Below, one piece after another: positions 1-64,000 of a DNA stretch of 64,000 nucleotides. Within the stretch, counting starts at the first letter, position 1. Every line of letters starts with the position of its first letter. This stretch comes from Cupriavidus sp. P-10 (GTDB lineage Bacteria; Pseudomonadota; Gammaproteobacteria; Burkholderiales; Burkholderiaceae). The position numbers were made by a program, and so were the translations under genes. The stretch spans positions 1,240,001 through 1,304,000 of the forward strand of contig NZ_AP025170.1 in the NCBI RefSeq assembly GCF_003402535.2, read 5' to 3'. The notes below the pieces were generated by a model. It was not told the origin of the DNA. It made no database searches and saw only the letters and a list, made by a program, of their open reading frames with translations.

Positions 1-28
1 GTTGGTTCGAGTCCAATCGAGCCTACCA
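1..28 (+). tRNA. tRNA 3' part, probably tRNA-Val (partial)
   Basis: The window opens inside a tRNA. The 5-bp T stem (GTTGG with CCAAT around TTCGAGT), the 3' acceptor strand CGAGCCT, discriminator A and an encoded CCA end at base 28 are visible. The anticodon lies outside the window. The acceptor sequence fits the tRNA-Val that I recall next to thrS in related Burkholderiales, but the amino acid identity is inference. Confidence 0.8.
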
Positions 29-185
29 ACGAATTGCAGTAACAACGAAGTGCAGCAAATCCGATTCAACCTGACATGGAACGGAAAGGCATCATGTTCA
101 TGACACCGCGAACTACTACCGCTGGCAAGCGACAGTAGTCGAGGTGCGCCTTCCGACCCGGTTGAAGCGGGTTTGACAAAGAGAA

Positions 186-210
186 ACGCGGCCTTGGCCG
201 CGTTTTTTTT
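186..210 (+). terminator. Rho-independent terminator after the tRNA
   Basis: An 8-bp perfect stem (ACGCGGCC with GGCCGCGT, 2-nt loop) is followed by a run of eight T. It ends the upstream tRNA transcript. The rest of 29-396 holds a second weak GC hairpin near 156-176 and otherwise only the untranslated leader of thrS; I see no gene there. Confidence 0.85.
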
Positions 211-396
211 CGTCTGTCGCCTGCCAGCAGCCTGATAAGCTGCCGCTCGCGCGCGTTGGCGTGCATGCGCAGTGTGCAGCAATAAACAATCGAACAATCG
301 CCGGGCCGTGCAGCCGCGGACCGGTGCCCGCAAGATGCAGTTTGATCCGCCTGGCCGAGGCGCTACGCGCCGCCGGCGGAATCCTGGAGAGTCCAA

Positions 397-2304
397 ATGA
401 TCGCAATCACGCTGCCGGATGGGTCCCGCCGCGAGTTTCCGGGCCCGGTGACGGTTGCCGAAGTGGCGCAGAGCATCGGCTCGGGCCTGGCCAAGGCCGC
501 GCTGGCCGGCAAGGTCGACGGCAAGCTGGTCGACACGAGCTACAAGATCGAAGACGACGCCCAGCTGGCCATCGTCACGGACAAGGACGCCGACGGCGTC
601 GATGTGATCCGTCACTCCACGGCGCACTTGCTGGCCTATGCCGTCAAGGAACTGTATCCGGAAGCGCAGGTGACGATCGGGCCGGTGATCGAGAACGGCT
701 TCTACTACGACTTCGCCTACAAGCGCCCCTTCACGCCCGAAGACCTCGCCGCCATCGAAAAGAAGATGACGGAACTCTCCCGCAAGGACGAGAAGGTCGT
801 GCGCGAAGTGTGGAACCGCGACGAAGCCGTGGCGCTGTTCGAGTCGATGGGCGAGAAGTACAAGGCCGAGATCATCGCCTCGATCCCGGCCGACCAGGAA
901 ATCGGGCTGTACCGCGAAGGCAAGTTCGTCGACCTGTGCCGCGGCCCGCACGTGCCGTCGACGGGCAAGCTCAAGGTCTTCAAGCTGATGAAGGTGGCCG
1001 GCGCCTACTGGCGCGGCGACGCCAACAACGAGATGCTCCAGCGCATCTACGGCACGGCCTGGGCCAGGAAGGAAGACCAGGAAGCCTACCTGCACATGCT
1101 GGAAGAGGCCGAGAAGCGCGACCACCGCAAGCTGGGCAAGACGCTCGACCTGTTCCACCTGCAGGAAGAGGCGCCCGGCATGGTGTTCTGGCATCCGAAG
1201 GGCTGGCAGGTGTGGCAGGCCGTCGAGCAGTACATGCGCGGCCGCCTGGGCAACGCCGGCTACGACGAGGTGCGCACGCCACAGGTGATGGACCGTTCGC
1301 TCTGGGAAAAGTCCGGCCACTGGCAGAACTACAAAGAGAACATGTTCGTCACGGAGTCGGAGAAGCGCGACTACGCGATCAAGCCGATGAACTGCCCGGG
1401 CCACGTGCAGATCTTCAACCACGGCCTGCGCTCTTACCGCGACCTGCCGCTGCGCCTGGCCGAGTTCGGCGCCTGCCACCGCAATGAGCCTTCGGGCGCG
1501 CTGCACGGCCTGATGCGCGTGCGCGGCTTTGTGCAGGACGATGCCCACATCTTCTGCACGGAAGAGCAGATCGTGGCCGAAGCCAAGGCCTTCAACGAGC
1601 TGGCGTTCTCGGTCTACGACGACTTCGGCTTCAAGAACGTTTCGGTGAAGCTGTCGCTGCGCCCCGAACAGCGCGCCGGCTCGGACGAGGTCTGGGACCA
1701 CGCCGAGGAAGGCCTGCGCCTGGCGCTGCGCGCGTGCGGCGTGGAGTGGGAAGAGCTGCCGGGCGAGGGTGCGTTCTATGGCCCGAAGGTGGAATACCAC
1801 ATCAAGGACGCGATCGGCCGTTCGTGGCAATGCGGCACGCTGCAGCTTGACCTGGTGCTGCCGGAGCGCCTGGGGGCCGAATACGTCTCCGAGGACAACT
1901 CGCGCAAGCGCCCGGTCATGCTTCACCGCGCCATCCTGGGCTCTTTCGAGCGCTTCCTGGGCATCCTGCTGGAAAACCACGCCGGCGCGCTGCCCGCCTG
2001 GCTGGCCCCGGATCAGGTCGTGGTCATGAATATTGCGGATTCGCAGGCAGAATACGCCGAAAACGTCGTGCAATTGCTGCAAAAACAAGGGTTTAGGGCC
2101 AAGGCCGATTTGCGCAACGAGAAAATTACGTATAAAATCCGCGAGCATTCCCTTCAGAAGGTTCCTTACCTGCTAGTGGTAGGCGACAAGGAGCGGGATG
2201 CCAGTCAAGTGGCCGTGCGTGCCCGTGGCAACGTGGATCTGGGTGTGATGCCCGTCTCCGCGTTTGTTGAGCGTCTGCAACACGACGTCGCCAGCAAAGC
2301 CTGA
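397..2304 (+). CDS. thrS: threonyl-tRNA synthetase
   Basis: Charges tRNA-Thr with threonine in the cytosol. The 635-residue product has the full bacterial layout: TGS domain (1-61), editing domain with HxxxH (H73, H77) and the distal C181/H185 pair, class II catalytic core from about 245, and C-terminal anticodon-binding domain. Zinc ligands C333, H384 and H510 sit one residue from the E. coli numbering. The ATG at 397 has CTGGAGAG upstream and gives family-normal length. It heads a translation gene cluster continuing with infC 46 bp downstream. No E. coli-like translational operator was recognised in the leader. Confidence 0.98.
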
Positions 2305-2350
2305 TGGGTGGTGAGCACGGCTTGTTTTTTTCTTCTTGAGGTAACGCAAC

Positions 2351-2872
2351 ATCGCTACGGACAAAGGTCATCGCATCAACCGGGAAATCAGCGCGCCTGA
2401 GCTGCGCCTGGTAGGGGTTGATAACGAGCAGCTCGGCATCGTCAAGTTCATGGACGCTCTGCGGCTGGCTGAGGACAAGGACTTGGACCTGGTGGAGATC
2501 GCCCCGAATGCGACTCCTCCCGTCGCCCGGATCATGGATTACGGGAAGTTCAAGTACGAGGAAGCCAAGCGCGCCCACGAGGCCAAGCTGAAGCAGAAAA
2601 TCATCCAGGTCAAGGAAGTCAAGTTCCGGCCGGGTACGGATGATGGCGACTACAACGTCAAGCTGCGCAACCTGAAGCGCTTCCTGGAAGATGGCGACAA
2701 GACCAAGATCACGCTGCGGTTCCGTGGTCGCGAGATGGCGCACCAGGAAATCGGCGCGCGCATGCTCGAACGCCTGAAGGCGGACCTGGAAGAAATCGGC
2801 CAGGTCGAGCAGATGCCGAAGATGGAAGGGCGCCAGATGGTGATGGTGCTCGCTCCCAAGAAGAAGAAGTAA
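2351..2872 (+). CDS. infC: translation initiation factor IF-3 (ATC start codon)
   Basis: IF-3 binds the 30S subunit, checks the initiator tRNA and keeps subunits apart. Family conservation reads through upstream of the first ATG (2450): in-frame residues [12 protein letters not shown] and onward match the IF-3 N-terminus. The frame therefore starts at the ATC at 2351, 8 nt after GAGGT (2338-2342), giving 173 residues. Rare AUU/AUC starts are the known basis of IF-3 autoregulation. The C-terminal domain carries [11 protein letters not shown] and ends in KKKK. The N-domain and linker are intact. It is co-directional with rpmI and rplT. Confidence 0.95.
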
Positions 2873-2890
2873 TTCTTGCACGGTGCAGAG

Positions 2891-2914
2891 GCCGGGATGC
2901 CAGTGCATCCCGGC
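2891..2914 (+). other. 10-bp perfect hairpin between infC and rpmI
   Basis: GCCGGGATGC and GCATCCCGGC are perfect complements around a CAGT loop, 19 nt after the infC stop. No U-run follows, so it is not a standard terminator. It may be an RNA processing site or part of the L20-type control of rpmI-rplT translation; its role is inference. Confidence 0.6.
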
Positions 2915-3040
2915 GTTGCTTCGTGCGGAAGTCGCGCGTGCCCTGCAAGGGGCGTCGTGCAACAACAAGTGGATGCGGGTCTTGCAAGCGTCGGCGTGAG
3001 CCGTCCACCTGCATGCATGTCATATGAGCTGGAGTTTTTC

Positions 3041-3238
3041 ATGCCGAAGATGAAGACGAAGAAAAGCGCTTCCAAGCGCTTTACTGCCCGTCCGAACGGT
3101 TCGTTCAAGCGTGGCCAGGCCTTCAAGCGTCACATCCTGACCAAGAAGACCACCAAGAACAAGCGTCAACTGCGCGGCACTCAGGACGTCCATGAGACGA
3201 ACCTGAAGTCGGTGCGCGCGATGATGCCTTACGCATAA
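3041..3238 (+). CDS. rpmI: 50S ribosomal protein L35
   Basis: A 65-residue, very basic protein (starts [14 protein letters not shown]) of full L35 length. The ATG at 3041 follows CTGGAG at 3029-3034, which overrides the longer open frame that starts at 2876. It lies between infC and rplT, the conserved infC operon order, 28 bp before rplT. Translation in this operon is classically repressed by free L20; the strong hairpin upstream could belong to that control. Confidence 0.97.
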
Positions 3239-3266
3239 CCCCTGACGATAACGAAAGGAGAATTAC

Positions 3267-3623
3267 ATGCCTCGAGTAAAGCGTGGGGTCACTGCACGGG
3301 CCCGTCACAAGAAAGTCATCGATGCTGCCAAGGGTTACCGCGGCCGTCGCAATAATGTCTATCGCATCGCCAAGCAGGCGGTCATGCGTGCTGGCCAGTA
3401 CGCGTACCGCGATCGCCGCAACAAGAAGCGCGTGTTCCGCGCTCTGTGGATTGCGCGTATCAATGCCGCGACGCGTGAGCATGGCATGACCTACAGCGTG
3501 TTCATGAACGGCCTGAAGAAGGCCTCGATTGAGCTGGACCGCAAGGTGCTGTCGGACATGGCTATTCACGACAAGCCTGCCTTTGCCGCCATCGTCAACC
3601 AGGTGAAAGCCACCGTTGCCTGA
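3267..3623 (+). CDS. rplT: 50S ribosomal protein L20
   Basis: A 118-residue L20 ([16 protein letters not shown]), a 23S rRNA-binding assembly protein of the large subunit and, in well-studied relatives, the feedback repressor of its own operon. The start is set by AAAGGAG 8 nt upstream. It is the last gene of the infC-rpmI-rplT unit and is followed by a strong terminator at 3702. Confidence 0.98.
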
Positions 3624-3701
3624 TGCCGGCTGCGGTAGCGCATAAGCGCTGCCGGGCAAGCACCGACCGCAAGGTCGACCGCTGACCGCAAGGTCTGCTG
3701 A

Positions 3702-3730
3702 AACGGGGCTCCTCACCGAGCCCCGTTTTT
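3702..3730 (+). terminator. terminator after rplT
   Basis: The 10-bp stem AACGGGGCTC/GAGCCCCGTT with a 6-nt loop is followed by five T. It separates the infC operon from pheST. The 145 bp up to pheS include a TTGACA hexamer at 3829-3834, but no convincing -10 was found. Confidence 0.9.
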
Positions 3731-3874
3731 ATTTGCGTTTCCGCATACCGTTTTGTGCTTGTTATCGGGACGGCATCCGGAAACGCATACCGCACGTAGT
3801 GCCAACCCACGTCGAGCCGGCTTTGTTTTTTTGACATTGTTCCGCCGACGTCAGAACACTCCACGACCGCCGCC

Positions 3875-4906
3875 ATGTCTCAGGATCTGGACCAAATCGT
3901 CGCTGACGCCCAGGCCGCTTTCGCCGCCGCCAATGACAACGCCACGCTGGAAAACGAAAAGGCCCGCTTCCTGGGCAAGACCGGCGCGCTGACCGAACTG
4001 CTCAAGGGCCTCGGCAAGCTCGACCCGGAGACCCGCAAGAGCGAGGGCGCGCGTATCAACCAGGTCAAGCAGCAGGTGGAAGCCGCGCTGCAGGCGCGAC
4101 GCCAGGCGCTGGCCGATGCGCTGATGAATGCGCGCCTGGCCGCCGAAGCCATCGACGTCACGCTGCCCGGCCGTGCGGTTGCCGGAGGCAGCCTGCATCC
4201 GGTGATGCGCACGTGGGAGCGTGTCGAGCAGATCTTTGGCTCGATCGGCTTCGACGTGGCCGACGGCCCCGAGATCGAAACCGACTGGATGAACTTCACT
4301 GCGCTGAACAACCCGGACAACCATCCGGCACGTTCGATGCAGGATACGTTCTACGTCGATGGCCGCGACAGCGACGACAAACTCCTGCTGCTGCGCACGC
4401 ACACCAGCCCGATGCAGGTCCGCTACGCCAAGATGCATGTGGAGAAGTACGCCGGCAAGCCGATGCCGCCGATCAAGGTGATCTGCCCGGGCCGTACCTA
4501 CCGCGTCGACAGCGATGCCACCCACTCGCCGATGTTCAACCAGGTCGAAGGCCTGTGGATCGGTGAGGACGTCAGCTTTGCCGACCTGAAGGGCGCGTAC
4601 ACCGACTTCCTGCGCAAGTTCTTCGAGCGCGACGACATCCAGGTGCGCTTCCGTCCGTCGTACTTCCCGTTCACCGAGCCGTCTGCCGAAATCGACATGG
4701 CCTTCGGCAATGGGAAATGGCTGGAAATTTCCGGTTCGGGCCAGGTGCACCCGAACGTGCTGCGCAACATGGGCCTCGATCCCGAGCGCTATATCGGTTT
4801 CGCGTTCGGCTCCGGCCTGGAGCGCCTGACCATGCTGCGCTATGGCATCAACGACCTGCGCCTGTTCTTCGAGGGCGACGTGCGCTTCCTGCGCCAGTTC
4901 GCCTGA
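3875..4906 (+). CDS. pheS: phenylalanyl-tRNA synthetase alpha subunit
   Basis: Catalytic alpha subunit of the alpha2-beta2 enzyme that loads tRNA-Phe. The 343 residues comprise an N-terminal coiled-coil arm (about 1-90) and a class II core. Motif 2 is around [14 protein letters not shown], and motif 3 is [13 protein letters not shown] close to the C-terminus. Length is normal. It is followed 60 bp later by pheT, its obligate partner, with no terminator between them. Confidence 0.98.
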
Positions 4907-4966
4907 TAAGGCGCGCCGTCAAACTCGTCACCGACTACACAGAATACTTACCGGATCAGAAGCGCC

Positions 4967-7414
4967 ATGCAATTCTCGGAATCCTGGCTTCGCACCTTCG
5001 CCAACCCTGAAAAGATTTCCACCGACGCGCTGTCGCACAGCCTGACCATGGCCGGGCTCGAAGTGGAAGAGGTGGGCCCGGTCGCGCCGCCGTTCGACAA
5101 GGTGGTGGTCGCGCACGTGCTGTCGACCGAGCGCCATCCCAACGCCGACCGCCTCAACGTGTGCCAGGTCGATGCCGGCACCGGCGAGACCCTGCAGATC
5201 GTTTGCGGTGCGCCCAACGTCAAGCCCGGCATCAAGGTGCCGTGCGCGCTGGTCGGCGCGGTGCTGCCGCCGGCAGAGGACGGCGGCAACCCGTTCGAGA
5301 TCAAGGTCGGCAAGCTGCGTGGCGTGGACAGCTACGGCATGCTGTGCTCGGCGCGCGAACTGAAACTGTCCGAAGACCACGGCGGCCTGATGGTGCTGCC
5401 GGAAGACGCGGTGGTCGGCCAGAACATCCGCGAACACCTGAACCTGGACGACCAGGTCTTCGTCATCAAGCTGACGCCGAACAAGGCCGACTGCCTGTCG
5501 ATCCATGGCGTGGCGCGCGAGGTGTCGGCGCTGACCGGTGCCGCGCTGAACCTGCCTGACATGTCGCCGGTGCCGGTGACGCTCCAGGACAAGCTGCCGG
5601 TCAAGGTGTCGGCGCCCGACCTGTGCGGTCGCTTCTCCGGCCGTATTATCCGCGGCGTCAACGCACGTGCCGCCACGCCGCAGTGGATGGTGCAGCGCCT
5701 GGAGCGCTCGGGGCAGCGCAGCGTGTCCGCGCTGGTCGATATCTCGAACTACGTGATGCTGGAACTGGGCCGTCCGTCGCACGTGTTCGACCTGCACAAG
5801 ATCCACGGCGGCCTCGACGTGCGCTGGGGCCGCAAGGGCGAGCAGATCAAGCTGCTGAACGGCAACACCATCGAGGTCGACGACCAGGTCGGCGTAATCG
5901 CTGACGACAAGGAAATCGAGAGCCTGGCCGGCATCATGGGCGGCGACAGCACTGCCGTCACGCTGGACACCACCGACATCTACCTCGAAGCCGCATTCTG
6001 GTGGCCGGCCGCGATCCAGGGCCGCAGCCGCCGCTACAACTTCTCGACCGACGCCGGACATCGCTTCGAACGCGGCGTGGACTACGCCACCACTGTCGAG
6101 CATATCGAGCGCATCACCGCGCTCATCCTCGAGATCTGCGGCGGCCAGGCCGGTCCGGTGGATGACCACGTGGTCAACCTGCCGGTGCGCAAGCCGGTCA
6201 GCCTGCGCGTGGCGCGCGCCGAGCGCGTGCTCGGCATCGAGCTGTCGCCGGCAGTGATCGCCGACGTGTTCCAGCGCCTGCAGTTGCCGTTCACGCGCTC
6301 GCAAGGCGCCGAAGGCGAAGTTTTCGAAGTCACGCCGCCGAGCTACCGTTTCGACATCGAGATCGAGGAAGACCTGATCGAGGAAGTCGCGCGTATCTAC
6401 GGCTTCGAGCGCATCCCGGCGCGTCCGCCAGTCGCCGAAAGCGAAATGCGCCCGACCAACGAGGCTCGCCGCTCGACGCATGTGGTGCGCCACGCGCTGG
6501 CTGCGCGCGACTACCAGGAAGTCATCAACTTCGCCTTCGTCGAAGAGAAGTGGGAACGCGACTTCGCTGCCAACGACAAGCCGATCCGGCTGCTGAACCC
6601 GATCGCCAGCCAGCTGGCCGTGATGCGTTCGTCGCTGGTCGGCGGCCTGGTCGAAAAGGTGCGCTACAACCTGAACCGCAAGGCCGCGCGCGTGCGCCTG
6701 TTCGAGGTGGGCCGCGTGTTCCATCGCGACGAGAACGTGAAGGACGGCGGCCTGACGGTGGCCGGTTACCACCAGCCGATGATGGCCGCGGGCATCGCCT
6801 ACGGCCCGGCGTTTGAAGAGCAGTGGGGCATCGCCACGCGCAATGTCGACTTCTTCGATGTGAAGGGCGATGTCGAAGCACTGTTCCATCCGCGCGTGCC
6901 GCGCTTCGAGCCGGTGTCACACCCGGCGCTGCATCCTGGCCGCGCCGCGCGCGTGCTGGTCGATGGCAAGCCGGTTGGCGTCGTCGGCGAGCTGCATCCG
7001 CGCTGGCTGCAGGAATACGAACTGCAGCACGCACCGGTGCTGTTCGAACTGCAGCTCGACGCGCTGCGCGAGACCGGCCTGCCCGCGTACACCGAGGTCT
7101 CCAAGTTCCCCGCTGCCGTGCGCGACCTGGCGGTGGTGGTGAAGCAATCGGTACGCGTGCAGGACATGCTCGACGCCATGCGCGCGGCGCTGGAAAAGCA
7201 GGGCTATGGCCGCTTCTGCCAGGGCCTGGTGCTGTTCGACGAGTTCCGTCCCAAGGCCGCTTCGGCCGCCATTGGCGCGGACGAGAAAAGCCTTGCGTTC
7301 CGGGTGACCTTGCAAGATACTGGGTCGACCCTCCAGGACGAAACCGTCGACAGCGCAGTGCGCTGCATGGTCGACGCGCTGACAGAGGCCTTCCAGGCCC
7401 GGCTGCGCGGCTAG
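4967..7414 (+). CDS. pheT: phenylalanyl-tRNA synthetase beta subunit
   Basis: Beta subunit of PheRS, 815 residues. An OB-fold tRNA-binding domain (about 40-150) follows the N-terminal [10 protein letters not shown] signature. After it come the B3/B4 editing module, the B5 domain, the pseudo-synthetase core, and a C-terminal anticodon-binding (FDX-ACB) domain ending near [10 protein letters not shown]. Full length, no disruption. Together with ihfA downstream it repeats the pheS-pheT-ihfA order known in many proteobacteria. Confidence 0.98.
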
Positions 7415-7504
7415 ACCGACATCACCAGCGACGGCTTTACGATAAACAAGGGCGCCCGAGCCTGGCCTCGGGCGGATCGCCAGACAGACACTTGAGCGAT
7501 CGAC

Positions 7505-7915
7505 ATGAATGATCGAGACGCGAATTCCATGACCGCTGCAGCACTGGGTGACATGAGCGACCGGCAGGCTTCCACCCTTGACGACGCGACGCCGGATACC
7601 CGCGCGCCCGAAGTTCCTACGCTGACCAAGGCCGAACTTGCCGAGATGCTGTTCGACCAGGTCGGCCTGAACAAGCGCGAATCCAAGGACATGGTCGAAG
7701 CCTTCTTCGACGTCATCCGCGAAGCGCTGGAGCACGGCGACAGCGTCAAGCTGTCCGGCTTCGGCAACTTCCAGTTGCGCGACAAGCCGCAGCGGCCCGG
7801 GCGCAATCCCAAGACCGGTGAAGTGATTCCGATCACCGCGCGCAGGGTCGTGACGTTCCACGCCAGCCAGAAGCTCAAGGGCCTGGTGGAAGAACGCGCG
7901 GACATCGCCGGCTGA
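7505..7915 (+). CDS. ihfA: integration host factor alpha subunit
   Basis: DNA-bending HU/IHF-family protein that pairs with IhfB. The core (about 38-136) shows [11 protein letters not shown], the FGNF turn and the beta-arm [12 protein letters not shown] with the intercalating proline. At 136 residues it is about 37 longer than E. coli IhfA because of an acidic, apparently unstructured N-terminal tail. Internal ATG codons at 7532 and 7553 could give shorter forms, so the true start is uncertain. It follows pheT by 90 bp and precedes a MerR-like gene. Confidence 0.95.
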
Positions 7916-8040
7916 CGCGTCACCGCCTCACCCGAAAGGCGGATTGCTTCGGCAGGCCTGCATCGGTATCCTTCTGGGCGCGCAAAACCTTGCGCGCCAA
8001 CCTCATGGCCGGCATGGCCTGACGCTCGTCTACACACCGC

Positions 8041-8463
8041 ATGTCGGACAAATCCAGCGAACGCATCGCCTTGCCGCCGATCCCGGCCAAGCGCTACTTC
8101 ACCATCGGTGAGGTGAGCGAGCTTTGCGCCGTCAAGCCGCATGTCCTGCGCTACTGGGAGCAGGAGTTCACGCAGCTCAAGCCGGTCAAGCGCCGCGGCA
8201 ACCGCCGCTACTACCAGCACCATGAAGTGCTGCTGATCCGGCGCATCCGCGAACTGCTGTACGAGCAGGGCTTCACCATCAACGGCGCGCGCAACCGGCT
8301 CGACGAAGGCCGCCATCACACTGCCGCGGCGCCGGAAACCGCCGACGAAAGCCGCGAGGAAAGCCCGGCAGCGCTGTCGATCGATGTGGCCGGTTTGCGC
8401 AATGAACTGGTCGAGGTGCAGCACCTGCTCGCACAACTGCGCGAGATCGCGAAGCAGGGATAA
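8041..8463 (+). CDS. MerR-family transcriptional regulator
   Basis: A 140-residue protein with an N-terminal MerR winged helix-turn-helix (about 18-85: YFTIGEVSELCAVKPHVLRYWEQEF, then RRGNRRYY). A short predicted coiled-coil tail (about 110-140) would be the dimer helix. No cysteine cluster typical of metal sensors is present. It lies directly after ihfA, a position conserved in many proteobacteria, and is probably co-transcribed with it. Its target and effector cannot be read from the sequence. Confidence 0.9.
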   Translation: MSDKSSERIALPPIPAKRYFTIGEVSELCAVKPHVLRYWEQEFTQLKPVKRRGNRRYYQHHEVLLIRRIRELLYEQGFTINGARNRLDEGRHHTAAAPETADESREESPAALSIDVAGLRNELVEVQHLLAQLREIAKQG

Positions 8464-8479
8464 TTTGTGCTTCGGGAGC

Positions 8480-8509
8480 TAGTCATGCACGAAATGCTTC
8501 TGATATAAT
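8480..8509 (+). promoter_or_regulatory. promoter of tRNA-Pro
   Basis: A perfect -10 hexamer TATAAT (8504-8509) lies 10 bp before the mature tRNA 5' end. A weaker -35 (TAGTCA, 8480-8485) sits 18 bp upstream. The placement fits a stable-RNA promoter. Confidence 0.7.
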
Positions 8510-8519
8510 CTTCTTCTTT

Positions 8520-8596
<77 letters not shown>

Positions 8597-8602
8597 GACA
8601 AG

Positions 8603-8635
8603 AAACCCGCTTGGTGAATGCCAGGCGGGTTTTTT
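8603..8635 (+). terminator. terminator of tRNA-Pro
   Basis: AAACCCGC and GCGGGTTT pair, extended by TGG/CCA, and run into six T. From here to 8796 I see no gene or clear signal. Confidence 0.85.
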
Positions 8636-8796
8636 CATTGTGCGTCTTGTTCGCAGCGATGCGATCGTGTGTTGCTTCAGCTTGCATCGCTTGGCCATGC
8701 GGTCCCACGGTGGAAGGCGATGAGGCGTAACGCTTTGATACACCCTCTGACAGCGGCTGTTGTTATGCTCAGCGACTTCATGCGCAGGTCGTTCTC

Positions 8797-9078
8797 ATGG
8801 CACGCACGTTCATTACTCCATTCCTCATCCTCTCCTGCCTGGTCGCCTCACCTGTCACTCACGCAGGCGGCGAGTACAAGGAGAAATTTCGCAGTGGTCC
8901 GTGCAAGATCGAACGCGAGGTCAAGCGCGATGGCGAGTACAAGGAAGAGCGCAAGTGCAAAGGCGGTCCGCGCGGCTATGAGCACAAGGAAAAGTACCGC
9001 GACGGTCCATGCCTGATCGAGCGTAAATGGGACGACGACGGAGAATATGAAGAGAAGGTCGAATGCAAGCGTTCATGA
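8797..9078 (+). CDS. small secreted protein with two internal repeats, unknown function
   Basis: The 93-residue product begins with a signal peptide (MARTFITPFLILSCLVASPVTHA, likely cut after about 23). The mature part is two tandem units of about 33 residues. Each has the order (E)YKEK(F/Y)R.GPC.IER, then a D/R-rich turn, GEY.E, and a second cysteine, so four cysteines occur at equivalent spacing. It is highly charged. This suggests a periplasmic repeat domain with one disulfide per unit. I do not recognise the family. It stands alone after tRNA-Pro. Confidence 0.7.
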   Translation: MARTFITPFLILSCLVASPVTHAGGEYKEKFRSGPCKIEREVKRDGEYKEERKCKGGPRGYEHKEKYRDGPCLIERKWDDDGEYEEKVECKRS

Positions 9079-9188
9079 ACGCGTGACCTGCGCCGTAACC
9101 GGCTCCGCATTGCGCCTATAGTGGATGCTCTGGCTGCGGCCATGGCATGACAGGATGATGGCGTCCTGTCGCAATGACGGAGGACGGG

Positions 9189-9356
9189 ATGTCGGACAAG
9201 GACCATGGGATGGGGATTGCCGGTACCACCTGCATCGCGCTGGCGGTGGCGGGGCTTGCGCTGACCGCGTCGTTGATTCTCGCTTACTATGCGACGCGGT
9301 CGCGCATCGAGGGCTTGTATCTCGGTGGCGGCGGGCAGGAGTCCGCTGGCGAGTAG
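9189..9356 (+). CDS. small single-pass membrane protein, unknown
   Basis: A 55-residue frame with one hydrophobic segment (about residues 10-32: GIAGTTCIALAVAGLALTAS and on) and a short polar tail. The ATG at 9189 is preferred over 9174 because GGAGG lies 5 nt before it. A TATAGT -10-like hexamer is at 9117-9122. No family is recognised; it may be a small membrane accessory protein. Its stop lies 8 bp from the convergent DUF2188 gene. Confidence 0.5.
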   Translation: MSDKDHGMGIAGTTCIALAVAGLALTASLILAYYATRSRIEGLYLGGGGQESAGE

Positions 9357-9363
9357 TCCGGTA

Positions 9364-9588
9364 TTACCCTTTGATATCGGGCGGGTCATTACCGAAGCTG
9401 TTGCGCAGGCGGATCTGACCGTCGCGGCCGTGAATCAGCAGTTCGACGCGCAGTTGCTTCGCTTTCTCCGTGCCCGCAGCGATGGCGTCTTCCTGCGACG
9501 CAAACAGTTGGCGCCCGCCGGCACCGCCTTCGGATTCGATTGCCCAGCCGTGTTCGACGGGAACGACATGGATGTTGTTGCCTGGCAT
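9364..9588 (-). CDS. DUF2188-like small protein
   Basis: The 74-residue product (MPGNNIHVVPVEHGWAIESE, then DAIAAGTEKAKQLRVELLIHGRDGQI) resembles the DUF2188 family: a short beta-rich unit ending in a HGRDGxI motif, of unknown function. A frame open back to 10818 exists, but its upstream part overlaps other genes, so the ATG at 9588 is the start. It is the last of three minus-strand genes behind LexA box 1, 101 bp after the preceding stop. Confidence 0.75.
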   Translation of the reverse strand: MPGNNIHVVPVEHGWAIESEGGAGGRQLFASQEDAIAAGTEKAKQLRVELLIHGRDGQIRLRNSFGNDPPDIKG

Positions 9589-9689
9589 GGCGATCTCCGG
9601 TTGTGTCGATGCAGCCAGTCTCGGCGCGCTCGCGGGGCGCCGGTATCCGTCTTCGTCCGACAGCCATGTGCCGCGCGCAAGACTCCCGG

Positions 9690-9983
9690 TTACGGGGCTG
9701 GCTCGGGCTCGGCGCGGTAGGCGGACCAGTAGTAGTGCGTGTACCGCCCATGGCGCGCCTGCTTCTTTTCGAGGAACAGCCGTACGGTGCCGGCGTGCCC
9801 GGCCTCGAGCAGCACTTCGCGGTGGCCAGGGCCGTCGCGAGTGGCCGGTCCGAGCGTGCCCAGCGCGGCGGCAATGTAGTGGCCGGGGATGCGGCCCAGG
9901 ATGCCGTTGGCCCCGGAAACCGGATAGCTGTCGGGCGCCGCCGCCGGCATGTGGCAACGGGAAGCGAGCTTGTTGTTGCCCAT
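9690..9983 (-). CDS. hypothetical protein in SOS-box operon
   Basis: A 97-residue soluble protein with no recognised family. A central VLLEAGHAGTVRLFLEKKQARHGRYTHYYW stretch (written here as two adjoining parts: VLLEAGHAGTVRLFLEKK and QARHGRYTHYYW) is rich in aromatic and basic residues. Its ATG is 3 nt after the stop of the upstream zinc-ribbon gene (TGACCGATG), so the two are almost certainly co-transcribed and translationally coupled. Its job may depend on that partner. Confidence 0.6.
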   Translation of the reverse strand: MGNNKLASRCHMPAAAPDSYPVSGANGILGRIPGHYIAAALGTLGPATRDGPGHREVLLEAGHAGTVRLFLEKKQARHGRYTHYYWSAYRAEPEPAP

Positions 9984-9986
9984 CGG

Positions 9987-10235
9987 TCAGGGCCTGCCAG
10001 GACTGATGCTGATGACATCCCGGGTCACGTCCAGGAGCGGCAGGTGACCATAGGCGCGCAGCCGGCGGATATCCTCGCGGGCCGAGGCCGGCATGCCGGG
10101 GCGGCACGATAACGCCCTGGAGCTGATCTGGAAGGTTCCGCAGCTGGGGCAGGTGTAGCGGTAGCCGCGTGGCGCGGCGCGCAGGCGCTCGGCGGCGGCG
10201 CCGCAAACGGGGCAGATGGCGGGTTCGGGTGACAT
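9987..10235 (-). CDS. small zinc-ribbon protein behind a LexA box
   Basis: An 82-residue protein with two CPxCG knuckles (CPVCG near residue 8, CPSCGTFQIS near 29). This four-cysteine zinc ribbon resembles those in many uncharacterised nucleic-acid-associated proteins. The remaining helix (about 50-66) is basic. It begins 19 bp from a near-consensus LexA operator that overlaps the putative -10, so DNA-damage induction is likely. No good Shine-Dalgarno is seen, so the leader may be very short. The function is unknown. Confidence 0.65.
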   Translation of the reverse strand: MSPEPAICPVCGAAAERLRAAPRGYRYTCPSCGTFQISSRALSCRPGMPASAREDIRRLRAYGHLPLLDVTRDVISISPGRP

Positions 10236-10253
10236 TGGCGCACAGGAAGAATA

Positions 10254-10269
10254 CTGTATGGATATACAG
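10254..10269 (-). promoter_or_regulatory. LexA (SOS) box 1 overlapping a minus-strand promoter
   Basis: CTGT-N8-ACAG, and with flanks TACTGTATGGATATACAGTA, differs from the classical LexA consensus only at the centre. On the minus strand a -10 TATACT (10268-10273) and a -35 CCGACA (10290-10295, 16-bp spacer) overlap or abut it, the usual repressor geometry. It controls the 9364-10235 genes. The same sequence recurs at 11281. Confidence 0.85.
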
Positions 10270-10389
10270 TATAGCGCTGCTGCGCGGACTGTCGGCGGAA
10301 AATGCGGTGGGATACCCGGGTTCTTTGGTGATGGGGGCGCGGCGTGGCGGCGTAGACTGGCGCAGCAGTCCTGACCGGCCCGCCCGCAC

Positions 10390-10413
10390 CCCGCCGTGGC
10401 GGGCTGTTTTTTT
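10390..10413 (+). terminator. orphan plus-strand terminator
   Basis: CCCGCC/GGCGGG stem (10390-10395 with 10398-10403) followed by seven T from 10407. Both neighbouring genes are on the minus strand, so this terminator serves no annotated transcript. It could end a short plus-strand RNA starting near LexA box 1. Confidence 0.55.
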
Positions 10414-10421
10414 GCCAGGGG

Positions 10422-10928
10422 CTAACGCGAGAGCCGGCGAAACAGGGAGTGATGGCCGCTTGCCAGGCCGGCAAGCGCGGCGGGATCCGCTAGTTCGAAC
10501 TCGCTGAACTGGAAGGCCGGTGCCACGGTGCAGCCGACCAGCGCAAAGTCGACGTTGTCCCCCAGGTCCACGCGTTCCGCGGCAAACCATCGGCCGGCTG
10601 GAACTATCGCCTGGAAGGTTGCGCCGGCGTGGCGCAACGGGTCGCCGAGACGTTGCGTGACAATGCCGCCGTCGACAATGCTGTGCACGTCTACCGGCGA
10701 GCCGCGGTGGAAGTGCCACAACTCGTCGGAACGGATGCGGTGCCAGGCGGAATAGTCGTTGCCACAAAGCATGTAGTAGATCGCCGTGCTGGCTTCGCGC
10801 ATACGCTGGTCGGCACACACGACCCGTTCTGCGCTGCGGTAGGTCTCGCGATAGAAGCCGCCTTCGGGGTGCGGCTTCAGGTCAAGGGTGCGGATCAGTT
10901 CGCTGGCGGCAAGGCTGCGGTCTGGCAT
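10422..10928 (-). CDS. cupin-family protein (DUF985/Cupin_5)
   Basis: A 168-residue single-domain beta-barrel of the YML079w-like Cupin_5 family. Signatures are LKPHPEGGFYRETYRS near the N-terminus, STAIYYML, WHRIRSDELWHFHRGSPV (divided here: WHRIRSDELW, HFHRGSPV) with the conserved histidines, and a C-terminal GCTVAPAFQFSEFELAD. Biochemical role is unknown; a small-molecule or sugar ligand is plausible for the fold. It starts 39 bp after the 86-residue gene upstream and is probably co-transcribed from LexA box 2. Confidence 0.85.
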   Translation of the reverse strand: MPDRSLAASELIRTLDLKPHPEGGFYRETYRSAERVVCADQRMREASTAIYYMLCGNDYSAWHRIRSDELWHFHRGSPVDVHSIVDGGIVTQRLGDPLRHAGATFQAIVPAGRWFAAERVDLGDNVDFALVGCTVAPAFQFSEFELADPAALAGLASGHHSLFRRLSR

Positions 10929-10967
10929 GTTGGCGTCGGCAGGGCATGGTGTTGGCGGAAGCCTAGC

Positions 10968-11228
10968 TTAAAGCAGGGCGAAGCGGGCCTGCGCGGGGCC
11001 GACCAGCACCGGGCGGCTGACCGGGTAGCGGTGGTGCGTGCCGTGCGTCTCGAATGAGAGGAAATCGGGTGTCCAGCGCAGCGACCGGAGCAGATCCGGC
11101 TCGATGCCGTGGACGATGATGGCGCCCGCGTCAACGCTGACGCTGCCGCAGGGCAGGCGCAGGGATTCAGCATCGTCGCCGAAGTAGAAGGCCTCAAGCA
11201 GGATGGAATCGGACTGGTACAGGGGCAT
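10968..11228 (-). CDS. hypothetical protein behind LexA box 2
   Basis: An 86-residue protein (MPLYQSDSILLEAFYFGDDA to LVGPAQARFALL) with no recognised family. The composition suggests a small beta-rich domain. It is the first gene downstream of the second LexA box, 52 bp away, and precedes the cupin gene by 39 bp in the same direction. No clear Shine-Dalgarno is seen before the ATG at 11228, so the start is uncertain. Confidence 0.55.
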   Translation of the reverse strand: MPLYQSDSILLEAFYFGDDAESLRLPCGSVSVDAGAIIVHGIEPDLLRSLRWTPDFLSFETHGTHHRYPVSRPVLVGPAQARFALL

Positions 11229-11280
11229 ATGGCAAGGACCATGCGGCAGCGCGGCCAGCGGCAGGACGCCTGTCGGATTA

Positions 11281-11296
11281 CTGTATGGATATACAG
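11281..11296 (-). promoter_or_regulatory. LexA (SOS) box 2 overlapping a minus-strand promoter
   Basis: Same CTGTATGGATATACAG core as box 1, with the identity extending to 23 bp (11279-11301). A minus-strand -10 TATACT (11295-11300) and -35 GTGACC (11318-11323, 17-bp spacer) fit a LexA-repressed promoter for the 86-residue gene and the cupin. Confidence 0.85.
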
Positions 11297-11376
11297 TATA
11301 GTCGCCGCCAGTGGTTCGGTCACGCCCGGATTCTTATTTCAGGGGGCTGGTGCGCCGCAGTGGCCTTCTTCCGGAT

Positions 11377-11385
11377 TGGTATAAC
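11377..11385 (+). promoter_or_regulatory. extended -10 promoter for the 11461 gene
   Basis: TGG-TATAAC (TGn plus a 5/6 -10 hexamer) lies 76 bp before the ATG at 11461; no good -35 is present, as is common with extended -10 promoters. Confidence 0.4.
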
Positions 11386-11460
11386 CTGAAACCAACACCG
11401 CGCACGCTGCCAGTGTCTTGCGCAGGTGACAGGATTGCCGGCAGGGGCCAATGACAGGGG

Positions 11461-11853
11461 ATGCCGATGGAGTGTGGAAGCAGGGCTTGCTGGTTTGGCC
11501 TGGGCGTGGCGCTTGGCGCGGCGCTGGGCGGCGCTTGCGTGGCGCTGGTGCGGGCAAGTCCGGCGCGAGGCGGGTCGAACCCCCGGGCGGATGCACCGGT
11601 GGTGCCATCCGATGCCAGCGCCGACCGGGCGCTGACCGATGACGCGACCGACGTGGTCGAGTATCGCGGCTTTGTGGTCCACGTGTTTTGCCACGCGCTG
11701 GGGCCGGGACGTTTCAAGGCGTTGTGCGATATTTGGGAGTCTGGCGCAGTCGTGCTGGAAGGCGGTGCGCCGCCGACCACGCATGCCACGCCGGAGGATG
11801 CCCGCGCCGCGGCGATATCATGGGCGCGGCAGTGGGTGCAACGAAATGGCTGA
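11461..11853 (+). CDS. hypothetical membrane-anchored protein
   Basis: A 130-residue product. An N-terminal hydrophobic helix (about residues 11-32, GLGVALGAALGGACVALV) would anchor or export it. A low-complexity linker (about 33-62) follows, then a compact C-terminal domain (YRGFVVHVFCHALG to AAISWARQWVQRNG). No family is recognised. An alternative ATG at 11467 has AGGGG in better spacing. The next small gene starts 45 bp later. Confidence 0.6.
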   Translation: MPMECGSRACWFGLGVALGAALGGACVALVRASPARGGSNPRADAPVVPSDASADRALTDDATDVVEYRGFVVHVFCHALGPGRFKALCDIWESGAVVLEGGAPPTTHATPEDARAAAISWARQWVQRNG

Positions 11854-11898
11854 GCGGTTCGCTGTCGAGGCCTTGATTATCAATTTTCAGGAGAGTTC

Positions 11899-12087
11899 AT
11901 GTTTGTTTGTGGGAACCAGGCTTGCGGCGCGCGCTGGGAGCCGGACGAGGTGCAGATCCGCAACGAAGGGCAGGGGCCGGTGTTCCGCTGCCCGCAGTGC
12001 GGCGCCCGCAATCATGTCCAGGCCCGTACCGCGCGCGATGGCACCACGGTCTACCGGCAGGTAGCTGCGAAGCCGGCAGCGCGATAG
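11899..12087 (+). CDS. small zinc-ribbon protein
   Basis: A 62-residue protein with a four-cysteine zinc ribbon: C4 and C9 in FVCGNQACGARW, then CPQC near residue 31. A basic tail follows. AGGAGA sits correctly before the ATG. The fold suggests nucleic-acid or protein binding; nothing more specific can be said. It lies between two other small plus-strand genes. Confidence 0.65.
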   Translation: MFVCGNQACGARWEPDEVQIRNEGQGPVFRCPQCGARNHVQARTARDGTTVYRQVAAKPAAR

Positions 12088-12187
12088 CCGTATCGGCGTC
12101 GCAAGCCTGTGCGCACCCCACGCATGTGGGGTCAAATTCACATGGCTGCCGACTTAAGCTCGCTCCGGCGGGACCGTTAAACACAAA

Positions 12188-12565
12188 ATGGACTTTGCCG
12201 ACTTTCCTCAAGACTCCGCTTCCAATGCTGAACGCATGGGCTGGGCGAATGCTTCCCCGGAAGTCATCGCCAAGGTATTGAATTCGGCGCTGGCGGCGCA
12301 GGACCTGTCCGGGTTTGCCGCGCTGCTGTCTGATATCGCGCGCGACCGCGGCCTCAAGGGGCAGCGCGCCGCGCACCAGTCGATCTACGACATGCCCTAT
12401 GCCAGCCTGCTGCCCCGGCAGAAGCACCTGTTGTCAGATGCCTTCGACCTGCTGGTGCTGCTCGGGCTGGAGTTGCGCGCCCGCGGGGCCGATGATGGCC
12501 TCGACACGGACATCGAAGAAGACAGCGACGACGATGCCGCGCATGCCGCGGACGCTGGCGAGTAA
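12188..12565 (+). CDS. conserved hypothetical protein, acidic C-terminus
   Basis: A 125-residue, largely helical soluble protein with a strongly acidic tail (EEDSDDD near residue 112). No domain is recognised. The start at 12188 lacks a strong Shine-Dalgarno. In the 100 bp before it lies a 7-bp hairpin (ACCCCAC/GTGGGGT, 12115-12132). It is convergent with the glutamate dehydrogenase gene, with no obvious terminator in the 51-bp gap. Confidence 0.6.
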   Translation: MDFADFPQDSASNAERMGWANASPEVIAKVLNSALAAQDLSGFAALLSDIARDRGLKGQRAAHQSIYDMPYASLLPRQKHLLSDAFDLLVLLGLELRARGADDGLDTDIEEDSDDDAAHAADAGE

Positions 12566-12616
12566 GCCCGGCGCGCCCGCCGCGCTCGCCGACTTGCCCG
12601 CCCCACGGCTGGCGCG

Positions 12617-15600
12617 CTAGCCGCGCTCCAGCATCCCGATCTCGCGCACCGCGACCGACAGCATCGACAGCCCCGCCGCGCCCGACGCGCGCTGGTCGGC
12701 CAGCATGCGCGTAAAGCGTTCCAGCGCACCATGGCGGCTGGTACGCCAGGCATCGATCATTGCTTCCGGAGACTCCAGCTCGCCGGGCTGCGACAACACG
12801 CTGACCGTCAATGCACGCTTGAGCCGGCCCAGGTCTTCCAGCGTGGTCGTGCGCGCCAGCAGGTCCCAGTGCGTGTCCGAAGGCAGCGCCAGCGCACGCT
12901 CGCGCAGCCAGCTGAAGCTCAGGTGGCTGTCCAGCGCGAAATACACCCCCGCGACCAGGTCGAGGCTGCGCTCGCACGCATTCGCCACTTCGGCGATATC
13001 CAGTGCCGCCGCGGAAATCTCGCTGCCGGCCACGCGCAAGGCCAGCACCTCGTCGACACCGGCATCGGAGAAGGTCCTGGCATGTTCCGCCAGCGCCGCC
13101 GCATCGGCCGGCGGCAGCAGTTGCGGCAACTGCGGCACCAGCCACTGCGCCGCCTGCGTAAAGCGCGCCAGTTGGGCGCCGGCCTGGCCGCCGCCGCGCA
13201 GATAGCGGATAAACCACAGGCAGGCTCGCTCCAGCAGCACCGCCACCTCGCCGAACATGCGCGCCTGCTCGGCATCGGGCACGCGGTTGTCCAGCGCATC
13301 GATCTCCTGCCACAGTGCGGTCAGCCCGAACACGTCGCGCGCAATCAGGCAGGCCCGCACGATGTCGGCCGGGCGCGCGTCGGTTTCTTCCATGATCCGG
13401 TGCACGAAGGTCGCGCCGATGCGGTTGACCAGCATATTGGTCAGGTGCGTCGACAGGATCTCGCGCCGCAGCGGATGGCGATGCATGGCTTCGCCATGGC
13501 GCTGGCGCAGCGGCACCGGGAAGTAGTCGGCCAGCAGGCCGCCGACCAGCGGGTCTTCGGGTACGTCGGAATCGAGCAGCGCGTCGTACAGCCACATCTT
13601 GCTGTACGCCAGCAGCACCGCGCGCTCGGGCGACGTGAGCCCTTCGCTGGCCAGCTTGCGCTCGGCGATCTCTTCGTCGGACGGCAGGAATTCCAGCGCG
13701 CGGTTCAGCCGCCCGGCGCGCTCCAGCCAGCGCACCAGCCGCGCCTCGCCATCGAGCAGCGGCGCGGCGTGGCGCCCGGCCACCGACAAAGCCTGGGTCT
13801 GGTAGTAGTTGTCCTGCAGCACCAGCAGGCCGACCTCGTCGGTCATCTCGGCCAGCAGCTTGTTGCGCTGCTTCTCGGTCATCTCGCCGTCGGCCATCAC
13901 CAGGCCCAGCAGGATCTTGATATTGACCTCGTGGTCGGAGCAGTCCACGCCGGCGGAGTTGTCGATCGCATCGGTGTTGATGCGGCCGCCCTTGCGCGCG
14001 AACTCGATGCGCCCCAGCTGGGTAAAGCCCAGGTTGCCGCCTTCGCCGACCACCTTGCAGCGCAGTTCGTTGCCGTTGACGCGCACCGCGTCGTTGGTGC
14101 GGTCGCCGGCCTGCAGGTGTGTTTCCTGGCTCGACTTGACGTAGGTGCCGATGCCGCCGTTGTAGAGCAGGTCGACCGGCGCCATCAGGATGGCGTGGAT
14201 CAGCTCGGCCGGCGACAGCGCGCTGGCCGTGATGCCGAGCACCGCCTGCACCTGCGGCGTCAGCGCGATGGTCTTGGCCGTGCGCGGGAAGATGCCGCCG
14301 CCAGCGGAGATCAGCGTGGCGTCGTAGTCGGCCCAGCTCGAGCGCGGCAGGCTGAACAGCCGCGTGCGTTCTTCCAGCGTGCGCGCGGGATCCGGATCGG
14401 GGTCGAGGAAGATGTGACGGTGGTCGAAGGCGGCTACCAGTTTGATATGCGGCGACAACAGCATGCCGTTGCCGAACACATCGCCCGACATGTCGCCGAC
14501 GCCGGCCACGGTGAAGTCCGTGGTCTGGATATCGACGCCCATCTCGCGGAAATGCCGCTTGACCGACTCCCACGCGCCGCGCGCGGTGATGCCCATCTTC
14601 TTGTGGTCGTAGCCGACCGAGCCGCCGGAGGCAAAGGCATCGTCCAGCCAGAAGCCATACTCGGCGGAAATCGCGTTGGCGAAGTCGGAGAACGTCGCGG
14701 TGCCCTTGTCGGCGGCGACCACCAGGTAGGGATCGTTGTCGTCATGCCGCACCACGTCGGGTGGCGGCACCAGCTGGCCGCCGACAAGGTTGTCGGTCAG
14801 GTCCAGCAGCCCGCGCAGGAAGGTCTGGTAGCAGGCGATGCCTTCCTGCAGGAACGCATCGCGGTCGGTCGGGGGAGGCGGGCGCTTGACCACGAAACCG
14901 CCCTTGGAGCCCACCGGCACGATTACTGTGTTCTTGACCATCTGCGCCTTCATCAGCCCCAGCACCTCGGTGCGGAAGTCTTCGCGGCGATCGGACCAGC
15001 GCAGCCCGCCGCGCGCCACGCGGCCGCCGCGCAGGTGCACGCCCTCGACGCGCGGCGAGTAGACCCAGATCTCGAACATCGGCCGCGGCTCGGGCAGCCC
15101 CGGCACCAGCGCCGGGTTGAACTTGAACGACACATAGGGACGCGGCTGGCCGTCCTCGCTGCGGTGGAAATAGTTGGTGCGCACCGTGGCCTGGATTACC
15201 CCCAGAAAGAGCCGCAGGATGCGGTCCTCGTCGAGGTTGGGCACCTTGTCGAGCGCGGCTTCGATATCCGCCAGCAGCTTGTCGCAGCGCGCCTGGCGCG
15301 CGGTGTCGGCAGCCACCTGGCTGACGGTGTCGAAGCGCGCGATGAACAGCGCGACCAGCATCGCCGCGATGCCCGCATTGCCGGTCAGCGCGCGTTCGAT
15401 ATAGGCATCGCTGAAGGTCGAGCCGACCTGACGCAAGTAGCGCGCGTAGGCGCGCAGGATGGTGACATCGCGTGCGGCCATTTCGGCGCGCAGCACCAGC
15501 CGGTTGAGGTCGTCGTTCTCGATTTCACCATGCCAGGCGCGCGCAAAGGCGTCTTCGAACAGTGCCTTGACGCGCGCGATATCGAAATCCGCCGCGCCGC

Positions 15601-17485
15601 CGCTGTCCGCGATCTCCAGCCCGAAGTCATGCACCCACACCGGCGCGCCGGTATCGGGCTCGATCAGGTACGGACGCTCTTCGTCCACCCGCACGCCCAG
15701 GTGTTCGAGCATGGGCAGGCTGTGCGACAGCGCGATCGGCTCGCCTGCGCGGTAGACCTTGAAGCGGAACGCGCCCGGCGCGGCCTCGATCGGCCGGTAC
15801 AGGTTCATGGCCATGCCGCGCGCGCTGTCGTTGGCGCGCAGCGCGTGCTCCATCAGCTCGATGTCGCGCACCGCGGTCCGGGCAGGGTAGTCTTCGCGGT
15901 AGCCTGCGGGAAACGAGGTGCCATAGCGCTGCAGCAGCCGGTTGCCTTGTTCTTCGCCGTGGCTTTCGTGCAGCGCTTCGGCGAGGTCGTCCTGCCAGCG
16001 GCGGCTGGCGTGGACGATGCGCTGCTCCAGTTCGGCGGTATCGACATGCGGCATCGTGCCGGGCTCGCCGCGCACGGTCAGCTGGATGCGCGCCAGCGGC
16101 GATTCCGACAGCAGCGGCGTGAATTCGCAACTGGTGCCGTGGAAGGCCGCGGTCAGCAGCTTCTGGATCTTCTGGCGCAGGTCGGTGTTGTACTTGTCAC
16201 GCGGCACGAACACCAGGCACGAGACAAAGCGGTCGAAGCGGTCGCGCCGCACGAACAGCCGCGTGCGCTGGTGTTCCTGCAGCCGCAGGATGCCGATGGT
16301 GATGTCGAACAGTTCGTCCTCGCTCGCCTGGAACAGTTCGTCGCGCGGATATTGCTCGAGGATCGTGACCAGCGACTTGTACAGGTGACCCTTGGTGAGG
16401 AAGCCGGCGCGTGCCAGGATATTGGCGCACTTGCGCCGCACCAGCGGAATCTCGGCGATCGGCGCCATGTAGGCGGTAGACGTGTACAGCCCCACGAAGC
16501 GGCGCTCGCCGAACAGCTGGCCCTGTGCATCCAGCAGCTTGACGCCGACATAGTCGAGATAGCCCGGTCGGTGCACGCTGGCGCGCGAATTGGCCTTGGT
16601 GACGAAGATCGGCGAGGGTCCCTCGATGATGGCGGTGGCCGCGGCGGGCAGCGGCGTCAGGTCCTGCGCGTCCGGCTCGCGCAGGCTCTCGCGCAGGATG
16701 CCCGCGCCAGAGCCCGGCACGCCGCGCAGGAAATAACGCCCTTCCTGCGCCACCAGCTGGTAGTCGCGCTGGCCGAGGAAGGAGAAATGGTCGTCCATCA
16801 TCCATTCCAGGAAGGCGCGGGCCTCGGTGCTGTCGGGCGAGGCGGCATCCGGTGCCTGCGCCAGCGCGGCGATGGTGGCCTGGGTGATGTCGCACATTGC
16901 AGGCCAGTCTTCGACCGCGGCCCGCACGTCGCCCAGCACGCGCGCGATACCGCTGCGCAGCGCTTCCAGCCGCGCGGCCTCGCCGCTGCGGTCGACCTCG
17001 AAGTGGATGAAGGATTCCAGGCGTGAATTGTCGCCGGGCTCGCCGGCGCCGCCCAGGGCGATGCGCTCGATGCCGCCGGTGGCGCTACGCCAGACGCGGA
17101 ACACCGGGTGGATCGCCGAATGCAACGCCAGCCCTTGCCGGTTGATCTCCATGGTCACGGAGTCGACCAGGAAGGGCATGTCATCGTTGACGATCTCGAC
17201 CACGGTATGGTCGGAATGCCAGCCGTGCTCTTCCAGGGTGGGATTGTAGATGCGGATGCGCGCGCTGCCCGGGACGAACTTCTGCGCGGTCTGCCAGTGC
17301 GCCATCACGGCACCATACAGGTCGTCGACCTCGCGGTGCAGCAGGTCGTCGGCGTCAGCCTGGTCGTAGTAGTGCCGCAGGAAAGGCTCGGCAGCGCCAA
17401 ACGTGGCCGCCGGCAGCCGTTCCCGCGCGAAGGCAAGCAGTTCGTCCAGCAGGTGCGCGACTTTGTCTTCGTTCTCCTGCGGCAT
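12617..17485 (-). CDS. NAD-specific glutamate dehydrogenase, large (about 180 kDa) type
   Basis: Oxidatively deaminates glutamate to 2-oxoglutarate with NAD+, feeding amino-acid carbon into the TCA cycle. At 1622 residues it has the size of the L-GDH class, with long N-terminal ACT-like regulatory modules and the dehydrogenase core in the middle to C-terminal half (VPVGSKGGFVVKRPPPP lysine region, GDMSGDVFGNGML nucleotide-binding stretch). The ATG at 17485 follows GAGGAGGGATC, whereas the open frame reaches 17578; the chosen start gives normal length. Long antisense frames over it reflect codon bias only. Confidence 0.95.
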   Translation of the reverse strand: MPQENEDKVAHLLDELLAFARERLPAATFGAAEPFLRHYYDQADADDLLHREVDDLYGAVMAHWQTAQKFVPGSARIRIYNPTLEEHGWHSDHTVVEIVNDDMPFLVDSVTMEINRQGLALHSAIHPVFRVWRSATGGIERIALGGAGEPGDNSRLESFIHFEVDRSGEAARLEALRSGIARVLGDVRAAVEDWPAMCDITQATIAALAQAPDAASPDSTEARAFLEWMMDDHFSFLGQRDYQLVAQEGRYFLRGVPGSGAGILRESLREPDAQDLTPLPAAATAIIEGPSPIFVTKANSRASVHRPGYLDYVGVKLLDAQGQLFGERRFVGLYTSTAYMAPIAEIPLVRRKCANILARAGFLTKGHLYKSLVTILEQYPRDELFQASEDELFDITIGILRLQEHQRTRLFVRRDRFDRFVSCLVFVPRDKYNTDLRQKIQKLLTAAFHGTSCEFTPLLSESPLARIQLTVRGEPGTMPHVDTAELEQRIVHASRRWQDDLAEALHESHGEEQGNRLLQRYGTSFPAGYREDYPARTAVRDIELMEHALRANDSARGMAMNLYRPIEAAPGAFRFKVYRAGEPIALSHSLPMLEHLGVRVDEERPYLIEPDTGAPVWVHDFGLEIADSGGAADFDIARVKALFEDAFARAWHGEIENDDLNRLVLRAEMAARDVTILRAYARYLRQVGSTFSDAYIERALTGNAGIAAMLVALFIARFDTVSQVAADTARQARCDKLLADIEAALDKVPNLDEDRILRLFLGVIQATVRTNYFHRSEDGQPRPYVSFKFNPALVPGLPEPRPMFEIWVYSPRVEGVHLRGGRVARGGLRWSDRREDFRTEVLGLMKAQMVKNTVIVPVGSKGGFVVKRPPPPTDRDAFLQEGIACYQTFLRGLLDLTDNLVGGQLVPPPDVVRHDDNDPYLVVAADKGTATFSDFANAISAEYGFWLDDAFASGGSVGYDHKKMGITARGAWESVKRHFREMGVDIQTTDFTVAGVGDMSGDVFGNGMLLSPHIKLVAAFDHRHIFLDPDPDPARTLEERTRLFSLPRSSWADYDATLISAGGGIFPRTAKTIALTPQVQAVLGITASALSPAELIHAILMAPVDLLYNGGIGTYVKSSQETHLQAGDRTNDAVRVNGNELRCKVVGEGGNLGFTQLGRIEFARKGGRINTDAIDNSAGVDCSDHEVNIKILLGLVMADGEMTEKQRNKLLAEMTDEVGLLVLQDNYYQTQALSVAGRHAAPLLDGEARLVRWLERAGRLNRALEFLPSDEEIAERKLASEGLTSPERAVLLAYSKMWLYDALLDSDVPEDPLVGGLLADYFPVPLRQRHGEAMHRHPLRREILSTHLTNMLVNRIGATFVHRIMEETDARPADIVRACLIARDVFGLTALWQEIDALDNRVPDAEQARMFGEVAVLLERACLWFIRYLRGGGQAGAQLARFTQAAQWLVPQLPQLLPPADAAALAEHARTFSDAGVDEVLALRVAGSEISAAALDIAEVANACERSLDLVAGVYFALDSHLSFSWLRERALALPSDTHWDLLARTTTLEDLGRLKRALTVSVLSQPGELESPEAMIDAWRTSRHGALERFTRMLADQRASGAAGLSMLSVAVREIGMLERG

Positions 17486-17692
17486 GATCCCTCCTCGCGG
17501 TATCGATGGACGACGCGGCCAGTGCGGCCCGCGCGGCAACGACGCCGCCCGGTCCGGCATGTGCCGGGGCATGCTCATACTTTAGGAAAAATCAGCGGAC
17601 CTGGCGGGACAAAGTCGCGAAGAAAGCGAACGATCCGGACAGTGCGGCCGGTCCGCCTGCAAGGGAGGCGGCAACCGGCCCTGGCGCGCGCG

Positions 17693-18286
17693 TCAGAAGC
17701 GTGCGCTGGCGAGGGTAGGACAGGACGCCGGGCGATGCGCAACCGGCAACAGTCCCGTGCAGGGGACGACGGACGCCGACACGCCGGCCGGCGTGGCGGT
17801 CCCGGCGGCATTGGCCAGCTTGTCCTGGCGCGCGGCTTCGCCGCCCACGCGGATCTGGCGCGTGGTGTGATCGTTCAGCCGGATCTTCATCCGTTCCAGC
17901 AGGCTGCCCAGCGCCACGCGCTCCTGCGGGCTGAACGGTGCCACCGACACGCTGTGCAGCGCGCTGAGCGCCTGCGAGGCGCGTTCGAGGCGGCTCACGG
18001 CGGTGTCGGCGATGCGCGGCGTAATGGCCTCGGCATACTCGATCCAGCCGTCGCGACGCAGTTCATGCAGCAGCAGTTCAGACTGCGGGACATCGATCGG
18101 CATGGCGCCCGGCAAGGGGGCGCCGCGCACGAAGTCGCCACGCCGGACCGCGCGCAGCAACAACCATTTGGCGTAAGTCAGGCCAGAGGCGGAGAGGGTC
18201 TGCTCCAGGGCGTCTTGCCAGGCGGTAACGGCGTCGACCAGTGCAAGGACGACCGGCTCGTTGGGTTCGAGAGGTCTCGGCTGCAT
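17693..18286 (-). CDS. MarR-like winged-helix regulator
   Basis: A 197-residue protein. Residues about 10-140 resemble MarR-type winged helices: SASGLTYAKWLLLRAVRRGD for the first helices, then LLLHELRRDGWIEYAEAITPR as recognition region and wing. A long C-terminal tail (150-197) is unlike its family. The ATG at 18286 follows AGGAGA and is preferred to the open-frame start at 18355. A perfect 12-bp palindrome lies 16 bp upstream and could be an autoregulatory operator. It is divergent from the CoA-transferase gene, which may be its target. Confidence 0.7.
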   Translation of the reverse strand: MQPRPLEPNEPVVLALVDAVTAWQDALEQTLSASGLTYAKWLLLRAVRRGDFVRGAPLPGAMPIDVPQSELLLHELRRDGWIEYAEAITPRIADTAVSRLERASQALSALHSVSVAPFSPQERVALGSLLERMKIRLNDHTTRQIRVGGEAARQDKLANAAGTATPAGVSASVVPCTGLLPVAHRPASCPTLASARF

Positions 18287-18301
18287 GAATGGCGTCTCCT
18301 G

Positions 18302-18313
18302 ATTTTTAAAAAT
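18302..18313 (-). promoter_or_regulatory. 12-bp AT palindrome upstream of MarR-like gene
   Basis: ATTTTTAAAAAT is a perfect palindrome in GC-rich surroundings, immediately before the ribosome-binding site of the MarR-like gene. MarR proteins bind such dyads, so self-regulation is plausible. The rest of 18287-18697 holds only promoter-like AT islands. Confidence 0.4.
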
Positions 18314-18560
18314 GCCGCCACTACGATGCTGCGGGCACCCGTCACGCTGTTGCAACGGGTTGCTGGGCCGAGCATGGCCGGCCCGGGCGGCACGGTTGCA
18401 GGACCTCTCTGGCGGGCCCGTTCAACCGATGAGGCGAGACACTACCAGAAACTTTTGCCATTTTTGTGACATTGCGGGTATGTCCTGAGGCACCAGGCGC
18501 AGTGAGTGGTGCGCGCGCCCCCGGTAGCGGCAACTGCCATGAAAAAAGCGACTGGAATCC

Positions 18561-18589
18561 ATGACTTTAAATCGCAGCCGGAATATAGG
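18561..18589 (+). promoter_or_regulatory. candidate promoter of the CoA-transferase gene
   Basis: ATGACT (18561-18566) and TATAGG (18584-18589) are separated by 17 bp, about 110 bp before the start codon at 18698. Each matches the sigma-70 consensus at four positions. Confidence 0.4.
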
Positions 18590-18697
18590 CAGCTGGCTAC
18601 ACTGCCAGCCGGAGAACCCGCAAGCCAGCCTGCAGTGACGCGAGGCACGGGGCGAGCGGCACGGGCAAGGGCCTGCGCCGCCAGACCGGAGATCACG

Positions 18698-20215
18698 ATG
18701 GACAAGGAACGCATTCGCCTGGCCAGGCTGCATGACAAGGTAGTCTCGGCCGACGAAGCCGCCGCGCTGATCCGCGACGGCATGACCGTAGGCATGAGCG
18801 GGTTCACCCGCGCGGGCGACTGCAAGGAAGTCCCGTTCGCGCTGGCGCGGCGCGCGGCGACCGAGCCGCTGCGCATTACCCTGATGACGGGCGCCTCGCT
18901 CGGCAACGACATCGACCGCGTCCTGGCCGAGGCCAACGTGATCGCGCGCCGTCTGCCATTCCAGTCCGATGCCACGCTGCGCCGCAAGATCAACGCCGGC
19001 GAAGTGATGTTCATCGACCAGCACCTGTCCGAAACCGTCGAGCAGCTGCGTTCCGGCCAGATCGCGCCGGTCGACGTCGCGGTGGTCGAGGCCGTCGCGA
19101 TCACCGAGCAGGGCGGCATCATCCCCAGCACCTCGGTGGGCAATTCGGCCAGCTTTGCCATGCTGGCGCGCAAGGTGATCGTCGAGATCAACATGAACAT
19201 GCCGCTGGAGCTTGAAGGGCTGCATGACATCTATTTCCCGGTCCAGCGCCCGTACCGCCAGCCGATCCCGCTGATCGCCGCCGAGCAGCGCATCGGCCTG
19301 CCGTACATTCCGATCGATCCGGAGAAGATCGCCGCCATCGTCATCACCGCCAGGGACGACAGCCCGTCGAACGCGCTGCCGCCAGACGACGAGACGCGCA
19401 ACATCGCCGGCCACCTCAATGACTTCCTGCTGCGCGAAGTGCGCGCGGGCAAGCTGTCGCCGTCGCTGCAGCCGCTGCAGGCCGGCATCGGCACCATTGC
19501 CAACGCCGTGCTGCACGGGTTGGTCGACTCACCGTTCCGCGACCTGAAAATGTATTCCGAGGTGCTGCAGGACAGCACCATCGAGTTGCTCGATGCGGGC
19601 CGGCTGTCGTTCGCCTCGGCCTCGTCGGTGACGCTGACGCGCGAGGTCTACCAGCGCTTCCTGTCGAACCTGGACCGCTACCGTTCGCGGCTGCTGCTGC
19701 GCCCCCAGGAAATCAGCAACCATCCCGAGATCCTGCGCCGGCTGGGGCTGATCACCATCAACACGGCGCTGGAGTGCGACATCTACGGCAACGTCAATTC
19801 CACGCACGTGGGCGGCACGCACATGATGAACGGCATCGGCGGCTCCGGCGACTTTGCGCGCAATGCGCACCTGTCGGTGTTCGTGACCAAGTCGGTGGCC
19901 AAGGGTGGCGATGTGTCGAGCATCGTGCCGATGGTGGCGCACGTGGACCACACCGAGCACGACGTCGACATCATCGTCACTGAGCATGGCCTGGCCGACC
20001 TGCGCGGGCTGGCACCGCGCGAGCGCGCCTGCACCATCATTGCCAATTGCGCCGATCCGCAATACCGTGAGCTGCTCGGCGACTATTTCCGCCGCGCCAG
20101 CGCCCACGGCGGCCAGACGCCGCACCTGCTGGAAGAGGCGCTGTCCTGGCATGTCGGCTTCCGCGATCGCCGCACGATGCAGCCCGCACGGCCGGCGCAG
20201 GCGCTGGCTGCCTGA
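18698..20215 (+). CDS. acetyl-CoA hydrolase/transferase family protein (succinyl-CoA:acetate CoA-transferase type)
   Basis: A 505-residue class I CoA-transferase. N-terminal domain: TVGMSGFTRAGDCKEVP. C-terminal domain: the characteristic NSTHVGGTHMMNGIGGSGDF (20 residues) leading into ARNAHLSVF, followed by HVDHTEHDVDIIVTEHGLADLRG given here as HVDHTEHDVDII and VTEHGLADLRG. It likely moves CoA between succinate or propionate and acetate; the exact acceptor cannot be read. The ATG at 18698 follows CGGAG and trims 64 residues of the longer open frame. A strong bidirectional terminator follows. Confidence 0.88.
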   Translation: MDKERIRLARLHDKVVSADEAAALIRDGMTVGMSGFTRAGDCKEVPFALARRAATEPLRITLMTGASLGNDIDRVLAEANVIARRLPFQSDATLRRKINAGEVMFIDQHLSETVEQLRSGQIAPVDVAVVEAVAITEQGGIIPSTSVGNSASFAMLARKVIVEINMNMPLELEGLHDIYFPVQRPYRQPIPLIAAEQRIGLPYIPIDPEKIAAIVITARDDSPSNALPPDDETRNIAGHLNDFLLREVRAGKLSPSLQPLQAGIGTIANAVLHGLVDSPFRDLKMYSEVLQDSTIELLDAGRLSFASASSVTLTREVYQRFLSNLDRYRSRLLLRPQEISNHPEILRRLGLITINTALECDIYGNVNSTHVGGTHMMNGIGGSGDFARNAHLSVFVTKSVAKGGDVSSIVPMVAHVDHTEHDVDIIVTEHGLADLRGLAPRERACTIIANCADPQYRELLGDYFRRASAHGGQTPHLLEEALSWHVGFRDRRTMQPARPAQALAA

Positions 20216-20233
20216 CAGAGACCGCCAAGCCAA

Positions 20234-20267
20234 AGTAAAACAGCCCGCCGAAGCGGGCTGTTTTACT
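20234..20267. terminator. bidirectional terminator between convergent genes
   Basis: A 15-bp perfect inverted repeat (AGTAAAACAGCCCGC, loop CGAA, and its complement) has A-rich and T-rich outer arms. It works in both directions, between the CoA-transferase gene and the minus-strand repeat-protein gene. Confidence 0.9.
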
Positions 20268-20281
20268 TGGCAACTGCAGGC

Positions 20282-20644
20282 TTACTGCGCCTTGCTGCCC
20301 TGGCTGGCGGGCGCCTTGGCGCCATCGGTGTACGTGTCGAACTTGCCGGCCTTGGCACCGTCGGTGTACGGATCATACTTGCCGGCCTTGGCACCATCGG
20401 TGTTCGGGTCGAACTTCTTGCCCGAGCTGGTCAGGTCGGAGCGGGTCGACTTCTTGGCGCCGTCGGTGTAGGGGTCGAACTTGCCCGACTTAGCAGGGTT
20501 CTGGTTCGGACTGGCCTGCTTCTTGGTGTGGCTGCCGCCGTAGAGGTCGCCGCCCTCGGTGTAGTTCTTCTGCGCATAAACCTGCGTCGCGCCCACAGCG
20601 GCGAGTGCTGCAATGATCAGGGTCGAAACGGTCTTCTTCAGCAT
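20282..20644 (-). CDS. small secreted repeat protein, unknown function
   Basis: The 120-residue product has a signal peptide (MLKKTVSTLIIAALAAVGATQVYA, cut after about 24). The mature chain is basic, glycine/lysine-rich and cysteine-free, and carries four copies of a K(F/Y)D(P/T)(Y/N)TDGAK unit at about residues 55, 78, 89 and 100. It lacks predicted hydrophobic core, so it is probably disordered and periplasmic. The function is unknown. The DNA repeats (around 20320-20480) make the region prone to copy-number change. Confidence 0.75.
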   Translation of the reverse strand: MLKKTVSTLIIAALAAVGATQVYAQKNYTEGGDLYGGSHTKKQASPNQNPAKSGKFDPYTDGAKKSTRSDLTSSGKKFDPNTDGAKAGKYDPYTDGAKAGKFDTYTDGAKAPASQGSKAQ

Positions 20645-20911
20645 CTGTCTTATCCTCGCGATATCGGCAGCGCAGCGCCTGTGCGATGCCGGGTTTGGGG
20701 CCGAGCGTGGTCCGGCATGCGGCCGGCCGTGTGGCGGATCACCCAGCTAATGTACCGAGTTGGCGCGTGTCCGCAAAGTGAAAGTTTCTTCCAGGGATAT
20801 TGAAACGCTTGGGTGGGCGTAGCGTCCTGTCCTGGATCAAGATCCGGCCGATGGGTCAGAACTTTCGAGCCAGGCAGTGTCGCTATCGGCACCTTTGGTG
20901 GCGTCCAGATG

Positions 20912-20939
20912 AAAAAACGGCTGCCATGCGGCAGCCGTT
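20912..20939 (-). terminator. terminator of the Bug-receptor gene
   Basis: AACGGCTGCC/GGCAGCCGTT (10 bp, loop ATGC) followed on the minus strand by a T run complementary to 20912-20917. The 320 bp from 20645 to 20964 hold this terminator and no gene that I can support. Confidence 0.85.
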
Positions 20940-20964
20940 CGATGGCCCCTCGTCCTGGCGCCGG

Positions 20965-21945
20965 TTATTCCAGCGTGATGTTCTGGTCATGCGCAATCTT
21001 CTTGCGCAGGTCGAGTTCGCGCTTGATCTGCGCGGTGTACTGGGCCGAGGTATTGCCGTCGGTGTAGGCGCCGCTTTCAGCCAGGCGGCGCTTCACGTTC
21101 GGGTCCTGCAGTGCCTTGACCGCGGCAGCGTGCACGCGCGTGAGGATGGCCGCGGGCGTGCCGGCCGGCGCTACCAGGCCGTACCAGGCCATGTTGTTCA
21201 TGTCCTTCATGCCGGCTTCGGCAAAGGTCGGCACGTCGGGCAGGCCCTCGACGCGCTTGGGTGCCGCCACCGCCAGCGCACGCAGCTTGCCGGCCTGGAT
21301 ATGGGGCATCGACGACGGCAGGTTGTCGAACTGCGCGTTGACCTGGCCGGCCAGCGTGTCGTTCAGCGCCGGGCCCGATCCGCGATAGGGGATATGGACC
21401 ATGTCGGTCTTGGTGATGTCCTTGAACAGCTCGCCATCCAGATGCGAGATGCTGCCCTTGCCGGCGGAAGCGTAGCTGTATTTGCCCGGGTTGGCCTTCA
21501 GCAGCGCAACGAATTCCTTCAGCGTCTTGGCCGGCACCTTCGGGTTCACCGTCAGCACGTTTGGCACGTTGACCAGGTTGGTGATCGGCGCGAAGTCCTT
21601 GAGCGGGTCGTACGGGTTCTTCGGATTGGTGGCCGGGTTGGTCGCCATGGTGCTGACCGTGGCGATGCCCAGCGTGTAGCCGTCCGGTGCGGACTTGGCC
21701 AGCGCGTCGGCACCGATCGCGCCACCGCCGCCGCCGCGGTTTTCCACCACCACCGGCTGGCCCAGTTCACGGCCCAGGGCGTCGGAGACCGAGCGCGCGA
21801 CGATGTCGGTGGTGCCGCCGGCCGCGAACGGGACGATCAGGCGGATCGGCTTGGTGGGGTAGGACTGCGCCTGGGCAAAGCCGGCGTACGCCAGGCCGAT
21901 GGCTGCGACGCAGGCGGCTGCGCCTGCTTTGTTGACTGCTTTCAA
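20965..21945 (-). CDS. Bug/TctC-family tripartite tricarboxylate receptor (TTG start)
   Basis: Periplasmic solute-binding protein of the Bug family, expanded in Burkholderiales. The 326 residues begin with a signal peptide (KAVNKAGAAACVAAIGLAYA, cleaved near AQA) and continue with the family opening YPTKPIRLIVPFAAGG. No ATG fits. A TTG at 21945 lies 5 nt after GGAGG (21951-21955) and gives the right length, while the open frame runs to 22125. No TctA/TctB membrane genes are adjacent, so it is an orphan receptor. Ligand unknown. Confidence 0.9.
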   Translation of the reverse strand: MKAVNKAGAAACVAAIGLAYAGFAQAQSYPTKPIRLIVPFAAGGTTDIVARSVSDALGRELGQPVVVENRGGGGGAIGADALAKSAPDGYTLGIATVSTMATNPATNPKNPYDPLKDFAPITNLVNVPNVLTVNPKVPAKTLKEFVALLKANPGKYSYASAGKGSISHLDGELFKDITKTDMVHIPYRGSGPALNDTLAGQVNAQFDNLPSSMPHIQAGKLRALAVAAPKRVEGLPDVPTFAEAGMKDMNNMAWYGLVAPAGTPAAILTRVHAAAVKALQDPNVKRRLAESGAYTDGNTSAQYTAQIKRELDLRKKIAHDQNITLE

Positions 21946-22283
21946 GGATGCCTCCGTTCTTCTTTCACTGATTGCTTGCCAGGCGGGCTGCAGGCGTTTT
22001 CTCGGGCGCAGATTTATCGCGCGCCCCGCGCCGTCAGTCTTCCCGCGCCGGCCGACCCGGCCGCGCCAGGGTGCGGCAGCGGCCTGCACGCCGCCATCGT
22101 TCCGCGATACGGAACTATGTTCCACGACGTGTGCGGGAGCGATTCAACCGGGAAAGCGCGCGCAATGGAATTGGTGACAACCCGCGTATCAAGAAAACGG
22201 CGGCCGTGCCGTATGGGTGAACCCGGCTTGCACAAGCGTAGGTGGGGCCTGGAACGGACTGGCGAGCGGAAACAAAAAAGAAA

Positions 22284-22317
22284 TGAAAAAAGCCGGAAGC
22301 AAGCTTCCGGCTTTTCA
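22284..22317 (-). terminator. terminator of first tRNA-Lys
   Basis: AAAAGCCGGAAGC and GCTTCCGGCTTTT form a long stem followed by T residues on the minus strand. The second tRNA-Lys has a related but distinct terminator. The region 21946-22283 shows no gene. Confidence 0.85.
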
Positions 22318-22326
22318 TGAATTCGC

Positions 22327-22402
22327 TGGTGGGGCGTGAGTGACTCGAACACTCGACCTACGGATTAAGAGTCCGCTGCTCTACCAACTGAGCTAACGCC
22401 CC
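22327..22402 (-). tRNA. tRNA-Lys (anticodon CTT), copy 1
   Basis: A 76-nt cloverleaf read on the minus strand: acceptor GGGGCGT, D arm AGCTCAGTTGGTAGAGC, anticodon loop CTCTTAA giving CTT, and encoded CCA. It is identical to copy 2 at 25085-25160. It has its own promoter and terminator. Confidence 0.97.
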
Positions 22403-22415
22403 AACGAAGAAAAAG

Positions 22416-22444
22416 ATTGTAGCAAGGTATCTGATACGACGCAA
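22416..22444 (-). promoter_or_regulatory. promoter of tRNA-Lys copy 1
   Basis: Minus-strand -35 TTGCGT (22439-22444) and -10 TACAAT (22416-22421) with a 17-bp spacer, 13 bp from the tRNA 5' end. Confidence 0.8.
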
Positions 22445-22533
22445 GACCCTTTCGCCATTTTTTGCGAAGGCGGGCGGCGGCAGGGCACGCGCCCGCCGCT
22501 ACAATGCGGCACGTCCCGATACCCTGCCAGCCC

Positions 22534-23442
22534 ATGCACGCCAGAGTCCTGCGCTACCTCGACGAGGTTGTCCGCCGCGGTTCGATCCGCAAGGCGGCCG
22601 AGCACCTGCACGTGGCGCCGACGGCCGTGAACCGGCAGATCCTCGATCTCGAAGCCGAGCTGGGTGCGCCACTGTTCGAACGCATCAACAAACGGCTGCG
22701 CCTGACGCCGCTGGGCGAGATGGTGCTGGCCCACGTCCGTCAGACGCTGCGCGATCATGATGCCCTGCGCGAGCGCATCGAAGAGTTCAAGGGAGCTCGC
22801 CGCGGCGACGTCACCGTGGCGGTCACCGCGGGGCTGGCCGGCTCCCTGATGCCGTCGCTGGTGCATGCCTTCCGCCAGCGCTACCCGGGCATCGTCGTGC
22901 GCGTGAACGACCTGCCGGTTGCCGATATCGTTGTCGCGGTCGAGCAGGGCGATGCCGATCTCGGGCTTGGCTACGATTTGCCGGAGCTGCCCGCCTTTCG
23001 TGCGCTGGCCACCAGCGACTGGCAGATCGGCGCGGTGGTGCCGCCAGGCCATGCGCTGGCGGCGCAGCCGTCGGTGCTGCTGAGCGAGTGCGTCGGCTAT
23101 CCGCTGATCCTGCCCGCGCCATCGCTGTCGATCCGCGCGCTGCTGGACGCCGCCTTCTCCCGCAATGCCATCGAGGTGTCGCCGGTGGCCGAATCGACCT
23201 CGACCGTGCTGATCCGCCAGCTGGTCATGCTCGGCACGGGCGTGGCGCTGCTGAATCCGCTCGATGTCATGGAGGAGCGCGCGCGGCAGGCGCTGGTGTA
23301 TGTGCCGCTGCGCGACCGCCACTTGCAGGGCCAGACGCTGACGCTGGTGGCGCGTGCGCGCGGCACGCTCAGCGCGGCCGCGGAGCTGATGGCCGAACGC
23401 ATCGGCGATGCACTGGCCACGTTGTTCGCCCAGGCTCGTTAG
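22534..23442 (+). CDS. LysR-family transcriptional regulator
   Basis: A 302-residue LysR protein. The N-terminal HTH (about 1-60) reads LRYLDEVVRRGSIRKAAEHL then HVAPTAVNRQI, followed by a periplasmic-binding-like effector domain. The ATG at 22534 is chosen because it begins at the conserved N-terminus; the longer frame from 22462 adds an atypical 24 residues. It sits upstream of an amidohydrolase gene in the same direction. The pair lies between two identical tRNA-Lys genes. Confidence 0.9.
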   Translation: MHARVLRYLDEVVRRGSIRKAAEHLHVAPTAVNRQILDLEAELGAPLFERINKRLRLTPLGEMVLAHVRQTLRDHDALRERIEEFKGARRGDVTVAVTAGLAGSLMPSLVHAFRQRYPGIVVRVNDLPVADIVVAVEQGDADLGLGYDLPELPAFRALATSDWQIGAVVPPGHALAAQPSVLLSECVGYPLILPAPSLSIRALLDAAFSRNAIEVSPVAESTSTVLIRQLVMLGTGVALLNPLDVMEERARQALVYVPLRDRHLQGQTLTLVARARGTLSAAAELMAERIGDALATLFAQAR

Positions 23443-23456
23443 TGAGGGTGGTGCCG

Positions 23457-23477
23457 GTGTCCACTTTTTGTGGACAC
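23457..23477 (+). promoter_or_regulatory. perfect inverted repeat between LysR and amidohydrolase genes
   Basis: GTGTCCAC-TTTTT-GTGGACAC is an 8-bp perfect dyad 87 bp before the amidohydrolase start and 15 bp after the LysR stop. It could be an operator or a transcript-end hairpin without a U-run. A candidate -10 (TAGACT) lies downstream of it. Confidence 0.45.
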
Positions 23478-23563
23478 GGTGGTCGGAATTCCATGCTTAG
23501 GCGCGAGCAACCCTTCGCCTTAGACTGGCGGCATCTGTCCCCACGAACCGAAGGAATGCCACC

Positions 23564-24952
23564 ATGACCCTGATTGCCCTGAACGCCGACGTACTCGTCA
23601 CGATGGATGCGCAGCGCCGCGAGATCCGCGACGGCGCGCTGGTCGCCGAGGGGCCGGCGGTGCAATGGGTCGGCCCCACCAACGAACTGCCGCCCCGATA
23701 CCGCCGCATGGTCGACGACGGCAGCGCGCAGGTGCTCGACATGCGCGGCCGCGTGGTGACGCCCGGCCTGGTCAACACGCACCACCACATGTACCAGAGC
23801 CTGACGCGAGCCGTGCCCGCCGCGCAGGATGCCGAGCTGTTCTCGTGGCTGACCAACCTGTACATGCTGTGGTCGCACCTGACGCCGGAAATGATCGCCG
23901 TGTCGACGAAGACCGCGATGGCCGAGCTGATGCTGTCCGGTTGCACCACCACCAGCGATCACCTCTACCTGTTCCCCAACGGTTCGCGCCTGGACGATTC
24001 GATCGGCGCCGCGCAGGAGATGGGCATGCGCTTCCACGCCGCGCGCGGCTCGATGAGCGTGGGCCGCAGCAAGGGCGGCCTGCCGCCCGACGTGGTGGTG
24101 GAAGACGAGGCCGCGATCCTGCGCGACAGCCAGCGGCTGGTCGAGCAATACCACGACAGCGCGCGCCATGCCATGCTGCGTGTCGTGCTGGCGCCGTGCT
24201 CGCCGTTCTCGGTATCGCGCGACCTGATGCGTGAGTCGGCCGTGATGGCGCGGCACTACGGCGTGTCGCTGCACACCCACCTGGCCGAGAACGACAACGA
24301 CATCGCGTACTCGCGAGAGAAGTTCGGCCTGACGCCGGCGCAATATGCCGAGGATCTGGGCTGGGTCGGACACGACGTGTGGCACGCGCACTGCGTCAAG
24401 CTCGACGAAGAGGGTATCGCGCTGTTCGCGCGTACCGGCACCGGCGTGGCGCATTGCCCGTGCTCGAACATGCGCCTCGCCTCCGGCATTGCGCCGGTGC
24501 GGGCGATGCGCGATGCCGGCGTGCCGGTCGGGCTGGGCGTCGACGGCAGCGCGTCAAACGATGGCGCGCACATGCTGGGCGAAGCGCGCCAGGCCATGTT
24601 GCTGCAGCGCGTCGGCTACGGCCCGGCTGCGATGAGCGCGCGCGAGGCACTGGAGATCGCCACGCTGGGCGGCGCACGCGTGCTCAACCGCGACGATATC
24701 GGCGCGCTCGCACCGGGCATGTCGGCGGACTTCGTCGCCTTCGATATGTCAGGAGTGGGCTTTGCCGGCGGCGGCCACGACCCGGTCGCTTCGCTGGTGT
24801 TCTGCACCCCGGCCAATGTCGCGGCGAGCGTGATCAACGGCCGCGAAGTGGTGCGCGATGGCGTGTTGCTGACGGCGGACCTGCCCAGCGTGCTGACGCG
24901 GCATCGCGCGCTGGCGCGCACGCTGTTCGAGCGCGCCAGCGTGGGTGCCTGA
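23564..24952 (+). CDS. amidohydrolase, 8-oxoguanine deaminase/AtzB-TrzN-like
   Basis: A 462-residue zinc amidohydrolase of the nucleobase/triazine deaminase branch. Metal and catalytic motifs are in order: PGLVNTHHHMYQ (about 66-77), HTHLAEN, HAHCVKLDEE, and DGSASNDG. Relatives remove the amino group from 8-oxoguanine or similar heterocycles; the substrate here is inferred from family only. Full length. The upstream LysR gene and the intervening dyad suggest substrate-responsive expression. Confidence 0.85.
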   Translation: MTLIALNADVLVTMDAQRREIRDGALVAEGPAVQWVGPTNELPPRYRRMVDDGSAQVLDMRGRVVTPGLVNTHHHMYQSLTRAVPAAQDAELFSWLTNLYMLWSHLTPEMIAVSTKTAMAELMLSGCTTTSDHLYLFPNGSRLDDSIGAAQEMGMRFHAARGSMSVGRSKGGLPPDVVVEDEAAILRDSQRLVEQYHDSARHAMLRVVLAPCSPFSVSRDLMRESAVMARHYGVSLHTHLAENDNDIAYSREKFGLTPAQYAEDLGWVGHDVWHAHCVKLDEEGIALFARTGTGVAHCPCSNMRLASGIAPVRAMRDAGVPVGLGVDGSASNDGAHMLGEARQAMLLQRVGYGPAAMSAREALEIATLGGARVLNRDDIGALAPGMSADFVAFDMSGVGFAGGGHDPVASLVFCTPANVAASVINGREVVRDGVLLTADLPSVLTRHRALARTLFERASVGA

Positions 24953-25041
24953 CCGCGCCGGGATGGACTGCCGCGGGCATGCGTTGCCTGCCCGCGGCAG
25001 TTTTCGAAGCGATCGGAACGAAAAGCGGAGCGGGGAAAAGC

Positions 25042-25074
25042 AAAAGGCCGGAAGCATTGCTGCTTCCGGCCTTT
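25042..25074 (-). terminator. terminator of second tRNA-Lys
   Basis: AAAGGCCGGAAGCA/TGCTTCCGGCCTTT, a 14-bp perfect stem with a TTGC loop. It lies 10 bp beyond the tRNA 3' end on the minus strand and is followed there by only a weak U-run (TTTTG). Confidence 0.8.
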
Positions 25075-25084
25075 CTGTATTCGC

Positions 25085-25160
25085 TGGTGGGGCGTGAGTG
25101 ACTCGAACACTCGACCTACGGATTAAGAGTCCGCTGCTCTACCAACTGAGCTAACGCCCC
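25085..25160 (-). tRNA. tRNA-Lys (anticodon CTT), copy 2
   Basis: Sequence identical to copy 1 over all 76 nt, and similar for a further 20 bp or so on the promoter side. Same orientation, 2758 bp apart. It has an independent promoter and terminator. Confidence 0.97.
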
Positions 25161-25173
25161 AACGAAGAACGAG

Positions 25174-25201
25174 ATTCTAGCATGATTTTCGGCGCTGTCA
25201 A
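25174..25201 (-). promoter_or_regulatory. promoter of tRNA-Lys copy 2
   Basis: A perfect -35 TTGACA (25196-25201 on the minus strand) and a 5/6 -10 TAGAAT (25174-25179) are 16 bp apart, 13 bp from the tRNA 5' end. Confidence 0.85.
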
Positions 25202-25386
25202 CAGTTGGAGCAAAACCAGGCGCAACGCTTTTCGCGCATGCCGATGCCGGCAGCCATCCGGTGAACGGAACCGAACGCCAGCCTTGCAGGTCATCCATTT
25301 GAGCGCAATCGCACAAGCCGGATCCGCACGATATCGCCGGAGCCATGTTAGGATTCTTCTCCACTTGCATATGGAGGGCTGCACCG

Positions 25387-25650
25387 ATGGATATCAAATT
25401 CCAAGAGCAAGAGCGTTACGACATCAACAATGAAGGCTTGCTCTTCCAGGCGATCGTCAATGGCGAGAAAGTGACTTGCGTAGTGACACGCGAGGCACTG
25501 TGGGAAGGCTTCAGCGCCGACCAGGTGCTGTCGCTGGAAGAGGCATTCCGTGCCGGCCGCGAAACCATTGAACGCGCCGCCGTGGTGCTGATCGAGCAGG
25601 GCGCGCCCCAGCCAATCGTCGTCAAGCGCGCCCACGTGGCGCCGATCTGA
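25387..25650 (+). CDS. DUF1488 family protein
   Basis: An 87-residue protein matching the small DUF1488 family (FQEQERYDINNEGLLFQAIV, then VTREALWEGF). Its function is not known. The ATG at 25387 follows GGAGGG; the open frame upstream adds a non-conserved 14 residues. It stands alone between tRNA-Lys and the convergent SulP gene. The 205 bp after it show no gene or clear terminator. Confidence 0.8.
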   Translation: MDIKFQEQERYDINNEGLLFQAIVNGEKVTCVVTREALWEGFSADQVLSLEEAFRAGRETIERAAVVLIEQGAPQPIVVKRAHVAPI

Positions 25651-25856
25651 TGAGGATGGATGCCCCGGCCAGCCGTCGGCATGTCGCGGGCGCCCATCCA
25701 CCATCAGGCATCACCGCGTAGGGCCGTCCGGCCTTGCGTACCTGGTCCGGCAACGCCGGCGCAGGCACTACCGTCATCTCCGCTGTTTCAATTTCCGTTT
25801 GTTTAACACTGTCCTCGGCAGATTTTTATTGCTGAAGGGACGTTGTGCGCGACGCG

Positions 25857-27701
25857 TCAGCGTGCCGCCGTGGTGGCGCATGCCTTCGGCTGCGGTGCGC
25901 CCGCCGCATCCGTGCTGGCGGCGTCGTGCATGGATGCTCCCGGCCGTGACGCGCATTCTTCGAAGATCCTGGCGCGGCACTGTGCACAGATCTCGGGCGA
26001 CAGTTTGCCAATGATCGTGTGCAGCGCCTGCCGCTTGGTCGGGAAGATATGGTCCGGCCCCAGCTTGTTGCTGAAGCCGGTCTGCTCCCATGTCTGCAGC
26101 ACTTGCGTGCGCGGGCGGTGGAAGTAGAGGTCGCCACCCATGGCGCGGCGCTCGGCAAGCTCGTTTTCCCACATCTCCGCGCCCGCCAGGTCGATGAAGT
26201 TCATGCTCTTGGTCATCGCCAGCAAGTGCGTCTGGCCGGCATTGACCGTGCGCAGCCAGTGCAGGCGGTCGGTCACGTACTGCACGGCGCCGAAGTAGAT
26301 CGCGCCTTCCATGCGCAGCAGCTTGAGTTGCGGGCATTCCGGCTGCGGACGGTGCAGTTCGTCCAGCGGCGTGAAGCGCCGGCCAGGGTCGTCGGCATCA
26401 GGCACCAGGCTGCGCACAGCCGGCCGGGAGGTGCGGTACAGGTAGGCCACCAGCGACAGCACGGTGCCGAGCAGCACGGCCATTTCGAGCCGGATCACCA
26501 GCGTCGCGGCGAACGTGCCGATGGCGATCGCGAACTCGGTACGGCTCAGCGTGAAGATGCGCCGCAGCCGCGCAATATCGAGCAGTCCCCACGCTACCAG
26601 CAGCAGCATGGCGCCGATCGCCGCCATCGGGATCTGCGCCAGCAGCGGCGCGCTGACCGCGACCAGCGCCACCAGCCACAGCGCCGAGAACACGCTGGCC
26701 AGCGGCGTGCGCGCGCCGGCTTCAAAGTTGGGTACCGAGCGGTTGAGCGAGCCGCACGAGATATAGCCGGAGAAAAAGCCGCCAGCGATATTGGACAGCC
26801 CCTGGCCGATGAATTCGCGGTTGGCGTCGATATGCTGCCCGGAGCGCAGCGCCACCGCCTTGGCGATCGAGATCGACTGGCCCAGCGCGACGATGGTCAG
26901 CGCGGAGGCGATGCCGAGCAGGTCGGGCAGCTTGCGCCAGTCGACGTCGGGCACGTGGAAATTCGGCAGGGCCGACGGGATCGGCCCGACCACGTTCACA
27001 TGCTGGGCGAAGGTGCCGGCCTGGTTTAGCAGCAGCGCCACGCCATATCCGGCCAGCAGGCCCAGCAGCATGAACGGCAGCTTGCGCCACAGCCGCTTGC
27101 ATAGCAGCGTGACCACCAGCGTCACGGCAGCGACGGCAACCGCGGACCAGTTGATGGTGTCGGCGTGTTCGGCCAGGTGGCGCAGCACGCCGAAGGCACT
27201 GGTGCCGGTCGGCACTTGCAGGCCGAACACATCCTTCAGTGCATAGAGCCCGATCAATGTCGCGGCGCCGCACGTGAAGCCGAGCAACACCGACGGCGAG
27301 ATAAAGTTGGCGAGCGAACCGAGCCGCAACGTGCCGACCGCGAGCTGCATCACGCCGACCACGATGGTCACCGCCAGCGCCAGCCCGATATACGCGGGGC
27401 TGCCGGCGAATGCGAGCGGGCTCAGCATGGCGAACAACGCCAGCGAATTGGCATTGGTCGGCCCCGACATCACGTGCCAGCTCGAACCGAACAGCGCCGC
27501 GACGATGCAGGGCACCACCGCGCTGTAGATGCCGTACTGCGGCGGCAGTCCGGCCAGCGTGGCGAAGGCCACGCCTTGCGGCAGCACCAGCACCGCGCCG
27601 AGCAGGCCGGCGATCACGTCGGCGCGCAGTGTGGTGCGGTCGACGCGCTGGCGCCACGGGAACATGCGGTGCAGGAAAGAGCCTTGCGTGGATACGGACA
27701 T
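25857..27701 (-). CDS. SulP-family anion transporter with STAS domain
   Basis: A 614-residue inner-membrane protein. The transmembrane part (about 1-430, some 10-12 helices, with GLLGAVLVLPQGVAFATLAG as the SulP signature and SGPTNANSLA) is followed by a cytosolic STAS domain (about 450-565). A Cys-containing tail (CAQCRARIFEECASR) extends past it. SulP proteins carry sulfate, bicarbonate or dicarboxylates. No carbonic anhydrase neighbour helps decide the substrate. Confidence 0.88.
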   Translation of the reverse strand: MSVSTQGSFLHRMFPWRQRVDRTTLRADVIAGLLGAVLVLPQGVAFATLAGLPPQYGIYSAVVPCIVAALFGSSWHVMSGPTNANSLALFAMLSPLAFAGSPAYIGLALAVTIVVGVMQLAVGTLRLGSLANFISPSVLLGFTCGAATLIGLYALKDVFGLQVPTGTSAFGVLRHLAEHADTINWSAVAVAAVTLVVTLLCKRLWRKLPFMLLGLLAGYGVALLLNQAGTFAQHVNVVGPIPSALPNFHVPDVDWRKLPDLLGIASALTIVALGQSISIAKAVALRSGQHIDANREFIGQGLSNIAGGFFSGYISCGSLNRSVPNFEAGARTPLASVFSALWLVALVAVSAPLLAQIPMAAIGAMLLLVAWGLLDIARLRRIFTLSRTEFAIAIGTFAATLVIRLEMAVLLGTVLSLVAYLYRTSRPAVRSLVPDADDPGRRFTPLDELHRPQPECPQLKLLRMEGAIYFGAVQYVTDRLHWLRTVNAGQTHLLAMTKSMNFIDLAGAEMWENELAERRAMGGDLYFHRPRTQVLQTWEQTGFSNKLGPDHIFPTKRQALHTIIGKLSPEICAQCRARIFEECASRPGASMHDAASTDAAGAPQPKACATTAAR

Positions 27702-27871
27702 GGGGAACAGGACAGCCTCGGCGCCCCTGTCAGCGGTCTCGCCGCGTTCAGGGGTTCATGCCGGCAGTGTAGCGGGCAGGCCGCCGCGGGGCGAGCCGGG
27801 CATGCCCGGACTTGCGTGAACGCGTGGACTGGGGCGGCGCGTGCCGCGGCAGCCGCAGCCCCTGGCGGGCG

Positions 27872-28702
27872 TCAGCCGCAGTGCAGCGTGGCGACCACCG
27901 GCGTGTGATCCGAGGGCTGTTCCCAGGTGCGCGGCACGCGGTCGATCGCGCAGGCGGAGCATTGCTCCACCAGCGCCGGCGACAGCAGGATATGGTCGAT
28001 GCGCAGCCCGGCATTGCGGCGGAACGCCATCATGCGGTAATCCCACCAGGAGAAGCTCTTCTCCGGCTGCTCGAACCTGCGGAAAGCATCGGCCAGGCCC
28101 AGTTCCACCAGTGCGGTGAAGGCGGCGCGCTCCGGCGGCGACACGAGGTTCTGGCCCACCCACTTGGCCGGGTCGTGCACGTCACGGTCTTCGGGCGCGA
28201 TATTGAAGTCGCCCAGCAGCGCGAGGCGCGGATGGCGCTGCATTTCCTCGCGCAACCACGCTGTCATCGCTTCCAGCCACTTGAGCTTGTACGTGAACTT
28301 TTCCGACTCGGGCGACTGGCCGTTGGGAAAGTAGGCGCAGACCAGCCGCAGGTCGCCATAGGTGGCGGCGATCACGCGCTGCTGCGCATCCTCGAAGCCC
28401 GGGATGTTACGCACCACGTCAGCCGGCCCGGGCATGCTGGCGTCGCGGGCGACGATGGCCACGCCGTTGTACGTCTTCTGGCCGGTGTAGATGCTGTGGA
28501 AGCCGGCATTTTCCAGTTCGGCCAGCGGGTACTTGTCGTCCGGCAGCTTCAGTTCCTGCAGGCACAGCGCGTCGATCGGCGCGCCGGCCTGGTCCTGCTC
28601 GGCCAGCCATTGCAGCACCTGCGGCAGGCGCACCTTGAGCGAGTTGACGTTCCAGCTGGCGATGCGCAGCGGACCACTGGTGGGCAGTGCAACCGCGCTC
28701 AT
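27872..28702 (-). CDS. xth: exodeoxyribonuclease III
   Basis: A 276-residue AP endonuclease/3'-5' exonuclease of the ExoIII (EEP fold) family that repairs abasic sites. Motifs: ASWNVNSLKVRL, LQELKLPDDKYP, YNGVAI, LLGDFNIAPEDRDVHDP and the C-terminal GLRIDHILLS with SDHTPV. The ATG overlaps the prlC stop as ATGA, indicating translational coupling with the upstream peptidase gene. Confidence 0.93.
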   Translation of the reverse strand: MSAVALPTSGPLRIASWNVNSLKVRLPQVLQWLAEQDQAGAPIDALCLQELKLPDDKYPLAELENAGFHSIYTGQKTYNGVAIVARDASMPGPADVVRNIPGFEDAQQRVIAATYGDLRLVCAYFPNGQSPESEKFTYKLKWLEAMTAWLREEMQRHPRLALLGDFNIAPEDRDVHDPAKWVGQNLVSPPERAAFTALVELGLADAFRRFEQPEKSFSWWDYRMMAFRRNAGLRIDHILLSPALVEQCSACAIDRVPRTWEQPSDHTPVVATLHCG

Positions 28703-30813
28703 GCCGCCATCCCGCCGTGGCGCAGCAGCGCATCGATCTGCGGCGCGCGGCCGCGGAACGCGACGAAGGATTCCATCGCCGGGCGGCTGCCGCCCACCGA
28801 CAGGATCTCGCGCTGGTAGCGCGCGCCGGTCTCGCTGTCGAGCACGGTGCCCGACAGCTGCGCCGCTTCTTCAAACGCCGCATAGACGTCGGCCGACAGC
28901 ACCTCCGCCCACTTGTAGCTGTAGTATCCCGCCGCGTAGCCGCCGGCAAAGATATGGCTGAAGGTATTCGGCCAGCGCGACAGCGGATGCTGCGGCACCA
29001 CGTGCACGCGGTCGTTGATCTGGCGCGAGAGCTCGAGCACCGAGGTGGCGCCGGCCGGGTCGAAGTCCGTATGCAGGTGCATGTCGAACGACGAGAACAC
29101 GATCTGGCGCAGCGTCATCATGCCGTTCTGGAAGTTCTTGGCGGCCAGCATGCGGTCGAACAGCGTGCGCGGCAGCGGCGCGCCGGTGTCGACGTGCTGG
29201 GTCATGCCGGTCAGCACTTCATACTCCCAGCAGAAGTTTTCCATGAACTGCGACGGCAGTTCCACCGCATCCCATTCCACGCCGTTGATGCCCGACACGC
29301 CCAGCTCGCCCACCTGCGTCAGCATGTGGTGCAGGCCGTGACCGAACTCATGGAACAGCGTGATCACTTCGTCGTGCGTGAACAACGCGGGCTTGTTGCC
29401 CACCGGCGCGGAGAAGTTGCAGGTCAGGTACGCGACCGGCGTCTGCACGCCGCCTTGCTCCAGCACCTTGCGGCCGCGCGCATCGTCCATCCACGCGCCG
29501 CCGCGCTTGCCTTCGCGCGCGTACAGGTCGATGTAGAACTGGGCCAGCAGCGTGCCGTCGGCGGTGGTCACGCGGAAGAAGCGCACGTCCTTGTGCCAGG
29601 TCTGCGCCGGCTCGGCCTCGATACGCACCGAGAACAGCTTCTGCACCACGCCGAACAGGCCTTCCAGCACCTTGGGCTCCGGGAAGTACTGCTTGACCTC
29701 GTGCTCGGAGAACGCATAGCGCTGCTGGCGCAGTTTTTCCGAGGCGTAGGCCACGTCCCAGGGCTGCAGGTCGGACAGGCCGAGTTCGGCGGCGGCGAAG
29801 GCCTTCAGTTCGGCCCAGTCCTTCTCGGCGTACGGGCGTGCCTTGACGGCGAGTTCGTCGAGGAACTTCAGTACTTCGGCCGGCGACTCGGCCATCTTCG
29901 GCACCAGCGAGACTTCGCCGTAGCACTGGTAGCCGAGCATCTGCGCTTCTTCACGGCGCAGCGCCAGCTGGTCGCGCATGTTGGCAGTGTTGTCCCAATC
30001 CGCCTGGCCCTGGCCGTACTGCTGGCCGAGTTCCGAGGCGCGCGTGACATTGGATTCGTACAGCGTCTGGCGCAGCGCGCGGTCGTCGGCGTACTGCAGC
30101 ACCGGGAAGTACGAGGGGAAGTGCAGCGTGAACTTCCATCCGGCCTTGCCGTCTTTCTCGGCGGCGTGGCGGGCGGCTTCCTTCGCATCGTCGGGCAGGC
30201 CGGCGAGCCGTGCCTCGTCCTCGATGATCAGTGCGTAGGTGTTGGTGGCGTCCAGCACATGATCGGAGAAGGCCTTGGACAGCTGCGCCTGCTGCTCCTG
30301 GATTTCGGCAAAGCGCGGTTTCCGGTCTTCAGGCAGCTCGGCGCCGCCCAGGCGGAAGCCGCGCAGTTCGTTCTCGATCAGCTGGTGGCGTGCCGCGCTC
30401 ATGCCGGCAAACTCGGGGCTGGCGGCCAGCGCCTTGTACTTTTCATACAGCGCCAGGCTCTGGCCGAGCGACGACCAGAACTCGGTCATGCGCGGCAGGT
30501 TGTCGGCGTGCGCCTTGCGCAGCTCCGGCGTGTCGGCGACGGCGCTCAGGTGGCTGACCACGCCCCAGGCGCGGCCCAGCGGCTCGGTGGCGACTTCCAG
30601 CGCCTGCACGGCGTTGGCCCAGTCGGCCGGCGTGGCCGGATCCTCGGCGCGGGCGACGGCCTGCTGCGCGTGTTCCAGCAGCACGTCCAGCGCCGGGCTG
30701 ATGTGCTCGGGCCGGATTTCGGCAAAGCGGGGCAGGTCGGAAAAGTCCAGCAGCGGGTTGCTGGTCGCGTTGGTCGCGTTGGTCGAGGTGGTGGCGTCGG
30801 CAGCTTGGTCCAT
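28699..30813 (-). CDS. prlC: oligopeptidase A (M3 metallopeptidase)
   Basis: A 704-residue cytosolic zinc peptidase that degrades oligopeptides, including signal-peptide fragments. The HEFGH zinc motif lies near residue 488 within LFHEFGHGLHHML, and the family C-terminus YAAGYYSYKWAEVLSADVY is present. The ATG at 30813 is chosen over the TTG at 30840 because the extra residues are not conserved. It is followed by xth with a 4-nt overlap. Confidence 0.93.
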   Translation of the reverse strand: MDQAADATTSTNATNATSNPLLDFSDLPRFAEIRPEHISPALDVLLEHAQQAVARAEDPATPADWANAVQALEVATEPLGRAWGVVSHLSAVADTPELRKAHADNLPRMTEFWSSLGQSLALYEKYKALAASPEFAGMSAARHQLIENELRGFRLGGAELPEDRKPRFAEIQEQQAQLSKAFSDHVLDATNTYALIIEDEARLAGLPDDAKEAARHAAEKDGKAGWKFTLHFPSYFPVLQYADDRALRQTLYESNVTRASELGQQYGQGQADWDNTANMRDQLALRREEAQMLGYQCYGEVSLVPKMAESPAEVLKFLDELAVKARPYAEKDWAELKAFAAAELGLSDLQPWDVAYASEKLRQQRYAFSEHEVKQYFPEPKVLEGLFGVVQKLFSVRIEAEPAQTWHKDVRFFRVTTADGTLLAQFYIDLYAREGKRGGAWMDDARGRKVLEQGGVQTPVAYLTCNFSAPVGNKPALFTHDEVITLFHEFGHGLHHMLTQVGELGVSGINGVEWDAVELPSQFMENFCWEYEVLTGMTQHVDTGAPLPRTLFDRMLAAKNFQNGMMTLRQIVFSSFDMHLHTDFDPAGATSVLELSRQINDRVHVVPQHPLSRWPNTFSHIFAGGYAAGYYSYKWAEVLSADVYAAFEEAAQLSGTVLDSETGARYQREILSVGGSRPAMESFVAFRGRAPQIDALLRHGGMAA

Positions 30814-30946
30814 GGCGTGTTCTCGGTTGGCTGGCCTCAAAGGTCGATGCCCCGCAGATGGGGGCGGGGTGCGGGCATTTCCAGCACCCCGTGTGGCGTA
30901 CTGTACGTCGGATGCAAGTCCAATGTACGCCGAACGCGCAGGGGCT

Positions 30947-31798
30947 TCAGCCCGCGGCGCGTTCCGCTGCTTCCAGCGTGTTGACCAGCAGCATGGTGAT
31001 GGTCATCGGGCCGACGCCGCCCGGCACCGGCGTGATGTAGCCGGCCACCTCGCGCACGCCGGCGAAGTCCACGTCGCCGCACAGCTTGCCGTTGTCGTCG
31101 CGGTTCATGCCGACGTCGATCACGACGGCGCCCGGCTTGACCATGTCGGCGGTGATCAGGTTGCGCCTGCCGACCGCGGCCACCACCACGTCAGCCTCGC
31201 GGGTATGGGCGCCGATATCGCGCGTCTTGCTGTTGCAGATGGTGACGGTGGCGCCAGCCTGCAGCAGCAGCATCGCCATGGGCTTGCCGACGATGTTCGA
31301 GGCGCCCACCACCACGGCACGCGCGCCGCGCAGCGGGTACTGGATCGATTCCAGCATCTTCATGCAGCCGTACGGGGTGCACGGGCGGAACAGCGGGGCG
31401 CCGGTCATCAGCGCGCCGGCGTTGGCGACGTGGAAGCCGTCGACATCCTTTTCCGGGGCAATCGCTTCCAGCACCTTGTGGCTGTCGATGTGCTTGGGCA
31501 GCGGCAGCTGGACCAGGATGCCGTGGATGCTCGGGTCCTGGTTGAGCGCGTCGATGCGGGCCAGCAATTCCGCCTCGGACAGGTCGGCCGGGTAGCGGTC
31601 GAGCGAGGAGTGGAAGCCGTTGTCCTGGCAGGCCTTGACCTTGTTGCGCACGTAGACCTGGCTGGCCGGGTCTTCACCGACCAGGACCACGGCCAGTCCG
31701 GGGCGGTGGCCGCGTTCGGTCAGGCTGGCGGCGCGCTGGGCGGCTTCGGAACGGATTTGTTTGGCAAGGGCGTTGCCGTCGATCAGTTGGGCAGACAT
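30947..31798 (-). CDS. folD: methylenetetrahydrofolate dehydrogenase/cyclohydrolase
   Basis: Bifunctional C1-folate enzyme of 283 residues interconverting 5,10-methylene- and 10-formyl-THF. Signatures: [17 protein letters not shown] with the catalytic tyrosine and lysine, QLPLPKHID, and the [11 protein letters not shown] nucleotide site, ending with [17 protein letters not shown]. The ATG at 31798 matches the family N-terminus, whereas the open frame runs much further. The 5' leader holds a short repeated GGCGGGTTTA element (plus strand, about 31811-31836). Confidence 0.96.
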
Positions 31799-31897
31799 GG
31801 GGGAAAAGACCGGTTTAGGCGGGTTTAGGCGGGTTTTGGCAGATTCTTGGCCGCGAGTGGCGTGTGCCCGGCATGCAGGCAAGCGGATCAAAGGCGA

Positions 31898-31903
31898 ATT
31901 ATA
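31898..31903 (-). promoter_or_regulatory. -10 element upstream of folD
   Basis: A perfect minus-strand TATAAT 100 bp before the folD start. The matching -35 is poor, so this is a tentative promoter. Confidence 0.35.
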
Positions 31904-31982
31904 AAGGGTCAGTGCGGGCTGGCGCGCGCAGCTTGACCGGCGGCAAGGGTTGGCCGGGTGCGGCGCTGGTAGCATCGGCCGC

Positions 31983-32663
31983 ATGCACACCGCGCTCCCG
32001 TCCCTGCTGTCCGATCCGCTGCTGATTGTCGTGTCCCTCGCCGGGCTGCTGTGGGCGCTGACGCGGCGGCCGTGGCAGCTGCTGCGGCGCAATGCGCTGC
32101 AGCACGCCTGGCTGGGCGCAATGGTATTGGTGGCGCTGCTGTGGACGGTTCGTGCCACGCTGGTCGGCGGCCTGGTGATCCAGTTGATGGGCGCCACGCT
32201 GATGGTGACGCTGTTCGGGCTGCCGCTGGCGCTGCTGTCGCTGTTCGTGGTGGACCTGGTGTCGCTGTTTGGGCTGGAGTACCTCGCCGGGCACGGCTGG
32301 GAGCTGTTCGACTGGCCTTCGCTATGGGTGCGCTATACCTGGCTGGCGCTGGTGCCGGCGCTGCTCTCGGCAGGCCTGCAGGCGCTGATGCGGCGCTGGC
32401 TGCCGCGCCATCCGTTCGTCTTCATCCTGGGACACGGCTATTTCACCGCGGGTCTGGCCGCGCTGGGCGCCGGCGGGGTGCAGGCGGCGTGGCGGCACGT
32501 GATGGCGCCGGGGCTGCCGTTCACCGTGGCCGAAACGCTGACGGCAACGCTGATCCTGGCGTTTGGCGAGGCTTTCCTGACCGGTATGCTGGTGGCCATC
32601 TTTGTGGTCTACCGGCCACAATGGGTGGTCACCTTCCGGGACGAGGAATACCTGAAGAACTAG
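31983..32663 (+). CDS. CbiM-like energy-coupling membrane protein
   Basis: A 226-residue polytopic protein with about six hydrophobic segments. It resembles energy-coupling-factor (CbiM-type) permease components, which import cobalt or other cofactors with partner T and ATPase subunits. No such partners lie nearby, so its transport role is uncertain. ATG at 31983 is chosen over 31950. Divergent from folD. Confidence 0.6.
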
Positions 32664-32765
32664 GAAGGGACCGGGCGCCAGGGAGGGACTGGACGCCTGG
32701 GTGCGCCCGGCAAGCGGCCGGCCACATGACGGAGCCAGCCTGCACGGTGCTGCCGGCCCGTCGGG

Positions 32766-33398
32766 TCAGCTGTTGCGCGACAGCGCCAGGCGCAGCAGGT
32801 CGGCGACCGTGTTGACGTTGAGCTTTTCCATGATGTTGGCGCGGTGCGCCTCCACCGTCTTGATGGAAATGCCCAGGTCGTCGGCGATCTGCTTGTTCAG
32901 GCGACCGGCCACGATACGCTCCAGCACCTGCTGCTCGCGCGTGGTCAGCTTGCCCAGCAGGTCCTTGGCGGCGCGCTGCTCGCGCGCGGCGGAATGGTCG
33001 GTGCGGGCCTTCTGCAGCATGCGCTCGACCAGCGCGCGCAGTTCGGATTCGTCGAACGGCTTCTCGATGAAGTCGATCGCGCCGCGCTTCATGGTCGTGA
33101 CCGCCATGGGCACGTCGCCGTGGCCGGTGATGAAGACGATCGGAATATTGATGTTCTCGGCGATCATCCGCTCCTGCAGTTCCGGGCCGCTCATGCCGGG
33201 CATGCGCACGTCGAGGATCAGGCAGGACACCTGGCCGGCGTCGTAGGCGGCGAGGAACTGCTCGGCGCTGGTAAAGCTGCGAACCTGGTAGCCATTGCCC
33301 TCCAGCAGCCAGGTCAGCGAGTCGCGCATGGCTTCATCGTCGTCGACGATGAACACGGTCTCGCCGCGGTGGGGCGTGGGGTTTGGCGTTGCGGTCAT
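32766..33398 (-). CDS. FixJ/TodT-type response regulator
   Basis: A 210-residue two-domain regulator: receiver (about 12-130; acidic pocket DDD at 19-21, phosphoacceptor D63 in LILDVRMPGMSG, lysine in FIEKPF) and a C-terminal LuxR-type HTH (LTTREQQVLERIVAGRLNK, then QIADDLGISIKTVEAHR). The ATG at 33398 follows CGAGGAGAC. It lies 149 bp downstream of the sensor kinase gene in the same direction and is its probable partner. Confidence 0.93.
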   Translation of the reverse strand: MTATPNPTPHRGETVFIVDDDEAMRDSLTWLLEGNGYQVRSFTSAEQFLAAYDAGQVSCLILDVRMPGMSGPELQERMIAENINIPIVFITGHGDVPMAVTTMKRGAIDFIEKPFDESELRALVERMLQKARTDHSAAREQRAAKDLLGKLTTREQQVLERIVAGRLNKQIADDLGISIKTVEAHRANIMEKLNVNTVADLLRLALSRNS

Positions 33399-33469
33399 GT
33401 AGTCTCCTCGGGACAACAATTCATTGCTGCGAAGTGTAACCGCCCCGGGGCCTCTGTGGCGAGACGGAT

Positions 33470-33488
33470 CCCCCACCTGCGTAGGGGG
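33470..33488 (-). promoter_or_regulatory. inverted repeat between sensor kinase and regulator genes
   Basis: CCCCC-ACCTGCGTA-GGGGG, with a near-palindromic CTGCGTAG at the centre, lies 72 bp before the regulator start. It may be an operator for autoregulation or a transcript hairpin; no U-run follows. Confidence 0.35.
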
Positions 33489-33547
33489 TCTGGCGCCGGC
33501 CTTGCGGGGGTGTCCGGAATGAATCGGACAGCGGTGGAATGCGGGGA

Positions 33548-36133
33548 TTATTGCTCGGCCATCACGGGATGCAGCGGCAGCATGATCTTGAAGGTGCAGC
33601 CGACGCCGTCGATATTGTTCTCCACCCACAGCCGGCCCTGGTGCGACTCGATGATCGAGCGGCAGATGTTCAGCCCCATGCCCATGCCGTCGGACTTGGT
33701 GCTGAAGAAGGGCTCGAACAGGCGCTCCTTGGTGGCCTCGTCGACGCCCGGGCCCTGGTCGATGACGTCGATATGGATGTTGTCACCGATCTCGCCCGGC
33801 TCCACGCGCGCATGCAGGCGCACCACGCCGCCGGCGTGCAGCGCCGGCAGGCCGGCCATGGCCTCGACCGCGTTCTTGAGCAGGTTCACTAGCACCTGCT
33901 CGATCAGCACCGGGTCGACATAGATGGTCATCGGCGGTGCCGGCAGCCGGGTCAGGATGGTGACGCGGCGCCGGGTCGCCTCCAGGTCGGCCAGGCCCAC
34001 GGCATCGGCGACGATGTCGTGCAGCGACGCCTCGCGCCGTTGTGGCTGGCTGCGCTTCACGAAGCCACGGATGCGGCTGATGATGGTGCCGGCGCGCACG
34101 GCCTGCGCCGACGTCTTCTCCAGCACCGGGATCAGGTCCTCCGGCGTGCTGCGGCCCGAATGCAGTCGCGCCACCGCGCCCATGCAGTAGTTATTGATTG
34201 CGGCCAGCGGCTGGTTCAGTTCATGCGCCAGCGACGACGCCATCTCGCCCATGGTGGTCAGGCGGCTGGTGAACTGCAGGCGTTCTTCATGCTGGCGTGC
34301 CATTTCCTCGGCGGCCTTGCGCACCGTGATGTCGGTGGCGATCTGCATCTGCGCCAGGTGGCCGTCGACCCACTGGATATAGCGGCGGCGCACCTCGAAC
34401 CATTTCTGCATGTCGGGTACGAACACCTCGCGCGCGTCCGACGCATAAGGCATCAGTTCCGAAGCGGGCAGGCCGGCGTAGGCATCGACATAGTCGGCGT
34501 TGTCGCTCGAGACCTGTTCCTTGTCGAGCTCGTCGCCGGCCAGCTTGAGGTGGCCCTCGGCCTCCCAGCCGAACAGCTGCCGGTAGTAGCGGTTGGCGAA
34601 CAGCAGCTCGGCCTTGTCGGTGGCAAGCACCGACACCGCCGCGTCCAGGCTCTCCAGCACCGTGGTGAAGCGGTCATGCGCGGCGGCCAGTTCCTCGCGC
34701 GCGCGCTTGGGCTCGGTGATGTCCGTCATCGAGCTCATCCAGCCGGTATGGCGGCCGCGGCTGTCCACCAGCGGCGACACGTACATGCGTGCGTAGAAGC
34801 TGCTGCCGTCGCGGCGCATCGTGCGCATCTCATAGCCGCCGGCGGGCGACTTGCCCTGCAGCGTCAGGTCGATCTGCTTCTGCATCTCCTGCTGGTCGTT
34901 GGGCGGCCAGTAGGGGAAGGGCGGCAGGCGCCCGACCAGGTCGTTCTCCTGCCAGCCGGTCATGCGGCAGAAGGCGGGGTTGACGTAGGTGATGCGGCCG
35001 TTCAGGTCGAGCGCGCGCAGGCCGATCAACATCGAGTTTTCCATCGCGCGGCGGAACGAGGTCTCAGCCAGCAGCGCGCGCTGCGCCTCGGAGCGGCGGC
35101 TGGTGTGGCGCCACATGCTCCACAGGCTCCACAGCAGGAAGCAGGACAAGCCCACCACCAGCCACAGCAGCATGTTGTTGGGCAGGTTCGACGGTGGCGG
35201 GTAGGCGTCGGCGCGCAGCGACAGCGAGTGGCCCGGCGGATCGAGCAGCACCTCGTACGACAGCGCGTTGCCCGGGACCGGCCGCAGCGAGGTGCTGGCG
35301 CGGGTCTGGTTGTTCTTGTCGATCAGCGAGAAGCGGTAGCGCTCGGTCAGCTCAGGCGGCAGCAGGTGCGTGAGGATGCCGTTGATCGAGTAAAGCGCGC
35401 CGAGCGTGCCGAGGAACTCGTTGTCGCGCACGATCGGCACCTGCATCAGCATGAAGCTGTCGCCGCGGTCGTTGACCAGCGGGCGCGAGTAGACCACGCG
35501 CTGGGTTTCGCGCGCGGCATCGAAGGTGTCCAGCACTTCGGGTTCGAGCGGCTGGTCCTGGTTCTCGCGCAGGCGCACCGCGAACTCGGACGTCGACGGC
35601 AGCGACCAGCGGCCGCGCTTGGTGGCGTCGAGCCAGTTGATAAAGACGATCTCGGGGTTCTCGCGCAGGATTTCCTGCGCCGCGGTGCGGTAGGCGCCTT
35701 GCTCCAGTTGTGCCGCGGCGATGTCGCGCGCCAGTGAGGCCAGCTGGTCCTGGTTGCTGAGCAGGGACAAGCGTACGCGCTGCTGCGCCCAGGCGGCGTC
35801 GCGGTACAGCGCGTCGCGCTGCTGCTGGCGCTCGGTCTCGTGCAGCGACCACAGGATCACGCCCATCGCCACCGTGAACAGCACGATCGCGACCAGCGGG
35901 ATGAACATGAACCAGCTGGTGGCGACCAGGTTGCGCCAGCGCAGCCACCACAGGCCGCGGGGCGCCGCTACCGGCGCGCCGTCGTCGGGGCCGAGCGTGT
36001 CGATCGGACCAAGCCCGGCCGCCGGGGAGGGGGTGTGGCCGGGATCGCCACCGGCGGCCTTGGCTGTACCCGAGGCATCGGGTGAGAGCATGGCTGCGCG
36101 CAGGCGGGAAAGGAAGAGATCGAGGAACGGCAT
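33548..36133 (-). CDS. PAS-domain sensor histidine kinase
   Basis: An 861-residue membrane kinase. TM1 is at about 70-95, an extracytoplasmic sensing region at 96-318 (Cache-like by layout, inference), TM2 at about 321-341, and PAS domains at about 360-475 and 485-605. HisKA carries phosphoacceptor H637 in SSLAHELNQPLAAINNY, followed by a HATPase (GMGLNICRSIIESHQGR). The start at 36133 has a weak Shine-Dalgarno and is tentative. It pairs with the FixJ-type regulator and is divergent from aceE, so control of pyruvate or acetate metabolism is an attractive guess. Confidence 0.92.
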   Translation of the reverse strand: MPFLDLFLSRLRAAMLSPDASGTAKAAGGDPGHTPSPAAGLGPIDTLGPDDGAPVAAPRGLWWLRWRNLVATSWFMFIPLVAIVLFTVAMGVILWSLHETERQQQRDALYRDAAWAQQRVRLSLLSNQDQLASLARDIAAAQLEQGAYRTAAQEILRENPEIVFINWLDATKRGRWSLPSTSEFAVRLRENQDQPLEPEVLDTFDAARETQRVVYSRPLVNDRGDSFMLMQVPIVRDNEFLGTLGALYSINGILTHLLPPELTERYRFSLIDKNNQTRASTSLRPVPGNALSYEVLLDPPGHSLSLRADAYPPPSNLPNNMLLWLVVGLSCFLLWSLWSMWRHTSRRSEAQRALLAETSFRRAMENSMLIGLRALDLNGRITYVNPAFCRMTGWQENDLVGRLPPFPYWPPNDQQEMQKQIDLTLQGKSPAGGYEMRTMRRDGSSFYARMYVSPLVDSRGRHTGWMSSMTDITEPKRAREELAAAHDRFTTVLESLDAAVSVLATDKAELLFANRYYRQLFGWEAEGHLKLAGDELDKEQVSSDNADYVDAYAGLPASELMPYASDAREVFVPDMQKWFEVRRRYIQWVDGHLAQMQIATDITVRKAAEEMARQHEERLQFTSRLTTMGEMASSLAHELNQPLAAINNYCMGAVARLHSGRSTPEDLIPVLEKTSAQAVRAGTIISRIRGFVKRSQPQRREASLHDIVADAVGLADLEATRRRVTILTRLPAPPMTIYVDPVLIEQVLVNLLKNAVEAMAGLPALHAGGVVRLHARVEPGEIGDNIHIDVIDQGPGVDEATKERLFEPFFSTKSDGMGMGLNICRSIIESHQGRLWVENNIDGVGCTFKIMLPLHPVMAEQ

Positions 36134-36334
36134 GGGAGGGATTGACGGCTGACCTGCCAGTGTACCGAGATTATTGCGGTGCGTCGCTTGGGGAAAGCGC
36201 CAATGAAATCCCGGCTGCCGCTGCCCGTGCCGCCGCCCTTGTGGCTGGCGGCAGGCCGGCCGGGACATGATTGTTGGTGCACCGCGTCATTATTTCACAT
36301 TGCAAAAAACGATATCGCAATTTGAAAATTTCAC

Positions 36335-36363
36335 TTGTGTTGGCAAATGGGCTTCCATAGAAT
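36335..36363 (+). promoter_or_regulatory. candidate aceE promoter
   Basis: TTGTGT (36335-36340) and TAGAAT (36358-36363) are spaced 17 bp in an AT-rich island. Upstream lie a GGTGCACC palindrome (36276-36283) and TTGC/GCAA arms near 36300-36320 that could bind a regulator. Confidence 0.45.
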
Positions 36364-36369
36364 CGGTTC

Positions 36370-36555
36370 GACCCAAGAATGCGGGCGGTAGCCATGCGCC
36401 TGCCGCGCGGAGGGACCGGAACAGGTTCCCCGGCGGCGGCCCCGATGCAAGGCGCGGCAGCGCTGAACCCGCAACGGTGCGAGTCAACCCGTAAAGCCCC
36501 CAGGCCGGCGCCGGAAGCGCAGGCACGGAAGCACGAATTCACCCAGGAGACAGTC
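36370..36555 (+). other. long GC-rich 5' leader of aceE
   Basis: If the promoter above is right, the leader is about 186 nt. It contains a GGAAC-A-GGTTCC hairpin and a segment CGCTGAACCCGCAACGGTG (36465-36483) that loosely recalls the CCCGCAACGGT part of cobalamin riboswitches. No convincing B12 box was found. Regulation at RNA level is possible but unproven. Confidence 0.3.
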
Positions 36556-39243
36556 ATGTCCGCCGTACCAGAGCAGATTCTCGGCGCATCCAGCGCCAAC
36601 GACGCCGATCCCCAGGAAACCCATGAATGGCTGGATGCCCTGCAGGGCGTCCTCGCCGCCGAGGGCCCTGCGCGCGCCGCGTTCCTGATCGACAAGCAGA
36701 TCGAGTACGCACGCGTGAACGGCGTGACCCAGCCGTTCCACGCCGAGACGCAGTACATCAACACCATTCCGGTGGAGCAGCAGGCCCGTATCCCCGGCGA
36801 CCAGGACATCGAGCACCGCATCCGCTCGTACACCCGCTGGAACGCCATGGCGATGGTGCTGCGCGCCAACAAGCACACCAACGTCGGCGGCCATATCTCC
36901 TCGTTTGCCTCGGCGGCCACGCTGTATGACGTCGGCTACAACCATTTCTGGCGTGCCCCCTCGGAACAGAGCGGCGGCGACCTGGTCTTCGTGCAGGGCC
37001 ACTCGGCACCGGGCGTGTACTCGCGCGCCTTCCTGCTGGGCCGCCTGAGCCAGGACCAGCTCGACAACTTCCGCCAGGAAGTCGACGGCAAGGGCATCTC
37101 GTCGTACCCGCACCCGTGGCTGATGCCGGATTTCTGGCAGTTCCCGACCGTGTCGATGGGCCTGGGGCCGATCATGGCCATCTACCAGGCCCGCTTCATG
37201 AAGTACCTGGACAGCCGCGGCCTGGCCAAGGCCGGCGACCGCAAGGTATGGGCCTTCCTGGGCGACGGCGAGACCGACGAGCCGGAATCGCTGGGCGCGA
37301 TCGGCATGGCCGGCCGCGAGAAGCTCGACAACCTGGTTTTTGTCATCAACTGCAACCTGCAGCGCCTGGACGGCCCGGTGCGCGGCAACGGCAAGATCAT
37401 CCAGGAACTGGAATCCGAGTTCCGCGGCGCCGGCTGGAACGTGATCAAGGTGGTGTGGGGCAGCAAGTGGGATTCGCTGCTGGCCCGCGACACCAAGGGC
37501 CTGCTGATGAAGCGCATGATGGATTGCGTGGACGGCGAATACCAGACCATGAAGGCCAAGGGCGGCGCCTACGTCCGCGAACACTTCTTCAACACGCCTG
37601 AGCTGAAGGCGATGGTCGCCGACTGGTCCGACGAGGACATCTGGCGCCTGAACCGCGGCGGCCACGACCCGCACAAGATCTACGCCGCCTACAAGGCCGC
37701 CAGCGAGCACAAGGGCCAGCCCACGCTGATCCTGGCCAAGACCATCAAGGGCTATGGCATGGGCGACGCCGGCCAGGCCATGAACGTGGCCCACCAGCAG
37801 AAGAAGATGCCGGTGGACGCAATCCGCAAGTTCCGCGACCAGTTCAACCTGCCCGTTGCCGACGACCAGCTGGAAGAGGTGCCGTACATCACCTTCCCGG
37901 AAGGCTCGAAGGAACTGGAGTACATGCGCCAGGCGCGCCTGAACCTGGGCGGCTACCTGCCGGCCCGCCGCCAGAAGGCCGAGGCGCTGCCGGTGCCGCA
38001 ACTGTCGGCGTTCGACGCGCTGCTGAAGGCCACCGGCGAAGGCCGCGAAGTGTCCACCACCATGGCCTTCGTCCGTATCCTGAACACGCTGCTGAAAGAC
38101 AAGCAGATCGGCAAGCACGTGGTGCCCATCGTGCCGGACGAGTCGCGCACCTTCGGCATGGAAGGCCTGTTCCGCCAGGTCGGCATCTGGAACCAGGAAG
38201 GCCAGAAATACGTGCCGGAAGACCATGACCAGCTGATGTTCTACAAGGAATCGCAGACTGGCCAGGTGCTGCAGGAAGGCATCAACGAAGCCGGCGCCAT
38301 GTGCGACTGGATCGCCGCCGCCACGTCGTACTCGACGCACGGCGTGCAGATGATCCCGTTCTACATCTACTACTCGATGTTCGGCATCCAGCGTATCGGC
38401 GACCTGTGCTGGGCCGCTGCCGACATGCGCTCGCGTGGCTTCCTGCTGGGCGGCACCGCCGGCCGCACCACGCTGAACGGCGAAGGCCTGCAGCACGAAG
38501 ACGGCCACTCGCACGTGTTCCACGCCGCGATCCCGAACTGCATCTCGTACGACCCGACCTTCCAGTACGAACTGGCGGTGGTCATGCAGGACGGCCTGCG
38601 CCGCATGTACGCCGAGCAGGAAGACGTCTACTACTACCTGACGGTGATGAACGAGAACTACGAGCATCCGGAAATGCCGGCTGGCGTAGAGCAGGACATC
38701 GTCAAGGGCATGTACCAGTTCCGCAAGGGCGTCGAGAACAGCAACGCGCCGCGCGTGCAGCTGCTGGGCTCGGGCACGATCTTCCGCGAGGTGATTGCCG
38801 CCGCCGAACTGCTGAAGAAGGACTGGGGCGTCGAGTCCGACCTGTGGGGCTGCCCGAGCTTCACCGAACTGGCCCGCGAAGGCCAGGCCGCCGAGCGCTA
38901 CAACCTGCTGCATCCGTCCGAGACGCAGCGCGAGTCGTTCGTCACGCAGAAGCTGAAGTCGGCCCGCGGTCCGGTGATCGCCTCGACCGACTACGTGCGC
39001 GCCTTCGCCGAGCAGATCCGCCCGTTCGTGCCGCGCCGCTACGTGGTGCTGGGCACCGACGGCTTCGGCCGCTCGGATACCCGCGAGAAGCTGCGCCACT
39101 TCTTTGAAGTGGATCGCCACTGGGTCACGCTGGCCGCGCTCAAGGCGCTGGCCGACGAGGGCGCCATCAGCCGCGACAAGGTGGCCGAGGCCATCAAGAA
39201 GTACAACCTCGACCCGAGCAAGCCCAACCCGATGTCGGTCTGA
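36556..39243 (+). CDS. aceE: pyruvate dehydrogenase E1 component (homodimeric type)
   Basis: Thiamine-diphosphate-dependent decarboxylase of the PDH complex, converting pyruvate to the acetyl group passed to E2 lipoate. At 895 residues it is the AceE type. ThDP/Mg motif GDGETDEPES and VINCNLQRLDGPVRGNGKI (19 residues) are intact. The ATG at 36556 follows AGGAGAC; a 59-codon upstream extension is open but not conserved. It heads aceE-aceF-BPH-lpdA. Confidence 0.97.
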   Translation: MSAVPEQILGASSANDADPQETHEWLDALQGVLAAEGPARAAFLIDKQIEYARVNGVTQPFHAETQYINTIPVEQQARIPGDQDIEHRIRSYTRWNAMAMVLRANKHTNVGGHISSFASAATLYDVGYNHFWRAPSEQSGGDLVFVQGHSAPGVYSRAFLLGRLSQDQLDNFRQEVDGKGISSYPHPWLMPDFWQFPTVSMGLGPIMAIYQARFMKYLDSRGLAKAGDRKVWAFLGDGETDEPESLGAIGMAGREKLDNLVFVINCNLQRLDGPVRGNGKIIQELESEFRGAGWNVIKVVWGSKWDSLLARDTKGLLMKRMMDCVDGEYQTMKAKGGAYVREHFFNTPELKAMVADWSDEDIWRLNRGGHDPHKIYAAYKAASEHKGQPTLILAKTIKGYGMGDAGQAMNVAHQQKKMPVDAIRKFRDQFNLPVADDQLEEVPYITFPEGSKELEYMRQARLNLGGYLPARRQKAEALPVPQLSAFDALLKATGEGREVSTTMAFVRILNTLLKDKQIGKHVVPIVPDESRTFGMEGLFRQVGIWNQEGQKYVPEDHDQLMFYKESQTGQVLQEGINEAGAMCDWIAAATSYSTHGVQMIPFYIYYSMFGIQRIGDLCWAAADMRSRGFLLGGTAGRTTLNGEGLQHEDGHSHVFHAAIPNCISYDPTFQYELAVVMQDGLRRMYAEQEDVYYYLTVMNENYEHPEMPAGVEQDIVKGMYQFRKGVENSNAPRVQLLGSGTIFREVIAAAELLKKDWGVESDLWGCPSFTELAREGQAAERYNLLHPSETQRESFVTQKLKSARGPVIASTDYVRAFAEQIRPFVPRRYVVLGTDGFGRSDTREKLRHFFEVDRHWVTLAALKALADEGAISRDKVAEAIKKYNLDPSKPNPMSV

Positions 39244-39279
39244 TCCGGCAGCCAGCACCCACACCCGCAGTACGGCTAC

Positions 39280-39330
39280 GCCGTGCCGCGGGCGCCCCGG
39301 CCTGACGCCGAAGGCGCCTTGCGGCACGGC
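39280..39330 (+). other. long intercistronic hairpin between aceE and aceF
   Basis: GCCGTGCCGC (39280-39289) pairs with GCGGCACGGC (39321-39330), and an inner GGCGCC pairs with GGCGCC, leaving a 16-nt loop. There is no U-run, so it is unlikely to be a full terminator. It could stabilise or separate the two messages in this 166-bp gap. Confidence 0.6.
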
Positions 39331-39409
39331 GGCGTGACAGAAGCGGGCGGCGAAGGTAATCTCGCCGCTTGCGGATGTCATGCGCGCTGGCCTGCCCAGG
39401 AGACACTGA

Positions 39410-41077
39410 ATGAGTCAAGCGATTGAAATCAAGGTGCCGGATATCGGCGACTATGACGCCGTTCCCGTCATCGAAGTGCATGTGAAGCCCGGCGACACCA
39501 TCAACGCGGAAGACGCGCTGGTGACGCTGGAATCGGACAAGGCCACCATGGACGTGCCCTCGCCGCAGGCCGGCGTGGTCAAGGACGTCCGCATCAAGGT
39601 GGGCGACAACGTATCCGAAGGCTCGGTCCTGGTGATGCTGGAAGCGGCCAACGAGGCTTCCGCGGCACCGGCCCCCGCTGCCGCAGCGCCGGCACCGGCG
39701 CCAGCCGCCGCGTCCCCCGCACCGGCTCCCGCTCCGGCCGCAGCGCCGGCTCCGGCCCCTGCCGCCAGCGGCGGCACCATCGAAGTCAAGGTGCCCGATA
39801 TCGGCGACTACGATGCCGTGCCGGTCATCGAAGTCCACGTCAAGCCGGGCGACACCATCAGCGCCGAAGACGCGGTGGTGACGCTGGAATCGGACAAGGC
39901 CACCATGGACGTGCCCTCGCCGCAGGGCGGCGTGGTCAAGGAAGTCAAGGTCAAGGTCGGCGACAACGTGTCCGAAGGCACGCTGCTGCTGATCCTGGAA
40001 GGCGCCGGCGCGGCAGCAGCACCGGCTCCGGCCGCTGCGGCGGCTCCGGCACCGGCCGCTGCCAGCGCGCCCGCCCCGGCACCCGCAGCCGCGGCTGCCC
40101 CGGCTCCGGCAGCAGCGCCTGCCGCCGCGCCGGCCGTCGCTGGCGTCAGCGGCAAGGCCGCACACGCCAGCCCGTCGGTGCGCAAGTTCGCGCGCGAGCT
40201 GGGCGTCGACGTGTCGCGCGTGGCCGGCACCGGCCCCAAGGGCCGCATCACCCAGCAGGACGTGCAGAACTACGTCAAGGGCGTGATGACCGGCCAGGCC
40301 GCTGCGCCGGCCCAGGCTGCCGCGGCTGGCGGCGGCGGTGGCGAGCTTGGCCTGCTGCCGTGGCCGAAGGTCGATTTCACCCGCTTCGGCGAGGTGGAAA
40401 GCAAGGCCCTGTCGCGCATCAAGAAGATTTCCGGTGCCAACCTGCACCGCAACTGGGTCATGATCCCGCACGTCACCAACCATGACGAAGCGGACATCAC
40501 CGAGCTGGAAGCCTTCCGCGTGCAGCTGAACAAGGAAAACGAGAAGTCCGGCATCAAGGTGACCATGCTGGCTTTCATGATCAAGGCCACGGTCGCGGCG
40601 CTGAAGAAGTTCCCGAACTTCAACGCTTCGCTCGACGGCGACAACCTGGTGCTGAAGAAATACTTCAACATCGGTTTCGCCGCCGACACTCCGAACGGTC
40701 TGGTCGTGCCCGTGATCAAGGACGCCGACAAGAAGGGCGTGCTGGAGATCAGCCAGGAAATGGGCGAGCTGGCCAAACTGGCGCGCGACGGCAAGCTCAA
40801 GCCCGACCAGATGCAGGGCGGCTGCTTCTCGATCTCCTCGCTGGGCGGCCTGGGCGGCACGTATTTCACGCCGATCATCAACGCGCCGGAAGTTGCCATC
40901 ATGGGCGTGTGCAAGTCGTTCCAGAAGCCGGTGTGGGACGGCAAGCAGTTTGCGCCGCGCCTGACGCTGCCGCTGTCGCTGTCGTGGGACCATCGCGTCA
41001 TCGACGGTGCCGAGGCCGCGCGCTTCAACACGTACTTCGCGCAATTGCTGGCGGATTTCCGCCGTATCCTGCTCTAA
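39410..41077 (+). CDS. aceF: dihydrolipoamide acetyltransferase (PDH E2)
   Basis: Core of the PDH complex, 555 residues. Two lipoyl domains carry swinging lysines K44 and K163 in [12 protein letters not shown]. Ala/Pro-rich flexible linkers (about 83-120 and 200-245), a peripheral-subunit-binding domain (about 255-290) and the catalytic domain with [15 protein letters not shown] near the C-terminus follow. The two lipoyl domains are nearly identical, suggesting recent duplication or gene conversion. AGGAGAC precedes the ATG. Confidence 0.97.
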
Positions 41078-41136
41078 CGCGGCGGCGCGCACCGGTTCTG
41101 CCGGTGCGCGCGCAAGCCGGACGATAGGAGCGAGCC

Positions 41137-41766
41137 ATGACTACCTGTGTTGTCGTCAAGAAGGGCGCCGAGGTGGCGATCGCGGCGGACGCGCTGGTCA
41201 CCTTCGGCGATACGCGGCTGTCGCGCGCGTATGAGCGCAACCAGAAAGTCTTTCCGGTCGGCGACGGATTTATCGCGCTGGCCGGGACGACCGCGCACTT
41301 CCCGGTCATGCGCACGCTGCTGGCGGGCATGGGCGAGGAGTGCCGGCTGGGCTCGCGCGATGACGTGTTCCGCACCTTCCTGAAGGTGCATGAGAAGCTG
41401 AAGACGGACTACTTCGTCAACACCAAGGAAGACGAGGACGATCCCTACGAGTCGTCGCAGATCGTGTGCCTGATCGCCAATCCGGCAGGCATCTTCGGCG
41501 TCTACTCGTATCGCGAGGTGTTTTCGTTCGACCGTTTCTGGGGCATCGGCTCGGGCCGCAACTACGCGCTCGGCGCGATGCATGCGGTGTATGACCGGCC
41601 GGACCTGGATGCGGGCGAGATCGCGCGCATCGGCGTCGATGCGGGCGTGGAGTTCGACAAGAGTTCATCGGGACCGATCGAAGTCCATGCGGTGCGGCTG
41701 CACGAAGCAGGCAATGGCGCAGCGCCGGCGGCGGATGCGGCAACCAACAACGACGGCGCGCCCTGA
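41137..41766 (+). CDS. betaproteobacterial proteasome homologue (BPH), HslV/proteasome-beta fold
   Basis: A 209-residue Ntn-hydrolase-fold protein: MTTCVVVKKGAEVAIAADAL, then VTFGDTRLSRAYERNQKVF, a proteasome-type N-terminal threonine after Met, and GIGSGRNYALGAMHAVYD near residue 138. This matches the BPH family, known as double-ring self-compartmentalised proteins found in betaproteobacteria, distinct from HslV and Anbu. Physiological substrates are unknown to me. A Shine-Dalgarno TAGGAG precedes it. Its place inside the PDH operon, 59 bp after aceF and 33 bp before lpdA, ties its expression to that complex. Confidence 0.85.
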   Translation: MTTCVVVKKGAEVAIAADALVTFGDTRLSRAYERNQKVFPVGDGFIALAGTTAHFPVMRTLLAGMGEECRLGSRDDVFRTFLKVHEKLKTDYFVNTKEDEDDPYESSQIVCLIANPAGIFGVYSYREVFSFDRFWGIGSGRNYALGAMHAVYDRPDLDAGEIARIGVDAGVEFDKSSSGPIEVHAVRLHEAGNGAAPAADAATNNDGAP

Positions 41767-41799
41767 AGCCGAAAGGCGGGCGCGCATTGAGGAGCAAAC

Positions 41800-43578
41800 A
41801 TGAGTGTGATCGAAGTCAAGGTGCCGGATATCGGCGATTTCGACGCGGTGGAAGTGATCGAGGTACTGGTCAAGGCCGGCGATACGGTCGAGACGGAACA
41901 GTCCCTGATCGTGCTGGAGTCCGACAAGGCGAGCATGGACGTGCCGTCGTCGGCCACCGGCAAGGTGGTGGAGGTCAAGGTCAAGGTGGGCGACAAGGTC
42001 GGCCAGGGCGCGGTGATCTGCACCGTCGAAGCCCAGGCCGCCGCCGCTGCCCCGGCGCCCGCGCAAGCTCCGGCTCCGGCCGCTGCACCCGCGCCGGCTG
42101 CCGCGGCCCCGGCGCCTGCCGCCGCCACGCATAGCGGCAGTGCCGACATCCAGTGCGACATGCTGGTGCTGGGCGCTGGCCCCGGCGGCTACTCGGCCGC
42201 ATTCCGCGCCGCCGACCTGGGCATGAACACCGTGCTGGTCGAACGCTACAGCACGCTGGGCGGCGTCTGCCTGAACGTGGGCTGCATCCCCTCCAAGGCA
42301 CTGCTGCACAACGCCGCCGTGATCGACGAGGCCAAGGCGCTGGCCGCCCACGGCATCCTGTTCGGCGAAGCCAAGATCGACCTCGACGGTCTGCGCCACT
42401 ACAAGAATCAGGTGGTCGGCAAGCTGACCGGCGGCCTGGCCGGCATGGCCAAGGCGCGCAAGGTGCAGGTGGTGCGCGGCATCGGCAACTTCCTCGATCC
42501 GCATCACCTGGAGGTCGAGCTGACCGAGGGCGAGGGCAAGCGCAGCACCGGCAAGAAGACCGTGATCCGCTTCGAGAAGGCCGTCATCGCCGCCGGCAGC
42601 CAGGCGGTGAAGCTGCCCTTCATCCCGGAAGACCCGCGCATCGTCGACTCGACCGGCGCGCTCGAACTGCCGGAAGTCCCCAACAAGATGCTGGTCATCG
42701 GCGGCGGCATCATCGGCCTGGAAATGGCCACGGTGTACAGCACGCTGGGCGCCGAGATCGATGTCGTCGAAATGCTGCCGGGCCTGATGGGCGGTGCCGA
42801 CCGCGACCTGGTCAAGGTCTGGGAAAAGAAGAACAAGGACCGCTTCGGCAAGGTCATGCTGAATACCAAGACCGTCGGGGTGGAAGCCAAGCCGGACGGC
42901 GTCTACGTCAAGTTCGAGGGCGAGCAGGCGCCGGCCGAGGCGCAGCGCTACGACCTGGTGCTGGTATCGGTGGGCCGCGCGCCCAACGGCAAGCGCATCG
43001 GCGCCGAGAAGGCCGGCGTGGCCGTGACCGACCGGGGCTTTATCAACGTCGACAAGCAGATGCGCACCAACGTGCCGCATATCTTCGCGATCGGCGATGT
43101 CGTCGGTCAGCCGATGCTGGCGCACAAGGCCGTGCATGAAGCCCACGTCGCCGCGGAAGCCGCGCATGGCGAGAAGGCTTTCTTCGATGCCAAGCAGATC
43201 CCGTCGGTGGCCTTTACGGATCCGGAAGTGGCCTGGGCCGGCCTGACCGAGGACGAATGCAAGGCGCAGGGCATCAAGTACAGCAAGGGTGTGTTCCCGT
43301 GGGCCGCTTCGGGCCGCGCCATCGCCAATGGCCGCGACGAGGGCTTTACCAAGCTGATCTTCGACGAAGAAACGCATCGCGTGATCGGCGGCGGCATCGT
43401 CGGTATGCACGCAGGCGACCTGATCAGCGAAGTGTGCCTGGCGATCGAGATGGGCGCGGATGCGGTGGATATCGGCAAGACCATCCACCCGCACCCGACG
43501 CTGGGCGAATCGATCGGCATGGCAGCGGAAATTTACGAAGGTACGTGTACCGACGTGCCGCCACCGCGCAAGCGCTGA
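41800..43578 (+). CDS. lpdA: dihydrolipoamide dehydrogenase with N-terminal lipoyl domain (PDH E3)
   Basis: FAD disulfide oxidoreductase that reoxidises E2 dihydrolipoamide with NAD+. The 592 residues include an extra N-terminal lipoyl domain (K43 in [12 protein letters not shown]) and Ala/Pro linker (about 78-112), then [16 protein letters not shown] for FAD, redox pair C157/C162 in [13 protein letters not shown], and [10 protein letters not shown] with the catalytic histidine. Lipoylated E3 is typical of the betaproteobacterial PDH operon. GAGGAG precedes the ATG, and a strong terminator follows. Confidence 0.97.
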
Positions 43579-43596
43579 GAATTGCTGCCGTAGTAG

Positions 43597-43627
43597 AAGA
43601 ACCCGCTGCAATGGCGGGTTCTTTTTT
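43597..43627 (+). terminator. terminator of the PDH operon
   Basis: AAGAACCCGC/GCGGGTTCTT with a 7-nt loop and a six-T run. Between this and 43896 (about 270 bp) no gene or further signal is supported. Confidence 0.9.
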
Positions 43628-43896
43628 GCCCGATAACGCAATTAACCGCCAGGAGCTACTTGCGTCCGCAAAGATGGCCGGCAGGGCGCGGCTCGGGCTT
43701 GGACGTCGGCCGCCCTACGACGGCCACGGTGCGTACGCAACTACGCGCGATCTTTGACAAACCTGTACGCGGTCCCAGGCCGAGGCGGTGGGGACCATGT
43801 TGTGGGTACTGTCGCAGGCGGAGGGTCGGAAGCCGGAGGCAACCGGGACAGCAGGCTGGCCAGGCGCTCGAGGCGAGGCAGACGCAGGTGACGAGC

Positions 43897-43927
43897 AAAA
43901 AAAAGCCCGGCCATCAGGCCAGGCTTT
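43897..43927 (-). terminator. terminator of phaP
   Basis: AAAGCC(C)GGCC with GGCC(A)GGCTTT, one internal mismatch, followed on the minus strand by eight T. It lies about 180 bp beyond the phaP stop. Confidence 0.85.
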
Positions 43928-43957
43928 AACGATACCTTTGGACAAGGAGACCGCGGT

Positions 43958-44087
43958 ACCGAGGAGACATCGGCAGACTAGGCAGTGCCGCTATCCTCGG
44001 TCGGGACACCACCATCATCGTTGGCAAAACGCACCGGCAAGATGCCGCATCGATGCGCTTTGCCAACGGACCGGCCGGAGCCGGTCC
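43958..44087 (-). ncRNA. structured 3' UTR of phaP (three stem-loops)
   Basis: Three successive hairpins are seen. ACCGAGGA (43958) pairs with TCCTCGGT (43994), with an inner CGGCA/TGCCG. CGTTGGCAAA (44019) pairs with TTTGCCAACG (44059), extended by CGCA/TGCG. GGACCGGC (44068) pairs with GCCGGTCC (44080). They lie between the phaP stop and its terminator. They may stabilise the abundant phasin message or yield a 3' UTR-derived small RNA; this is inference. Confidence 0.5.
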
Positions 44088-44107
44088 ATCGTCAAGACAA
44101 ACTGCTA

Positions 44108-44686
44108 TCAGGCAACAGTCGTCTTCTTCGCCGTGGCCGTGCGGGCCGTGGCGCTGGCTTGCTGGGCAGCCTTGGTCGCGGCGGACGCAGCAGCCTGGAA
44201 GTTGGTTTCAGCGATTTCGACAGCTTGCTTGGTCGCCTTCTGCACCGACTCGTAGGCGTTGTTGGCAGCCGAGATCGCCGACTTCACGATGGCCACGGTC
44301 GATTCCGAACCGGCCGGGGCGTTCTTGGCGAAGTTTTCGACCAGCGCCTGAACGTTCTTCGAGCCTTCGGCCAGTTGGGCCTCGGCCACCTTGGTGAATT
44401 CGCTCTGGGTTTCCGAAGCGATTTCGTACAGGTGACGGGTGTAAGCCAGGGTCTTCTCCGCGACCGGCTGCACGGCTGCGGCCTGCAGGGCCAGCAGTTC
44501 TTGTGCGTCCTTGGCCGACAGGGCCTTCTTGGCGTTTTCCACGTTCTCGGCGAACGTGGTCTTCACGACCTGCAGGTTCAGTTCGACAAGCTTCTCGACG
44601 CCTTCAAATGCCTTGGTAGTCAGGCCGAACAGCGTTTCCAGGTTTGCTTTTTGTGCTGCTGCGACTTGTTCCGGGGTCAGGATCAT
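44108..44686 (-). CDS. phaP: phasin PhaP (polyhydroxybutyrate granule surface protein)
   Basis: Major amphiphilic protein coating PHB granules, 192 residues, helical, Ala/Lys-rich, without signal peptide. The sequence [20 protein letters not shown] and on is, as I recall it, nearly identical to R. eutropha PhaP1, with a few conservative changes and the basic ATAKKTTVA tail. The ATG at 44686 follows GGAGA; the 12-residue upstream extension is not conserved. A strong promoter with a PhaR-type operator precedes it, fitting repression by PhaR until PHB accumulates. Confidence 0.97.
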
Positions 44687-44839
44687 TGCTGGTCTCCAGT
44701 GGTGAACTTCAAGGTCAAGCAAAATTAAGCCGCCTAGATGTCAGGGCCGTGACGGTGTGTGTCCCGTTTCGGCCAGCCCAAGGCGTATGTGGGTGGTTAT
44801 GTGCCGCGCCCGATGCTTTGATGCGCCGCAACAATTCCA

Positions 44840-44867
44840 ATTTTAGGGGAGCCGGGTTTAATGTCAA
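44840..44867 (-). promoter_or_regulatory. phaP promoter
   Basis: Minus-strand -35 TTGACA (44862-44867, perfect) and -10 TAAAAT (44840-44845, 5/6), 16-bp spacer. The leader is about 150 nt long. Confidence 0.85.
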
Positions 44868-44872
44868 GCGCA

Positions 44873-44891
44873 TTTTGTGCGTTGCACAAAA
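44873..44891. promoter_or_regulatory. PhaR-type operator upstream of phaP
   Basis: TTTTGTGC-GTT-GCACAAAA is an 8-bp perfect dyad 6 bp upstream of the phaP -35. Its core TGCGTTGCACA fits the TGCRNYGCASA pattern that I recall for PhaR. PhaR is known to bind upstream of phaP in R. eutropha. Confidence 0.65.
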
Positions 44892-45049
44892 AAGATCGCG
44901 GCGGCACGGCAAATTGTGGTGCAACCGGCATCCCCCCGCGTCCGGCGTGCCCCGGGCAGGGGTGCTACCATCGCGGATTGCCTCGCTGTACGGCTGGCCG
45001 CCGCCTGCGAAACCGATAAGACGTGAACAGAACCGCACAGGCCAAATCC

Positions 45050-45970
45050 ATGCTTGCATTCTACGCCGACCATTTTGTGTTGCCGCTGCCGCCGGGACAC
45101 CGTTTTCCGATGCGCAAGTACAGCATGCTGCGCGACGCGGTCGCCGCCCAGGTCCCTGGCCTGCGCCTGGCTGAGGCGCCGCGCGCCGGCGACGATGCGC
45201 TGCTGCTGGCGCATACGCCGGAATACGTGCAAGCCGCTTCCGCCGGAACGCTGGATGCGGCCCGCCAGCGCGAAATCGGCTTCCCCTGGTCCGAAGCCAT
45301 GGTCGAGCGCTCGCGGCGCTCCGCCGGCGCCACCATCGCAGCGTGCCGGGCAGCATTGCGCGAAGGTGTTGCCGTGAACCTCGCCGGCGGCACGCATCAC
45401 GCGTATGCCGACAAGGGTGGCGGCTTCTGCGTGTTCAATGACGCTGCCATTGCAGCGCGCGTGCTGCAGCGCGACGGCGACGTGCGCCGCGTGGCCGTGG
45501 TCGACCTCGACGTGCACCAGGGCAACGGCACGGCATCGATCCTGCAAGGCGACCCCTCCGTGTTCACGCTGTCGCTGCACGGCGAGAAGAACTACCCGTT
45601 CCGCAAAGAAGCCAGTGACCTCGACGTCGGCCTGCCGGACGGCTGCGACGACGACACCTATGCCGGTGCGCTGCAGGCGGCGCTGGATGCGCTGTTCAGC
45701 CGCTTCGCGCCCGACCTGCTGATCTATCTGGCCGGCGCTGATCCACACGAGGGCGACCGCCTCGGGCGGCTCAGGCTGACTTTCGCCGGCCTGGCCCGGC
45801 GCGACCAGCTGGTATTCGACGCCGCCATGGGGCGCGGACTGCCGGTGGCGGTGGCGATGGCCGGCGGCTACGGCAACCAGATCGAAGACACGGTAGCGGT
45901 CCACGCACAGACGGTGCGCCTGGCAGCGCAATACCATGCCCGCCACGGCGCGCTGGCGGCGGCGTCATGA
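45050..45970 (+). CDS. histone deacetylase-family zinc hydrolase
   Basis: A 306-residue class II-like HDAC/acetylpolyamine amidohydrolase fold. Motifs: GGTHHAYADKGGGFCVFND with the catalytic histidine pair, VVDLDVHQGNGTASI with metal ligands, and AGADPHEGDRLGRL. Such bacterial enzymes deacetylate lysines or small amides; the substrate is unknown. ATG 45050 is preferred over GTG 45023. It overlaps the next gene by 4 nt (ATGA), so the two are translationally coupled. Confidence 0.9.
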   Translation: MLAFYADHFVLPLPPGHRFPMRKYSMLRDAVAAQVPGLRLAEAPRAGDDALLLAHTPEYVQAASAGTLDAARQREIGFPWSEAMVERSRRSAGATIAACRAALREGVAVNLAGGTHHAYADKGGGFCVFNDAAIAARVLQRDGDVRRVAVVDLDVHQGNGTASILQGDPSVFTLSLHGEKNYPFRKEASDLDVGLPDGCDDDTYAGALQAALDALFSRFAPDLLIYLAGADPHEGDRLGRLRLTFAGLARRDQLVFDAAMGRGLPVAVAMAGGYGNQIEDTVAVHAQTVRLAAQYHARHGALAAAS

Positions 45971-46893
45971 GTACCGCGGCGGAACCCGGCCGCGCGGCTG
46001 AAGCCGGCACCCGCCCGACGCCGTGGGTGGCGGCGATGCCGTGGCTGTTCGTGCTGATCTGGAGCACCGGCTTCATCGTCGCCAAGTACGGCATGCCGTA
46101 TGCGGAGCCCATGACATTCCTGTTCCTGCGCTTTGTCGGCGTACTGGTGCTGATGGTGCCGTTCGTGCTGCTGGCCGGCGTGCGGTTGCCACGCGTGGCG
46201 GGCACGGCGCATACCGACTGGCGCATGGTCGGCCATCTTGCCGTGGCCGGCTTGCTGCTGCAGGCCGGCTACCTCGGCGGCGTGTGGGCAGCGATCAAGC
46301 TTGGCATGCCGGCTGGCGTGTCGGCGCTGATCGCGGGCATGCAGCCGATCCTGACCGCACTGATCGCCGCGCGGCTGGGCGAGCGCATCAGCGGGCGCCA
46401 GTGGCTGGGCCTGCTGCTGGGTATTGCCGGCGTGGCGCTGGTGGTAGCCAACAAGCTCGGCACCAGCGCGCTGACGCCGGCAAGCCTGGCGCTGGCGGTC
46501 GGCGCGCTGCTCAGCATCACCGTTGGCACGGTCTACCAGAAGCGCTTCTGCCCGGTCTTTGACCTGCGCATGGGATCAGTGATCCAGTTCGGCGCCGCTG
46601 CGCTGGCTTGCCTGCCGTTCATGTTCCTGTTCGAGACCCGCGCAGTGCAGTGGACCGCTTCCATGATCGGTGCGCTGGCGTGGTCGGTGGTGGCGTTGTC
46701 GATCGGCGCCATCTCGCTGCTGTTCCTGCTGATCCGTCAGGGTGCGGCGACGAAGGTGTCGAGTCTCATGTACCTGACGCCGCCGACCACCGCCGTGATG
46801 GCCTGGCTTCTCTTCGGCGAACGCTTCCCGCCGCTCGCCGCCGCCGGCATGGTGCTTGCTGCGCTAGGGGTGGCACTGGTCATCCGCAAGTAG
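45967..46893 (+). CDS. EamA/DMT-family transporter
   Basis: A 308-residue inner-membrane protein with about ten hydrophobic helices and two EamA repeats (LIWSTGFIVAKYGMPYAEPM in the first; LMYLTPPTTAVMAWLLFGE in the second). Members export metabolites or amino acids. Coupling to the deacetylase gene suggests a shared substrate path, but that is inference. The thioesterase gene follows after 97 bp. Confidence 0.9.
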   Translation: MSTAAEPGRAAEAGTRPTPWVAAMPWLFVLIWSTGFIVAKYGMPYAEPMTFLFLRFVGVLVLMVPFVLLAGVRLPRVAGTAHTDWRMVGHLAVAGLLLQAGYLGGVWAAIKLGMPAGVSALIAGMQPILTALIAARLGERISGRQWLGLLLGIAGVALVVANKLGTSALTPASLALAVGALLSITVGTVYQKRFCPVFDLRMGSVIQFGAAALACLPFMFLFETRAVQWTASMIGALAWSVVALSIGAISLLFLLIRQGAATKVSSLMYLTPPTTAVMAWLLFGERFPPLAAAGMVLAALGVALVIRK

Positions 46894-46990
46894 CACTGGT
46901 GCGTTCGTGTCGCAGTGGCGGACGCATTGACGGTTGCCTTACGGCACTCCGATTCCATTTTCCGTTCTTGCCCAGTTCCTTCCTCGCCCC

Positions 46991-47437
46991 ATGAAACCAC
47001 AAGCCGAGCCGCGCAGTGCCTATCCGTACTTCCAGCCGATCACGACGCGTTGGATGGATAACGATGTCTATGGCCACGTTAACAACGTTGTCTACTACAG
47101 TTATTTTGACACCGTGGTGAATACCTACCTGATCCGGCAGGGCGCGCTCGATATCGAGTCGGGCAAGACCATCGGGCTGGTGATCGAGACGCAGTGCAAC
47201 TACTTCTCGTCGCTCAGCTTCCCGGAGACCGTGGTCGCAGGCTTGCGCGTCGCCAGGCTCGGCACGTCGAGCGTGCGCTATGAGGTCGGCCTGTTCAGCG
47301 GCGACAACGAGGTTGCCGCCGCGCAAGGGCATTTCATCCACGTCTATGTCGATCGCGCCACGCGCCGGCCGGTACCGCTGCCGGCGCCGCTGCGCGAGGC
47401 GCTGCTGCCGCTGGCGGCGGCAGGTGCGCAAGGGTAA
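46991..47437 (+). CDS. 4HBT-family acyl-CoA thioesterase
   Basis: A 148-residue hotdog-fold protein. [20 protein letters not shown] carries the catalytic aspartate and the asparagine-rich turn of 4-hydroxybenzoyl-CoA/YbgC-type thioesterases. The substrate is unknown. ATG 46991 is the conserved N-terminus; the longer open frame from 46934 is discarded. It is 10 bp before the nitroreductase gene, so an operon is likely. Confidence 0.9.
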
Positions 47438-47447
47438 GGGCGGGGCA

Positions 47448-48176
47448 ATGGAGACGAACAAGATGTCCCTCGAGAGGCAACCGGGTTCGCCGGACACCGT
47501 GGAGTGCGTGGATCGCGCGATCCTGACGCGGCGGTCGGTGCGGGCCTTCCTCGATACGCCCGTGCCGCGCGAGACCGTGGAAGACATCCTGGCCGTCGCC
47601 AGCCGCGCCCCCTCCGGCACCAATACGCAGCCATGGCGGGTCTATGTCCTGTCGGGCGATGCCAAGGCAAAGTTGTGCGCCGATGTCCTTGCCGCTTACG
47701 CCGACCCCGAGCGCGACAGCAAGTACCTGGAGGAGTACCCATACTACCCCCGCGAATGGGCCAACCCCTACCTGGCGCGGCGGCGCAAGGTGGGCTGGGA
47801 CCTGTACGGTCTGCTTGAGATCAGCCGCGAGGACAAGGCGCGCATGCATGAGCAGCACGCTCGCAACTTCCGCTTCTTCGATGCGCCGGTGGGCATGATC
47901 TTTACCATCGACCGCATCATGGAGCAGGGCAGCTGGCTCGATTACGGCATGTTCCTGCAAAGCATCATGGTCGCCGCGCGGGCGCGCGGGCTGGATACCT
48001 GTCCGCAGGCGGCATTTACGCAGTTCCACAAGATCATTGCCAGCCACTTGCTGTTGCCGCCGGAGGAAATGGTGGTGTGCGGCATGTCGCTGGGGTTTGC
48101 CGATCCGGACGCGCCGGAGAATCGCCTTGCCACCGAACGGGAGCCGGTGAGCGGATTTGCGCGTTTCCTCTCATAG
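47448..48176 (+). CDS. nitroreductase-family flavoprotein
   Basis: A 242-residue FMN oxidoreductase: ILTRRSVRAFLDTPVPRETV, then SRAPSGTNTQPWRVYVLSG for FMN binding, and a C-terminal MSLGFADPDAPENRLATERE (20 residues). Members reduce nitroaromatics, quinones or flavins with NAD(P)H. The start 47448 follows GGGGC; an alternative is 47463. It is the last gene of the cluster; no strong terminator is seen. Confidence 0.9.
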   Translation: METNKMSLERQPGSPDTVECVDRAILTRRSVRAFLDTPVPRETVEDILAVASRAPSGTNTQPWRVYVLSGDAKAKLCADVLAAYADPERDSKYLEEYPYYPREWANPYLARRRKVGWDLYGLLEISREDKARMHEQHARNFRFFDAPVGMIFTIDRIMEQGSWLDYGMFLQSIMVAARARGLDTCPQAAFTQFHKIIASHLLLPPEEMVVCGMSLGFADPDAPENRLATEREPVSGFARFLS

Positions 48177-48369
48177 AGAGGTTTGTATCAATGTGTAACG
48201 ATTGCTGCCGATATAGAGAGCGAATTGCCGCATTGGCAGCGATTGTTACTGGGGTAAGCAAGGCGGAGCGAATGCAGTTCGTTTGTAAACGTGACCTCTG
48301 GTCAACTTTTTTCACCATGTGGAAATGTTTGCAAATCGAACTTTAAGGAGCGTCTGTAAGTCTTTAATC

Positions 48370-48398
48370 TTGCTAACAATTTCTTAATTTCCTAAACT
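48370..48398 (+). promoter_or_regulatory. promoter of pbpG
   Basis: TTGCTA (48370-48375) and TAAACT (48393-48398), 17-bp spacer, in an unusually AT-rich stretch 30 bp before the ATG. The rest of 48177-48427 holds a weak 51-codon frame (48191) that I do not accept as a gene. Confidence 0.55.
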
Positions 48399-48427
48399 AG
48401 CGCCATTCTTGATGCGCTGAACGAATC

Positions 48428-49642
48428 ATGTTTCGGTCTGATTCCATTTTTTCCAGATTCTTCGGCTCTACGCCTTTGTCCGCCGTTGCCGCCGCGGTGC
48501 TGGTGTCGGTGTCGATGGTTGCAGCTCCCTTCGCTGAAGCTGCCAGCAAACCTGCCAGTACGCAAAAAGCGACAAAAAAGCAGGCAACCAACGCTAAAGT
48601 CACCAAAAAATCCACCTCTAAAGATGTGACCGCGAAGTCGCGCAGCAGCAGGGTCGCGAAGAGCGAAGCCCGTTCCGCGCGCAAGGTCATCGTGCTGAAG
48701 AACGGCAAGCGCCAGGTCGTGGCCGCCCAACGCGTGGCGCCGGTGCGCGCCGTGTTCACGCCTGCCAAGCCGTCGCTGGGCGAGGCGATGGGGCTGCGCG
48801 ACACGGAAGACGCGCTTGCGCTGCGCTCCAGCGTGGCGCTGGTGATGGACCAGGGCTCCAACGAGGTGCTGTTCCAGAAGAACGCCTCCGCGGTACTGCC
48901 GATCGCCTCGATCACCAAGCTGATGACCGCGCTGGTGGTGATGGACGCGCGCTTGCCGATGGACGAGGTGCTGACCATCAGCGAGGAAGATCGCGACACC
49001 GAAAAGCACAGCAGCTCGCGCCTGCGCTTCGGTACGCAGCTGACCCGCCAGGAACTGCTGCTGCTTGCGCTGATGTCGTCCGAGAACCGTGCCGCCTCGG
49101 CGCTGGGCCGCAATTATCCGGGTGGCCTGCCGTCTTTCGTGCAGGCGATGAACCGCAAGGCGCGCGAACTGGGCATGAACGACAGCCACTTTGTCGACTC
49201 GAGCGGCCTGTCGAGCAGCAACGTGTCGAGCGCGATGGACCTGGTGCGCATGGTCAATGCCGCGTACCGCAACCCGACCATCCGCGAGTTCTCGACCCAG
49301 ACCGAGCATGAAGTCAACGTGCTGGGCCGCACGCAGCACTATGTCAGCACCAACCGCCTGGTGCGCGGCGGCAACTGGGACATCGGCCTGCAGAAGACCG
49401 GCTTTATCTCCGAGGCTGGCCAGTGCCTGGTGATGCAGGCGCGCGTGCAGGGCCGCAATGTGGTGATGGTGTTCCTGGATTCGGCGGGCAAGCTGTCGCG
49501 CTTCGCCGATGCCAACCGCGTCAAGGATTGGCTGGAGCATTCGCCGTCGCAACAGCATGGCTTTCCCTCGTCCCCTAATTTGACGCAGCGTCCGGGCGGC
49601 GCGCACGCGATCCTGGCTTCGCAGCAGGCGCGCGGCATCTGA
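48428..49642 (+). CDS. pbpG: D-alanyl-D-alanine endopeptidase (PBP7/PbpG type)
   Basis: Periplasmic low-molecular-weight penicillin-binding protein, S11 family, that cuts DD-peptide cross-links in peptidoglycan. The 404 residues have a signal peptide (about 1-38), a long Lys/Ser/Thr-rich basic linker (39-105) absent from E. coli PbpG, and the catalytic domain with S161xxK164 (SITK), S218EN and K323TG. A strong terminator follows at 49659. Confidence 0.93.
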   Translation: MFRSDSIFSRFFGSTPLSAVAAAVLVSVSMVAAPFAEAASKPASTQKATKKQATNAKVTKKSTSKDVTAKSRSSRVAKSEARSARKVIVLKNGKRQVVAAQRVAPVRAVFTPAKPSLGEAMGLRDTEDALALRSSVALVMDQGSNEVLFQKNASAVLPIASITKLMTALVVMDARLPMDEVLTISEEDRDTEKHSSSRLRFGTQLTRQELLLLALMSSENRAASALGRNYPGGLPSFVQAMNRKARELGMNDSHFVDSSGLSSSNVSSAMDLVRMVNAAYRNPTIREFSTQTEHEVNVLGRTQHYVSTNRLVRGGNWDIGLQKTGFISEAGQCLVMQARVQGRNVVMVFLDSAGKLSRFADANRVKDWLEHSPSQQHGFPSSPNLTQRPGGAHAILASQQARGI

Positions 49643-49658
49643 TCGCTGACCTGCAATG

Positions 49659-49687
49659 AAAAACGCGCCGAATCCCGGCGCGTTTTT
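49659..49687 (+). terminator. terminator of pbpG
   Basis: AAACGCGCCG/CGGCGCGTTT (10 bp, 5-nt loop) with seven T. The flanking A run lets it also serve the convergent FAD-oxidase gene weakly. Confidence 0.9.
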
Positions 49688-49707
49688 TTATTGCCGGCCG
49701 AGTACGC

Positions 49708-51120
49708 TCAGAGCAGCTTGCCGGGGTTCATGATCCCGGCCGGATCGAACACCGCCTTGATCTCTCGCATCAGCCGCAGCTCCAGCGGATCCTTGGCCGC
49801 CAGGAAGGCGTGACGCTTGAGCTGGCCGATGCCATGCTCGGCGCTGATGCTGCCGCCGTAGCGCATCACTTCATCCAGTACCGCGTCAGTGACCGCATCG
49901 CCCCGGGTCGCCGCCCAGTCCCTGGGGGCGCCCGCCGGGCGCGACAGGTTGTAGTGCAGGTTGCCATCGCCGAAATGGCCAAAGATAAAGGGCCGGATCG
50001 CCGGATCGAGCGCGCGCAGCCGGCTTTCCATTGACGTCATGAACGCCGGGATCTGCTCGATCGGCAGCGACACGTCGTGCTTCAGGTGCGGGCCATCGGC
50101 GCGCTGCGCTTCGGAGATCTCCTCGCGCAGTTTCCACATCGCCTGCAGTTGCGCCAGGGATGCCGAGACCGCCGCGTCCAGACACAGCTCGCGCTCCAAC
50201 GCTTCGCCGATCACGCGCTCGAGCAATGCGTTGAGCCCGTCCTCATCCGTGGTGTCCGCCAGTTCCACCAGCACATAGGCGGGGTAGCGCTGCGCGAAGG
50301 GTTCCTGCACGCCTTCCGCATGCGTCAGCACCAGGTCCAGGCAATCGCCGGTAAAAAACTCGAACGCCTGCAGGCGCGCGCCGCACTGTGCGAACAGCAG
50401 TTCATACAGCTCCAGTGATTGCGCCGGCGAAGCAACTGCCGCCAGCACCACGCTGCGCGTATCGGTGCGCGGGAACAGCCGCAACGCCGCCGCCGTGATC
50501 ACGCCCAGCGTGCCTTCAGAGCCGATCAGCAGCTGCTTCAGGTCGTAGCCGGTGTTGTCCTTGCGCAGCGTGCGCAAGCCGTTGAACACCTCGCCGTTGG
50601 GCAGCACGGCTTGCACGCCCAGTACCAGTTCGCGCGTCATGCCGTAGCGCACCACGTTGACGCCGCCGGCATTGGTGGCAAGGTTGCCGCCGATCTGGCA
50701 CGAGTCCTCGGCCGCCAGCGAAAGGGGCAACAACCGGTTGGCCTCTTGCGCGGCGCGGCGCAGGTTGCCCAGGATGCAGCCGGCTTCGGCCACCATGGTG
50801 TTGGCGATGGTGTCGAGCGAACGCACCGCGTTCATGCGGTCCAGGCTCAGCACCACATTGCCGGCCTGAGCGTCGGGCGTGGCGCCGCCGCACAGTCCGG
50901 TATTGCCGCCGCGCGGCACCACCGGCACCGCCGCCTGCTGGCACAGCGCCAGCGCGCGCGAAACCTGATCCACGGAACGCGGGCGCACCACGGCCTGTGC
51001 CTGCCCGCGATAGATGCCGCGCCAGTCAGACAGCCACGGTGCGATGTCGTCGGGGTTGGTCAGGACAGTGTCGGCGCCAAGTGCTTCGGTGAGGCGTTGA
51101 GCGAGTTGTGCGGTTTGCAT
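49708..51120 (-). CDS. FAD-linked oxidase, D-2-hydroxyacid dehydrogenase type
   Basis: A 470-residue GlcD/D-2-hydroxyglutarate dehydrogenase-like flavoprotein. It has an N-terminal PCMH FAD domain (VPRGGNTGLCGGATPDAQAG) and C-terminal FAD-oxidase domain (FGHFGDGNLHYNLSRP and GSISAEHGIGQLKR). It oxidises a D-2-hydroxyacid, passing electrons to a carrier. A GntR regulator lies 15 bp upstream in the same direction, so a small inducible operon is likely. Confidence 0.9.
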   Translation of the reverse strand: MQTAQLAQRLTEALGADTVLTNPDDIAPWLSDWRGIYRGQAQAVVRPRSVDQVSRALALCQQAAVPVVPRGGNTGLCGGATPDAQAGNVVLSLDRMNAVRSLDTIANTMVAEAGCILGNLRRAAQEANRLLPLSLAAEDSCQIGGNLATNAGGVNVVRYGMTRELVLGVQAVLPNGEVFNGLRTLRKDNTGYDLKQLLIGSEGTLGVITAAALRLFPRTDTRSVVLAAVASPAQSLELYELLFAQCGARLQAFEFFTGDCLDLVLTHAEGVQEPFAQRYPAYVLVELADTTDEDGLNALLERVIGEALERELCLDAAVSASLAQLQAMWKLREEISEAQRADGPHLKHDVSLPIEQIPAFMTSMESRLRALDPAIRPFIFGHFGDGNLHYNLSRPAGAPRDWAATRGDAVTDAVLDEVMRYGGSISAEHGIGQLKRHAFLAAKDPLELRLMREIKAVFDPAGIMNPGKLL

Positions 51121-51135
51121 GTCGGATACGTTCTC

Positions 51136-51864
51136 TCAGGGCTGTGCGAGGGAAGGGCTGGCGGTGCGTGCGCGCAGCGTCAGGCCAAGACGCCGTGCCG
51201 CGTTCAGCAGGTGGGTGACCGCGGCGGTGCGGGCTGCTTCGGCGTCGCCGCGGCGGATTGCGTCGACGATGGCTTCATGTTCGGCCTGCACGCCTTCGGC
51301 CAGCCCCGGCTGGCGCAGCGTATTGGCGCGCGCAGTGGCGACGGCCTGGTGCAACTGCAGGTTCAGGTACTGCAGCAACTGGCGGTAGTACGGGTTATGC
51401 GTCGCCGCAGCGATGCCGATATGGAAGGCCGCGTCGATATCGGTTGCCGGCTGCCCGTCGTAGAGGTGGGCATGCAGCCGCTCCAGCAGCGCCGCCAGCG
51501 CTGCGACGTCGTCATCGGTGCGGCGCACGGCCGCCAGCGCGGCCGCGGCACCCTCAAGGTCGATGCGCAGGTCGTACAGGTCTGCCAGGCCGGCGGCGTC
51601 GATATCAGGCTCCCTCGGCAGCTGGAACCCCGCCGCGCCGGTGCGCGAGCGCACCGTGCAGCCGACTCCCTGGCGTGTCTCGACAAAGCCCTGTGAGCGC
51701 AGATGCTCCGTGACTTCACGGATCACCGCGGCGCTGACGCCGTATTGCTCGGAGAGCTGCTTGCCGGTAGGCAGCCGTGTGCCGACCGGGTATGCGCCGC
51801 TTTCGATATCGGCGCGCAACTGTCGGGTGACCTGTTCGGTAAGGGTGACGGCACGGGTTCGCAT
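51136..51864 (-). CDS. GntR-family regulator (FadR/FCD subfamily)
   Basis: A 242-residue regulator: winged HTH (about 8-75; RADIESGAYPVGTRLPTGKQ, then LSEQYGVSAAVIREVTEHL) and an all-helical FCD effector domain (about 90-225). The FCD group senses organic acids. It is first in the unit with the FAD oxidase, whose substrate probably acts as inducer (inference). Confidence 0.9.
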   Translation of the reverse strand: MRTRAVTLTEQVTRQLRADIESGAYPVGTRLPTGKQLSEQYGVSAAVIREVTEHLRSQGFVETRQGVGCTVRSRTGAAGFQLPREPDIDAAGLADLYDLRIDLEGAAAALAAVRRTDDDVAALAALLERLHAHLYDGQPATDIDAAFHIGIAAATHNPYYRQLLQYLNLQLHQAVATARANTLRQPGLAEGVQAEHEAIVDAIRRGDAEAARTAAVTHLLNAARRLGLTLRARTASPSLAQP

Positions 51865-51944
51865 GGCCGTCGATTATAAGGTTTGCTGGTTATCTGAAAA
51901 CTAAGGGTAAACGCTCAAAAGCGGATATGTCCGACGCCAGATGC

Positions 51945-51981
51945 AAAACGCGCGGGGCGCCATCGCTGGCGGCCCGCGCGT
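51945..51981 (-). terminator. terminator of the iclR gene
   Basis: ACGCGCGGG pairs with CCCGCGCGT around an inner GCGCC/GGCGG region, followed by four T on the minus strand. The U-run is short. Confidence 0.5.
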
Positions 51982-52009
51982 CGTGGCGCAGAGGAACGAA
52001 GGCCGGCGG

Positions 52010-52795
52010 TCAGGCCGCGGCTTCGGACACGTAACCCATGCCGCGCGAGATCTGCAGCGCGGTTTCCTTCAGGTTCTGCAGCCAGCTGTCCTGGAGCCGG
52101 TCAGCCGGGGCCGACAGCGACAGGCCCGCCACCAGCCGACGCGAATCGTCGTAAATGCCGGCGGCAATGCAGCGCACGCCCAGTTCCAGTTCTTCATTGT
52201 CGCGGGCGTAGCCGTTGGTGCGTACCCAATTCAGTTCGCGCTCCAGCTTGGTCAGGTCAGTGATCGAGGTCCGCGTATGGCCGGCCAGCCCGGTGCGGGT
52301 GGCGTAGTTGCGCACGCGCGCCGACTCGTCGGCGGCCAGGAACAGCTTGCCGACCGAGGTCAGGTGCAGCGGCGCACGGCCGCCGATGGCGCGCACTACT
52401 TGCATCCCCGAGCGCTCGCTGTAGGCGCGCTCGATATACACGATCTCATCGCCCTGCCGCACCGACAGGTTGACCGTTTGTCCCGTGACGCGGTGCAGCG
52501 CGCGCATCGGCGCCAGCGCCGCGTCGCGTACCGACAGGCGCGCCTTGACCAGATTGCCCAGCTCCAGCAGGCGCATGCCAAGACGATAGCTGCCCGGGTC
52601 GGAACGATCGACGAAACGGCAGGCCACCATATCGTTGAGGATGCGGTGGGCAGTGGAGGGGTGCAGGCCCGTGGCCAGCGACAGCTCTTTGAGGCTGACC
52701 GGGTCGGCGTGCTGGGCGAGGGCGTCCAGCAGGGTCATCATGCGCTCGATGACCTGGATGGACGTCTTGCCGGGTGACTTGTCTGCTTCGGACAT
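52010..52795 (-). CDS. IclR-family regulator
   Basis: A 261-residue regulator: N-terminal winged HTH (about 8-65; IERMMTLLDALAQHADPVSL, then KELSLATGLHPSTAHRI) and the C-terminal IclR effector domain (NLSVRQGDEIVYIERAYSER). ATG 52795 begins at a typical N-terminus; ATG 52828 is possible, and neither has a good Shine-Dalgarno. It is divergent from lutAB, with two perfect palindromes in between, so it probably regulates that operon. Confidence 0.88.
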   Translation of the reverse strand: MSEADKSPGKTSIQVIERMMTLLDALAQHADPVSLKELSLATGLHPSTAHRILNDMVACRFVDRSDPGSYRLGMRLLELGNLVKARLSVRDAALAPMRALHRVTGQTVNLSVRQGDEIVYIERAYSERSGMQVVRAIGGRAPLHLTSVGKLFLAADESARVRNYATRTGLAGHTRTSITDLTKLERELNWVRTNGYARDNEELELGVRCIAAGIYDDSRRLVAGLSLSAPADRLQDSWLQNLKETALQISRGMGYVSEAAA

Positions 52796-52859
52796 AGGAA
52801 AAAGAGGAGAAATGTTGCCTTGCGGCATTTTTGAGTCTGCCTGATTCTATCTCGCATCG

Positions 52860-52909
52860 TGAAAATTTCAATAGGTGAAATGACATTACCGTAAGAATCA
52901 CGTCGTGAT
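52860..52909. promoter_or_regulatory. two palindromic operators between iclR and lutA
   Basis: TGAAA-A-TTTCA (52860-52870), followed by another TGAAA at 52876, and ATCACG-T-CGTGAT (52897-52909), both perfect dyads, lie in the 232-bp divergent region. They are good candidates for IclR-type binding sites. Confidence 0.5.
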
Positions 52910-53027
52910 GTTGTCCTGGAAAGTGATGAACGTTGCACCGGATTCACGCCCACGCTGAACGGTTTGTGCGCCACGCGCGGCGCAAGGCGCGCATAATTGC
53001 GGGGTTTGGGGTCTGGAGAAGCCAATA

Positions 53028-53753
53028 ATGCGAGTCGGTCTGTTCGCCACCTGCCTGGTGGACCTGATGCGTCCGGAGATCGGGTTTTCGGTGCTGAAGC
53101 TGCTGGAGGCCGCTGGCTACGAGGTCATGGTGCCCGAGGCGCAGACCTGCTGCGGCCAGCCGGCGTACAACTCGGGCGAGCGCGCGGTGTCGCGGGACCT
53201 CGCCGAGAAATTCCTGCGCGAGTTCGAGATGTTCGACTACATCGTGGTCCCGTCGGGAAGCTGCGGCGGCATGGTCCGACACCACTACGGCGACCTGCTG
53301 CGCGACGATCCGGAGCTGAACGGCCGCTATGAGCGCCTGCGCGAACGGGTGTACGAGCTGACCGAATTCCTGGTCAACGTGGCGCGCGTCGAGACGTTGC
53401 CATCCAGCTTCACCGGCCACATCACTTACCATGATTCCTGTTCCGGCTTGCGCGAGCTGGGCGTCAAGCAGCAACCGCGCGAACTGCTGTCGCGCCTGCC
53501 CGGCGTGCAGCTGACCGAGATGAAGGACTGCGAAGCCTGCTGCGGCTTCGGCGGCACCTTCTCGGTCAAGTACGGCAATATCTCGACGGCCATCGTCGAC
53601 GAGAAGTGCGCCAACATCAAGGCCAGCGGCGCCGACGCCGTGGTGCTGGGCGACCTCGGCTGCATCCTCAATATCGAAGGCCGGCTGCGCCGCACCGGCG
53701 ACAGCCAGACCCGCGTGCTGCATATCGCCCAGGTGCTGGCCGGCGACGCCTGA
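53028..53753 (+). CDS. lutA: LutA-type Fe-S oxidoreductase subunit
   Basis: A 241-residue protein with two CCG domains (PF02754): TCCGQPAYNSGER near residue 40 and CEACCGFGGTFSVKYG near 165. These cysteine-rich motifs bind the iron-sulfur or redox centre in LutA/GlpC-type proteins. With LutB it forms the L-lactate oxidation (lutABC) system. It begins the lutA-lutB unit, with lutB 17 bp downstream. Confidence 0.9.
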   Translation: MRVGLFATCLVDLMRPEIGFSVLKLLEAAGYEVMVPEAQTCCGQPAYNSGERAVSRDLAEKFLREFEMFDYIVVPSGSCGGMVRHHYGDLLRDDPELNGRYERLRERVYELTEFLVNVARVETLPSSFTGHITYHDSCSGLRELGVKQQPRELLSRLPGVQLTEMKDCEACCGFGGTFSVKYGNISTAIVDEKCANIKASGADAVVLGDLGCILNIEGRLRRTGDSQTRVLHIAQVLAGDA

Positions 53754-53770
53754 CAACGAGAGACGCCACG

Positions 53771-55183
53771 ATGCAAGTCCACAGCATGGAATTCAAGGCG
53801 CGGGCCGGCCAGAAGCTGGCTGACCAGCGCCTGCAGCAGAACCTGAAGAAGCTCTCGACCAAGTTTGTCACGGCGCGCGCCGATGCTATCCGCGACATCG
53901 ATTTCGACGCCACCCGCGAAGCGCTGAAGGAACGCCGCAACCGCGCGCTGGAAAACCTCGACGTCTGGCTGGCGGAGTTCGAGCAGAACGCGACCAGGCG
54001 TGGCGCCACGGTGCTGTTCGCGGAGACCACCGCCGACGCCGCGCGCCTGGTCGCCGAGATCGCGCAGAAGCATGGCGTGAAGAAGGTCATCAAGAGCAAG
54101 TCGATGGTGACCGAGGAAATGCGCCTGAACCAGGTGCTGGGCGAGATGGGCGTGCAGAGCATCGAGACCGACCTCGGCGAGTACATCCTGCAGATCAACG
54201 ACTCGGAGCCGCCGTCGCACATCATTGCGCCGGTGGTGCACAAGGACAAGGACGAGATCGCCGACCTGTTCGCCAGGGTCCACCACAAGCCGCGGCTGAC
54301 CGATATCCCGGAGATGACCCGCGAGGCGCGCGAAGTGTTGCGCCCCGAGTTCCTGTCCGCCGACATGGGCGTGACCGGCGGCAACTTCATCATTGCCGAG
54401 ACCGGCTCGGTGGCGGTGGTCACCAACGAAGGCAACGAAGGCATGTGCACGGTGATGCCGCGCGTGCACGTGGCCGTCACCGGCATCGAGAAGGTGTTGC
54501 CGACGCTGGAAGACCTGGCCACGGTCATGCGCCTGCTGCCCCGTTCGGCCACTGGCCAGGCGATCTCCAACTATTTCTCGCTGCTGACCGGCCCACGCGC
54601 CGAAGGCGAACGCGACGGCCCGGAGCATATGTACTTCGTGCTGGTCGACGGTGGCCGCTCGGGGCTGATCGGCGGCGACTTCCAGGAGATGCTGCGCTGC
54701 ATCCGTTGCGGCGCATGCATGAACCACTGCCCGGTCTACCAGAAGATCGGCGGCCATGCCTATGGCTGGGTCTATCCGGGGCCGATGGGCAGCGTGCTGA
54801 CGCCCAGCTACGTAGGCCTGGCGAATGCGGTGGACCTGCCGCAGGCGGCGACCATGTGCGGCGAATGCAATCGTGTCTGCCCGGCATCGATCCCGCTGTC
54901 GGACCTGCTGCGCAAGCTGCGCGAGAAGCAGATGGAACGCGGGCTGCGTCCCTGGCAGGAGCGGTTTGCGCTGAAGGCCTGGGGCTACGTGGCGAAGCGG
55001 CCCGACCTCTATGCCTTTGCCACACGTATCGGCGCCTGGCTGCTGCAACGCATGGGCGGCGGCAACAAGTTGATCACCAGCCTGCCGATGGCCGGCAAGG
55101 GCTGGACCGAAACCCGCGACATGCCGGCCCCGCCGGGCCGCACGTTCCGCGAACTCTACAAGGAAAGGAGGGCGCGTTCATGA
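53771..55183 (+). CDS. lutB: LutB-type lactate-utilisation iron-sulfur protein
   Basis: A 470-residue protein: DUF162/LUD domain (about 70-300; VTGGNFIIAETGSVAVVTNE) and two 4Fe-4S clusters at CIRCGACMNHCPVYQ (about 313) and CGECNRVCP (about 363). It passes electrons from lactate oxidation. ATG 53771 is the conserved start. Its stop overlaps the ATG of the next small gene (ATGA). A lutC gene of normal length (about 220 residues) is absent. Confidence 0.92.
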   Translation: MQVHSMEFKARAGQKLADQRLQQNLKKLSTKFVTARADAIRDIDFDATREALKERRNRALENLDVWLAEFEQNATRRGATVLFAETTADAARLVAEIAQKHGVKKVIKSKSMVTEEMRLNQVLGEMGVQSIETDLGEYILQINDSEPPSHIIAPVVHKDKDEIADLFARVHHKPRLTDIPEMTREAREVLRPEFLSADMGVTGGNFIIAETGSVAVVTNEGNEGMCTVMPRVHVAVTGIEKVLPTLEDLATVMRLLPRSATGQAISNYFSLLTGPRAEGERDGPEHMYFVLVDGGRSGLIGGDFQEMLRCIRCGACMNHCPVYQKIGGHAYGWVYPGPMGSVLTPSYVGLANAVDLPQAATMCGECNRVCPASIPLSDLLRKLREKQMERGLRPWQERFALKAWGYVAKRPDLYAFATRIGAWLLQRMGGGNKLITSLPMAGKGWTETRDMPAPPGRTFRELYKERRARS

Positions 55184-55449
55184 GCGCAGCCAACACGGAA
55201 ACGCTGGCGCGCATGCGCGCCGCGCTGGACCAGCACGTCGCCGGATCGATGCCGGCGCAGGACCTCGTACGCGCATGGCGCGATGCCGGCGGCGGGCTGA
55301 CGCTGCCGCCCGTCTATGGGCAAGCGATGGAAGAACTGCTGCGCAGGCTGGAGATGTCGGCGGTGTTTGCGCAGGACAGCTGCTCGTTCTCGAGCAGCGC
55401 GGTGACGGACCAGCTGGCGCGGTGGCTGGACAAGGCGGCGACGGCCTGA
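55180..55449 (+). CDS. small protein of unknown function in lutC position
   Basis: An 89-residue protein (MSAANTETLARMRAALDQHV to LARWLDKAATA), largely helical, with no cysteine cluster beyond CSFSSS and no recognised family. The ATG overlaps lutB by 4 nt after AAGGAGG, so coupled translation is certain in outline. It occupies the place of lutC but shows no clear LUD domain. It could be an assembly or regulatory partner of LutAB. Confidence 0.75.
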   Translation: MSAANTETLARMRAALDQHVAGSMPAQDLVRAWRDAGGGLTLPPVYGQAMEELLRRLEMSAVFAQDSCSFSSSAVTDQLARWLDKAATA

Positions 55450-55457
55450 GGCCACTG

Positions 55458-55506
55458 CGCTTCCTCGCAGCCGCTTCCTCGCAGCCGCTTCCTCGCAGCC
55501 GCTTCC
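55458..55506. repeat. tandem repeat, 14-bp unit x3.5
   Basis: CGCTTCCTCGCAGC occurs three times exactly in tandem (55458, 55472, 55486), followed by the partial CGCTTCC. It fills the gap between the small gene and the convergent LysR gene. Confidence 0.9.
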
Positions 55507-55511
55507 GCGGC

Positions 55512-56399
55512 TCAACGCTGCATCATCCCCGTCAGCGTCTCCACAAATTCCAGCGACAGGCGCGACAGCGGCTCCGTCTGCACATGGAAGATCTGCACCG
55601 AGGCATTGACCTTGGTGCGGATCGGCACGGCAACGATATTGGGCCAGTTCGCGCCGAAAACCGTCATGGCATCGACCAGCGCAATGCCGGCACCGGCCTG
55701 CGCCAGCGCCCGCGCCACATGGGCCTGCTCCACCTGTACCCGCATATCGGGCTGGTCGCCATCGTTGCCGAACATCTCGTGCACCAGGAGCGCGAACGGC
55801 ACATCGGGTCCATAGCCGATCAGGTCTTCGCCGATCAGGTCGGCGGGACGCACCCATTTGCGCGTGGCGAACCGGTGTCCCACCGGCACCAGTGCCACGA
55901 TCTCGTTCTTCACCAGCAGGCGTGCCTCCAGGTTGGGGTGCGTCAGCGGCATGTTCGATACCGCCAGGTCTACCTGTCCCGATAGCAGCGCCCGCAGCAT
56001 GTTGCCGGGAATCTGCGTGCGCACCACCACGCGCACCGCCGGGTGCGCGGCGCGGAAGCTGGCGATCGCACGCGGCAGCACGGTCTGCCCCAGGTTGGGG
56101 CTGCATGTGATGCGCAGGCTACCAGTCCGGTTGGCGGCGAGGTCCTCGGCGATCTCGTTGACGCGCTCGATCCCTTCATACACGGCGTTCACTTCGCCAA
56201 GCAGCCGCCGCGCTTCCGGCGTGGGGTAGAGACGCCCCTTGGTGCGGCGGAACAACTCCAGGCCGAGGCGTTGTTCGGTGTGCGACATCAGCCGGCTGAT
56301 CGCCGGTTGCGACACATAGAGCAGCTTCGAGGCGCCGCTGATGGAACCGGTCAGCATCACCGCGCGGAAGACCTCGATCTGGCGCAGGTTCATTTTCAT
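55512..56399 (-). CDS. LysR-family regulator, OccR/NocR-like
   Basis: A 295-residue LysR protein: HTH MNLRQIEVFRAVMLTGSISG, then ASKLLYVSQPAISRLMSHTE. Its effector domain resembles opine and amino-acid regulators of the OccR/NocR branch. It is divergent from an ornithine cyclodeaminase-family gene, a pairing also known in opine catabolism. Inverted repeats sit just upstream of its start. Confidence 0.9.
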   Translation of the reverse strand: MKMNLRQIEVFRAVMLTGSISGASKLLYVSQPAISRLMSHTEQRLGLELFRRTKGRLYPTPEARRLLGEVNAVYEGIERVNEIAEDLAANRTGSLRITCSPNLGQTVLPRAIASFRAAHPAVRVVVRTQIPGNMLRALLSGQVDLAVSNMPLTHPNLEARLLVKNEIVALVPVGHRFATRKWVRPADLIGEDLIGYGPDVPFALLVHEMFGNDGDQPDMRVQVEQAHVARALAQAGAGIALVDAMTVFGANWPNIVAVPIRTKVNASVQIFHVQTEPLSRLSLEFVETLTGMMQR

Positions 56400-56403
56400 G
56401 GCA

Positions 56404-56468
56404 TTAACCTGATGTTAAGGCAGGCGGACATATAAGCATATGACAGTCAATGCCGCCCACCCTACACT
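56404..56468 (+). promoter_or_regulatory. LysR operator and promoter of the cyclodeaminase operon
   Basis: TTAAC-CTGAT-GTTAA (56404-56418, T-N11-A type) and CATAT-AAGC-ATATG (56429-56442) precede a near-consensus promoter: -35 ATGACA (56440-56445), 17 bp, -10 TACACT (56463-56468). The layout fits LysR activation of the plus-strand operon. Confidence 0.65.
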
Positions 56469-56525
56469 GAATTCCAGCGACACACGACCCACACGACACA
56501 CATTGATCTGGAGAACGGGGACCAT

Positions 56526-57527
56526 ATGGCTGATATTCATCTCACCTACCTCAACGGCCGGGATATTGCGCGCCTGGAAATGACCGACGCCGAAATCATC
56601 GACGCGGTGGAGCTGGCACTGATCGCGCAGGGCAACGGCGAGACCGTGATCGAGCCGCGCGTGCACCTGATGCCGGATCCTGCCTTCAACGGCCACTTCA
56701 ACGTGCTGCGCGGCTACGTGGCGCCGCTGGGGCTGGCCGGCGTCAAGGTCGTCGGCGATTTCGTCGACAACTACAAGCTCGGCCTGCCTTCCGAGATGGC
56801 CATGCTGAACCTGTTTGATCCGCGCACCGGCATGCCGGTCGCGGTGATCGACGCTACCTTCATCACCGATGCCCGCACCGGCGCGCTGACCGCGCTCGGC
56901 GCCAGGCACCTGGCCCGCCGTGACAGCAAGGTGCTCGGCCATATCGGCGCGCGCGGCACCTCGTACTGGAACGTGCGCCTGCTCGACAGCCTGTATGACT
57001 TCGACGAGATCCGCGTGCATTCGCGCCGTCCGGAAAGCCGCAATGCCTTTGCCGCGCGGCTGGAGCGCGATCTCGGCAAGAAGGTCGTGGTGACCGAGGA
57101 CTGGGAATCGTGCGTGCGCGGCGCCGACATCGTGGTCGAGGCGTCGCGCCTGGAACGCCCGACGCCGATGCTCAAGACCGAATGGATCAAGCCCGGCGCC
57201 TTCGTCGTGCCCTACGGCACCATGAGCGCGGTCGAGCTGTCGCTGACCGACATCATGACGCGGATGGTGGTGGACGACTGGGGGCAGTGCAAGGGCGGCA
57301 TGTTCGGCTCGCTGCGCGCGCATGTCGAAGCGGGCAAGCTGTCGGAACAGACGCTCTACGGCGAACTTGGCGAGATCGCCGCCGGCCGCAAGCCTGGCCG
57401 CCAGAGCGACGACGAGACCAACCTGTTCTGGCATCGTGGCCTGTCGCTGAGCGATATCGCGCTGGGACACGCCATCCTGAAGAAGGCCGAGCAGCGCGGA
57501 GTGGGCCAGAAGCTGGTGTACGCATGA
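56526..57527 (+). CDS. ornithine cyclodeaminase/mu-crystallin family protein
   Basis: A 333-residue NAD(P)-binding protein. GLPSEMAMLNLFDPRTGMPV with the following DATFITDARTGALTALGA are family hallmarks. A Rossmann segment starts at VLGHIGARGTSYWNVRLL. Members act as cyclodeaminases, alanine or imino-acid dehydrogenases, or ketimine reductases; the substrate is not readable. The stop overlaps the next ATG (ATGA). Confidence 0.9.
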   Translation: MADIHLTYLNGRDIARLEMTDAEIIDAVELALIAQGNGETVIEPRVHLMPDPAFNGHFNVLRGYVAPLGLAGVKVVGDFVDNYKLGLPSEMAMLNLFDPRTGMPVAVIDATFITDARTGALTALGARHLARRDSKVLGHIGARGTSYWNVRLLDSLYDFDEIRVHSRRPESRNAFAARLERDLGKKVVVTEDWESCVRGADIVVEASRLERPTPMLKTEWIKPGAFVVPYGTMSAVELSLTDIMTRMVVDDWGQCKGGMFGSLRAHVEAGKLSEQTLYGELGEIAAGRKPGRQSDDETNLFWHRGLSLSDIALGHAILKKAEQRGVGQKLVYA

Positions 57528-58357
57528 TAGCCAATGCCCGCATGTACGCGGTGACGCCGCAGGCCGAGGAGGCATGGCGCGCATTGCTTGCCCGCGTGTC
57601 CGAGCGCGCGGGCGTGGCGTTGCCATATGTCGAGCATCCCGCGCCGGCGCAGGTCAGCGCGTTGTGGGCACGGCCGGACTGCGGCTGCGTGTTCATGTGC
57701 GGCTATCCGTACGCGAGCGCGCAGGTGACCCCGCATTTGCTGGCGGCGCCGGCGCCGGCACTGGCGCGCTACGACGGGCAGCCGGTCTATTTCACGGAAT
57801 TCATCGTGCGCGCGGACGCGCCGGTGCAGTCGCTGGCGCACACCTTCGGCCAACGGCTGGCATGCATGTTGCCTGAGTCCAATTCGGGCTATAACGCGCC
57901 GCGCCACTACCTGATGCGGCTGGCGCCGGCGGGTACGCGGGCGCTGTACCGGCCCACCGCCATGCTTACGCCGACGCCGCGTGAGGTCATCGGTGCCGTG
58001 CTCGCCGGCCAGGCCGAGGTGGGTGTGATCGACAGCTTCGTGATGGACCTGCTGCGCCGCTATGACCCCGGGCTTGCCGCGCAACTGAAGACGCTGGCGC
58101 TGACGCCGCCCACGCCAATCCCGACGCTGGTCGCATCGGCGGGGGCCGATCCGCAGCAGTGTGCGCGTGTGCGCGCGGCACTGCTGGGCCTGCATGAGGA
58201 TGCCGCGGGTACGGCGCTGCTTGCCATGTTGGGGCTGGCGCGCTTCGTCGCGGTGCAGCCCGCCGACTATGCCTGCCTGCCAGCGATGGCGTACGAAGCG
58301 GACCTGGCCGGCTTTGCGCTGACCGATGCCGCGGCCGGCGAGCAGGGCATTGGGTAA
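57524..58357 (+). CDS. PhnD-like substrate-binding domain protein, no signal peptide
   Basis: A 277-residue protein with the phosphate/phosphonate-binding (PhnD) type-2 periplasmic-binding fold: CVFMCGYPYASAQ, then PVYFTEFIVRADAPVQSLAH and GVIDSFVMDLLRRYDPG. The N-terminus MIANARMYAVTPQAEEAWRA has no export signal, so it is probably cytosolic. It is translationally coupled to the cyclodeaminase-family gene. It could be a ligand-binding partner or an enzyme of unknown activity. Confidence 0.8.
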   Translation: MIANARMYAVTPQAEEAWRALLARVSERAGVALPYVEHPAPAQVSALWARPDCGCVFMCGYPYASAQVTPHLLAAPAPALARYDGQPVYFTEFIVRADAPVQSLAHTFGQRLACMLPESNSGYNAPRHYLMRLAPAGTRALYRPTAMLTPTPREVIGAVLAGQAEVGVIDSFVMDLLRRYDPGLAAQLKTLALTPPTPIPTLVASAGADPQQCARVRAALLGLHEDAAGTALLAMLGLARFVAVQPADYACLPAMAYEADLAGFALTDAAAGEQGIG

Positions 58358-58454
58358 GCAACGCATTGGACCGCACACGGCCAACGACGATAACAAGACT
58401 GCCGGCGCGGTGGAGGAGCCATTGCCTGATCACTGCCACATTGGGGAAACCGTC

Positions 58455-59489
58455 ATGAAATCCGCTGTGAATGCCGCTGTGAATCCTTTCGTGAATCCTG
58501 ACATCCGGCGCCTTGCCATGCATTGCCTGTTCGCTTGCGCGGCAGCCTGCGCGACATGGTTCAGTGCGGCTGCGGCCCATGCCCAGCCGCCGGCGTATCC
58601 CGCCAAGCCGGTGCGTATCGTGGTGCCGTTCGCCGCCGGTGGCCCTGCGGACGTGCTGGCCCGCGCCGTCGGCGAAGGCATCGCCAAGGCTACTGGCCAA
58701 AGCGTGCTGGTCGAAAACAAGGCCGGCGCCGCCGGCACCATCGGTGTCGACATGGTGGCCAAGGCCGCGCCCGACGGCTACACCATCGCGCTGGTGCCGG
58801 TCGGCAATATCGCGGTGAATCCCACCCTGATGCCGAACCTGCCTTACAAGCAGGCTGACCTGGCGCCGGTGGCAATGCTCGCCACCGCCGAAAACGTGCT
58901 GGTGGTCAACACGGCGATGCCGGCCAGATCGCTGGCGGAACTGCTCAAGCTCGCCGCGCAGAAACCGGGCGAACTGAGCTTCGCCTCGCCCGGCGTCGGC
59001 AGCCAGGCGCACCTGGCCGGAGAGCTGCTGCAGCTCGATGCCAACGTCAGGCTCAACCACGTACCGTACAAGGGCGTGAGCCCGGCAATGACCGATGTGG
59101 TCGGCGGGCAGGTGACGATGATGTTCGCGCAGCTCTCCGCGGCGCTGCCCTATATCAAGGCCGGCAAGCTGCGTGCGTTGGGCGTGGCCAGCGCCAGGCG
59201 CTCGACGGTGCTGCCCGATGTGCCGACGATCGCGGAGCAGGGCTTCCCGAAGTTCGAGGCGGTGTCGTGGTATGCGCTGATGGCGCCGGCGGGGACGCCG
59301 CCCGAGATCGTGCGCAAGCTCAGCCAGCATGTCGACGCTGTGCTGGCCGATGCGGCACTGAAGGAAAAGCTGGCGACACTGGGGATGGACGCGGCGGGCG
59401 GCACGCCGCAGCAGCTGGCGGCGACGATCCAGAAGGAAAGCGTGCGGTGGGCTGGGGTGATCAAGCAGCGGCGTATTACGATCGACTAG
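58455..59489 (+). CDS. Bug/TctC-family tripartite tricarboxylate receptor
   Basis: A 344-residue periplasmic binding protein: signal region up to AAAAHA (about residue 40), then YPAKPVRIVVPFAAGGPADV and ENKAGAAGTIGVDMVAKAAP, typical of Bug receptors. The N-terminus carries a small in-frame repeat (AVNAAVNPFVNP); an alternative start at 58518 would remove it. It closes the cyclodeaminase operon. No TctAB is present. Confidence 0.9.
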   Translation: MKSAVNAAVNPFVNPDIRRLAMHCLFACAAACATWFSAAAAHAQPPAYPAKPVRIVVPFAAGGPADVLARAVGEGIAKATGQSVLVENKAGAAGTIGVDMVAKAAPDGYTIALVPVGNIAVNPTLMPNLPYKQADLAPVAMLATAENVLVVNTAMPARSLAELLKLAAQKPGELSFASPGVGSQAHLAGELLQLDANVRLNHVPYKGVSPAMTDVVGGQVTMMFAQLSAALPYIKAGKLRALGVASARRSTVLPDVPTIAEQGFPKFEAVSWYALMAPAGTPPEIVRKLSQHVDAVLADAALKEKLATLGMDAAGGTPQQLAATIQKESVRWAGVIKQRRITID

Positions 59490-59513
59490 CCGTCTTCACG
59501 CTGCTGGCTTGCC

Positions 59514-59545
59514 AAAAAAAACGGGGAGCGAAGGCTCCCCGTTTT
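59514..59545. terminator. bidirectional terminator
   Basis: AACGGGGAGC-GAAG-GCTCCCCGTT with an A run before and T run after serves both the Bug gene and the convergent ABC ATPase gene. Confidence 0.9.
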
Positions 59546-59561
59546 CTTGATGCCAGAGCTA

Positions 59562-60356
59562 TCACCCCAGCAGCAGCGCATCATCATCCAGCTGCTCATG
59601 CCGCGTCTGCTCGAACATCTTCAGCAGGTCCGGTACATCCAGCCCCTTGCGCTTGTCGCCCGACACATCCAGCACCACCTGCCCCTGGTGCAGCATCACC
59701 GTGCGTTGGCCATAGTCCAGCGCCTGGCGCATGCTGTGCGTCACCATCATCGTGGTCAGCTTGCTTTCCTCGACGATGCGCGCGGTCAGTTCCAGCACAA
59801 AGGCGGCGGTCTTCGGGTCCAGCGCGGCGGTATGCTCGTCCAGCAGCAAAATGCGCGACGGCTGCAGCGATGCCATCAGCAGGCTGACCGCCTGGCGCTG
59901 GCCGCCGGAGAGCAGGCCGATGCGGTCGGTCAGGCGGTTTTCCAGGCCCAGGTTCAGCAGCCGCAGCTTCTCGCGGAACAGCTCGCGCGAGGCGCGGTTC
60001 AGCGCCGGGCGGAAGCCGCGCCTGGCGCCGCGGGCCATCGCCAGCGCCATGTTCTCTTCGATCGTCAGCGCCTCGCAGGTGCCGGCCATCGGATCCTGGA
60101 ACACGCGCGCCACCAGCGGGGCGCGGTCCCATGCCGGCTGGCGGGTCACATCGGTGTCATCGATGGTGATGCGGCCCGAGTCGACCATCTGGTCGCCGCT
60201 GATCGCATTCAGGAAGGTCGACTTGCCGGCGCCGTTGGAGCCGATCACGGCGACGAACTGGCCGCTCGGGATCTCCAGGCTGAGGCCGCGCAGCGCCCGC
60301 GTCTCGATCGGGGTGCCCGGGTTGAAGGTGAGCTTAAGGTCTTGTGCGCGCAGCAT
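59562..60356 (-). CDS. ABC transporter ATP-binding protein
   Basis: A 264-residue ATPase: Walker A GSNGAGKS, signature LSGGQRQA, Walker B RILLLDEHTAALDPKT, and switch histidine in MMVTHSMRQ. ATG 60356 is the conserved start, 1 nt after the permease stop, so the genes are tightly linked. It powers the adjacent permease. The ABC_sub_bind group includes aromatic amino-acid importers in Gram-positive bacteria; the substrate here is open. Confidence 0.92.
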   Translation of the reverse strand: MLRAQDLKLTFNPGTPIETRALRGLSLEIPSGQFVAVIGSNGAGKSTFLNAISGDQMVDSGRITIDDTDVTRQPAWDRAPLVARVFQDPMAGTCEALTIEENMALAMARGARRGFRPALNRASRELFREKLRLLNLGLENRLTDRIGLLSGGQRQAVSLLMASLQPSRILLLDEHTAALDPKTAAFVLELTARIVEESKLTTMMVTHSMRQALDYGQRTVMLHQGQVVLDVSGDKRKGLDVPDLLKMFEQTRHEQLDDDALLLG

Positions 60357-60357
60357 C

Positions 60358-61254
60358 TCAGGCACCTCCGTTCTTGCGGGCAAACAGCTTCTTGCGCGTG
60401 GCCGGCAGCACCAGCGCGATCGTCACCAGCGCGGCGGTGACCAGGTTCAGGTCCTGCGCCTTCAGGCCGATGAAGTCGCTGTTGAGCGCCAGCGCGATGA
60501 AGAAGCGGTACAGGATGGCGCCCAGCACCACGGCCAGCGTGGTCCAGATCAGGCGGCGCGCCGGCAGCACGGTTTCGCCAATGATCACCGCAGCCAGGCC
60601 GATCACGATGGTGCCGATGCCCATCGAGATATCCGAGCCGCCCTGGGTCTGCGCAAACAGCGCGCCGGCCAGTGCCACCAGCGCATTGGACAGCGCCATG
60701 CCGGCCAGCGTGGCGCGGCCGGTGGCAATGCCCTGCGCGCGGGCCATGCGCGGGTTGGCGCCGGTGGCGCGCATCGCCAGGCCCAGTTGCGAGCTGAAGA
60801 ACCAGTCCAGGCCGAGCTTGGCGATCACCACCACCACGAACAGCACCAGCGGGCGCAGCACGTAGTCAGGCATCCATTCCGGCTGCAGGATGGTGAACAG
60901 TGTCGGCTCGGTGATCAGCGGCACGTTGGGGCGGCCCATGATGCGCAGGTTGACCGAGTACAGCGCGATCATCATCAGGATACTGGCGAGCAGGTCCATG
61001 ATCTTGAGGCGCACATTGAGCCAGCCGGTGATCCAGCCAGCGAGTGCGCCGGCGGCGATCGCGACGACGGTCGCCAGGAACGGGTCCTGGCCGGCGGCGA
61101 TCAGCGTCGCGGCAACGGCGCCGCCCAGCGGGAAGCTGCCGTCAACGGTCAGGTCGGGGAAATTGAGGATGCGGAAGGAAATCAGCACCCCGAGCGCCAC
61201 CAGGCTGAAGATCAGGCCGATCTCCAGGGCGCCCAGAAGGGAGAAAAGGGACAT
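60358..61254 (-). CDS. ABC transporter permease
   Basis: A 298-residue inner-membrane permease with about eight hydrophobic segments (LIFSLVALGVLISFRILNFP, then DLTVDGSFPLGGAVAATLIA), resembling the BPD_transp_2/LivH-like fold used by TrpXYZ-type systems. It lies between the ATPase and binding-protein genes in one direction. The 169-bp gap to the binding-protein gene shows GC-rich inverted sequences without a clear U-run. Confidence 0.9.
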   Translation of the reverse strand: MSLFSLLGALEIGLIFSLVALGVLISFRILNFPDLTVDGSFPLGGAVAATLIAAGQDPFLATVVAIAAGALAGWITGWLNVRLKIMDLLASILMMIALYSVNLRIMGRPNVPLITEPTLFTILQPEWMPDYVLRPLVLFVVVVIAKLGLDWFFSSQLGLAMRATGANPRMARAQGIATGRATLAGMALSNALVALAGALFAQTQGGSDISMGIGTIVIGLAAVIIGETVLPARRLIWTTLAVVLGAILYRFFIALALNSDFIGLKAQDLNLVTAALVTIALVLPATRKKLFARKNGGA

Positions 61255-61423
61255 GGGGGAATCCTGTTGCGGGGGCCGGCGGCTACCCTGGCGCCGGTTT
61301 GGGGGCGGGGCGGCAGGGCGGCCCGTGTGGAGCCGTCCGCCGCCTCGCCCGGTCTGCGCCTGCCGCGCCGGGTAGGCGCGCCAGGGCGCCGCCGTGTTGC
61401 GACGGCGGCGGGCTGTGCCGTGA

Positions 61424-62401
61424 TTACTTGATGACCGTCTTGGCTTCCTTGATCAGCTCCGGCGACAGCGTGGCACCTTGCTTGGCGGCGGCGCCCGTGT
61501 TCACGAACAGTTCCAGGTTGTCGCTGGTCTGCGAAGCGATCGCGCCCGGCTTCTCGCCCTTCAGGATGCGCACCACGACCTTGCCGGTCTGGTGGCCCAG
61601 GTCGCCGTAGTTGATGCCCAGCGCGGCCACTGCGCCACGCTTGACGCTGTCGGTATCGGCGGCCACCAGCGGGATCTTCGATTCGTTGGCGACCTTGACC
61701 AGCGACTCATACGCCGACACCACGTTGTTGTCGGTATTGGTGTAGATCACGTCGACCTTGCCGATCAGGCTCTTGGCGGCCGGGCCGATGTCCACGGTAC
61801 GCGGCGCGGCGGCTTCCTTCAGCGTCAGGCCTTCCTTGGCCAGCAGCTCCTTCAGTTCCTTGACCACCACGACCGAGTTGGCTTCGCCCGGGTTGTAGAC
61901 CATGCCCACGTTCTTGGCCTTCGGCACCACGCGCTTGATCAGGGCGACCTGCTTGTCCAGCGGCAGCTTGTCCGACACGCCGGTCACGTTGGTGCCCGAA
62001 GCGGCCCAGCTCTTGACCAGCTGCGCGGCGACCGGATCGGTCACGCCCGAGTACACCACCGGCACCGTCTTGGTGGCGGCGACCACGGCCTGCGCCGACG
62101 GGGTGGCGATGGCAACGATGGCGTTCGGGTTGTCGCCGACGAACTTGCGGGCGATCTGCGCCGCGGTGCCGGTGTTGCCCTGGGCGCTCTGGTATTCCCA
62201 CTTCAGGCTCTTGTCGGCGTCATAGCCGGCCGCCTTCAGTTCGGCGCGCACGCCGTCGCGGATGGCGTCCAGCGCGGGGTGGTCGACGATCGACAGCACC
62301 TTGACGGTCTGGGCTTGCACGGCACCGCCGTACAGCAGGGCCAGCGCCACGGCGCCGCCCAGGATCGACTTGGTTGCTGCGAGACCCTTGATGGACTTCA
62401 T
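61424..62401 (-). CDS. ABC transporter substrate-binding protein (ABC_sub_bind family)
   Basis: A 325-residue periplasmic protein: signal peptide (about 1-31, SILGGAVALALLYGGAVQAQ) followed by VKVLSIVDHPALDAIRDGVR, and VIYTNTDNNVVSAYESLVKV near residue 220, as in the ABC_sub_bind (PF04392) group. ATG 62401 follows GGGGGAGAACAGACA. It is the first gene of the three-gene transporter unit. The longer open frame to 62665 is rejected. Confidence 0.92.
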   Translation of the reverse strand: MKSIKGLAATKSILGGAVALALLYGGAVQAQTVKVLSIVDHPALDAIRDGVRAELKAAGYDADKSLKWEYQSAQGNTGTAAQIARKFVGDNPNAIVAIATPSAQAVVAATKTVPVVYSGVTDPVAAQLVKSWAASGTNVTGVSDKLPLDKQVALIKRVVPKAKNVGMVYNPGEANSVVVVKELKELLAKEGLTLKEAAAPRTVDIGPAAKSLIGKVDVIYTNTDNNVVSAYESLVKVANESKIPLVAADTDSVKRGAVAALGINYGDLGHQTGKVVVRILKGEKPGAIASQTSDNLELFVNTGAAAKQGATLSPELIKEAKTVIK

Positions 62402-62676
62402 TGTCTGTTCTCCCCCGAATGCTCGGTTCTGGATGAATGCGGCCGCGGATGGTTCGGTCCGCTGTCCTGGCGCGCGTCCGCGCACTGGCGGACGGTGCCG
62501 GTCCGGGGCGTGCGCGGCGGCTTCCTGCGGCGGGAGGGAGCGTGCGCGGGCGCGTCGGATGCGACAGCGATAAGCCTGCGAGGATACCACTTCTCGCGCA
62601 CGAAATGCGTAGTCATCATGCCAAAGCGCGGCATCCGATGCTGTCAGACGCCCGCTATCGGCCATCCAGGCGCATA

Positions 62677-63735
62677 TTATTGCGCGGGATTCGTGATTTC
62701 CTTGTGGATTACCCCGATTGCGGCGATCACATCTTCATGCAATTGCGCATCCCAGGCGTCGAGGTTTTCCTCGAGCTGGGCCAGGGTGGTGGCGCCGATG
62801 ATGGTGCTGGCCGCGAACCAGCGCGAGTAGCACCAGGCCAGGGCCAGCGTGGCAGGGGTCATCCCGGCACTTCTGGCCAGTTCGACGTAGCGCGCCGACG
62901 CTGCCATGGTCTCGGGGCGCATGTAGCGCGGGCTCCAGTCGGGCGAGAAGCGCGACAGCCGGCCCTTGGCCTCGGGCTTGAACACCGGGCGGGCCATGTC
63001 GCCTGCCAGGTACTTGCCAGTCAGTTGCCCGAACGCCAGCGGGCTGTACACCAGCAGGCTGACGCCGGTGCGGAAGCAGGCCTCATCCAGCCCCTGCTCA
63101 TAGCTGCGGTTGACCAGGTTGTACGGGTTCTGGATGGTGGCGATGCGCGGCAGGCCATGCTGCCCGGCCAGGCGCACGAACTCGGCCACGCCCCACGGCG
63201 TTTCGTTGGACACGCCGACATAGCGGATCTTGCCCGCCTTGACCAGTTCGCCCATCACTTCGAGCTGCGCCTGGATCGAGGTGCATTCGCGCTCTTTCTG
63301 CGGGTCGAAGCTCAGCTGGCCGAAGATCGGCGCATTCCGTGCCGGCCAGTGGATCTGGTAGAGGTCGATGTAGTCGGTCTGCAGCCGGCGTAGCGATTCA
63401 TCCACCGCGGCGCGGATGCCGGCCGGGGTCAGGTCGTCGCCGTTGCGGATCCAGGGCATGCGGCCCGGGCCCGCCACCTTGGTCGCGAGCACCACGTGGT
63501 CGCGTGGCTGGCGCTTCAGCCAGGTGCCGACGATGCGCTCGGTCTGGCCGTAGGTCTCGGCGCACGGCTTGACCGGATACATCTCGGCCGTGTCGATAAA
63601 GTTCACGCCGCGCGAGAAGGCGTAGTCGAGCTGGCTGTGGCCGTCGGCTTCGGTGTTCTGCTCGCCGAAGGTCATGGTGCCCAGGCAGATGCGCGATACC
63701 TGCAGGTCGCTGTGACCGAGTCGGATGGTTTCCAT
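62677..63735 (-). CDS. aldo/keto reductase (Tas-like)
   Basis: A 352-residue NADPH-dependent oxidoreductase of the AKR family: LGTMTFGEQNTEADGHSQLD, FIDTAEMYPVKP with the catalytic tyrosine, VLATKVAG with the lysine, YIDLYQIHWP, and a C-terminal NADPH site (TLALAWCYSRWFAASTIIGA). It resembles E. coli Tas in length and insertions. The physiological substrate is unknown. It is 30 bp downstream of pyrD in the same direction. Confidence 0.92.
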   Translation of the reverse strand: METIRLGHSDLQVSRICLGTMTFGEQNTEADGHSQLDYAFSRGVNFIDTAEMYPVKPCAETYGQTERIVGTWLKRQPRDHVVLATKVAGPGRMPWIRNGDDLTPAGIRAAVDESLRRLQTDYIDLYQIHWPARNAPIFGQLSFDPQKERECTSIQAQLEVMGELVKAGKIRYVGVSNETPWGVAEFVRLAGQHGLPRIATIQNPYNLVNRSYEQGLDEACFRTGVSLLVYSPLAFGQLTGKYLAGDMARPVFKPEAKGRLSRFSPDWSPRYMRPETMAASARYVELARSAGMTPATLALAWCYSRWFAASTIIGATTLAQLEENLDAWDAQLHEDVIAAIGVIHKEITNPAQ

Positions 63736-63765
63736 GGCGTTTCCAGTGGGGGCGATGGAGAGGGC

Positions 63766-64000
63766 TTAGCGACGCAGCGCCGCGGCGCAGTCGCGCACCA
63801 GCGCCGGGCCGCGGTAGATCAGGCCGCTGTAGACCTGCACCAGCTTCGCCCCGGCGTCGATCTTGGCGCGCGCATCGGCGCCGCTGAAGATGCCGCCCAC
63901 GCCGATGATCGGCACCGCATCGCCGACCACGGCGTGCAGCGCGCGCACCACGCGCGTGGAGGCCTCGAACACGGGTCGCCCCGACAGGCCGCCGGCTTCC
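63766..64000 (-). CDS. pyrD: dihydroorotate dehydrogenase (quinone), C-terminal part
   Basis: The last 77 codons of class 2 PyrD, which oxidises dihydroorotate to orotate at the membrane and feeds electrons to quinone. Visible are [32 protein letters not shown] (20 residues) and [13 protein letters not shown], the FMN-phosphate site. The frame stays open through base 64000; the rest lies beyond the window. Confidence 0.95.

Follow-up and report, generated by a model that had tools for sequence, protein, structure and literature searches.

The SOS regulon varies among bacteria, and uncharacterised genes are found in the parts of it that are specific to one group. In Cupriavidus sp. P-10, two identical LexA-type boxes precede five small genes, which raises the question whether these genes belong to the regulon and whether they form one module. 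The window analysed is a stretch of 64,000 nt (GCF_003402535.2, NZ_AP025170.1:1,240,001-1,304,000, forward strand), in which the feature region spans positions 9364-11301. Our analysis points, with reasonable confidence, to two LexA-controlled units of damage-response genes.

All features lie on the minus strand, where P86-Cupin_5 and ZN82-P97-DUF2188 would be two neighbouring transcription units. The box of the first unit (11279..11301, core CTGTATATCCATACAG at 11281-11296) is followed, 52 bp past its core, by the first gene, P86 (86 aa, 10968..11228), and 39 bp beyond that by a Cupin_5 (DUF985) protein (10422..10928). The box of the second unit (10252..10274, core 10254-10269) stands 18 bp ahead of its first gene, ZN82, an 82-aa zinc-ribbon protein (9987..10235); P97 (97 aa, 9690..9983) starts 3 bp past ZN82, and the gene for a DUF2188 protein (9364..9588), 101 bp past P97, is the final gene of the unit if it is cotranscribed. 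Genes were called with a custom codon-score script and no standard gene caller. All five open reading frames are under purifying selection, with dN/dS values of 0.08-0.44 in 24 pairwise comparisons against the window gene (P86, 0.10-0.27; ZN82, 0.15-0.44; P97, 0.08-0.32; DUF2188, 0.08-0.10).

Sequence, rarity and position of the boxes

The two identical 23-bp copies, TACTGTATGGATATACAGTATAG, were found where the original prediction had placed them, each with CTGT-N8-ACAG, and the match reaches 25 of 26 bp when extended. By itself the core motif carries little weight: the window holds two where 0.51 would be expected, and two were also reached in 6 of 100 shuffles. An expectation of 0.5 per such window would suit a reading without any SOS link, in which a different repressor binds the palindromes or they arose by chance in AT-rich promoters. 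This reading is nevertheless very improbable, since the boxes share their sequence class with the recA, lexA and uvrD boxes of the same genome and their position is conserved across the genus. The window has two copies of the 20-bp palindrome TACTGT-N8-ACAGTA, which none of 100 shuffles produced; in the 9.08-Mb genome it has only five places, both window boxes included, against one place for the reversed pattern. The other three are at recA, at C2:951700, where a 97-aa gene follows, and at C4:105132, where an imuB-dnaE2-type pair lies downstream. A looser pattern, CTGTNTNNANANACAG, has 13 places in the genome and none when reversed; among them are uvrD, recA, lexA and a DEAD_2/Helicase_C_2 helicase. 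Chance palindromes were rejected on the genome-wide rarity of the 20-bp form and the conservation of CTGT-N8-ACAG ahead of orthologues (see below).

Each box overlaps a -10-like TATACT that is accompanied by a -35-like hexamer on the minus strand. A promoter scan returned these two sites against a shuffle mean of 0.6, in agreement with the plausible minus-strand promoters proposed before. CTGT-N8-ACAG at a putative promoter is the operator arrangement of the beta-proteobacterial LexA (SOS) regulon, and the genome encodes LexA itself: the product of L005:1615-2268 carries both PF01726 (DNA-binding) and PF00717 (S24). In the proposed mechanism, LexA bound to the near-consensus operator over the -10 would repress each unit; upon DNA damage, RecA would trigger LexA self-cleavage, the operators would be freed, and the small proteins would be made alongside recA, uvrD and the mutagenic polymerases.

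Conservation of the boxes in relatives

That the boxes should be conserved ahead of the orthologous genes was one of the points on which the original prediction could fall, and conservation was found. An exact CTGT-N8-ACAG lies upstream of 38 of 39 P86 orthologues (at least 60% identity) and of 47 of 54 ZN82 copies or pieces, compared with 7 of 387 remaining genes of these loci. When P86 copies of any identity are taken, the exact box is found within 150 bp in 49 of 71. In these counts each distinct protein plus upstream sequence was counted once, with a limit of 150 bp; among the ZN82 entries are fragments from broken copies (L124, L128) and one truncated copy (L015), and the boxed number is 47 or 48, as one box of a broken copy sits at the 150-bp limit. 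The seven boxed controls comprise four SOS-type or module genes (lexA, a SRAP gene, a DUF2471-type gene and one P86 copy) and three that face P86 across P86's box. A box matrix trained only on the own-genome boxes near uvrD, recA, lexA, imuA and the DEAD_2/Helicase_C_2 helicase placed 52 of 71 P86 and 47 of 54 ZN82 upstream sequences above the 98th percentile of controls; several of those below the threshold belong to genes further down a unit whose lead gene is boxed. Outside Cupriavidus, P97 carries a box of its own in two other families of the order (G520, G472), and a further box-linked small family, G13, is preceded by boxes on plasmids of Burkholderia and Massilia.

The resemblance to LexA operators thus has the support of the genome's own SOS boxes and of conservation, both at the level of sequence, and on this basis LexA regulation of both units, taken alone, is highly probable. 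The genes, the boxes, their conservation, purifying selection and gene company are computed results, whereas LexA binding, induction and cotranscription are inferred. Near-perfect LexA boxes persist through much of the genus, which makes it very probable that the window units are new members of the DNA-damage response of bacteria.

The proposal that one promoter had been copied from the other did not hold. Identity between the flanks outside the 16-bp box is near chance, at 25 of 80 and 28 of 80 bases, and the box centres of the two units differ in relatives, so promoter duplication was rejected. The 16-mer of the window also precedes uvrD (identified by Pfam) and another unit (L001, L010), and it is the commonest ZN82-box centre, with 24 of the 45 boxes in the 12 kinds listed. 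In relatives with the window arrangement the P86 box is more variable than the ZN82 box. With unrelated flanks and a window sequence that is common as a box of the genus, there is no sign of box copying.

Composition of the units and protein families

A single five-gene SOS module had been proposed; the SOS-type boxes stand, but the single module does not, as the two LexA units adjoin in only 7 of 39 orthologous loci (ZN82 at the P86 locus by tblastn, with a truncated ZN82 in one of the seven). Cupin_5 adjoins P86 in 25 of the 39 loci and was not seen in 14 as fetched, some of which may end earlier; DUF2188 was seen in 15 and not in 24, again in loci some of which may end before its position. 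Given this patchy presence beside P86, Cupin_5 and DUF2188 look optional. P97 is the partner of ZN82, lying within 3 kb at 31 of 51 ZN82 places, and Cupin_5 and DUF2188 belong by position only; Cupin_5 is probably cotranscribed with P86. The LexA sites could also be real with only the lead genes mattering, so that Cupin_5, DUF2188 and P97 are separately transcribed and have no joint function. The loci in which Cupin_5 or DUF2188 was not seen and the 101-bp gap ahead of DUF2188 favour such an arrangement, whereas the 3-bp gap between ZN82 and P97, their frequent proximity and the boxes that P97 carries on its own in the two other families speak against it; we consider it unlikely.

The DUF2188 and Cupin_5 assignments were confirmed by Pfam, both above the curated cut-offs (PF09954, E 5e-19, 68.6 bits versus 22; PF06172, E 1e-46, 158.9 bits versus 25). 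The zinc ribbon of ZN82 stands in part: it has two CxxC pairs, with C8, C11, C29 and C32 invariant in 19 aligned sequences, but its Pfam matches fall below the curated cut-offs. The window proteins P86 and P97 gave no Pfam match at E 1, the PilZ family included for P86, and no Foldseek match at E 0.001. P86 is predicted by AlphaFold2 to be a small beta barrel (mean pLDDT 93.6); no solved structure matched it by sequence below E 0.3, and its VIA matches were middling and mixed (PilZ, split barrels, Hcp, phage tail parts). Those of P97 were likewise middling and mixed (NCoA1, CdiA-CT and HigB2). A PilZ-like barrel was considered for P86 and a RelE/HigB toxin fold for P97. A match of the P97 profile to designed armadillo repeats (best E 2.5e-5) covers just 31-32 positions and was judged a chance similarity. 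Within the family, searches detected P86 in 36 of 299 genomes and 2 of 25 genera.

Genomic company and possible function

Across Cupriavidus, P86, ZN82, P97 and G13 are reshuffled together with SRAP, a short ATP-dependent DNA ligase and DUF2188. SRAP is a protein that caps abasic sites. At 9 of 129 SRAP places, P86, ZN82 or P97 is no more than 3 kb away; for the short ligase the number is 9 of 15 among the matches listed (8 of 14 when unbiased). About 0.26% would be expected for a random place, assuming 60 genomes of 7 Mb. The rows used were 71 of 71 for P86, 51 of 52 for ZN82 (one fragment dropped), 58 of 70 for P97 (12 low-scoring fragments dropped) and 129 of 133 for SRAP (four under the threshold removed, including one on G025:C39 that has P97 no more than 3 kb away); the ligase rows are 14 listed with an open frame below 340 aa plus G041:C1:886850, added since it was known to lie beside P86. 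Neither SRAP nor an ATP-dependent ligase is among the five window genes according to Pfam. In some relatives a SRAP gene is part of the same unit, and the SRAP/ATP-ligase cassette missing from the window units was seen in relatives such as L092, L098 and L100. A phage origin was rejected, as a search of 50,697 phage records with P97 (L096 copy) and G13 (L065 copy) gave nothing at E 0.01; so was a plasmid origin, with 1 match to P86 (L096 copy), 5 to P97 (L096 copy) and 13 to G13 (L013 copy) in 72,556 plasmid records.

Because the fuller versions of the clusters carry SRAP, the short ligase and DUF2188, the small proteins would most likely assist in tolerating or repairing damage, as accessory factors that bind DNA or protein. 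P86, ZN82, P97 and G13 would then form a set of small families that is kept and reshuffled behind LexA boxes in Cupriavidus. A repair role as such is a guess from gene context, to which we give slightly less than an even chance. More tentatively, the four families together with SRAP and the ligase might constitute an undescribed pathway that processes abasic sites or breaks, in combinations that vary behind LexA boxes; the set would be largely genus-specific, with P86 as a core SOS gene of the genus without counterpart in known regulons. What sets these families apart is their small size, the LexA boxes ahead of almost every orthologue and the company of SRAP and ligase; two of them are nearly confined to one genus among the matches seen. 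The genus includes tractable laboratory species, Cupriavidus necator and C. metallidurans.

The units might instead serve conflict with phages or plasmids, SOS acting as an alarm for invading DNA. DUF2188 matches the PADLOC candidate PDC-S16 (E 2e-23, a profile match) and the phage family phrog_3220; in two genomes of a second genus P86 follows a gene that matches (one) or resembles (the other) PFIN, a plasmid fertility-inhibition family; paralogues are multicopy and reshuffled, and one plasmid P86 copy adjoins a HipA-domain gene. P86, ZN82, P97 and Cupin_5, however, have no PADLOC match at E 0.01, the accompanying SRAP and DNA ligase are proteins of a repair type, and each of the 39 P86 orthologues has one or more of four recurrent families beside it, which does not resemble a mobile defence island. 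Overall, we regard a defence function as unlikely, and less likely still that the units encode small growth inhibitors made under SOS control, which would act like toxins or stop division, comparable to TisB and SulA of E. coli.

The preferred reading, LexA-controlled damage-response units, can be set beside known systems. With the beta/gamma-proteobacterial LexA regulon the units share the CTGT-N8-ACAG operator, its position over the -10 and the company of lexA, recA, uvrD and an imuB-dnaE2-type pair in their own genome; they differ in that the window genes are absent from the SOS genes named in the accessible portions of PMC3323433. As predicted, none was found named as an SOS gene in the literature searched, mainly titles and abstract openings, which likewise yielded no published induction data or experiment for these genes. 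The imuA2B2C2 genes of a C. taiwanensis plasmid, of the same genus and with the same operator type, depend on LexA in R. solanacearum carrying the plasmid, as measured by qRT-PCR (PMC4151985); they are known error-prone polymerase genes, whereas the window encodes small uncharacterised proteins. PMC3765255 describes SOS neighbourhoods centred on SRAP in which an ATP-dependent ligase, Ku and Zn-ribbon-like proteins occur. By description, the fuller Cupriavidus clusters resemble them in uniting SRAP, an ATP-dependent ligase and a small zinc-binding protein; the window units lack both SRAP and ligase. Finally, the portions of PMC3323433 consulted list hypA and hypB as hypothetical LexA-controlled genes predicted in multi-chromosome beta-Proteobacteria, Cupriavidus and Ralstonia among them. 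They resemble P86, with which one of them might even be identical, as uncharacterised genes of related bacteria for which LexA control is predicted, a comparison made by description. The likelier equivalent of hypA is the 97-aa gene at L175:2877-3170 rather than P86; that gene was found in 60 of 150 family genomes and 9 genera, and a box lies near the matching gene in 29 of the 30 loci examined.

Conserved LexA-type boxes at P86 and ZN82

Two identical 23-bp copies occur at 11279–11301 and 10252–10274, exactly as the original prediction had placed them, and each is a LexA-type box (core CTGT-N8-ACAG) that is overlapped on the minus strand by a −10-like TATACT hexamer, which bears out the predicted promoter overlap. 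The core of the first lies 52 bp 5' of the ATG of P86, which encodes an 86-aa protein and is followed after 39 bp by a Cupin_5 gene. The core of the second lies 18 bp 5' of ZN82, encoding an 82-aa zinc-ribbon protein, behind which come P97 (for a 97-aa protein, 3 bp after ZN82) and a DUF2188 gene (101 bp after P97), all on the minus strand. Purifying selection acts on each of the five genes (dN/dS 0.08–0.44, 24 comparisons). On the plus strand, a gene at 11461–11853 diverges from P86 and could share its operator, the core of which is 164 bp 5' of this gene; its match to NCBIfam CV_2116_dom is weak (E 0.025, below the cut-off).

The CTGT-N8-ACAG core by itself is no rarity (0.51 expected per such window). 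The palindrome TACTGT-N8-ACAGTA did not arise in any of 100 shuffled versions of the window, and the 9.08-Mb genome has it just five times: at recA, in the two boxes of the window, on replicon C2 before a 97-aa gene (L175), and on C4, about 650 bp 5' of an imuB-like gene with a dnaE2-like gene behind it. A looser box pattern hits 13 places, against 0 for the reversed pattern, and these include uvrD, recA, lexA and a DEAD_2/Helicase_C_2 gene. The gene at another of these places (L006), which has no Pfam match, is taken for a putative imuA on account of its own sequence and of how long the next two genes are.

P86 is present in 48 of 60 Cupriavidus genomes and ZN82 in 40 of 60. The box is conserved ahead of the orthologues, as the original prediction requires: an exact box lies within 150 bp of the start in 38 of the 39 P86 orthologues (at least 60% identity), the sole other one having a box with one mismatch, and in 47 of 54 ZN82 copies or pieces (median distance 18–19 bp), compared to 7 of 387 other genes of the same loci. 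For P86 copies of any identity the number was 49 of 71. A matrix whose training set contained no box of P86 or ZN82 agreed with these counts; the upstream regions of 52 of 71 P86 and 47 of 54 ZN82 copies exceeded the 98th percentile of the controls, and the single best control, in a set that includes lexA, was beaten by no P86 and only two ZN82 upstream regions. Some of the boxless copies come second or third in a unit whose lead gene has the box (L050, L062, L066, L089, L090); others have a box with one mismatch (L076, L083) or a poorer one (L093). True exceptions are five divergent P86 paralogues (L106, L108, L109, L112, L113), the ZN82 copies L119 and L129–L132, and the P86 genes of two genomes that belong to a second genus. 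Overall, the units are very probably regulated by LexA. In the second genus (L152 in G157, L153 in G141), P86 has no LexA box and follows a plasmid fertility-inhibition-type gene; this latter gene is PFIN by Pfam in L152 and by resemblance only in L153.

Two units and the origin of their boxes

Four neighbouring families recur around P86, and each of the 39 orthologues adjoins one or more of them. ZN82 is found at the P86 locus in only 7 of these 39 loci (truncated in one), and in other genomes it stands elsewhere with its own box, for instance about 167 kb from P86 in G015. The view of a single five-gene cluster was therefore abandoned; it looks as if two units, each already under its own box, were either brought together here or split up in other genomes. 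Copying of one promoter from the other, as first proposed, was not borne out either, since the similarity of the two places ends with the repeat and the same 16-mer also precedes uvrD. Of the 45 ZN82 boxes listed, 24 have the window 16-mer as their centre, versus only 5 of 49 P86 boxes. Given its presence before uvrD and in many ZN82 boxes, and the unlike flanks, the identity is best explained by both boxes matching a common genus box. A 62-aa gene with four cysteines (11899–12087, plus strand; zinc-ribbon matches below curated cut-offs) belongs to F6, a family recurrent next to the P86 site.

Reshuffled modules and putative function

Gene maps showed P86, ZN82, P97 and G13, a further small family found under another box on replicon C5 of the P-10 genome (L155), to be variously combined downstream of LexA boxes. 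Additional members of these clusters are SRAP, a short ATP-dependent DNA ligase (PF01068), DUF2188 and DUF2471, as in the orders box-P86-P97-DUF2188-ligase (L092), two boxes-ZN82-G13-SRAP-DUF2188 (L065) and box-P86-P86-F20-SRAP-ligase (L089; F20 is a neighbour family). SRAP and the short ligase are strongly enriched near P86, ZN82 or P97: 9 of 129 SRAP places and 9 of 15 ligase places (8 of 14 without one added by hand) lie within 3 kb, where about 0.26% is expected for a random place. The majority of SRAP copies lie away from the three genes. A cluster box-P86-P86-F20-SRAP (L090:791–3882, G038) is situated directly downstream of lexA.

Because of the company of SRAP and ligase, the small proteins are best read, tentatively, as accessory factors of damage tolerance or repair. 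Since neighbourhoods that unite SRAP with ATP-dependent ligase, Ku and Zn-ribbon-like proteins are on record (PMC3765255), the arrangement would be a new version of that theme, peculiar to Cupriavidus. A defence role is possible, DUF2188 being the PADLOC candidate PDC-S16, and so is a toxin role. Literature searches by general keywords and a handful of locus tags yielded no paper on P86, ZN82, P97 or G13.

Distribution and other boxed genes

In a search of 5.8 billion proteins, P86 gave 49 clusters and ZN82 30, with named matches almost all from Cupriavidus; one ZN82 match is named Pseudomonadales and two P86 matches came from compost metagenomes. P97 gave 144 clusters, and the 120 listed also include Dyella, Achromobacter and others; it was present in 7 of 399 drawn genomes of the order, including 4 from other genera. 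A box precedes P97 in G520 (the P97 match spans a stop codon) and in G472 (with a divergent SRAP gene); none was found before P97 in G634, and the P97 matches in G691 are weak only. G13 follows a box and another reading frame on two Burkholderia plasmids (L170, L171) and, maybe broken, on a Massilia plasmid (L168). In C. gilardii (L173) and C. metallidurans (L172) boxes lie within about 25 bp of the aligned G13 start, and in Achromobacter (L169) G13 is preceded by a SRAP gene and by a one-mismatch box, read by eye.

The P-10 genome itself seems to retain remnants of fuller modules. On C3, a DUF2188 gene and a G13-like gene have a LexA box between them, the latter gene with a broken-up SRAP gene behind it (L154:4757–6083); on C5, the G13 gene is near a ligase fragment (L155).

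The 97-aa gene on C2 (L175:2877–3170, about 951,376–951,669) stands behind two tandem LexA-type boxes. It was found in 60 of 150 genomes of the family, spread over 9 genera. Of the 61 listed places, 30 loci were inspected, and 29 of them carry boxes close to the match. Two hypothetical LexA-controlled genes of beta-Proteobacteria had already been predicted (PMC3323433); the L175 gene is possibly the hypA of that paper, and would be a likelier hypA than P86. Two near-identical 142-aa genes on C3 (L157:5187–5615, L158:5594–6022), each 83–84 bp after a LexA-type box, lie in a duplicated stretch of 748 bp (92.5% identity) to which the box belongs as well; searched at E 0.01, the L157 copy hits no Pfam family. 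Finally, a sigma-70 factor gene with all RpoD-type regions on C3, a 1.6-Mb replicon (L160:2748–4646), carries a LexA-type box some 325 bp 5' of the start called for it.
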